This document shows positions 1 to 28,293 of a DNA stretch of 28,293 nucleotides, piece after piece; position 1 is the first letter of the stretch, and every line of letters begins with the position of its first letter. Position numbers and translations under genes: made by a program. Origin of the DNA: a virus; IMG/VR virus record IMGVR_UViG_3300037827_000025, positions 1-28,293 of that record, one strand, 5' to 3'. Below the pieces are notes generated by a model that had not been told where the DNA came from, did no database searches, and saw nothing but the letters and a program-made list of their open reading frames with translations.

Positions 1-225
1 GAATGCCAGGCGCACTTGGTGGCAACTGATGCCGGTTACCTCAATGCTCAGGCCGACATCGGAAAGTAGGTAGCTGGCGTACAGCGGGATCCAGCAAGGT
101 CGCTGGACGCCATCGGTATCGAAAACCACATAGATCTTCTTCGGATGAACCTCGCGAACAGTCATTGTCACGTTATCGCCGATCTTTACTGATTCGCCAG
201 GACGACGGGTTAGGATTAGTGCCAT
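1..225 (-). CDS. CsrA/RsmA-family RNA-binding regulator, partial (C-terminus beyond window)
   Basis: The first 75 codons are present and the frame is open at the left edge. The N-terminus LILTRRPGES followed by IGD is the signature of CsrA/RsmA beta-strand 1 and its turn, which includes RNA-contacting residues in the family. Residues 61-75 (SIEVTGISCHQVRLAF region) look like the CsrA 'VTVLGVKGNQVRIGV' strands, but about 35 extra residues separate the two parts. A similar helix-containing insertion between strands 2 and 3 is known in Pseudomonas RsmN/RsmF. The ATG at 225 has a strong AAGGAG seven bases upstream. CsrA proteins bind GGA motifs in mRNA leaders to control translation; a phage copy could alter host or phage translation (inference). 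The C-terminal key arginine cannot be checked here. Confidence 0.8.
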   Translation of the reverse strand, partial: MALILTRRPGESVKIGDNVTMTVREVHPKKIYVVFDTDGVQRPCWIPLYASYLLSDVGLSIEVTGISCHQVRLAF

Positions 226-309
226 GGTGGATCTCCTTGAAAATAATGGTTATTTGGTGTTCAGGCGGGTTACTTCGTCGAGGCACGCGGCGAGGCTTGG
301 CGTCTTGGC

Positions 310-525
310 TCATGGCTGCGCCTCCACTGCCTGTTGATCAGGAGCTACCGCAACGGCCTCACGGAACCGCGACGGGCTCCAGTCGCAAGACTCGTCGGCA
401 GGGATATGGCCGAACATCAGGGTGCAGCGACGGCAATGCACGCAGTCGCCGCAGGTCTTGCCCTCGGGCAGGTTCATCTGGTCAGCGTTGTCCGCCGACC
501 GTGGGTATGGCGCGCGCTCGCTCAT
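310..525 (-). CDS. Small Cys-rich (putative zinc-binding) phage protein
   Basis: A 71-aa product. The start at 525 forms an ATGA overlap with the stop of the upstream gene, which favours it over the in-frame ATG further upstream. The centre carries CGDCVHCRRCTLMFG and a later ESCDW, so four to five cysteines are spaced like a small zinc knuckle. I recognise the pattern NLPEGKTCGDC as typical of small hypothetical phage proteins but know no function. After the TGA stop the same frame stays open for 19 more codons to a TAA at 250-252 (see findings). It sits next to last in the leftward operon, before the CsrA-like gene. Confidence 0.75.
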   Translation of the reverse strand: MSERAPYPRSADNADQMNLPEGKTCGDCVHCRRCTLMFGHIPADESCDWSPSRFREAVAVAPDQQAVEAQP

Positions 526-1118
526 GGCAGCACCACCGCTACCGGCGCGGTCTGCTCGGCGCAAACAGGGTGAAGGTGTGAAATTCCATCGCGCCCGATA
601 CAGAGGCGAGGCGCTGTAGCGCAGTCACCACCAGCATTTAGCCAGGCAGGTGAACACTCAACCCACGCCGCCGACTCGCCCCGGGCCTGTTCCAGCTCAG
701 CAATGCGGGCCTCAAGATCCTTGATGCGGGCCAGGTGCCGATCATCCCGACGCTTGAGCCGTTCGATTTCCCGGTCGACCTGGATTGGAAGGTCCAGCGC
801 CTTGGGATCGTAGGCCTTCCCATCAAGCGCACCATTGGCCCGCGCCTCGATCCAGCGTATCCGCCGCGACTGCGTGCGCGACTGGTGACAGGTCCGGGCG
901 ATGTGATCGAGGGCGTCACGCAACAGCTCGCCCTGGGGCTGGGCGGCGCGCTTGTTCCAGAACTCAACAGGCGCGCCAACGTTACACGGGTTGCATTCCG
1001 CGAAAGGCCAAGGCTGACCGTGGTGGTCGACATAATCCGCGGGGACGTACCGGGCATTCTTTCCGCAGAAAGGGCACGGCAGAAGCGGCACGCAGTCAAT
1101 CGTCGAGTTGGTGGTCAT
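522..1118 (-). CDS. Lar-like restriction-alleviation family zinc-ribbon protein with coiled coil
   Basis: A 198-aa product. The N-terminus has LLPCPFCGKNA (residues 12-22) and, after about 20 residues, ECNPCNVGAPVEFWN. This is the two-CxxC layout of the Lar restriction-alleviation family, which in Rac prophage modulates type I restriction. Residues roughly 110-150 are charged and heptad-like (EIERLKRRDDRHLARIKDLE), suggesting a coiled coil. The start at 1118 makes an ATGA overlap with the upstream stop and has AAGGTG in front. The long coiled-coil extension is not part of classical Lar, so assignment is to the zinc ribbon only; anti-restriction activity is inference. Confidence 0.75.
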   Translation of the reverse strand: MTTNSTIDCVPLLPCPFCGKNARYVPADYVDHHGQPWPFAECNPCNVGAPVEFWNKRAAQPQGELLRDALDHIARTCHQSRTQSRRIRWIEARANGALDGKAYDPKALDLPIQVDREIERLKRRDDRHLARIKDLEARIAELEQARGESAAWVECSPAWLNAGGDCATAPRLCIGRDGISHLHPVCAEQTAPVAVVLP

Positions 1119-1345
1119 GGCTTGTCACCTTCAGATGTAGTTTCAGGCCAGAATCTCGGCTTCCCGTCGGCCCTTAGGAAGGGTGCCGGTGGATCTTCGT
1201 TCATGCACGGTGGTGGCTTTCCATGGGATCCACACGTCGGACAGCAATTGAGCCCGCCCCAGCACGTCGATGAAGTGGCAGACCAGCCACTCAAGCATTG
1301 GTTCTTGCTGCCGTCGTATTGCGAGCAAGGAATGCGCTCACTCAT
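1115..1345 (-). CDS. Hypothetical Cys-rich phage protein
   Basis: A 76-aa product with seven cysteines, including CWGGLNCCPTCG around residues 28-39, which could bind metal. A GAGGTG Shine-Dalgarno precedes the ATG at 1345 and the stop overlaps the next start as ATGA, both supporting translation. I recognise no family. Another minus-strand frame of 61 codons runs through the same bases (1143-1328) but lacks the coupled junctions, so this frame is preferred. The amino-acid composition (Ser, Cys and Pro rich) is odd and a frameshift relative to an ancestral gene is possible. Confidence 0.55.
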   Translation of the reverse strand: MSERIPCSQYDGSKNQCLSGWSATSSTCWGGLNCCPTCGSHGKPPPCMNEDPPAPFLRADGKPRFWPETTSEGDKP

Positions 1346-1356
1346 AAATCACCTCA

Positions 1357-1416
1357 TCAAATCAGTTGTGCCAGTGCCAGCAGGCACCAGCGGTTGGCGG
1401 GGAGTTGGGCTTTCAT
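1357..1416 (-). CDS. Possible 19-aa micro-ORF coupled to its neighbours
   Basis: The ATG at 1416 forms an exact ATGA overlap with the stop of the upstream gene. The frame encodes MKAQLPANRWCLLALAQLI and stops at 1357-1359, just before the GAGGTG ribosome site of the next gene. The C-terminal half is hydrophobic. Translational coupling on one side and gap-filling on the other suggest it may be translated, but an ORF of this length can occur by chance. No function is proposed. Confidence 0.3.
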   Translation of the reverse strand: MKAQLPANRWCLLALAQLI

Positions 1417-1925
1417 TCCGGCGCGCCATTCCCGGCGCCGAGATATCCGCATCCGAGATCGTCACAAGTCTCAACTGTTGAGCACCCGCAGCGTTCGCAC
1501 TTGGCGCGCTCTGCTGGCTTGAGTGCGGCCTCAATACGCCGAGAAATAGTTATCGATAGCTCACGCTGGTTTAAAGCATCGCGCAACAACTCCTCCAGCA
1601 GTTCCATGCGCTGCCCAGCCTCAAGCGACGTGACGCTGAGCATGTCCTCGGCCTCTGTGAGCGAAGCCAACAACAGGGCATTGCGTTCCGATTCCCATTT
1701 GAGACCAGATTCCAGGCGATCCGCCCGCTCATCCGCTGCGGTAAGGCGCTGTTGAAGCTGCTCCGCCTCGTAGCACTTTGCACCACAGCGACCACGCCAC
1801 AGCTCAGCATCACTCAGCGCCGCGTCGCGCTCGGCGGTTACGCGGTCGAGATGCGCCGCCTCAACCATGTCCACCTTCTTGTTCGGCCCGTGCATGAACA
1901 CGGAAATACGCTTCACTTCACTCAT
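1413..1925 (-). CDS. Coiled-coil phage hypothetical protein with C-terminal Cys cluster
   Basis: A 170-aa product. The start at 1925 is chosen because a strong GGAGGT lies in front and it overlaps the upstream stop by eight bases (ATGAGTGA); a longer in-frame start at 1976 lies inside the upstream gene. After a short N-terminal beta-like segment (KRISVFMHG), residues about 20-140 are strongly helical and heptad-like (VTAERDAALSDAELWRGR, LQQRLTAADERADRLESG), indicating a coiled coil. The end carries CERCGCSTVETCDDLGCG, a probable zinc-binding cluster. Coiled-coil proteins of this style are frequent in Pseudomonas phage early operons, function unknown. Confidence 0.8.
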   Translation of the reverse strand: MSEVKRISVFMHGPNKKVDMVEAAHLDRVTAERDAALSDAELWRGRCGAKCYEAEQLQQRLTAADERADRLESGLKWESERNALLLASLTEAEDMLSVTSLEAGQRMELLEELLRDALNQRELSITISRRIEAALKPAERAKCERCGCSTVETCDDLGCGYLGAGNGAPE

Positions 1926-2301
1926 GACCCACCTCCACAGCTTTGGCGCGGGACTGGGCGCAGGCTTTCCATCCATGCCATGCGGAATGGTGATAGGGCT
2001 GGCGATAAATTCCGTCTTCTTCGATGTGGAGATCAGGCTCGCCGTTTCCGCTCTCTTCTGATTCCTTGGTGATCAGAGCCTCAAACAGCGCCCGCTCCTT
2101 CGCCTCGTCGTAGATGGGTTGCGGCGGGGTTGAAAATTGACCAAGGTAGTCTTTCAGGTCTGATGCAGAGTCACAGGTATTTGTAGGCTCTTCATGACCA
2201 CATTGATCGCACACGCTGACCTGGGTTTGAAACGCTTCATGCAGGTACTCAAGCATGCCGCGGTCGTTATCTGCTGCAAGCAAAACCTTTGTAATATTCA
2301 C
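1918..2301 (-). CDS. Phage hypothetical protein, GTG start
   Basis: A 127-aa product. The start codon is GTG at 2301 with GGGAGA upstream, and it overlaps the previous stop as GTGA. Residues 30-45 hold VCDQCGHEEPTNTC, a CxxC pair that may bind metal with the later cysteine. The C-terminus has a YRQPYHHSAWHGWKA segment; an aromatic-rich 'W.GWxA' motif is common in small phage early proteins of unknown role. It overlaps the next gene by eight bases. I do not recognise a function. Confidence 0.75.
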   Translation of the reverse strand: MNITKVLLAADNDRGMLEYLHEAFQTQVSVCDQCGHEEPTNTCDSASDLKDYLGQFSTPPQPIYDEAKERALFEALITKESEESGNGEPDLHIEEDGIYRQPYHHSAWHGWKACAQSRAKAVEVGHE

Positions 2302-2504
2302 AATTTATCTCCCGACCGCCCATCTTCAAAAATCCTGCCAGCCGCAATCGGCGTGAAGGTCATCTGAAAATCCAGGCAGCTATTGTCTTCGAAGTGGAAA
2401 CGTAGGATGTCTTTCTGCGGATGGCCTTTGTAGCCCTGCTGAGAGCGAGCCTTGGCTAACGGGTCGTCAGATTCAAGGCAGCGCTGTGCGATTGACTGGG
2501 GCAT
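2298..2504 (-). CDS. Phage hypothetical protein, first gene after a leftward promoter
   Basis: A 68-aa product. The start at 2504 is preferred to the longer in-frame start at 2537 because AAGGAG sits nine bases upstream and because the 2537 start would overlap the promoter -10. The sequence FHFEDNSCLDFQMTFTPIAAGR suggests a small beta-rich domain. It is the first gene downstream of the promoter at 2537-2565 and is translationally coupled to the next gene (GTGA overlap). Function unknown. Confidence 0.75.
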   Translation of the reverse strand: MPQSIAQRCLESDDPLAKARSQQGYKGHPQKDILRFHFEDNSCLDFQMTFTPIAAGRIFEDGRSGDKL

Positions 2505-2536
2505 TTCGGATACTCCTTGTGTGTTGGTGTTTCGCA

Positions 2537-2565
2537 ATAGTAGGCATGGATAATCAGTATGTCAA
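2537..2565 (-). promoter_or_regulatory. Leftward sigma-70-type promoter
   Basis: Read on the minus strand: TTGACA (2565-2560), a 17-base spacer and TACTAT (2542-2537). The -35 is a perfect consensus and the -10 matches four of six. The expected start is near 2530, about 25 bases before the AAGGAG and ATG of the gene at 2504. It sits in one of the very few gaps of the leftward operon, so it probably gives the distal genes (including the CsrA-like gene) their own transcript. A CAATAGT/ACTATTG inverted repeat brackets it. Confidence 0.7.
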
Positions 2566-2751
2566 CTATTGTTTGGTGTGACGAGATGACCAGAAGTACA
2601 TTGCCAAAATCGGTATCAAAACCGGCCATGCCGCAGAAAGTAAGACGATCAGCACCCAGTCTGAAATCGGCAACCTTTCGTCTCGCTCAAGTGCGGTGCG
2701 CACATAGCCGCCAAGAACGAAGGAGCAAATCATTAGGTAGGCGGTGATCAT
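2566..2751 (-). CDS. Small two-helix membrane protein
   Basis: A 61-aa product. The start at 2751 is favoured by the ATGA overlap with the upstream stop and an AAGGTG ribosome site. Two hydrophobic stretches are visible: residues 2-16 (ITAYLMICSFVLGGY) and residues 31-53 (SDWVLIVLLSAAWPVLIPIL then AMYFW). A charged loop (ERDERLPI) separates them and the tail is basic. It resembles a holin in size and topology, but there is no lysis gene beside it, so only 'inner-membrane protein' is supported. It is the last gene before the internal promoter. Confidence 0.7.
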   Translation of the reverse strand: MITAYLMICSFVLGGYVRTALERDERLPISDWVLIVLLSAAWPVLIPILAMYFWSSRHTKQ

Positions 2752-3083
2752 GGCTTCACCTTCAGGCCAGCGGACTCCAGTTGCTCCCGGGTATATAAGT
2801 TGGTCTTCTGGCACATGTGGTCATCTATCTTTTCCGCGTATTCGACATCCCAAACCGAGCGTCCTCCGCCGCATGCAGCGTAGTCGCCTACCACGGCATA
2901 TGGTTCAGGCAACTCCACCTCAATGGCTGCGCGGGAGGCTTGCCAGGCATCCCACTTTGATTGCACTTCGGTAAAGTAATAAACCTGATCGGCATTCACG
3001 CATCGGAATAGCCGAGCCTGCCCACCACAAAATTTACCCAAGTACCAAGCCTCAAACTCTTCCCACATTTTCTCAGTGCTCAT
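2748..3083 (-). CDS. Conserved-type phage hypothetical protein
   Basis: A 111-aa product with ATGA overlaps at both ends and CAGGAG in front of the ATG. The first half has the pattern MWEEFEAWYLGKF and YYFTEVQSKWDAWQASRAA, a Trp/Tyr-rich helical motif frequently seen in small Pseudomonas and enterobacterial phage proteins ('WxAWQxSRxA'). The second half is acidic and holds a GGGRSVWDVEYAEKI segment. No enzymatic motif is visible and no function is known to me. Confidence 0.8.
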   Translation of the reverse strand: MSTEKMWEEFEAWYLGKFCGGQARLFRCVNADQVYYFTEVQSKWDAWQASRAAIEVELPEPYAVVGDYAACGGGRSVWDVEYAEKIDDHMCQKTNLYTREQLESAGLKVKP

Positions 3084-3274
3084 TTTTGTTGCTCCTGTCT
3101 GTAATTCAATGGGTTGCGCCCAAACAAGGCCTCGCGCAACAGTTTTTCGTCGGCACCAACATCGGCCTCGGTGCGCTCATTCATCCGGTATTCCTTGCCG
3201 ATCTCAACGTCGAGATATGCAGCCGCCAGCACTCGCGCCAACGCATCCTCAACAAGCGAAGCTCTAGATTGCAT
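3080..3274 (-). CDS. Small hypothetical phage protein
   Basis: A 64-aa product, ATG at 3274 preceded by AAGGGGATT, six bases after the stop of the DUF3987 gene. It is predicted helical and charged (SLVEDALARVLAAAYLDVEI, ADEKLLREALFGRN). It overlaps the next gene as ATGA. No recognisable domain; possibly a small accessory partner of the ATPase encoded immediately upstream, inferred from position only. Confidence 0.7.
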   Translation of the reverse strand: MQSRASLVEDALARVLAAAYLDVEIGKEYRMNERTEADVGADEKLLREALFGRNPLNYRQEQQK

Positions 3275-3279
3275 AATAA

Positions 3280-4974
3280 TTAATCCCCTTTCTGAATGAC
3301 GAAATCACGCAAAGCCGGATTGATCATCACCTGCCATTGCTTCTTGTCCTTGCCGGTCTCCTTGATGTGGCAAAAATTCATCTCTTCGCAGCGGGCCAGA
3401 AGCGTGATCAGGAAGTCAATCTTCTTGCCTTCGATGCTTGCGTACCAGGCATCCTTCATTACCGCCATGCGCAGCTTGTCGATGTTGAAGTTCTTGATGC
3501 CCTTCAGCGCATAGTTTTTCATGTGGCCGATGATCTCGATCACCAGCTTGGATGCCGACATGGTTGAAGCCGACTCGATCAGCACCTTGTAGCTGTCCAG
3601 CAGATCCATGCACACCAGCATCGCCTTGGTCAGGTTGCTTTCCTGGATCTCAAACGATGGGCGGCTACCGTTGGCAGGATTCCACTGCTCGGCGATGTGA
3701 AAGTTCGCGGCCAGCTTGACGATGTGCTGCTCGATCTTCGACGCGAAACCACGGATCTGGCTGTCGCCATATTTGGCGCCTGGTCGGCACTGAGGCTCGA
3801 CCATGTTTTTCAGGTCTACGATCATGTCGCGGCACTGCTCGGAGAACGACAGGTTGAGCGGATAGGTGCCTGCCACCACGTTTGTGCAGAGCGCCTGATA
3901 CTCGGCCTTTAGGTCGACATCGAACTGGCTGCGTTCGCGGGTATAGGTGCGGAACCCAATACGGTTAGGCTCCTTGATCACTAGGCAGCGTTCGCTAACC
4001 CCTCGCCCTGCCGCGCCAGCCTTAATAAGAGTGTCGACACCAGCGTTCTGAGCAATCACCGCAAAGGCACCGCGAACAGCAGTATCAATGCCCTCTCGAC
4101 TGATCCGCGCCGTGCCCATCATGTCTCCACCGAACGCAGCGATGAACACACCGTTATCGGGCGCTGACTTGCCGTCGCCATACGAAAGCCCGAGGTAGGT
4201 ATCGATGGCCTCCTGCTCGTCGGAACACATATTGAATACGCCACCCTGCTTGGCTGCCACTTCTTCGGCTGCCTGGGGCGTGGAGTTCTTCTTGGCCTTG
4301 CCGACCATTGGGTTGCAAAGTTTGTCGTCAATCAGCTTCTCCATGGCTGCCGAGTAGCTGCGCAACAGGCTGGTATCGGTCTTGGCCTTCTCTGCCTGCT
4401 TGCTGATCTGTTCAAGCTCGCCATCAATGTTCTTGTGCAGCATGGCAAGCGTGCGATTGCGCTTAACCAGGGCGTGGCTGATCGGATCAAGGAAATAGCT
4501 GTTGGCAGATGATTTGCCGGAACCAGATGGCTGGGCTCCAAGCGTGTACATGCCTACCGGGATGTATTTATGGTTGTACTCGACCTGAAAGTTGATGACG
4601 GTCGCCGACGAGAACACGCCAAGGCAATGCAGGTAGGCCGTGTTTTCAGGAAACTGAATCACCCTGGCAGCCTCCTTGGCCATCCGCGCCAGGATGGACG
4701 GATTGCCATCTGATTCGTCAAGCGAAAGAATCTTAGATATTGAATAGCTGCCCTCAATGCCGTTGCCAGGCAATGACGGTTCACGCCAAGGAAACTTGTC
4801 CGCCTCTTCAGCAATGGAGCGCTCGACGATCTCGGCAATCATCGACCTTGTTTCGATTTCTTCTTCGCTTACAGCAGGTGTTGACTGGTACTTTTGATCG
4901 AAATACTCCTGAATGATGCTGGGGTCAAAGTCCTGTTCGTCTTCTACGGCATCCCGATAAATCGGCTCATTCAT
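3280..4974 (-). CDS. DUF3987-family P-loop protein (YfjI-like, probable replication-type ATPase)
   Basis: A 564-aa product, the largest of the leftward operon. Residues 146-156 (GAQPSGSGKSS) form a Walker A-type loop after a region IPVGMYTLGAQPSG; near residue 250 NMCSDEQEAI can serve as the acidic Walker B. Domain content matches DUF3987 (YfjI-like) proteins of prophages and mobile elements, which resemble primase-helicase or DnaB-like ATPases; the precise reaction is unproven. The first 60 residues are acidic and probably disordered. Start ATG at 4974 follows the upstream stop by two bases and has only weak Shine-Dalgarno, so translation is likely coupled. Proximity to the origin-like region at 5.5-6.0 kb fits a replication role (inference). 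Confidence 0.8.
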   Translation of the reverse strand: MNEPIYRDAVEDEQDFDPSIIQEYFDQKYQSTPAVSEEEIETRSMIAEIVERSIAEEADKFPWREPSLPGNGIEGSYSISKILSLDESDGNPSILARMAKEAARVIQFPENTAYLHCLGVFSSATVINFQVEYNHKYIPVGMYTLGAQPSGSGKSSANSYFLDPISHALVKRNRTLAMLHKNIDGELEQISKQAEKAKTDTSLLRSYSAAMEKLIDDKLCNPMVGKAKKNSTPQAAEEVAAKQGGVFNMCSDEQEAIDTYLGLSYGDGKSAPDNGVFIAAFGGDMMGTARISREGIDTAVRGAFAVIAQNAGVDTLIKAGAAGRGVSERCLVIKEPNRIGFRTYTRERSQFDVDLKAEYQALCTNVVAGTYPLNLSFSEQCRDMIVDLKNMVEPQCRPGAKYGDSQIRGFASKIEQHIVKLAANFHIAEQWNPANGSRPSFEIQESNLTKAMLVCMDLLDSYKVLIESASTMSASKLVIEIIGHMKNYALKGIKNFNIDKLRMAVMKDAWYASIEGKKIDFLITLLARCEEMNFCHIKETGKDKKQWQVMINPALRDFVIQKGD

Positions 4975-4976
4975 TG

Positions 4977-5159
4977 TTATTTACTCAGCAGTCTGGAGAA
5001 AGCAAGTTCCATGCGGACGTAATCAGTATCCGACATCGGAATATCATTTATTAGGCAGCCGACGGCGCAAAGAACAATCATACGCTCAAACTTCAGGTCA
5101 ACTCGTTTTGGTCTGGTTGAAGCTTTCGGCTGCTCGGTTAGAACGTCTGGAGTTTTCAT
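4977..5159 (-). CDS. Small hypothetical phage protein
   Basis: A 60-aa product. The start at 5159 overlaps the previous stop as ATGA and is preferred over the in-frame ATG at 5177. The N-terminus is Pro/Lys-rich (TEQPKASTRPKR) and the rest is a helical hydrophobic segment (MIVLCAVGCLINDIPMSD) followed by a charged helix. It could be a membrane-associated or small DNA-binding adaptor protein; nothing decides. It lies directly before the DUF3987 ATPase. Confidence 0.65.
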   Translation of the reverse strand: MKTPDVLTEQPKASTRPKRVDLKFERMIVLCAVGCLINDIPMSDTDYVRMELAFSRLLSK

Positions 5160-5392
5160 TCTGTTCGCCAGATCCAAAGATGCTTTCCTACAGTTCTACG
5201 CTTGTACTTATAGCCAAGCTTCTTTGCGTAGTACTTGTAAGAGCAGGTCGCGTTGTCGTGCTCCCTTGCGTCTGCCACCGAATAGCAGTCACCAATAGCC
5301 ATCGTTCCGAACGGCCATCGCGGCATTCCGGGTTCCGATTTGCCAAGGTCAATCTCGGTCGGATTAAGGTAAAGCATGTCAGTCATCGGCAT
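5156..5392 (-). CDS. Phage hypothetical protein, first gene of the leftward operon
   Basis: A 78-aa product. ATG at 5392 follows GAGAGAAT; an ATG two codons later is an alternative. The C-terminal half YKYYAKKLGYKYKRRTVGKH followed by LWIWR is strongly basic and aromatic and looks like a small nucleic-acid-binding fold (the 'RRTVGKHLWIWR' end resembles domains that read guide or DNA backbone, but this is only a resemblance). The N-terminus has NPTEIDLGKSEPGMPRWPFG. No known function. First gene downstream of the control region, with a possible promoter at 5426-5454. Confidence 0.7.
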   Translation of the reverse strand: MPMTDMLYLNPTEIDLGKSEPGMPRWPFGTMAIGDCYSVADAREHDNATCSYKYYAKKLGYKYKRRTVGKHLWIWRTE

Positions 5393-5425
5393 ATTATTCT
5401 CTCGATTCCATGGAGGGGTACGAGC

Positions 5426-5454
5426 ATCCTAGCCATGGTAGGCGATGAGCGCAA
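5426..5454 (-). promoter_or_regulatory. Candidate leftward promoter for the early operon
   Basis: On the minus strand TTGCGC (5454-5449), a 17-base spacer and TAGGAT (5431-5426). The -35 matches three of six consensus positions and the -10 four of six, so this is weaker than the promoter at 2537-2565. The expected start near 5419 would give a 27-base leader to the first leftward gene. Direct evidence is limited to hexamers and spacing. Confidence 0.35.
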
Positions 5455-5548
5455 TCTGTTTTTCACCTTATGTGGACACTTTTGATTCAGGGGGCACACG
5501 TGGAGGGGCTGGGTAAAAATAGGACAATCACCTTGTGTTCCCACTCGC

Positions 5549-5609
5549 CCACACTTATGCACATTTCCACACTGCGCAAAATAGTGTGGAAAACCACCCA
5601 ATAGTGTGG
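5549..5609. repeat. Heptamer repeat cluster A (CCACACT / AGTGTGG) with DnaA-like boxes
   Basis: Exact copies at 5549-5555 and 5567-5573 (plus orientation), then 5583-5589 and 5603-5609 (inverted), spaced 16-20 bases, about two helical turns. Three DnaA-box-like nonamers overlap these sites. Two direct followed by two inverted copies gives the cluster dyad symmetry. It could be an initiator-binding (iteron) array or a repressor operator array. Confidence 0.6.
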
Positions 5610-5631
5610 ATTAGGGTGAAAATAGTGTCCA

Positions 5632-5651
5632 TGAAAATGATTCTCATTAGC
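5632..5651. promoter_or_regulatory. Fur-box-like palindrome
   Basis: The 19-mer at 5633-5651, GAAAATGATTCTCATTAGC, agrees with the classical Fur consensus GATAATGATAATCATTATC at 15 of 19 positions. On the minus strand 5646-5632 reads TGAGAATCATTTTCA, fitting the 7-1-7 inverted heptamer model (TGATAAT-N-ATTATCA) at 12 of 14. A consensus TATAAT lies just downstream at 5661-5666, without a good -35. Binding of host Fur is inferred from sequence only. Confidence 0.5.
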
Positions 5652-5839
5652 GCATAAATATATAATAAAAACAGGCACTTACTACTACTCTCTCTATTCT
5701 TCTGTATCTCAGTGTGCAAATGTGCATGGTATCGACTTTTTTGGTTTGTATTGCACTGTATTGGTGCATGGGTATGGAAATTGTCTTTTAGAGGGTGGGT
5801 GGTTTCCATTTGTGTGGAGGTGGTCAGATGCCACCCTCG

Positions 5840-5962
5840 CCACACTTTTCAAAAATCGAGGATAAAAACGTCTGGAGGCCACGAATTACGTGGCTTACGT
5901 CAGTGTGCAAAAAAAGCACCTTTTCACCACACTGGCAAAAAACACGCCACACTCGCCACACT
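5840..5962 (+). repeat. Heptamer repeat cluster B (CCACACT)
   Basis: Exact copies at 5840-5846, 5927-5933, 5947-5953 and 5956-5962, all in plus orientation. Two copies sit in the longer context CTCGCCACACTTT (5837 and 5953 onward), and near-matches (AGTGTGC) lie at 5711 and 5902. The last copies are about 45 bases upstream of the rightward promoter at 6004, so they may serve as a regulator-binding array for it as well as, or instead of, an origin function. Confidence 0.55.
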
Positions 5963-6003
5963 TTCCAGGATTTGGGTGGATTTTATCGGTTGAGAGATAG
6001 GTG

Positions 6004-6032
6004 TTGACATGAATTTGGCGATGGGCGATTAT
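6004..6032 (+). promoter_or_regulatory. Rightward sigma-70-type promoter of the tRNA/RNA locus
   Basis: TTGACA (6004-6009), exactly 17 bases, then GATTAT (6027-6032). The -35 is perfect consensus and the -10 matches four of six; the same two hexamers with the same spacing recur at 7312-7340. The transcript would start near 6039 and run through the boxA, the tRNA and the structured region to the terminator at 7256-7287. A 38-codon ORF (6009-6122) overlaps the promoter; both cannot readily be used together. Confidence 0.6.
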
Positions 6033-6150
6033 GGGTTCGTGGTGAATGAGCAGGTCGATGCTATAGCCTCCAAGATTGCACTACGGGTAAGTCAAAGCAC
6101 TTGGGTGACAACCAAAGCCTGAGATCGACACAGGCCACCACAACTTTAAA

Positions 6151-6160
6151 CGCTCTTTAA
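6151..6160 (+). promoter_or_regulatory. boxA-like antitermination element (rrn/nut type)
   Basis: CGCTCTTTAA matches the bacterial rrn boxA (TGCTCTTTAACA in E. coli) over nine consecutive bases and the start of lambda nut boxA (CGCTCTTA). It lies about 110 bases downstream of the predicted start from the 6004 promoter and before the tRNA. It is flanked by AACTT/AAGTT arms (6142-6146 and 6166-6170), which could present it in a loop. In rrn operons boxA recruits NusB/S10 to keep polymerase going through untranslated structured RNA; that fits this location. Confidence 0.45.
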
Positions 6161-6264
6161 ATCTGAAGTTGTTATTCGCATGCCAAGTCAAGTGATTGAT
6201 ATCTTGATGGTCTGATGAGATATATCTGGTTGCTCTGAGAAATATCGTTAGGCGCTTACTCTGA

Positions 6265-6322
6265 TCAAGCTAGTGTAAAATCTATCGGGATAGACCAGTT
6301 CGACTCTGGTGGCTTGGCAGCC
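6265..6322 (+). other. tRNA-like element with T-arm and acceptor-like stem but no D or anticodon arm
   Basis: ACCAG-TTCGACT-CTGGT (6294-6310) is a textbook T-arm. The next seven bases GGCTTGG (6311-6317) can pair with TCAAGCT (6265-6271) as an acceptor-like stem (five Watson-Crick and two G-T pairs). Between them lie only 22 bases, enough for a short TCTAT/ATAGA hairpin (6281-6294) but not for D and anticodon arms. No CCA end is encoded. It is either a decayed tRNA or a minimal tRNA-like structure. Confidence 0.4.
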
Positions 6323-6342
6323 GAATAACAATTACACCGAAT

Positions 6343-6417
6343 ATGACTCTAATGTAACGGCAGCATGCGGGATTCCAAATCCTTGCAGTGTGGGTTCGAA
6401 TCCTACGGGTCATGCCA
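6343..6417 (+). tRNA. tRNA-Trp (anticodon CCA)
   Basis: A 75-base cloverleaf can be drawn. The acceptor stem is ATGACTC with GGGTCAT, discriminator G, and CCA encoded at 6415-6417. The D-stem is ATGT/GCAT with a seven-base loop holding GG. The anticodon stem CGGGA/TCCTT has one C-T mismatch at its base and the loop TTCCAAA has U33 and CCA at 6375-6377. The variable loop has five bases and the T-arm is GTGGG-TTCGAAT-CCTAC. It would read UGG (Trp). The A10-T25 D-stem pair and the mismatch make it slightly divergent from host tRNAs, as is common for phage tRNAs. Confidence 0.8.
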
Positions 6418-6607
6418 AACACCGATTGCAAGTCGGTCCAACCTGTAAAGTTTGCCCGGAGTCCTCCTAGCTCCTGCGGTAAGGGCGCAATACAGGAAAC
6501 TTGCTAGCCAAGGGCACCCCCACCTGTTGTGCTGGTAGTCGCGCCAGTGGCGAAAGAGCGATAGATTTGAGATGCGTGATGTAGTGCGCCCGCCCGCAGA
6601 TGCGGAA
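6418..6607 (+). other. Structured non-coding stretch after the tRNA
   Basis: No gene is visible here. Several hairpins can be drawn: ACCGA-TTGCAAG-TCGGT (6421-6437), TCCTGCG...CGC/CAGGA (6472-6497) and CGCC-AGT-GGCG (6542-6552). CCTGTA (6442-6447) can pair with TACAGG (6491-6496). GCACCCCCAC (6514-6523) can pair with 7189-7199 (ten pairs, one bulged A), which would link this stretch with the structured region further right, although one such pairing is near what chance allows. It ends at the first copy of the 16-bp repeat. Confidence 0.4.
6592..6607. repeat. 16-bp direct repeat, left copy
   Basis: GCCCGCAGATGCGGAA, identical to 6871-6886. The core CCGCA-GA-TGCGG is itself a small inverted repeat. 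The two copies flank the 72-aa gene, which begins 33 bases after this copy. Confidence 0.8.
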
Positions 6608-6639
6608 CCTATAATCAAATAATCAAATGAGGCGCTAAA

Positions 6640-6858
6640 ATGACTATAGAAACAATAAGCCTGAGCGGGATATTGAATATTTCCGTTCGTGAATCATCGG
6701 CAAAGATTTGTTTTGTCGGTGAAGGTGGGTTGCCAAAGCAGATTATTGTAGATTTGTCTTCAGGTGACAGCGGAATTATTTCCGCCCTGAAAGAGGCGAG
6801 AGATCACAGAAAAGAAAGCGGCCTTGATGTGACTTCCTTTCCTGATGGAGTGTTTTAG
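6640..6858 (+). CDS. Small hypothetical protein inside the RNA locus
   Basis: A 72-aa product. The ATG at 6640 has GAGG nine bases upstream, and a TATAAT at 6610-6615 lies in front, without a matching -35. The sequence reads as a beta-rich start (ISLSGILNISVRESSAKICF) followed by PKQIIVDLSSGDSGIISALK and a charged tail, plausible for a folded small protein. It is the only coding gene between the tRNA and the terminator, and it is flanked by the exact 16-bp repeat, so it looks like a cassette placed in otherwise non-coding sequence. No family recognised. Confidence 0.65.
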   Translation: MTIETISLSGILNISVRESSAKICFVGEGGLPKQIIVDLSSGDSGIISALKEARDHRKESGLDVTSFPDGVF

Positions 6859-6870
6859 TTTTTGATAATT

Positions 6871-6886
6871 GCCCGCAGATGCGGAA
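6871..6886. repeat. 16-bp direct repeat, right copy
   Basis: GCCCGCAGATGCGGAA, identical to 6592-6607, starting 13 bases after the stop of the 72-aa gene. It marks the left edge of the next structured stretch. Confidence 0.8.
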
Positions 6887-7290
6887 ATCGTCTTTATCGC
6901 CTGATATGTTGTTTGTCGGTGGCTATGTCTTCGGAGGTATGACCGGGCTAGCGACACATCAGGGATGCAGATGTAAGAGCAGGCTGATGCTCATGCCCGT
7001 CGTGCGAGGCCAAATCGTTGAGGGTCTTCCTCTAAAATAGGTCAACTCGGATTCAGCAACCGAATCTGCATCAAACTGGCAAGCATAGCTCGACGAGGGA
7101 AGGCGTCTGCTGGACGACGCTGGAGAGGCGATACGCGGATCATCACCGCCCTTATGACTCGATGCTCAACCTCTCAGCCAGGCAATACGTGGGGAGTGCA
7201 TACCGAAGTTCCACGCTAAGCTACAGGGTATGTCAGACGGCAGGGACGAGACCGCAAGCCCGCAACCTCACGGAAGCGGGCTTTTTCTCG
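6887..7290 (+). ncRNA. Candidate structured non-coding RNA of about 400 nt ending in a terminator
   Basis: No supported gene lies here, yet many nested pairings can be drawn. CCTGAT-a-TGT (6900-6909) pairs with ACA-c-ATCAGG (6954-6963), and directly next to it GATGCAGAT (6964-6972) pairs perfectly with ATCTGCATC (7064-7072). Further right are GCGTC/GACGC (7103-7107/7116-7120), CTGG-AGAGG with CCTCT-CAG-CCAG (7120-7128/7170-7181) enclosing GCGG/CCGC (7135-7138/7146-7149), and GCATACC/GGTATGT (7198-7204/7227-7233). The stretch finishes with a Rho-independent terminator. I recognise no Rfam family. Each helix alone could arise by chance; the number and adjacency are the evidence. Confidence 0.45.
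7240..7290 (+). terminator. Rho-independent terminator of the RNA locus
   Basis: AAGCCCGC (7256-7263) pairs with GCGGGCTT (7276-7283) around a 12-base loop, with a T tract at 7282-7286. An outer arm GACGAGA (about 7245-7251) can pair with TCTCGTC (about 7286-7292), lengthening the stem. It lies about 20 bases before the next promoter, so it separates the RNA locus from the structural operon. Confidence 0.8.
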
Positions 7291-7311
7291 TCTGCAATTC
7301 GATAATCCAGC

Positions 7312-7340
7312 TTGACATAGTGGTTATGTGTTGCGATTAT
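7312..7340 (+). promoter_or_regulatory. Rightward sigma-70-type promoter of the structural operon
   Basis: TTGACA (7312-7317), 17 bases, GATTAT (7335-7340): identical hexamers and spacing to the promoter at 6004-6032. The predicted start near 7347 leaves a leader of about 34 bases with AGGAGA (7367-7372) before the ATG at 7381. No further strong terminator is seen downstream, so it may drive the head and tail genes, possibly with other promoters not recognised here. Confidence 0.65.
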
Positions 7341-7380
7341 TGGTTGGCGCAATGGAGCGCGATGACAGGAGATAGCTGCA

Positions 7381-7623
7381 ATGGAAATCCCAGAAGAGAA
7401 CAAGGTTGAAATTTCAGTGCGATTTTCGATGGGCGAAGATCAGTGCAATGCACTGCTGCGTTTCAATGCAACCTGCGAAGACGGCCAGGAATACGATGTG
7501 CGCCGCAGCATGATGAAGTCGCTGACCTATGTCGGCATGGTTCGCTGGTGTGGTGGCTCTCGTTTCGAAATCACCGACGCCGGCATCGCAGCAGTTGAAG
7601 ATCTTCAGGAGCGTGCGAAATGA
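7381..7623 (+). CDS. Small phage hypothetical protein, possible winged-helix-like end
   Basis: An 80-aa product with AGGAGA in front. It has an acidic beta-type N-terminus (NKVEISVRFSMGEDQCNALL). Residues about 42-75 (SMMKSLTYVGMVRWCGGSRF then EITDAGIAAVEDL) look like a helix plus wing of a small winged-helix domain, as in phage proteins that sense 'new versus old' DNA or proteins, but no specific family is certain. First gene after the 7312 promoter, ATGA-coupled to the next gene. Confidence 0.75.
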   Translation: MEIPEENKVEISVRFSMGEDQCNALLRFNATCEDGQEYDVRRSMMKSLTYVGMVRWCGGSRFEITDAGIAAVEDLQERAK

Positions 7624-7661
7624 GCAAGCATACGCCTGGCCCGAGCAAAAGGAGAATCTCA

Positions 7662-7838
7662 ATGACTTCCGCTCAAATCAGCTCGGCAGCCAGGCTAATC
7701 CTTAATCTCAGCTATTACGATTGCCCACGACGCGTTCCTGGCGGCGACCTAAAATACAAAACCCAATCGCTGATCTACGCTGATCGTTTTTTTGATCTTG
7801 CATCTGGCAATCGGAAGGAAAAAGGAGAATCCCAATGA
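7662..7838 (+). CDS. Small hypothetical protein (possible longer start at 7620)
   Basis: From the ATG at 7662, preceded by AAAAGGAGAAT, the product is 58 aa (MTSAQISSAARLILNLSYYD...). The frame also opens at an ATG at 7620 that overlaps the upstream stop as ATGA and would add MSKHTPGPSKRRIS; the 'MSKHTPGP' start is common to many small phage proteins, so this could be a remnant of such a gene fused by deletion to the next one. I prefer 7662 because of its ribosome site. Function unknown. ATGA overlap with the next gene. Confidence 0.6.
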   Translation: MTSAQISSAARLILNLSYYDCPRRVPGGDLKYKTQSLIYADRFFDLASGNRKEKGESQ

Positions 7839-8386
7839 AGCTGGTTGATATTTTGGCGCGGGAGTTGAAGATTTGGCCTGAGGGCGTTGATGCCATCGAG
7901 CAATCAGATGTTGACTCAACATTATTCGAATATGGTCGCGGTATTGTCGGCAGCGTAAAAGCTCACGCTGAAGACAGCCGTACTGCGCATGTCACCCGCG
8001 CCCAATGGCAAGCCGCAGTCGATACGCTGTTGGTGTGGAATGGCGAAGGTCTACCGCCTGTTGGTACTGTTTGCGAGTACCAATGCGGCTATATCGAACA
8101 GCCTCACCAGCATGCTGAATGCAAGGTTATTGCACACTTCGTTGGTGAGTCAGGCTCGACGCTGGCGGCGTTCACTTACACAGCTCATGATGGAGTGATC
8201 CAGCTAGGCCGTGGTGCCCAAAATATGTTCCGCACCATCCGCACTGCTGAGCAGATCGCGGCGGATGAGCGCACAAACAATGCCATTGCAATGTGTCAAG
8301 CGACTCAGGGTGCTCGCGATTGGATGGAGGCATTCAGGATGCTACACGACGCTGGCTACCGCAAATTCGAAATAGTGGATAATTGA
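7835..8386 (+). CDS. Phage hypothetical protein
   Basis: A 183-aa product with AAAGGAGAAT upstream and an ATGA overlap. The middle PPVGTVCEYQCGYIEQPHQH then AECKVIAHFVGE resembles the 'GLPPVGTVCEY' segment that recurs in Pseudomonas phage hypothetical proteins, a small SH3-like beta domain often found in early or pre-terminase genes. The C-terminal half (IRTAEQIAADERTNNAIAMC) is helical and acidic. No catalytic motif is seen. The name rests on resemblance only. Confidence 0.75.
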   Translation: MKLVDILARELKIWPEGVDAIEQSDVDSTLFEYGRGIVGSVKAHAEDSRTAHVTRAQWQAAVDTLLVWNGEGLPPVGTVCEYQCGYIEQPHQHAECKVIAHFVGESGSTLAAFTYTAHDGVIQLGRGAQNMFRTIRTAEQIAADERTNNAIAMCQATQGARDWMEAFRMLHDAGYRKFEIVDN

Positions 8387-8387
8387 T

Positions 8388-8591
8388 ATGAGCGAGCGCG
8401 AGAAGGATCTGATCATGTGGCAGCATGACCGTATAGATGCGATTCGTGATGCCGATTATTGGCCTGGGTTTTACTTCCTGCCGCATGGCCTTGATACTCC
8501 AAAGCAGTCTTTGGCTACTCGCGCTCGCGGGATCATATTTTATGATCGAGCGCTTCGCCGATCACTCTACCCATTCCAGGAGAAGGCATAA
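8388..8591 (+). CDS. Small phage hypothetical protein
   Basis: A 67-aa product starting one base after the previous stop. Sequence is rich in aromatic and basic residues (MWQHDRIDAIRDADYWPGFY, RARGIIFYDRALRRSLYP). No recognised domain. Its end carries the AGGAGAAGG that serves the following exported-protein gene, so the two are probably co-translated. Confidence 0.65.
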   Translation: MSEREKDLIMWQHDRIDAIRDADYWPGFYFLPHGLDTPKQSLATRARGIIFYDRALRRSLYPFQEKA

Positions 8592-8592
8592 A

Positions 8593-8970
8593 ATGAAAAC
8601 GGCCATCACCCTAGCCACATCCATCCTGATGGCCGCCCTAACCGCGCCAGCCATCGCAGAATCAAAGATCCCCCACGATCTTAACCAAGACCCTGAAAAG
8701 TTCTGCTTCGTCGCTGGCGTGATCTCAGCGGGCATCATGGACAGGACAGATGCTGGATACCCCAGGGAATACATGTATTCTTGGGTTAACAAACTTGAGC
8801 AGCCCCAGTTGCGGGCGTTCTTGAATGAAACCGTTACACTGGCCGACCAATTCGCCAAGCACTCAAGCGAGCCGGTTGATAAGATCCAATTTGCAACTTG
8901 GAATTGCCAGCGGTGTATGGCGATCATGGCGCCAAGCCAAAGCGATTACGTTTGCACAAGAACTGAATGA
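8593..8970 (+). CDS. Exported (signal-peptide) small phage protein
   Basis: A 125-aa product. The ATG at 8593 is chosen because it is preceded by AGGAGAAGG and starts a clear Sec signal: MKTAITLATSILMAALTAPA then IA, with probable cleavage before ESK. The frame is open further upstream (to 8437) but that extension has no ribosome site. The mature part holds CFVAGVISAGIMDR and four cysteines (one near residue 37, a QRC pair and a final YVCT), suggesting disulfides in the periplasm. An exported protein just before terminase is unusual; superinfection exclusion or envelope modification are possibilities, not shown. Confidence 0.75.
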   Translation: MKTAITLATSILMAALTAPAIAESKIPHDLNQDPEKFCFVAGVISAGIMDRTDAGYPREYMYSWVNKLEQPQLRAFLNETVTLADQFAKHSSEPVDKIQFATWNCQRCMAIMAPSQSDYVCTRTE

Positions 8971-8983
8971 ATAGGTAATTAAT

Positions 8984-9586
8984 ATGTCTCCCGAGCAGCA
9001 AGAGTTGTTCGATCAGCTCACACAGTTGCAACAGCGGACTGCTACAGGCGTCCTGGCTGGCATGACTCAGCGGGCCGCGTATTACGCTGCTGGCGGCAAG
9101 GCCGACACCGATGAATCCGCAGATTCTAGTTGCTCTCAGATCTTGAGTAACATAAAGGTGAAAGCGTTCATGGACTCAATGAAACGTCAAGCTATTTCTG
9201 ACGCTATTATGAGCCGTGATGAAGCTATGTCGATTCTCACTCAGTTGGCGCGCGGCAACCTGGTTGACATCGTTAAGTTCAAGACGGCAAACATCGGCAA
9301 GGATATGGAGACGGGTGAAGACCTCAACCAAACCGCTTGGACCATCGACGAGTCACTGCAAGAAACCGACCCCGAGAAATTAATCATTATCTCTGAACTG
9401 GAAGTCGGCAAGAATGGCCCGAAGATCAAGCAACACTCCAAGGCTGCGGCAATTGCGCTGCTGGCTAAGATGCAGGGCTGGGAATCCGCGCAGAAGGTTG
9501 ACCACCTGTCCAGCGACGGCAGCATGAGCGGGCCGACGCGGATTGAGATTGTGGCGCCGTCAATGAGCACCAAGCCCGATGAGTGA
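8984..9586 (+). CDS. Terminase small subunit
   Basis: A 200-aa product directly before the large terminase. The N-terminus QRAAYYAAGGKADTDESADS is the helix-turn-helix 'TQxxAYxxAG' segment of Terminase_2 small subunits, followed by SCSQILSNIKVKAFMDSM and SRDEAMSILTQLARGNLVDI, typical of the family's helical core. The tail contains SKAAAIALLAKMQGWE, the usual oligomerisation and 'LLAKMxGW' end. The protein recognises phage DNA at the packaging site and loads the motor. The stop overlaps the next start by eight bases. Confidence 0.85.
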   Translation: MSPEQQELFDQLTQLQQRTATGVLAGMTQRAAYYAAGGKADTDESADSSCSQILSNIKVKAFMDSMKRQAISDAIMSRDEAMSILTQLARGNLVDIVKFKTANIGKDMETGEDLNQTAWTIDESLQETDPEKLIIISELEVGKNGPKIKQHSKAAAIALLAKMQGWESAQKVDHLSSDGSMSGPTRIEIVAPSMSTKPDE

Positions 9587-9797
9587 GGATAAAATGATCC
9601 ATCATCTAATTTGGGTTTGGTTCCAGTACGGAGGCGGCCGGAGGTCAGGCGGGCGCGTTTATCTTCCTCATTGCTGCATGGGCGCTGGCGAACAGGCTGG
9701 CGAGATGCTGGAAAGCCTTGGGTTGGGTGTTGATGCTGGCTGGGAGATTGAGCTGACCGATAAAGGGGTTGAGCTGATGGAGAAGGAATTCTCTTGA
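9579..9797 (+). CDS. Small protein between the terminase subunits
   Basis: A 72-aa product overlapping the small terminase by eight bases (ATGAGTGA) and the large terminase by four. It has a hydrophobic Trp/Gly start (IHHLIWVWFQYGGGRRSGG) and an acidic C-terminus (WEIELTDKGVELMEKEF). Not recognised; possibly a regulator or adaptor of packaging, from position only. Confidence 0.6.
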   Translation: MSEDKMIHHLIWVWFQYGGGRRSGGRVYLPHCCMGAGEQAGEMLESLGLGVDAGWEIELTDKGVELMEKEFS

Positions 9798-11209
9798 GCA
9801 CCCTACGCATCGAAATGCCCCCCAAGATGATCCCGAGCTTTGCACCGGATCGCGGATCCTTGCGTTACCGGTGCTGGCGTGGCGGTCGAGGCTCCGGCAA
9901 GTCATTCAACGTCGCCAAGATGGCTGGAGTTTGGGGGGCAATTGAAAAGCTCAGAATCGTCTGTGCCCGCGAGCTGCAAAACTCGATCAAAGAGTCATTT
10001 CACGCCGAGCTGAAGAACGCCATCGAGTCATGCAAGTGGCTGAAGACTCAGTACGACGTTGGCACCGACTTCCTGCGCCATAAGACCAATGGCACAGAAT
10101 TCATCTTCAAGGGGCTGCGCCACAACATTGAGGCCGTCAAGTCGATGGCTCAGGTTGACCTGCTTATCGTCGAAGAGGCTGAGACTGTCCCGCATGCCAG
10201 TTGGGTCGACCTGCTGCCAACCATTCGGGCGCCTAGGTCAGAGGTCTGGCTCATCTGGAACCCGAAGCGCCCCAACAGCTGGGTAGCCGAGAACTTCGAC
10301 AGCGGCACGCCGCCACGCTCCCTGGTGACCAGCGTCAACCACTCTGACAACCCGTGGTTCAGCAAAGAGCTTGAAGAACAGCGCCTTCACGACAAAGAGG
10401 TCATGCCGGTCAACCTGTACAACCACATCTGGGAAGGCGCCTATCTGCTGGACGATGACACATCGGTCATCAAGTCTGCCTGGGTCGAGTCAGCCATTGA
10501 CGCCCACCTGCTTATCCCCGAGCTTGAGGATGGCCGCGCTGCTCTGGGCTTCGACGTTGCCGATGACGGCGCCGACCTTTGCGCTACCGTCCTGCGCAAG
10601 GGCTCCGTGGCTCGCTCTGCCGATGAGTGGCATGGCCGCGAAGATGAGCTGTTCAAGTCCTGCATACGCGCATATCACGATGCGCAAGGAGCTGGAGCGC
10701 ACATCGTCTATGACAGTATCGGCGTTGGCGCTGGCTGCGGCTCAAACTTCAACGTGCTCAACAAGGATCACCCGAACAACCGCGTCACGCACGACGGCTT
10801 CAACGCTGGGGGCAAGGTATTGCGCCCCGAGGCTCTGTATGGTCACACCAAGATCAAGAACAAGGACTTCTTTGCCAATATCAAGGCGCAGATGTGGTGG
10901 GATGTTGCCGACCGCTTCCTGCTGACCCACATGGTCGTGGAGTCCATCAAGAACGGCACGGTTCCGCCCAAGTTCAAGATCGAAGAGTTGATCAGCATCG
11001 ACAGCACCATCAAGCACCTGGCTAAGCTGAAGATGGAGCTGTGCACGCCGTTGCGTGACTTCGACAATAACGGTCGCGTCAAGGTAGAATCAAAAAAGGA
11101 CATGAAGAAGCGCGAAGTTGCATCGCCAAACCTGGGCGACGGCTTTATCATGGCCTATGCCCCTATCCGTCGCGGATTGAACATAAATGCCGAGAACCTC
11201 AGACCATGA
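9794..11209 (+). CDS. Terminase large subunit (packaging ATPase-nuclease)
   Basis: A 471-aa product starting with TTG at 9794 (TTGA overlap with the previous stop, AAGGA upstream). Walker A GGRGSGKS is at residues 30-37, Walker B LLIVEEAE at 123-130 with the catalytic glutamate, and a coupling motif follows at WNPKRPNSWV (155-164). The C-terminal nuclease shows GFDVADDGADL (252-262) and IVYDSIGVGAG (304-314), which supply RNase H-like acidic residues. It cuts concatemeric DNA and pumps it into the prohead through the portal. Length is normal for the phage terminase_6 type group. Confidence 0.95.
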   Translation: MSTLRIEMPPKMIPSFAPDRGSLRYRCWRGGRGSGKSFNVAKMAGVWGAIEKLRIVCARELQNSIKESFHAELKNAIESCKWLKTQYDVGTDFLRHKTNGTEFIFKGLRHNIEAVKSMAQVDLLIVEEAETVPHASWVDLLPTIRAPRSEVWLIWNPKRPNSWVAENFDSGTPPRSLVTSVNHSDNPWFSKELEEQRLHDKEVMPVNLYNHIWEGAYLLDDDTSVIKSAWVESAIDAHLLIPELEDGRAALGFDVADDGADLCATVLRKGSVARSADEWHGREDELFKSCIRAYHDAQGAGAHIVYDSIGVGAGCGSNFNVLNKDHPNNRVTHDGFNAGGKVLRPEALYGHTKIKNKDFFANIKAQMWWDVADRFLLTHMVVESIKNGTVPPKFKIEELISIDSTIKHLAKLKMELCTPLRDFDNNGRVKVESKKDMKKREVASPNLGDGFIMAYAPIRRGLNINAENLRP

Positions 11210-12789
11210 TCGACCTACTTGGCCGTAAGCGCCGCCGCAAAGAAGCAGAGTTGCGTGAGCGTGAACTCATCCTGGCCGAGAAGCAGGCCGACATCGCGGA
11301 TCGCAAGCTGAAGCAGCAGCAGAAGATCATCCGCATGATGCAGGAGGAAAACTCAAAGGATATGGGCAAGGGCGTGATGGTTCCGCTGGCTGCTCCTGTG
11401 CTGATGCCTGCTGTTGTGCCTGAGGGCGAAACCACAGCTATTGCCATGGATAGCTGTGGCTCGATCTACTCCTACGCATCCGAAGGCGTGCCGAACTTCT
11501 ACGGGACGTTCATGGGCTACCCTGCCCTGGCCGCTCTTAGCCAGTCCAGCGACTACCGCGCCGTCGCAGAGACCACGGCCACTGAGATGACCCGCGAGTG
11601 GGGTCGCTTCAAGATTGATGAGCCCGATATCGAGCAAAGCGATGACATGACCGCTGCCGAGCTTGAGGCGTACAAAGAGAGCAAGTCCGCCGAAAGCGCA
11701 GCCAGGCAGATGAAGATCAACAAGATCAATGACGCCTTCGACGAGTACGGAATCCGCTCACTGGTGCGCAAGGCTATTGAGGTCGAGATGGGCATGGGTC
11801 GCGCCCAGATCTACATCAAGCTTGATGGCGGCCAGAAGGATGAAAACCCCTTCCTGCTGAATAATGTCGGGGTCAAGAGAGGTTCGCTCAAGGGGTTCCG
11901 CCTCATTGAACCAATGTGGTCGACACCAAGCGTGTACAACGCCGCCGATCCGACTGCCGAGGACTTCTACAAGCCAACGCAGTGGTTTGTCCTGGGTAAG
12001 TCTGTCCACTCTGATCGCCTGATGACGCTGATCATGCGCCCAGTGCCTGACATGCTGAAGCCAGCCTACAACTTCGGCGGCATCTCCATGTTCCAGCTCA
12101 TGAAACCGTACGTTGAGCGCTACCAGCGCACTGCCGACAGCATCAGTTGGGTGGTACAGGCGTTCAGCTTGACCATCCTGCACACCGACATGAGCGGCAT
12201 CCTGGCTGATGGCGAGAGTGATGCCAACCTGTGGATGCGCGCAGGCATGTTCAACCGCTATCGCGAAAACTCAGGGATGATGCTGGCGGATAAGGAAAGC
12301 GAAGAGATCAGCCAGATCAATACGCCTCTGTCCGGCCTGCATGAGCTGCTGAGCAAGAGCCAGGAGCAGATGGGCGGCCCGAGCCACACCCCAATGGTCA
12401 AGCTGTTGGGCGTAACTCAATCCGGCCTGGGCGGCGGCGCTGAGGGCGAGATCACCGTTTATCGTGACTACATCATGGCGCAGAACGAAGCCCATGTTCG
12501 CCCGATCATCAAGAAGATTGCCGACCTGGTCCAGCTGGATCTGTTCGGCGAAGTCGATCCGGCCATCGTCTGGGAGTTCAACCCGCTTGAGCAGTTGAAC
12601 GAAAAAGAGCTGGCCGAGACGCAAGAGATCAAAATGCGCACTGCCAAGGATGGTGTTGATGGCAACATCATCTCCCCTCAGGAGGCGCGCAAGGCATTGT
12701 CCAAGGACGAGCAAAGCCCGTACAGCGGGATTGATGTTGACGATGTGCCGAGCGGTGAAATGGAAGGCGACGACACCTTCACCGAATAA
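11206..12789 (+). CDS. Portal protein (DUF1073-type)
   Basis: A 527-aa product coupled by ATGA to the terminase. After a charged, helical N-terminus (RKEAELRERELILAEKQADI) it shows the portal pattern SDYRAVAETTATEMTREWGR, then GRAQIYIKLDGGQK, the 'GFRLIEPMW' strand and LLGVTQSGLGGGAEGEITVY, matching DUF1073 portal proteins of Mu-unlike myophages. The ring forms the DNA entry channel and docks terminase, then the neck. The C-terminal 60 residues are acidic. ATG at 11206. Confidence 0.85.
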   Translation: MIDLLGRKRRRKEAELRERELILAEKQADIADRKLKQQQKIIRMMQEENSKDMGKGVMVPLAAPVLMPAVVPEGETTAIAMDSCGSIYSYASEGVPNFYGTFMGYPALAALSQSSDYRAVAETTATEMTREWGRFKIDEPDIEQSDDMTAAELEAYKESKSAESAARQMKINKINDAFDEYGIRSLVRKAIEVEMGMGRAQIYIKLDGGQKDENPFLLNNVGVKRGSLKGFRLIEPMWSTPSVYNAADPTAEDFYKPTQWFVLGKSVHSDRLMTLIMRPVPDMLKPAYNFGGISMFQLMKPYVERYQRTADSISWVVQAFSLTILHTDMSGILADGESDANLWMRAGMFNRYRENSGMMLADKESEEISQINTPLSGLHELLSKSQEQMGGPSHTPMVKLLGVTQSGLGGGAEGEITVYRDYIMAQNEAHVRPIIKKIADLVQLDLFGEVDPAIVWEFNPLEQLNEKELAETQEIKMRTAKDGVDGNIISPQEARKALSKDEQSPYSGIDVDDVPSGEMEGDDTFTE

Positions 12790-12816
12790 TCAATATGCAG
12801 GCAAGGAGGATCCAGC

Positions 12817-13020
12817 GTGACAGACATCGTTCCTGGCGACGTGGTTGCATTGAAATCTGGCGGTCGTGACATGGTAGTCATTGCACGCTCCGAATCCGGC
12901 GAGGAAGGCCCTCGCGTTGAAGTCATGTGGCAAGCCGAGCTTGAAAGTCGGCCCATGTCACGTATAGTTCCAGTTGTCGCGCTGGTGAAGCGCAATCCAA
13001 TTGACAGGGGTGATGTGTGA
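12817..13020 (+). CDS. DUF2158-like small protein, copy 1
   Basis: A 67-aa product from a GTG at 12817 with AAGGAGG upstream. The start PGDVVALKSGGRDMVV matches DUF2158 (YodC-like; family pattern 'GDvVxLKSGGPxMTV'), a small SH3-type beta domain of unknown function. It lies between the portal and the MuF-like gene, an unusual place for it. The next gene is a related copy. Function unknown; a minor capsid or packaging role is only a guess. Confidence 0.75.
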   Translation: MTDIVPGDVVALKSGGRDMVVIARSESGEEGPRVEVMWQAELESRPMSRIVPVVALVKRNPIDRGDV

Positions 13021-13241
13021 GTGAGATTAAGGTTGGTGACGTTGTTGAGTTCAAAAGTTACAGCCCGCGCATGGTTGTGGTTAAAACTTTTAAGGATGAT
13101 GACGGTGTCGACGGCGTAGTTGTAACTTGGTTTCGGGAGTCCGATGGTGAGATCCGCGAGGATAACGTTGCTGCATCGGCCCTGGTGAAGAGTGCCGATT
13201 ACCGCCGCGCAGTTCTGCCCATCAAAGGCGATATCGCATGA
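13017..13241 (+). CDS. DUF2158-like small protein, copy 2
   Basis: A 74-aa product starting with GTG at 13017, overlapping the first copy's stop as GTGA. KVGDVVEFKSYSPRMVVVKT aligns with the first copy and both continue to a VVxxLVK-type strand (VPVVALVK / AASALVK). The two are about 30-40 per cent alike by eye. This suggests tandem duplication followed by divergence; copy 2 has lost the SGG part of the motif. Function unknown. Confidence 0.7.
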   Translation: MSEIKVGDVVEFKSYSPRMVVVKTFKDDDGVDGVVVTWFRESDGEIREDNVAASALVKSADYRRAVLPIKGDIA

Positions 13242-13447
13242 CACTAAAGACTCAAATAAAGTGGCTGTTTGGGTGGCGGCCAAAGACGATTCATGACGTT
13301 CATGAGCATCTTTCGTTGCCTTTTAACCGCAATCCGACCCGAAAGGACTGCGAGCGTTTTGGCGTCCCATTCCCAGCTATGCCAAGGACTGCGCCAAAGG
13401 CTCCGCCGCCGCCACCTGAATGGGCGCAATGCCGCCGTGACCATTAA
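13238..13447 (+). CDS. Small hypothetical protein
   Basis: A 69-aa product starting by ATGA overlap at 13238. It is basic and proline-rich towards the end (PRTAPKAPPPPPEWAQCRRDH). No domain recognised. Its 3' end overlaps the probable start of the next gene by about 11 bases, so it may be a coupling or scaffolding peptide or simply a small early head gene; evidence is only the frame and its junctions. Confidence 0.5.
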   Translation: MTLKTQIKWLFGWRPKTIHDVHEHLSLPFNRNPTRKDCERFGVPFPAMPRTAPKAPPPPPEWAQCRRDH

Positions 13448-14213
13448 ACGCAAAAGAGCAGTTCTGCCCGACTTCAAGCCAAACGCTGGAGTCCGGGCGG
13501 AATATCGCGCAGAGCTAAACAGACTGTTGCGCAGCGCTCGCAATGAGGTTGTGGCAGCCGTGGCTGATTACTGGCAGACACCTCAGCCCGTCGCCATGGA
13601 CGCCGCCCACGATCTGCTGGCTCGCATAATTGATAATCTCATCGGGCGCTGGATGACCAGCCTCGACACCCTCCCCCAGCGTATCGCCAAGAAGTTCGTC
13701 GGCCAGACCTCATCAAGCTTTGACCGCAACTTCAGCGCGGCGCTTCGCAAGTCCGGCTTTACTGTCGATCTCCAGCTAACCGACTTCACCCGCCAGGCAA
13801 TGCGGGAGTCTGTCGGCATGAACGTCGGCCTGATCAAATCCATCCCTGGCGAGTACCTGGGCGACGTGCAAAAGTACGTATGGGAATCGGTAGAGGCTGG
13901 CTTCGATCTCAAAACATTGACCGATAACCTAGACCACGCCTATCATATCGGCAGAAACCGCTGCAAGTTGATTGCGCGAGATCAGGCGAACAAGGTGCAT
14001 GCCGTCATGGAACAAGCTCGACGCAAAGAGCTTGGCATCAAGGAGGCTATCTGGCGCCACTCAACAGCAGCGAAAGAGCCGCGCAAATCTCACGTAGAGG
14101 CGAACGGCAAGAAGTTCGATATTGAGAAAGGGATGTATCTGGATGGCGAGTGGATTTTGCCAGGCCAGAAGATCAATTGCGGTTGCACCTCTAGGGCAGT
14201 TATTGAATGGTAA
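13437..14213 (+). CDS. MuF/SPP1 gp7-like minor head protein
   Basis: About 258 aa when started at the GTG at 13437 (MTIKRKRAVLPDFKPNAGVR). The frame runs back to 13269, but that part is Arg/Ser-rich and lies within the upstream gene. The core shows NVGLIKSIPGEYLGDVQKYV, AGFDLKTLTDNLDH and RCKLIARDQANKVHAVMEQAR, then the C-terminal KINCGCTSRAVIEW with a CxC, the hallmark of the Mu gpF/SPP1 gp7 family. These proteins sit near the portal in procapsids and are often ejected. Start choice is uncertain because the ribosome site is weak. Confidence 0.8.
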   Translation: MTIKRKRAVLPDFKPNAGVRAEYRAELNRLLRSARNEVVAAVADYWQTPQPVAMDAAHDLLARIIDNLIGRWMTSLDTLPQRIAKKFVGQTSSSFDRNFSAALRKSGFTVDLQLTDFTRQAMRESVGMNVGLIKSIPGEYLGDVQKYVWESVEAGFDLKTLTDNLDHAYHIGRNRCKLIARDQANKVHAVMEQARRKELGIKEAIWRHSTAAKEPRKSHVEANGKKFDIEKGMYLDGEWILPGQKINCGCTSRAVIEW

Positions 14214-15388
14214 CCAGAAACATCGCCTTTGATGAGTCGGTTCGCTCCATTGATGAGAGTGGGCATCTACGCGTCGCAAAAACAGTTATCAGCAAGGCTC
14301 AGGTTGATCCGTACTTCGGTCGCGAGATCCCCGGCTATGACCCCAAGACAAATATTCACAAGCTTGGCCTTGATCCTGGTCGCATCTATCAGATGTTGCG
14401 AGACCCTATCGAGCTGGAGAAGTCCGCAGATACCGCAAAGGGCAAACAGATCCTCTTCAAGCACATCTATGTAGACTCCAAAACTCCAGAAAAAGAACTC
14501 ACCGTTGGCGCTATCGGCTCCGACGTGACGTATGAGGATGGCAAGCTTTATGCTGACCTGACATTCTGGGATGATGAGGCAATCTCGCTCATCGACTCGG
14601 AAAAGATGGAGCAGCTGTCATACTCCTACTACTTCGACCCTGTTATGACGCCAGGGGATTTTGAAGGCGTTGCATTCGATGGCGTCATGCGCAACATCCA
14701 CGGCAACCACCTCGCACTGGTTGAGCGTGGTAGAATCGGTCGGGACGCAGTAATTAGCGACTCACTACCCCTTGAAATGAGGTTGAATATGAAACTCAAG
14801 AAAGGCGCTTTGGCGCTGATTACTGCCCGGTTGCGTGCGACTGCGCAAGACGGTGTTACGCCGGAACTCGAAAAAGCTCTGCGCGCCATTGTTGGCGATG
14901 AAGAGATGGATAAGGTTGCCGGTGAGCTGGGCGCTGATGAAGCCCCTGAAGATCTCACTGCCAGCGATGAAGATCCTAAGCCGCCAAAGACCGCTGACGA
15001 CGAAGACGAAGGCAAGAAAGCCGACGCCTTGCGCAAGCGCTTGGAAGAAGACGACAAGGACGACAAGGACGCGAAGAAAGACGGCAAGCGCGCAACTGCC
15101 GCTGATGCCGACTCTATCGCAGCCGCTGTCGGTGCTCGCCTGGAAGGCAAGTATGCCGCCCGCGATGCCGTAGAACCCCTGGTTGGCCGCATCGCAATGG
15201 ATGGCTTCACCGATGCAGCATCGATCTATGCCTACGCCCTCAAGCAAAAAGGCATCGCCTGCGACGGCATCAACGAAGCCGGTCTGAAGGCGTTGGTCTC
15301 CATGCAGCGTGACGCGAAGCCTGCTCACCGCGAAGCCGCTTATGACTCGGCCCCTTCCACTCTCACCAGCCGCTTCAAGCAGGCATAA
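14207..15388 (+). CDS. DUF2213-type prohead protease with acidic scaffold-like C-terminus
   Basis: A 393-aa product. The first 180 residues (AKTVISKAQVDPYFGREIPG, YEDGKLYADLTFWDDEAISL, QLSYSYYF and NHLALVERGRIGRDAV) match DUF2213, a prohead maturation serine-protease family of phages. Residues about 245-290 are a highly acidic and lysine-rich linker (EDDKDDKDAKKDGKR), followed by helical sequence, as in scaffold domains. The gene overlaps the MuF-like stop by seven bases. A strong internal Shine-Dalgarno and ATG at 14789 suggests a shorter scaffold product (separate entry). The protease cuts scaffold and capsid during maturation. Confidence 0.85.
   Translation: MVTRNIAFDESVRSIDESGHLRVAKTVISKAQVDPYFGREIPGYDPKTNIHKLGLDPGRIYQMLRDPIELEKSADTAKGKQILFKHIYVDSKTPEKELTVGAIGSDVTYEDGKLYADLTFWDDEAISLIDSEKMEQLSYSYYFDPVMTPGDFEGVAFDGVMRNIHGNHLALVERGRIGRDAVISDSLPLEMRLNMKLKKGALALITARLRATAQDGVTPELEKALRAIVGDEEMDKVAGELGADEAPEDLTASDEDPKPPKTADDEDEGKKADALRKRLEEDDKDDKDAKKDGKRATAADADSIAAAVGARLEGKYAARDAVEPLVGRIAMDGFTDAASIYAYALKQKGIACDGINEAGLKALVSMQRDAKPAHREAAYDSAPSTLTSRFKQA
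14789..15388 (+). CDS. Possible nested scaffold protein (internal start of the protease gene)
   Basis: GAGG at 14779-14782 lies six bases before an in-frame ATG at 14789 (codon 195), an optimal spacing better than that of the full-length start. It would make a 199-aa protein, MKLKKGALALITARLRATAQ onward, consisting of exactly the acidic scaffold-like part without the protease. Lambda C/Nu3 and several other phages make their scaffold this way. The site is seen; its use is inference. Confidence 0.5.
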   Translation: MKLKKGALALITARLRATAQDGVTPELEKALRAIVGDEEMDKVAGELGADEAPEDLTASDEDPKPPKTADDEDEGKKADALRKRLEEDDKDDKDAKKDGKRATAADADSIAAAVGARLEGKYAARDAVEPLVGRIAMDGFTDAASIYAYALKQKGIACDGINEAGLKALVSMQRDAKPAHREAAYDSAPSTLTSRFKQA

Positions 15389-15398
15389 GGAGTATTCC

Positions 15399-15866
15399 AT
15401 GTCTTTCCAACGTGGTTTGAATCGTGATCTTCCACGCGGCGTGGCGGGCGACTTCGCTTCGACCAACCCGCGCAACTCCATCCTGGCCGGTGAAGCATCC
15501 CTGCGCACATTCGAAGCCATTAAGGTTGGCGGGTTTGCTTTTGCTGACCTCACGACCGGTCTCGTTTATGAGGACTACAACACCGGTCGCGTAATCGGCT
15601 TTGTTCATCGTAATAACCAAGCAGTCGTTCCGCTCGGCCAAGCTGCCAGTATGCTGATTCCGGCAGGCAAGGAAATTGCACTGTTCTCAAATGGGGACTT
15701 CTACGCCATCGCACCTGCGGCAGTTTTGCCAGGCGCGGCGGTTTACGCGCTGGAAGTGGATGGTAGCATTGCAGTAACTGCCGACAATGCACAGCCGACC
15801 AACTTCAAGTTCGCCGAGGCTGCCGCATCTGGCGCCCTGGTGAAAATCACTCGTTTCTCGATCTAA
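15399..15866 (+). CDS. Capsid decoration / cement-like protein
   Basis: About 155 aa. ATG at 15399 with AAGGAG at 15387-15392. The sequence is beta-rich with the FVHRNNQAVVPLGQAASMLI, GKEIALFSNGDFYA and AVYALEVDGSI pattern, close to phage structural cement proteins such as gp24-like proteins that trimerise on the capsid surface. Position between protease/scaffold and major capsid is the classic one. It likely stabilises the expanded shell. Confidence 0.7.
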   Translation: MSFQRGLNRDLPRGVAGDFASTNPRNSILAGEASLRTFEAIKVGGFAFADLTTGLVYEDYNTGRVIGFVHRNNQAVVPLGQAASMLIPAGKEIALFSNGDFYAIAPAAVLPGAAVYALEVDGSIAVTADNAQPTNFKFAEAAASGALVKITRFSI

Positions 15867-15876
15867 GGGGGCAAAC

Positions 15877-16893
15877 ATGAACCTGCACGATTTGCAGCAA
15901 AACGCGGGCATTGTGTTCGCCACCGGCTACGCGCCGAACGTACTGAGCGTGCAAGAGCGCTCTCGCATGGAGGGCGAGCTGCGTCGTGTAGCGATGGACG
16001 CCGCACCACTGCTCACCGCGCCCAACGCCGGTATCCTGTCGTTGTTCACTACCTACGTGGACCCTCGCGTGATCGAGACCCTGGTTGAGCCTATGAAGGC
16101 CGCCCAGATCTTCGGCGAGACCAAAAAAGGCAGCTGGACTGACGATTTCCTGCAATTCCCAATCGCTGAATCGACCGGTGAAACCTCGTCCTATGACGAC
16201 TTCTCCGAAAACGGCATGGCGAACACCAACGTTAACTGGGAAACCCGCGACACGTACTACTACCAGACCATCATCGAGCTGGGCGAGCGTGAAGTTGAAC
16301 GTGCCGGTGCTGCGAAGCTGGACTGGGTAGCGCGCAAGCAGATCTCCGCGGCTCTGACGCTGAACAAGTTCCAGAACAAGACCTACTTCTACGGCGTCGC
16401 CGGTCTGCGCAACTGGGGCATCCTGAATGACCCTTCGCTGCTGCCATCGGTAACTCTGCCGACGTGGGTTGGAGCTGACGGTCAAGTGGTCTACAACGGC
16501 ATCGCTCAGCTGTATGGCGAGCTGGTAGGCCAAACCGCTGGCCTGATCGACCGCAGCACTCCAATGATCCTGCTGATGTCGCCACAGGCCGAAGCGGCGT
16601 TCACCCGTACCAACCAGTACAACGTGAACGTGAACGATCAGATCACCAAGAACTTCCCGAACCTGGAAATTCAAACCGCTCCGGAGATGTCGACCGATGC
16701 CGGTGAAGTGATCAAGCTGATCGTGAAGAACTACGAGGGCGTCGACACCGTTGAGCCGACTTTCACCGAGAAGATGCGCGTGCATCCGATGGTTCTCGGC
16801 CTGTCGAGCTGGCGTCAAAAGCGTTCTCAGGGTACTGTGGGCACCATCATCTACCGTCCGATCTTCGTCGCCAGCGCCCTGGTGCAGATCTAA
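15877..16893 (+). CDS. Major capsid protein (DUF2184 type, HK97 fold)
   Basis: A 338-aa product with an AGGGGG ribosome site. It shows the DUF2184 pattern: TTYVDPRVIETLVEPMKAAQ, then TRDTYYYQTIIELGEREVER in the E-loop and P-domain region, FYGVAGLRNWGILNDPSLL, and the end KMRVHPMVLGLSSWRQKRSQ with a final IIYRPIFVASALVQI. DUF2184 capsids go with DUF1073 portals and DUF2213 proteases, as here. No long N-terminal scaffold is seen, so scaffold is supplied separately. It should be highly expressed. Confidence 0.9.
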   Translation: MNLHDLQQNAGIVFATGYAPNVLSVQERSRMEGELRRVAMDAAPLLTAPNAGILSLFTTYVDPRVIETLVEPMKAAQIFGETKKGSWTDDFLQFPIAESTGETSSYDDFSENGMANTNVNWETRDTYYYQTIIELGEREVERAGAAKLDWVARKQISAALTLNKFQNKTYFYGVAGLRNWGILNDPSLLPSVTLPTWVGADGQVVYNGIAQLYGELVGQTAGLIDRSTPMILLMSPQAEAAFTRTNQYNVNVNDQITKNFPNLEIQTAPEMSTDAGEVIKLIVKNYEGVDTVEPTFTEKMRVHPMVLGLSSWRQKRSQGTVGTIIYRPIFVASALVQI

Positions 16894-16900
16894 ACCGTTC

Positions 16901-16920
16901 GGCGGGGCTTCGGCCTCGCC
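16901..16920 (+). terminator. UUCG-loop hairpin after the major capsid gene
   Basis: GGCGGGGC (16901-16908), loop TTCG, GCCTCGCC (16913-16920): eight pairs with one G-T, capped by a very stable tetraloop. No T tract follows, so it is more likely an mRNA stabiliser or a weak attenuator separating the abundant capsid message from the connectors than a full terminator. Confidence 0.5.
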
Positions 16921-16938
16921 CTACTCAAGGAGTTAGAC

Positions 16939-17271
16939 ATGTCCACTGTGACTATCGGCTGCAAACTGCCTAACGGCATCTTCATGCAACAAGGCGAGAC
17001 CCGCGTCCGCATCAATGGCTGGAACAACAACACCATTCAGGGGCTGGCGCACGGCATCACCTACGATGTTCCTGCATCACTGTGGGAATACTGGAGCAAA
17101 GAACACGCAGAATCCAAGCTGCTGACCAATGGCCTGATCTTCGCCGAGGAAACCTCCAAGAAGGCCAAGGACAAAGCCAAGGATCTGAAGGATCAGAAGT
17201 CCGGTCATGAGCAATTGCCTCAGATCAAAGAAACCGACAAGGCTGGTATCCTCGGCAAGTCGGACGCCTGA
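16939..17271 (+). CDS. Head-proximal hypothetical protein
   Basis: A 110-aa product, AAGGAG upstream of the ATG at 16939. The N-terminal half is beta-rich (VTIGCKLPNGIFMQQGETRV, INGWNNNTIQGLAHGITYDV); the last 40 residues are charged and helical (KKAKDKAKDLKDQKSGHEQL). Small proteins at this location in DUF2184-type myophages are head or connector accessory proteins; no precise function. The next gene starts three bases after its stop. Confidence 0.65.
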   Translation: MSTVTIGCKLPNGIFMQQGETRVRINGWNNNTIQGLAHGITYDVPASLWEYWSKEHAESKLLTNGLIFAEETSKKAKDKAKDLKDQKSGHEQLPQIKETDKAGILGKSDA

Positions 17272-17273
17272 CC

Positions 17274-17732
17274 ATGGATGACGTCGTAGTCTTCGATCAA
17301 GTTGAGTTTAGGGCTCTGTACCCGAAAATCACGGCTACCGATGCTCAGCTTGAAGACTACTTCGCCATGGCTGAGACATTCCTAGACAACACCAAGTGCA
17401 GCATCGTAAAGGACTTGAAAGCTCGCAAGCGCATGCTGTATTTGCTGGTTGCACACATTGCCACACTGACAGGGCAGGCTGAAGCCGGTAACAACGTCGT
17501 CGGGCGCATCTCCAGCGCGACTGAGGGCAGCGTTTCCATCGGTCTGGACTACGGCACCATGGGCAACAATGAGCGCTGGTATCTCCAGACTCCGTGGGGC
17601 GCCATGTACTGGCAGCTAACCAAGAAGTATCGGTCGGCTGTCTACCGCATGGGTATTGCGCCTATGCCTGTCCAGCGCACCTATGTGCGGCAGCAGTACG
17701 ATTCCGCTGGCCGACTTGTCGGCGAGGGCTGA
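17274..17732 (+). CDS. Head-tail connector, DUF4054-like
   Basis: A 152-aa product. The start VEFRALYPKITATDAQLEDY followed by FAMAETFLDN and LYLLVAHIATL is the helical adaptor pattern (gp6/gp15-like, DUF4054) that binds below the portal. The centre has GRISSATEGSVSIGLDYG, also typical. Ends in RTYVRQQYDSAGRLVGEG. It extends the neck channel for DNA. Context: first of four neck genes. Confidence 0.75.
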   Translation: MDDVVVFDQVEFRALYPKITATDAQLEDYFAMAETFLDNTKCSIVKDLKARKRMLYLLVAHIATLTGQAEAGNNVVGRISSATEGSVSIGLDYGTMGNNERWYLQTPWGAMYWQLTKKYRSAVYRMGIAPMPVQRTYVRQQYDSAGRLVGEG

Positions 17733-17734
17733 AC

Positions 17735-18154
17735 ATGAGCAAGCTGACTGACATGCTCGACAAATACCGCAAAAGCGGCTCGCTTGGCATGAAGGTCGGC
17801 ATCCTGGCGGATAAGACTTATCCGGACGGCATGAAAGTCGCGCATGTAGGCTGGATCAACGATCAGGGGGCGCCGCACGCGCACATCCCGTCGCGGCCAT
17901 TCTTTCGTGAGACCGTATTCAGGAATCAAGCCGTCATCCCTAAGATGGTGGCTGCCCTGCTCAAGAACAACGAGCCAGAGACGGTCCTGAGGCTGGTTGG
18001 TGAGCATATGGCTGGCGAATTCACGGATGCCGTGATGACCTGGAAAGATCCGCCGAACGCACAGAGCACCATCGACGCCAAAGGATACGATGCCCCTCTT
18101 CGCGCCAATGACAAGCTTCTGCGCAACTCCTTCAGCTACGAGATCGAGCAATGA
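17735..18154 (+). CDS. Tail completion / HK97 gp10-like neck protein
   Basis: A 139-aa product. ATG at 17735, two bases after the upstream stop, is preferred to an in-frame start at 17594 inside that gene. The pattern MKVGILADKTYPDGMKVAHV, WINDQGAPHAHIPSRPFFRE and DKLLRNSFSYEIE is characteristic of gp10-like (HK97) and Mu-type neck proteins. They help attach or stop the tail. The stop overlaps the following start as ATGA. Confidence 0.75.
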   Translation: MSKLTDMLDKYRKSGSLGMKVGILADKTYPDGMKVAHVGWINDQGAPHAHIPSRPFFRETVFRNQAVIPKMVAALLKNNEPETVLRLVGEHMAGEFTDAVMTWKDPPNAQSTIDAKGYDAPLRANDKLLRNSFSYEIEQ

Positions 18155-18558
18155 TCAACGTCCGCGCACTGGCGAACATGGCGACCCAGAACGTCAACCC
18201 CAACATGGTCGTCACCCTTGAGGTGAATACCGGGTTCACGGTGGATGACTACGGCCAGCAAATTCCGTCGCTTGAGTCTCAACAGATCACCGTTCAAACT
18301 CAATCGCTGTCGTCTCGCGAGAAGTACAACTTGGACCTGATCAATCGCCAGGGTGAATTCATTTCGATTTATGCCTACGGCTCGATTGACGGCATCCGCC
18401 GCTGGCTGCAAAAAGGCTCATCCAGGTTCATCTTCCCCGCTTATGGCGAGGCTGACCCGGCTGTCTGGATGGTCGACCAAGTGGCCGAGTCCTTTGCCAC
18501 TTGGACGCGGGTTATCGCCTGGCGCGCAGATCCAATTCCAGCGCCGACCGGGGATTAA
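18151..18558 (+). CDS. Head-tail joining/neck protein
   Basis: A 135-aa product starting with an ATGA overlap. The segment VTLEVNTGFTVDDYGQQIPS and SREKYNLDLINRQGEF, GIRRWLQKGSSRFIF and WTRVIAWRADP is beta-rich and resembles the phage collar/head-closure proteins found between gp10-like and tail terminator genes of DUF3383-sheath phages. I have no firm family name. It ends just before the terminator gene. Confidence 0.65.
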   Translation: MINVRALANMATQNVNPNMVVTLEVNTGFTVDDYGQQIPSLESQQITVQTQSLSSREKYNLDLINRQGEFISIYAYGSIDGIRRWLQKGSSRFIFPAYGEADPAVWMVDQVAESFATWTRVIAWRADPIPAPTGD

Positions 18559-18560
18559 GC

Positions 18561-19058
18561 ATGGCTACCCTTAACGTTACCCATCAAGAAATCTACAAGG
18601 ACATCCGTGGCTTCCTGTTGGGCCTGTTCCCTGGTGCAGAAAAGCAGATCATTCAAGCGATCCAGAACAATGAATCGCTTCCGCATAACGCGGTTGTAAT
18701 GAACATTCTGTTTTCAGATAACTTCGACACGGCCGTCGTGACAGATCTTCCGCCCACCGAAGCCGCAATTCAGAACTCGGTAGAGGTCCGCATGCAGTTA
18801 GACTTCTACGGTCAAAACGCCGAGTCACGCAGTCGCGTCGTAAACAATCTGTGGCGTACTAATTATGCATGCGACCGCCTCTCGGTCTGTCAGCCGCTCT
18901 ACGTTCAGTCGTATAATCGTCACCCGTATGTGAACGACTCCAACCAGTATGAAGATCGCTGGATAATTGATGTCGGACTGCAATACAATCCACAGGTCAC
19001 TGTTGCGCAGGATTTTGCTGATTCCGCGCTGATCACCATAAACCCCGTAACGGAGTAA
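18561..19058 (+). CDS. Neck/tail terminator protein
   Basis: A 165-aa product, ATG at 18561 two bases after the previous stop. The N-terminus YKDIRGFLLGLFPGAEKQII and centre EVRMQLDFYGQNAESRSRVV, then DRWIIDVGLQYNPQVTV, match the tail-terminator group (LIC_12616-like neck proteins) that caps the tube and sheath. Situated immediately before the sheath gene, as usual. Confidence 0.75.
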   Translation: MATLNVTHQEIYKDIRGFLLGLFPGAEKQIIQAIQNNESLPHNAVVMNILFSDNFDTAVVTDLPPTEAAIQNSVEVRMQLDFYGQNAESRSRVVNNLWRTNYACDRLSVCQPLYVQSYNRHPYVNDSNQYEDRWIIDVGLQYNPQVTVAQDFADSALITINPVTE

Positions 19059-19064
19059 CCGCGC

Positions 19065-20537
19065 ATGTCCATCCCGGCAAGCCGCATTGTCCTGATTAAC
19101 CCGTCAGCCATTGGCACTGGCGGCAACCCGCTGGCGATGAACACGATGCTTATCGTTGACGGCCCTCAACGCACCATTGGTGTTCAGCAGAATGGCAGCG
19201 CCACAGAAGTTGGTGCTCGCTACGGTCTGACCTCGCCTGAGTACACTTTCGCCAGCCGCTACTTCCTGGGTTACGACGGCGGCTTCAAGCTTCCTGACAC
19301 CCTGTATACCGTGCAGAACCCTGACGCCGCACTTCCGGCTATCCTGCGGGGTGCCAGCGTGCGCACCATGACCCTGGCTCAGCTCAAGCTGATCACAGGC
19401 GACCTGATCGTTACCGTTGACGGCGTGGTCAAGACGGTGCCTGTGAACTTCGCGACCGTCACTAGCTTTTCCGAAGCCGCCGCACTGCTTACCGACGTTA
19501 CCACCTTCGTGGGCGACTACAATGAGCAGCTGCAAGCGTTTGAGATCAATACCATCTCTGCTGGCTCTACTCACACGATCAGCTTCGGTTCTGGTGCCGT
19601 CGGTCTGGCTCTAAAACTTGATCAGGCCTCTGGCGCTCAGGCTGAGAATGGCCGCAATGTGATGACCGCCACCGAGCTAATGACCTATGTGCTGAGCAAG
19701 ACTCAGAACTTCGGCGTGCTGACGCATGCGGCCGCGCAGCTGCGAGCCGTGAAGGAAGCTTTCGCTGCCTGGACTACCCTGCAAAACAGCCGGTTTGCCT
19801 ACGTTGCGCTGGACACAGATGGATCTGCCTTGGTCGCCAACAACGAAGCCAGCTTCGGCGCATGGCTTGATGAGACCGAGCAGAATGGCACCACCCCCTA
19901 CTACGGCACCATTGAGCAGGTAGCGGCTGCCTGCGGCGGTATCGCAGCAATCGATTTCTCGCGCACCAATGGCCGTCGCAACATCATGTTCATGAAGCAG
20001 TCCGGCATCGCGGCCAGCATCACTGATGAGGCTGACTACACCGCCCTGCTGTCGAACGGCTACACGTTCTACGGCGCCTTTGCTACCGCCAACGACGAGT
20101 TCACTTTCAACGTGAACGGCAAGGTGTTCGGCCAGTTCAAGTGGCTGGACAACTACATCAACCAGATCTACCTGAACGCTCAGTTCCAATTGGCGCTGAT
20201 GACCATGCTGACCAGCTACGGCTTCATCCCGTACAACGCCACTGGCGTGGCTATTCATCAGGCAGCAATCGCCGACCCGATCAAAGAAATGATCAACTTC
20301 GGCGGCATTGTCCCTCTGGTTGATCCGGGCGCGCTTAGCGACCAGCAAAAGTCGATCATCAACACTCAGGCTGGCATTGATGTGATTCCTAATCTGCTCT
20401 CCAAAGGCTGGGCGGCAGTTATTCGAATCCCATCTGCCCAGGTGCGCGGAAATCGTGGCTCTTTCCCTTTCACCTTCTGGTACACGGATGGCGGCTCTGT
20501 TCAGAGCGTCACCATGGCCTCTGTCAACGTTCAATAA
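19065..20537 (+). CDS. Tail sheath protein (DUF3383 family)
   Basis: A 490-aa product with GGAGTAAC upstream. It opens MSIPASRIVLINPSAIGTGG and continues TEVGARYGLTSPEYTFASRY, then TEQNGTTPYYGTIEQVAAAC and VRGNRGSFPFTFWYTDGGSV at the end, the pattern of DUF3383 sheath proteins. The sheath surrounds the tube and contracts to drive it through the envelope; its presence defines this as a contractile-tail phage. Length is normal for the family. Confidence 0.9.
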   Translation: MSIPASRIVLINPSAIGTGGNPLAMNTMLIVDGPQRTIGVQQNGSATEVGARYGLTSPEYTFASRYFLGYDGGFKLPDTLYTVQNPDAALPAILRGASVRTMTLAQLKLITGDLIVTVDGVVKTVPVNFATVTSFSEAAALLTDVTTFVGDYNEQLQAFEINTISAGSTHTISFGSGAVGLALKLDQASGAQAENGRNVMTATELMTYVLSKTQNFGVLTHAAAQLRAVKEAFAAWTTLQNSRFAYVALDTDGSALVANNEASFGAWLDETEQNGTTPYYGTIEQVAAACGGIAAIDFSRTNGRRNIMFMKQSGIAASITDEADYTALLSNGYTFYGAFATANDEFTFNVNGKVFGQFKWLDNYINQIYLNAQFQLALMTMLTSYGFIPYNATGVAIHQAAIADPIKEMINFGGIVPLVDPGALSDQQKSIINTQAGIDVIPNLLSKGWAAVIRIPSAQVRGNRGSFPFTFWYTDGGSVQSVTMASVNVQ

Positions 20538-20549
20538 GGGGAATACATC

Positions 20550-20999
20550 ATGCCAATGGGTCAGAACCCTCGCACTATCACCGCAGCCAACAGCGTAGTC
20601 ATGTTTAAGGCTGCCGGCTACTTCGATCAAGCCATTCAGTTGCAAGGCTTCCAGGTGGATAACGCCTTCGGTTTCGGTGACGCCACTGTCGGCGAAACCC
20701 GTATCGGCGTGGACGGCAAGCAGTCTGGCGGTTGGGTCTCCCACGAGGTTCCAGTCACCGTGTTTCTGGAAGCGAACAGCGCAAGTCGCCAGCAGATGGA
20801 GAACTTTCGTGGCTGGTGCAATGCAAACCAAGAAACTGCGCTGTGCACCCTGGACATCACCATCCCATCGATCGGCAAGCGCATCGAGGCCAGCGGCTTC
20901 ATGGTCAGCCAAGGTGGCGGCCCTTCCGCGCAGAAGTTGATCAACGGCACTCAATACGTGTTCAACATGGTCATCAACAACGAGGACTCCATCGCATGA
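20550..20999 (+). CDS. Tail tube protein (DUF3277 type)
   Basis: A 149-aa product with AAGGGGAAT in front of the ATG. Sequence YFDQAIQLQGFQVDNAFGFG, then VGETRIGVDGKQSGG and VPVTVFLEANSASRQQMENF is the DUF3277 phage tail tube pattern, a beta-barrel that stacks as hexamers. The position after the sheath gene fits. Stop overlaps the next start as ATGA. Confidence 0.85.
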   Translation: MPMGQNPRTITAANSVVMFKAAGYFDQAIQLQGFQVDNAFGFGDATVGETRIGVDGKQSGGWVSHEVPVTVFLEANSASRQQMENFRGWCNANQETALCTLDITIPSIGKRIEASGFMVSQGGGPSAQKLINGTQYVFNMVINNEDSIA

Positions 21000-21424
21000 G
21001 TACGACTAAAGACGTAACCATCGAAGAAGGCTCTGATGCTGGCAAGACGTTCATCGTTAAAAAGATGGGCTTGCTTGCTGGCGACAGCTGGGCCAACCGT
21101 GTAGCGCTGGCGCTGTGCAAGTCCGGGGTTGATATCTCCGGGCTCACCACTCATGACGAAAGCGGGAACGTGGTGTTCCGTGGCATGCTGGATATGGTGG
21201 CCGTGGTCCCCGTCGCGCTCAAGGCCTTGGGTGGAGTTGAGGAAGATAAGGCGCTCAGCCTGCTGGCTGAGTTGATTCAGCGCGTCAAGATTCGTCTGCC
21301 GAACGGCTCCGAGCGCCCCGTCATCCTGGAGTCCGACATAACTAGTATCTCCACGCTCTGGAAGATCCGGATTGAATCGCTAAAGGTCAATCTCGATTTT
21401 TTAACGGCAGGCGTTACCCAGTAA
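20996..21424 (+). CDS. Tail assembly chaperone, frame-0 product (gpG-like)
   Basis: A 142-aa product starting at 20996 by ATGA overlap with the tube gene. Sequence IEEGSDAGKTFIVKKMGLLA then AGDSWANRVALAL and ILESDITSISTLWKIRIESL resembles the gpG-type chaperones of DUF3383-sheath phages. Near the 3' end codons read GAT TTT TTA ACG, so T TTT TTA (21397-21403) is an in-frame slippery heptamer. A -1 slip there joins the product to the next frame to give a longer gpGT-like protein. These chaperones coat the tape measure during tube assembly. Confidence 0.85.
   Translation: MSTTKDVTIEEGSDAGKTFIVKKMGLLAGDSWANRVALALCKSGVDISGLTTHDESGNVVFRGMLDMVAVVPVALKALGGVEEDKALSLLAELIQRVKIRLPNGSERPVILESDITSISTLWKIRIESLKVNLDFLTAGVTQ
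21397..21403 (+). promoter_or_regulatory. Programmed -1 ribosomal frameshift site T TTT TTA
   Basis: The heptamer follows X XXY YYZ in the zero frame of the chaperone gene (codon 134 is GAT at 21395). Slipping back one base enters the frame of the downstream extension without meeting a stop; the zero frame ends 21 bases later. A small stem GTTAC/GTAAT (21413-21417/21421-21425) starts nine bases downstream and may be a weak stimulator. The heptamer is the strongest-known type (as in HIV-1). Confidence 0.8.
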
Positions 21425-21654
21425 TCGAAAAAGACGGGTTGCACATGCCTCTGAATACAGAGGCTTTTGCAAGGTGCGTCAACCTAAGTCCGCAGGCTTG
21501 TTATATCCTTGAGCATGGACTCGCTCCATATGCGGACTTGGTCAGCCACCTGACGCTTGAGGATGCGCTCAATCTGATCGAGCATCATCAGGTTTCGCAG
21601 CACAACAAATCCCTGATGGAGGAATTGCGTAATGAACTCGGTAACAGTCGATGA
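21403..21654 (+). CDS. Tail assembly chaperone C-terminal extension (-1 frame, gpGT-like)
   Basis: After a -1 slip at 21397-21403 the frame reads NGRRYPVIEKDGLHMPLNTE and stays open for 83 codons to 21654. It has no good ribosome site of its own (an ATG at 21445 follows only GACGGG), so it is best read as the fusion part. The segment VNLSPQACYILEHGLAPYAD and LTLEDALNLIEHHQVSQHNK is a helical T-domain. It overlaps the tape measure start by 23 bases, as typical. Confidence 0.8.
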   Translation, partial: NGRRYPVIEKDGLHMPLNTEAFARCVNLSPQACYILEHGLAPYADLVSHLTLEDALNLIEHHQVSQHNKSLMEELRNELGNSR

Positions 21655-23893
21655 ACTGGTCATGCGCATTCAGATTGAACTGGACAAGTTCAACAGTGAC
21701 GCAACAAAAGCCGAGGACATCGAAAAGCGGCTGCGCAAGGCCATCAAGGGCACCGAGGAAGGTTCAAAGGATGCAGGCAAGGCTGTCAGCGAGATGGCAG
21801 GCCAGGTTTCCGAGTCGAACAAAGAATTCGATAAGCAAATAAAAACTCTGGTTACGGTGGCGCGCCGACTAGCTGGATTTATCGGGGTGCTGGCAGGATC
21901 CAATGCGGTGCAGAAGTTCGCAACCGCTGTCTCCGATGCCAATGATCAGCTCGGATTCATGTCTCAGCGCCTCGGCCTGGCTGCGCGAAACGTAAAGGGG
22001 CTTGAGACTGCATTCTCTGCCCTCGGCGGGTCCGGCACATCAGCCAACAGCACGATCCGAAACCTCAATCAGGGCATCCAAGAGATGGTTCTGATGGGTA
22101 ACGATTCGCTGATCCCCTTCTTTGGTGCGCTTGGCGTTGGCGTGGTAGACGCTACCGGCAACATCCGCCAGATGGATGATGTTCTGCTCGACATGGCTGA
22201 TTCGCTTTCCAAAATGAATCCTCAGCAAGCCTATGCGCTGGCCTCGGCAATGGGGCTGGATGATGGCGTGGCAAATGCCCTGATCCAGGGCCGCGACGCC
22301 ATGAAAGAAATGCTGGATATGCAGAAAAATGTCTACGTATCCACCCAGGCTGAAATTCGCGCAAGCCGTGAGCTTAGTCGTGCCCAGGCATTTTTAAGCG
22401 CTCAGTGGGAAGGCTTCAAGACAATGATAGCTAACGCCATCATCCCGTCCCTTCTCAAGATGACCAAGGTTGTCTCGGGATGGATGGACTACTTGAAGCG
22501 GAACGAGCGAACGGTGCGCAACTTCTTCGAAGGTGTGGCAATCGCTGTCGGCATAGTGCTTATTCCGGTCCTGATCAAGGCTGGCATTGCAATGCTGGCG
22601 CTGATATCCCCGGTGCTTGGCGTTGCCGCCGTAGTTACCGGGCTGGCCGCCGCGTTCGGCCTGCTCTATGACGACTACAAAACCTGGGCTGAGGGCGGTA
22701 AATCCCTGTTCAACTGGGAGCTGTTCGACAATTACATCAAGAAAACTGACATATCCGTCGACAGTCTTGCCAAGGGACTGGCTCAGTTGTTGACCGGGTA
22801 TGATTCGCTCTCTGAAGCCCAGGAGGCATTCATGAAGTGGATGCGAGACAACGGCGTCATCGACGAAAACGGGCTTTCCGTCAAAGGTCTTGCAAACGCA
22901 TTTAAGCAGCTTGGTAAAGATATTTACGATTCTATTCCAGCACTTCAAACGATGGTCAAGCTGATTGCTGCTGTTATGGATGGAAGGTGGAGCGATGCTA
23001 TCGATCTGGCTAAAAGCATGCCCGCTCAAATAGCCAGCACCACCGTTGGCGCATATGGCGCAATGGTGGGTCACACTACTGGAGCGATCGACACAATGCT
23101 TGGTCATGAGGCCGGATCAAGCGGCACCGTTTCTGGAGCAATAAAATCTGGGACTAGCTGGCTTAAGAATCAGCTGGCCGCATGGGTTGGCGCGCCATCC
23201 TCGCAGACCTCAGTATCTGGATCTGGTCGCGGTTTCTCTACCGACAAAGCCAAATCAATTGAGCGCGTAGCCGCAGAGATCGGCATGGAGCCAAACGACC
23301 TGGCGCAAATCATCAGCTTTGAGACTGGCGGCACATTCGACACCAACGCGCGCAACCCGAAGTCATCGGCGACCGGCCTGATCCAGAAAATGAAAGACCC
23401 TGACGGCAACTATTACGGTAACACCCGTGACGAATTGGGCGCCATGAGCTTCGATGACCAGATGGAGAAAGTGGTTAAGCGCTACTTTCAGGAGCGTGGA
23501 TTTTCCGATGGGCGTACACACAGTCTTGCCGATGCGTATGAAGCTGTGGCCGGGTCAGGCTACAAGAAGGGCTCTCAGGCTTATGAGCTGAACAAGGTAT
23601 GGGATACCAATGGCGACGGTGTAATCGATAAGCATGAGGCATCCCAGTCTCCGCAGTTTCAGGCTCACTCCAGGGACTGGATGGGCGCATCTCGCGCCGC
23701 GGCGATGACCGGAACCCCAGGAATAAAAACTTCCAGCAATCAGGCGCAAGCACCCTCAACAAATGTTAGCATTCACAATCTAACAGTTCAAACGTCTGCG
23801 CAAACGCTGCCGGAAGCCACAAAAGATGGCGTAGCTGCTGGCGTGGCCAAGGGCGGTCACATGCTCATCCAGCTTGGGGGCGGAACACAATGA
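21632..23893 (+). CDS. Tape measure protein with transglycosylase-like domain and EF-hand loop
   Basis: A 753-aa product. Residues 1-110 are helical and coiled (IQIELDKFNSDATKAEDIEK). A hydrophobic stretch at about 302-346 (VAIAVGIVLIPVLIKAGIAM and following) is the usual tape-measure membrane segment. The C-terminal region about 535-620 looks like a lysozyme/SLT fold with IISFETGGTFDTNA (E564 as probable catalytic acid) and SSATGLIQ. Residues 658-669 DTNGDGVIDKHE form a perfect EF-hand calcium loop. It sets tail length and is ejected, and probably digests peptidoglycan locally. Overlaps the chaperone extension by 23 bases. Confidence 0.9.
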   Translation: MNSVTVDELVMRIQIELDKFNSDATKAEDIEKRLRKAIKGTEEGSKDAGKAVSEMAGQVSESNKEFDKQIKTLVTVARRLAGFIGVLAGSNAVQKFATAVSDANDQLGFMSQRLGLAARNVKGLETAFSALGGSGTSANSTIRNLNQGIQEMVLMGNDSLIPFFGALGVGVVDATGNIRQMDDVLLDMADSLSKMNPQQAYALASAMGLDDGVANALIQGRDAMKEMLDMQKNVYVSTQAEIRASRELSRAQAFLSAQWEGFKTMIANAIIPSLLKMTKVVSGWMDYLKRNERTVRNFFEGVAIAVGIVLIPVLIKAGIAMLALISPVLGVAAVVTGLAAAFGLLYDDYKTWAEGGKSLFNWELFDNYIKKTDISVDSLAKGLAQLLTGYDSLSEAQEAFMKWMRDNGVIDENGLSVKGLANAFKQLGKDIYDSIPALQTMVKLIAAVMDGRWSDAIDLAKSMPAQIASTTVGAYGAMVGHTTGAIDTMLGHEAGSSGTVSGAIKSGTSWLKNQLAAWVGAPSSQTSVSGSGRGFSTDKAKSIERVAAEIGMEPNDLAQIISFETGGTFDTNARNPKSSATGLIQKMKDPDGNYYGNTRDELGAMSFDDQMEKVVKRYFQERGFSDGRTHSLADAYEAVAGSGYKKGSQAYELNKVWDTNGDGVIDKHEASQSPQFQAHSRDWMGASRAAAMTGTPGIKTSSNQAQAPSTNVSIHNLTVQTSAQTLPEATKDGVAAGVAKGGHMLIQLGGGTQ

Positions 23894-24597
23894 TCCCTGG
23901 GATTCCAGATATACCCGACTTCAAAGGCCTCGTTACGTCGGGCACCGACGCACTTATAAGCTTTGGCGGCGCCACGCTGATCAGGAAGGTGTTTGGGAAT
24001 CAGTGGGGGGTATTCAATCAATTCGGCATTCCGATTTTGCTATCTGACACCTTCCACTCACTGAAGTACCAGAACAACTCGCAGATATCGCAGGCACCCG
24101 TGGAGAAAGGGACGTTCGCCAGCTACAACAAGGTTCAGAACCCATACCAGGCAACCGTGACGATGGTGCGCGGCGGTGGCGACGTATCTAAGCGTGGGCT
24201 ATTCCTTGCGCAGCTTGAGCTACTGTCTAATTCCACCCTCCTTTTTCACGTTGTAACCCCTGAGTATGTGCACATCAATGCGGCAATCACGGGCTACGAC
24301 TACGCCAGAGATCCAAATGCTGGTGCCAGGATGATCGTAGCCAATATCCACCTTGAGGAGGTCAGAGAGGCCAAGGTAACTTATGAAACCAAGGAGCCGA
24401 AAAATCCCGAGGACTCCCCCAAGGTCGATGAGGGCGAGCAGCAGACCACAGAGGCGAGCCAGTCGATTTTGAGCAAGATTGTCGATGTATCCACGGGTGA
24501 AGGCGGCATAGTCCAGCAGGTTGAAACTCTTGGCCAAAAGGCCATGAGCATGTTCAATAAGTTCGTTGGCGGCGCGCCAAAAGTGGCCACTCCATGA
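23890..24597 (+). CDS. Baseplate/tail protein (Dit-like or LysM-neighbour position)
   Basis: A 235-aa product coupled by ATGA to the tape measure. The segment KGTFASYNKVQNPYQATVTM and GLFLAQLELLSNSTLLFHVV, TPEYVHINAAITGYDYAR is shared by the tail protein that follows the tape measure in DUF3383-sheath phages; it is beta-rich, probably a baseplate core protein. The last 90 residues are acidic and helical (EPKNPEDSPKVDEGEQQTTE), probably disordered. Exact family name uncertain. Confidence 0.7.
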   Translation: MIPGIPDIPDFKGLVTSGTDALISFGGATLIRKVFGNQWGVFNQFGIPILLSDTFHSLKYQNNSQISQAPVEKGTFASYNKVQNPYQATVTMVRGGGDVSKRGLFLAQLELLSNSTLLFHVVTPEYVHINAAITGYDYARDPNAGARMIVANIHLEEVREAKVTYETKEPKNPEDSPKVDEGEQQTTEASQSILSKIVDVSTGEGGIVQQVETLGQKAMSMFNKFVGGAPKVATP

Positions 24598-24866
24598 CCA
24601 TAATGATTATTCCGCTCCAGGCAATCCCAAGTCAGTCAGTCTCTTACACCCTTAACGGCATTGCTTACACGGCAGATATCGAGTCGTTGAGAGGTAATCT
24701 GTACATCTCGGTATGGCAAGGTGGCGCATATGTGTTGCGCAACAGGGCTCTCCGGTCTTACGCTCCAGTAGGCTTCGGGCTACAGCTCGCCGACACAGCA
24801 GGGACTGATGACCCGGAGTACGCTGGGCTTGGCTCCAGATGGATTCTGTTGGGGCTGGAAGAATGA
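24594..24866 (+). CDS. Baseplate plug-like protein
   Basis: A 90-aa product with an ATGA overlap. Sequence MIIPLQAIPSQSVSYTLNGI followed by YISVWQGGAYVLRNRALRSY and GFGLQLADTAGTDDPEYAGL resembles the small phage baseplate plug protein located before the hub in similar phages. It is an all-beta protein that caps the tube end. The stop overlaps the hub start as ATGA. Confidence 0.7.
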   Translation: MTIMIIPLQAIPSQSVSYTLNGIAYTADIESLRGNLYISVWQGGAYVLRNRALRSYAPVGFGLQLADTAGTDDPEYAGLGSRWILLGLEE

Positions 24867-25738
24867 ACAAGAAGATAATCCGGACCACGATCACTCTTGC
24901 CGGTGACACTTTTGCGGCTGGCAACCCATTAGTCACTGACGAGCTAAGGACTCTTTGCACGATAAATTTTGGCGGCGGATCGGTCGTGCCGAACGCAGAA
25001 ATATCAATCTACGGCATGAATATGCCTGCGATGCTGAAGCTGACAAGGATTCGCTGGCGCGACATCAAAAGCATGCTCAACACAATAAAAATCGAAGCTG
25101 GCGATCAGGGCGAAAAACTCACAACCGTATTTGAAGGGAATATCACGTTCGCCTATATTGACATGAGCAACGCGCCGGACGTATCGCTAAAAGTTACCAG
25201 TTCATCAGCCGCCATTAGCATCTACCAACCAGCCTCCCCTATCACCTTCAGCGGGACCATTCCTGTCATTCAGGCCATACAGCAACTGTGCGATAACATG
25301 GGTATGGAGCTGGAAAATAACGGCGTTCCCGAATCGTTAACAATGACGGACACGACGATGGTCGACACCGAAATGAATAAGTTTCGGGCGCTATGCAAGC
25401 GATACAACATTGACTATTACATCGAGCAAAAGAAAATAAGTATTTGCCCTCAGGGCGCGCCAAGAAAGACGCGGATAGCGACTCTACGCCCAGGCTCAGG
25501 ACTTCTTGGGTATCCAACCCCAACAATGCAGGGAATTGACGTGCGCTGCCTATTCAATCCAGGCATATCGTTTGGCGGCCTGGTTCGCGTAGATGGCTCG
25601 CTAATTGAAAGCTGCAATGGCGACTGGAGGGTATTCGGGGTTACACTTAGTCTTGAATCGGAGATGCCGGGAGGCAACTGGTTTATGGACCTCAAAGCAA
25701 CCTATAACGAGCCAAACAATGCAGCCATCAGTCGCTAA
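24863..25738 (+). CDS. Baseplate hub protein
   Basis: A 291-aa product. The ATG at 24863 (ATGA overlap with the plug gene) is preferred to 24839 inside that gene. It starts MNKKIIRTTITLAGDTFAAG, then NAEISIYGMNMPAMLKLTRI and, towards the C-terminus, CKRYNIDYYIEQKKISICPQ and GLLGYPTPTMQGIDVRCLFN, the arrangement of gpD/gp27-like hub proteins. The hub carries the spike and joins the tube. The next gene overlaps by 20 bases. Confidence 0.8.
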   Translation: MNKKIIRTTITLAGDTFAAGNPLVTDELRTLCTINFGGGSVVPNAEISIYGMNMPAMLKLTRIRWRDIKSMLNTIKIEAGDQGEKLTTVFEGNITFAYIDMSNAPDVSLKVTSSSAAISIYQPASPITFSGTIPVIQAIQQLCDNMGMELENNGVPESLTMTDTTMVDTEMNKFRALCKRYNIDYYIEQKKISICPQGAPRKTRIATLRPGSGLLGYPTPTMQGIDVRCLFNPGISFGGLVRVDGSLIESCNGDWRVFGVTLSLESEMPGGNWFMDLKATYNEPNNAAISR

Positions 25739-26360
25739 CCCAGCAACGCCAGAACAGTCAGTTGGTGGTCCAAGGGAGTGGGAGTTCATTCTTGAGCGCC
25801 TGATAGGCAGGGCTTACACCATATCACTGGTAAAGGTTAACGAGGTTTCGGCAGGATCTACCGGTCCGGTCGGCTTTCTTTCGGCCACCGATCTGATCCA
25901 GCAGGTGGATGGCAACAATGACGGCATACCCAACCAGCCAATGAAGGGAATGCCATATTTTCGCCTTCAGGGTGGCGCTAATGCCGTGATCATCGACCCA
26001 AAGCCCGGTGACATTGGCTTGGCCGCATTCGCTCGCCGAGATATCAGCGCATTAAAACAAAGTAAGGCAGAGGGTCCGCCACCGAGCTTGCGTGCCCACG
26101 ATGTGTCTGACGGCCTGTATCTCGGCGGCCTGCTGAATGGTGCGCCAACCCAGTGGATCCAATTCCTTGACTCTGGCATCAACATCAAGGCAACAGCAGC
26201 GGTAACAATTGACGCCACGCTGCTCCAAGTGAACTGCCCGATCACCTCTACCGGCGACATCACCGATCACACCGGAAGCATGCAAGAGATGCGCAGCCAG
26301 TATAATGCGCACACGGGGCATACCGCTGGCGGCTCAACACCTAACGTGCCGATGACATGA
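25719..26360 (+). CDS. Baseplate spike protein, gp138-like N-terminal OB fold
   Basis: A 213-aa product. The ATG at 25719 (MQPSVANPATPEQSV) is chosen because the longer frame to 25605 lies in the hub gene. It shows the Gp138_N-type OB fold pattern MPYFRLQGGANAVIIDPKPG then DIGLAAFARRDISAL, followed by a beta-helix-like repeat (INIKATAAVTIDATLLQVNC, PITSTGDITDHTG). The end YNAHTGHTAGGSTP is His-rich and may bind the metal ion known at the tip of such spikes. It pierces the outer membrane. Confidence 0.85.
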   Translation: MQPSVANPATPEQSVGGPREWEFILERLIGRAYTISLVKVNEVSAGSTGPVGFLSATDLIQQVDGNNDGIPNQPMKGMPYFRLQGGANAVIIDPKPGDIGLAAFARRDISALKQSKAEGPPPSLRAHDVSDGLYLGGLLNGAPTQWIQFLDSGINIKATAAVTIDATLLQVNCPITSTGDITDHTGSMQEMRSQYNAHTGHTAGGSTPNVPMT

Positions 26361-26710
26361 GAACATTATTTTTGCTTCCTGAAAGCTGGGATCTCGCGCT
26401 AGATAGCTCGGGAAATATTGCCGTGGCTAGCGACATATACCAGCAGACGCAAGACGTTGCGAGTGCATGCCGAACATTTCTGCGCGATGTGTATTATGAT
26501 CAGGATTTGGGAATACCTTATTTTGAAAACGTGTTAGGCCAGCACGGCTTCCCGCTTTCCTTGTACAAGTTGCATCTTGAGGATTCGGCAAAATCGGTCG
26601 ACCCTTCGATAGTTTCAGCAAATGCCCAGCTAAAGCTGAATGGAAGAGAGGCGACTGGATCAATCCTGTTCGCCAATGATCAAAACCAGACCGGGCAGAT
26701 CAACCTATGA
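26357..26710 (+). CDS. Baseplate wedge protein (gp25/gpW-like)
   Basis: A 117-aa product with an ATGA overlap. The sequence IAVASDIYQQTQDVASACRT and FLRDVYYDQDLGIPYFENVL is the gp25/DUF2634-like pattern, in which a 'D.GIPY' segment follows a helical part. It initiates the sheath and sits in the wedge. The stop overlaps the baseplate J gene. Confidence 0.8.
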   Translation: MRTLFLLPESWDLALDSSGNIAVASDIYQQTQDVASACRTFLRDVYYDQDLGIPYFENVLGQHGFPLSLYKLHLEDSAKSVDPSIVSANAQLKLNGREATGSILFANDQNQTGQINL

Positions 26711-27891
26711 TTCCACCAATCCAGTTCACTGACGAAGGCCTAATCGTTCCTACGCGAGAAGAGATTACTGCTGGGTTGTGGGAGATCATGCGCACGGCGT
26801 TCGGATCGGATCTCAATTCTGACTCGCGTACGCCTCAGGGGCAGCTAGTCACCTCGCTGACAGCTATCATTCAGGACCGCGACAACGCGTCTGTTGAGCT
26901 GGGCAACAACTTTGACCCGCGATGCGCTATCGGTCAGTTCCAGGAAGCGCTTGCGGCCATCTACTTTTTGACCCGCAAGACCGCCACCCGCTCTATCGCC
27001 CAGCTTGAGTTCGTCGGGATTGCAGGTACGCCAATTCCTCAGGGATTCATCATGGTGGATGATGCGGGGATTGAGTGGGCTTGCGCCACTACCATGCCGC
27101 TGAGTGCCGCACTGGTTGAGTTCGCCTGCACTACGCCAGGACCAATTCAGGCGGCACCAAGAACCATCCGCACATTCAAGCAGACCATCGACGGCATTGA
27201 TCGCGCGGAAAACCCTGATGCTGCCGCAGTTGGCTCCGCTGAGGAATCCAGGTCAAACTTAGAAACCCGGCGCTACAACTCTGTGGCGGCCAATAGCAAG
27301 AACATGAATAGCTCTGTGCGCGGAGCCGTGGATAACTTGGCTGGCGTGATCGACGTATACGTTGACGACAACTTCACCGACAACACCGTAACCAAGGGCG
27401 TTACAGCTTATCCCATGATCCGCAACAGCCTCCTGGTTTCAGTGGTGGGCGGCGCGGATCTTGACATTGCCGAGCAGGTTGTAATCAAGGGCGGCACGGG
27501 ATGCTCTTTCGTCGGCAACACAACAATCGTCTGGGAGGATGTTTCGGTTAATACGGTTCCGCCGCCGCGATATGACGTGAAGATATTGCGCCCAGACCAC
27601 ATCACTGTTTCGTTGCGTCTTACCGTTGTTGATGCGGCCTCGATTTCCTATCTGAACACTGAGGCAGCAAAAGCCAGTATTGTCAGCGAATTCCGGGATG
27701 GTTCAAATCGCGCCAGAATTGGCGGTTTGGCGGTCGGGTCTAACTACATGACTGGCCTGGATAGCTCAATAATCCGTCCCGTTAAGCTTGAGCTTTCCAC
27801 GGATGGGATAACCTGGAATGAGTACATGCGTTTCGGTGTGGATCAGTTCCCCACCACGTCAGAATTTAACGTGAGCATCGTAAGCATATGA
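26707..27891 (+). CDS. Baseplate J protein
   Basis: A 394-aa product with an ATGA overlap. Landmarks are the SDLNSDSRTPQGQLVTSLTA segment near residue 35, AIYFLTRKTATRSIAQLEFV, the SNLETRRYNSVAANSKNM piece and VRGAVDNLAGVIDVYVDDNF, all typical of gpJ/gp47-like wedge proteins (baseplate_J). It links the hub with the outer wedge and tail fibres. Length is normal. Confidence 0.9.
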   Translation: MIPPIQFTDEGLIVPTREEITAGLWEIMRTAFGSDLNSDSRTPQGQLVTSLTAIIQDRDNASVELGNNFDPRCAIGQFQEALAAIYFLTRKTATRSIAQLEFVGIAGTPIPQGFIMVDDAGIEWACATTMPLSAALVEFACTTPGPIQAAPRTIRTFKQTIDGIDRAENPDAAAVGSAEESRSNLETRRYNSVAANSKNMNSSVRGAVDNLAGVIDVYVDDNFTDNTVTKGVTAYPMIRNSLLVSVVGGADLDIAEQVVIKGGTGCSFVGNTTIVWEDVSVNTVPPPRYDVKILRPDHITVSLRLTVVDAASISYLNTEAAKASIVSEFRDGSNRARIGGLAVGSNYMTGLDSSIIRPVKLELSTDGITWNEYMRFGVDQFPTTSEFNVSIVSI

Positions 27892-28293
27892 ATATCGAAC
27901 AGACGATCATGAGCCAGTACGCCAACAGCCCAAGGCTGATGGGAATCTTGCGATCAGTCTGGGATGCCATAGATCCCGATCAATTCACGGAAGAATATTA
28001 TCGGCTTGTAATGTCAATCCCTACCGCTAACGGCATGGGGCTGGACATTTGGGGTAGGATCGTAGGCATTGACAGAACTGTCACCTTTGTTAACCCGCTG
28101 GGCGAGTACTTCGGATTTGAAAGCGGTTTCTATCCATTCAACGAGCGGCCATTTAGCGCACCAGGCACGGGATCTGATACCTGGGAACTGACCAATGATG
28201 CTTATCGTGAGTTGATACTCATGAAGGCCCTGTCAAATATTGTTTATGCGACGGCTCCCAACATCAACGCACTAATGCGCGCCATGTTCGATA
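27888..28293 (+). CDS. DUF2612-like baseplate protein, partial at right edge
   Basis: At least 135 codons, cut by the end of the window. Starts with an ATGA overlap. Sequence MNIEQTIMSQYANSPRLMGI, then MGLDIWGRIVGIDRTVTF and YFGFESGFYPFNERPF matches the DUF2612-type baseplate or tail-fibre-attachment proteins that follow baseplate J in these phages. It probably recruits the tail fibres. Confidence 0.8.
   Translation, partial: MNIEQTIMSQYANSPRLMGILRSVWDAIDPDQFTEEYYRLVMSIPTANGMGLDIWGRIVGIDRTVTFVNPLGEYFGFESGFYPFNERPFSAPGTGSDTWELTNDAYRELILMKALSNIVYATAPNINALMRAMFD

Follow-up and report, generated by a model that had tools for sequence, protein, structure and literature searches.

Sequence comparison points to a modular phage RNA locus carrying two copies of a widespread, uncatalogued folded unit

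The phage contig analysed here (IMG/VR virus record IMGVR_UViG_3300037827_000025; the whole stretch of 28,293 bases is called the window) is shown by comparison with other phages to encode a modular RNA locus with two copies, A and B, of a folded unit that is widespread among phages and has no family in Rfam 15. The locus lies to the left of the terminase, portal, protease and capsid genes. The closing helix (P1) of each unit brings two hairpins (P2 and P4) together; their loops pair, and a variable arm (Y) extends out of the clamp so formed. We regard the fold of the region's RNA as almost certainly real. A preliminary description, made from the letters of the window, had pointed to a single structured RNA of about 400 nt at 6887-7290. 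The observation of structure is confirmed and its interpretation partly supported: instead of one large RNA, the conserved unit at copy B is a 109-nt core (6964-7072) with an upstream hairpin from about 6887, the remainder of the 6887-7290 stretch consists of other exchangeable modules, and both a further copy of the unit (6035-6145) and a pseudoknot (7188-7232) had been missed. The mapped parts of the locus are as follows.

6004-6032, plus strand: predicted sigma70-like promoter TTGACA-17-GATTAT, directly 5' of copy A
6035-6145, plus strand: copy A of the RNA unit, matched by models R1 and R2, the latter with the window held out
around 6047-6062, plus strand: P2 hairpin and loop L2 of copy A, loop AGGTCGAT
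6117-6135, plus strand: P4 hairpin and loop L4 of copy A, loop AGATCGACA
6136-6142, plus strand: 3' strand of P1, copy A
6343-6417, plus strand: tRNA-Trp (CCA), lying between the two copies, found by ARAGORN and by RF00005 (46.2 bits, 6343-6414)
6872-6884, plus strand: small hairpin CCCGCAGAUGCGG upstream of copy B, with a second copy at 6593-6605
6891-6898, plus strand: strand U (UCUUUAUC), which could pair with the 5' strand of P1 in competition with the 3' strand
6900-6963, plus strand: variable hairpin X, from folding; the first nine-pair stem of the preliminary description
6964-6972, plus strand: 5' strand of P1 (GATGCAGAT), copy B
6977-6992, plus strand: P2 hairpin GAGC-AGGCUGAU-GCUC with loop L2, copy B
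6993-7045, plus strand: variable arm Y, copy B (12-166 nt in other copies)
7046-7063, plus strand: P4 hairpin UCGG-AUUCAGCAA-CCGA, with L4 complementary to L2, copy B
7064-7072, plus strand: 3' strand of P1 (ATCTGCATC), copy B
7188-7232, plus strand: H-type pseudoknot CGTGG/CCACG plus GCATACC/GGTATG, with conserved AAGCTACAG
7256-7286, plus strand: likely intrinsic terminator AAGCCCGC-N12-GCGGGCTTTTT, predicted

Both copies were recovered by the R2 model, trained without the window, at 46.6 bits for copy A (E 1.1e-10) and 30.8 bits for copy B (E 1.6e-6), and the same search of the 28 kb window gave no match beyond these two; the R1 model scored copy A at 43.3 bits. The features that define the new family, namely P1, P2 and P4, complementary loops L2 and L4, and recognition by a model built without the window, are found in both copies. 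Copy A has P4 as GCCUG-AGAUCGACA-CAGGC and complementary loops of the GUCGAU/AUCGAC set. Copy B carries the common loop set but with a weaker L4, its P4/L4 being aberrant (AUUCAGCAA, four pairs).

Folding energy was rejected as evidence. The 404-nt fold of 6887-7290 has a minimum free energy z of +0.24 against dinucleotide shuffles, 55 of 100 of which fold as well, and z is 0.00 for 6418-6640. The earlier caution that individual stems could be chance therefore holds by energy; it fails by comparison, where they are significant in homologues. The two main stems are present in the sequence where they had been placed, 6900-6963 with nine pairs and a bulge (CCTGATaTGT.../...ACAcATCAGG) and 6964-6972/7064-7072 with nine exact pairs, and both are conserved features when relatives are compared, whereas a bulged nine-pair stem and a seven-pair stem from the same description were not confirmed. 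As had also been noted, the gap is without a gene: no protein-family match falls inside it, and the nearest open reading frame is at 6640-6858.

Phage P1 (three copies), other phages, E. coli prophages and IMG/VR contigs together yielded about 120-150 distinct copies of the unit; one of those in phage P1 (OP279344) is at 65633-65769. Matches of blastn to annotated phages fell mostly in unannotated gaps and included phage P1, the P1-like phage RCS47, and Klebsiella, Erwinia, Pseudomonas and Burkholderia phages. With a phage P1 copy as query, matches on chromosomes and plasmids turned up in 1383 of the 5426 complete E. coli genomes. A strict 19-nt pattern occurred in 5/395 Enterobacterales, 3/300 Burkholderiales and 1/294 Pseudomonadales genomes, counts that are lower bounds and rest on orders that we assigned from the named centre genomes; the same pattern written backwards had no match in those genomes. 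A variable-gap pattern scan of the contigs returned mostly chance matches and was set aside. The relatives share a recurring order of CCCGCAGATGCGG, CGTCTTTATC, a phage-specific hairpin, GATGCAGATG and, far later, CATCTGCATC, and contigs with related terminases reveal that the gap is a mosaic, L002 retaining 6142-6607 and then jumping to 6871-6899.

The order within the unit is P1, a linker, hairpin P2, the variable arm Y, hairpin P4 and the 3' strand of P1; the linker is AAU in 109 of 126 copies. Helix P1 has mostly 7-10 pairs, P2 has four pairs and the loop AGGCUGAU, and P4 has five pairs and the loop AGAUCAGCA, with the P1 3' strand immediately after. Covariation in homologues, which the preliminary description had named beforehand as a test, is strong in P1 and P2 and extends to the loop-loop pairing. 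Helix P1 exists in dozens of paired versions, for example GATGCAGATG/CATCTGCATC, CGTTGTGGTG/CACCACAACA, GGATTGGATG/CATCCAATCA, GAGTGGTCTG/CAGACCACTC and GAAGTAGGTG/CACCTACTTC. Among 22 diverse copies, 93.1% of cells were paired against 78.7% in shuffles and 29-49% in slid versions, and double changes numbered 76 against 23 in shuffles, with the reservation that kinship among copies inflates simple shuffle tests of this kind. When 1653 column pairs were ranked over 122 copies, the top seven all lay within P1 or P2, but the initial parser had demanded P1 pairing and thereby biased this ranking, so the P1 test was redone without that condition. In the copies anchored on P2/L2 and P4/L4 only, which removes the P1-pairing bias in part, 94-99% are paired at the inner seven positions of P1, and P1 pairing averages 8.13 of 10, compared with 6.09 when partners are shuffled (maximum 6.64 in 1000 shuffles). 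Under a tree-based null, only three column pairs reached E<0.05 over the 122 copies; this null is heavy-tailed because of columns with few changes, and the ranking and the unconditioned tests were added alongside it for that reason. A scan of the reversed sequence that required the whole structure found none.

The common loops, GCUGAU and AUCAGC, are complementary yet nearly constant, and copies with other P4 loops were therefore sought without using complementarity. All 16 such copies having P1 and P2 have loops that match at five or six of six positions. The loops change together as the sets GCUGAU/AUCAGC, GUCGAU/AUCGAC and GCCGAU/AUCGGC, with the G-U intermediate GCUGAU/AUCGGC, and a wider search that left the loops unconstrained returned 105 copies, each of which has five or six of six loop pairs.

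In most copies a long hairpin X precedes the P1 5' strand and the strand U precedes X. Strand U and the P1 3' strand can both pair with the P1 5' strand, which makes them alike and their pairings mutually exclusive. This arrangement was found in 96 of 121 copies compared with 36-42 in shuffles, under criteria that are loose although many examples are perfect. At the X site most copies have a long hairpin whose sequence differs from copy to copy, and the Y arms likewise vary in sequence but stay structured (mean z -0.70). Since the lengths of X and Y vary freely and changes in P1 come as pairs, no reading frame is preserved, and hidden coding was ruled out on the variation of X, Y and P1. Folds resembling a tRNA with a long extended acceptor stem were seen within X or Y in L331 (2393-2490), L327 (2425-2490) and L011 (5217-5284). 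A generally tRNA-like X was ruled out, as the T-loop motif is present in just seven of the hairpins listed.

L086 and L089/L090 have the promoter 5' of copy A at the identical place, and L087 and L585 carry a close variant (GATGAT). The promoter stops a few bases short of copy A, so that the predicted transcript start is probably at the P1 5' strand. The extended terminator of the preliminary description is likely as well: 7256-7286 has an outer extension GACGAGA/TCTCGTC, is identical in sequence in L086 and L087, and shares GCGGGC-T5 with L002, while its long loop explains its absence from a simple terminator scan. Just past it, at 7312-7340 and ahead of the genes leading to terminase, is a second TTGACA-17-GATTAT promoter.

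The remaining parts of the locus recur in other phages. The hairpin CCCGCAGAUGCGG upstream of copy B has an equivalent position in L002 and L083-L090, and L003, L007 and L011 carry the variant CCCGCACAUGCGG. After copy B and the domain 7073-7187 comes the pseudoknot, present in the window (L001), L003, L087, L088 and L206 as five copies with four distinct, fully paired versions of both stems. This element, with its AAGCTACAG, is absent from Rfam; the phages that have it carry the main RNA too, and the copy in L003 is at about 5120-5165. A 16-nt direct repeat, GCCCGCAGATGCGGAA, at 6593-6607 and 6871-6886 brackets a stretch with a 72-aa open reading frame (6640-6858) that has no Pfam or PHROG match; L002 has the repeat once only and lacks the bracketed stretch, which resembles the insertion of cargo between RNA modules. 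In L002 (4600-4690), a module AGCTCAACCCGCATTGCGCAGGG...GAGCTA replaces the interior of copy A directly after GGTGAAT and recurs at other positions in other phages (L178, L345). Two further modules recur, the hairpin CCACCAGCGACAATGCCAGCGCAGGACCTGAAATCCTGTTAGCTTCTGGTGG 3' of main-RNA copies (L011 5315-5370, L083, L088, L089, L012) and CGGTGCCATTAACCGACGGCGCGGGATGCGTCGATAA (L011, L089, L199).

At the gathering score, Rfam 15 finds tRNA-Trp alone in the window, and a permissive scan adds chance-level matches only, in line with the earlier expectation of a structured RNA outside the known catalogue. GOLLD and ROOL are phage-associated structured RNAs reported near tRNAs. The preliminary description had likened the gap to them while seeing no sequence match; Rfam agrees on the latter, and identity is ruled out as neither model matches, the unit being unrelated by Rfam, far smaller and modular. 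Proteo-phage-1 RNA (RF03044) is likewise a phage RNA, and Pseudomonas phage PS-1 has a match to it (L335 2270-2349, 63.7 bits) just 5' of a copy of the unit, at about 150 nt, but it is a separate neighbouring element without overlap.

The closest known relative is STnc100 (RF02076), a gammaproteobacterial prophage sRNA, which had no match in the window either at its gathering score (47 bits) or in the permissive scan. STnc100 has a P1 with ..GGUG/CACC.., an AAU linker, P2, a variable middle and a P4 abutting the P1 3' strand, and the same layout is found in the window copies, with linker AAU in copy A and UAA in copy B. The phage or prophage setting is shared too, with tRNAs adjoining in PhiR49_2 and a position after Q elsewhere. 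STnc100 differs in its loop sequences and in its P4 (CCGGG/CCCGG); its type of P2 loop and P4 (CCGGG-AGGCA-CCCGG) are not present in copy A or B, and kissing between its loops is not clear, at most 3-4 nt against the 6-nt pairing in window-type units. STnc100-like elements of HK639, Fraca, Klebsiella phage 2b and two E. coli phages all show the P1-AAU-P2-variable-P4-P1' order, and one adjoins three tRNAs upstream of a holin gene. Run unfiltered, R2 aligned with these five at full length, in the right place and on the right strand, at 19.7, 16.9, 13.0, 9.7 and 8.3 bits, the two weakest being at noise level; an R1 search at E<5 did not find STnc100 members. The third phage P1 copy, matched by R1 and R2, also matches RF02076 at 33.9 bits (E 1.7e-5), under the gathering score. 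This copy (L327 3185-3311) looks intermediate between the window-type family and STnc100. From these comparisons we read STnc100 as a sister family and not the same family, with a kinship below the Rfam threshold. STnc100 RNA has been detected on northern blots (PMC5331693), and PasD, which has been linked to STnc100 (PMC13192938), is likewise an expressed, northern-verified prophage RNA, with Hfq-dependent stability (PMC8550237).

Our preferred reading, held at slightly under an even chance, is that the units act in trans as small RNAs. An RNA would start at copy A from the promoter at 6004-6032 and end near 7286 at the terminator, both predicted; tRNA-Trp and the RNA units would be cut out of this common precursor, the units persisting as stable species. 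The clamp may be the constant part, which stabilises the RNA or is bound by an RNA-binding protein of the host, and X and Y the changeable arms that provide phage-specific pairing or decoy specificity. Trans action with specificity arms would fit the Hfq-dependent prophage sRNAs of the same layout (the STnc100/PasD group). The genome positions are unrelated: copies lie by tRNAs (phage P1, KP591P1), 5' of early genes (an Erwinia phage), near NinG (AH02) and, in E. coli prophages, after a repressor or antiterminator. Such occurrence in unrelated phages and positions favours a free-standing RNA over a switch of a single gene. Against this, many copies are followed by a gene start at 17-100 nt, a spacing that a cis-acting leader would explain as well.

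In a leader of that kind, competition between U and the P1 3' strand for the P1 5' strand would control downstream read-through or translation, with a ligand, a protein or the rate of transcription deciding which closure forms; we consider this rather unlikely. The mutually exclusive pairings are retained across very different sequences, many copies are just 5' of a same-strand gene (median 170 nt, minimum 17 nt), STnc100-like copies lie between antiterminator Q and the downstream late genes, and a terminator and a further promoter come after the window locus, all of which speaks for such a switch. It accords poorly with a distance to the next gene that ranges over 17-657 nt and flanking genes that vary between phages, with a copy A preceded by a promoter and lacking U and X, with several copies in a row in phages such as phage P1, and with the likely terminator between the window copies and the next gene. 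Less probable still is a module for stability or processing, in which the clamp, once closed, protects RNA ends against nucleases, so that tRNAs and other RNA pieces survive in long phage transcripts, X and Y being passive spacers. In several phages the TTGACA promoter does put the predicted start at the P1 5' strand, X and Y remain structured while they change freely, and all 22 of the 22 tRNAs detected by ARAGORN within 1 kb of a copy are on the same strand. These tRNAs accompany just 22 of 123 copies, however, so that the tRNA neighbour emphasised in the preliminary description is real for some copies and not a defining feature; 101 of 123 have none detectable within 1 kb, promoter-started copies are just 9 of 152, and the loops are conserved beyond the needs of passive end protection.

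The unit could also serve as a decoy or sponge, its tRNA-like or variable arms baiting a host defence such as tRNA-targeting nucleases. Some X arms carry T-arm sequence (seven of the listed hairpins, and copy 1 of phage P1), the X of L331 scores as a tRNA, the Y of L011 carries a tRNA-like fold, and the arms evolve fast; most X and Y are not tRNA-like, however, and no defence gene or phenotype is linked to the unit, which makes this explanation improbable. An element working at the DNA level, as a recombination or integration site or a mobile cassette, with inverted repeats that form hairpins in the DNA, would account for the direct and inverted repeats and for the cargo swapped at unit boundaries between the window and L002. 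The G-U intermediates and the loop-loop covariation indicate RNA, the promoters and tRNAs lie on the same strand, and the relatives by layout are expressed RNAs, and we give this alternative hardly any weight.

More broadly, the units might represent a general phage RNA platform for hypervariable arms, a kissing-loop clamp with an alternative closure, forming a large uncatalogued family of which STnc100/PasD is one branch; this is a tentative proposal, somewhat more likely wrong than right. If true, the platform would span phages of Enterobacterales, Pseudomonadales and Burkholderiales hosts, with each phage swapping arms freely. The RNA itself is widespread, sits in unannotated gaps, has no Rfam entry and is present three times in the classical laboratory phage P1. 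It places the prophage sRNAs STnc100 and PasD within a shared frame, and its loop-loop helix and competing closures define exact compensatory mutations.
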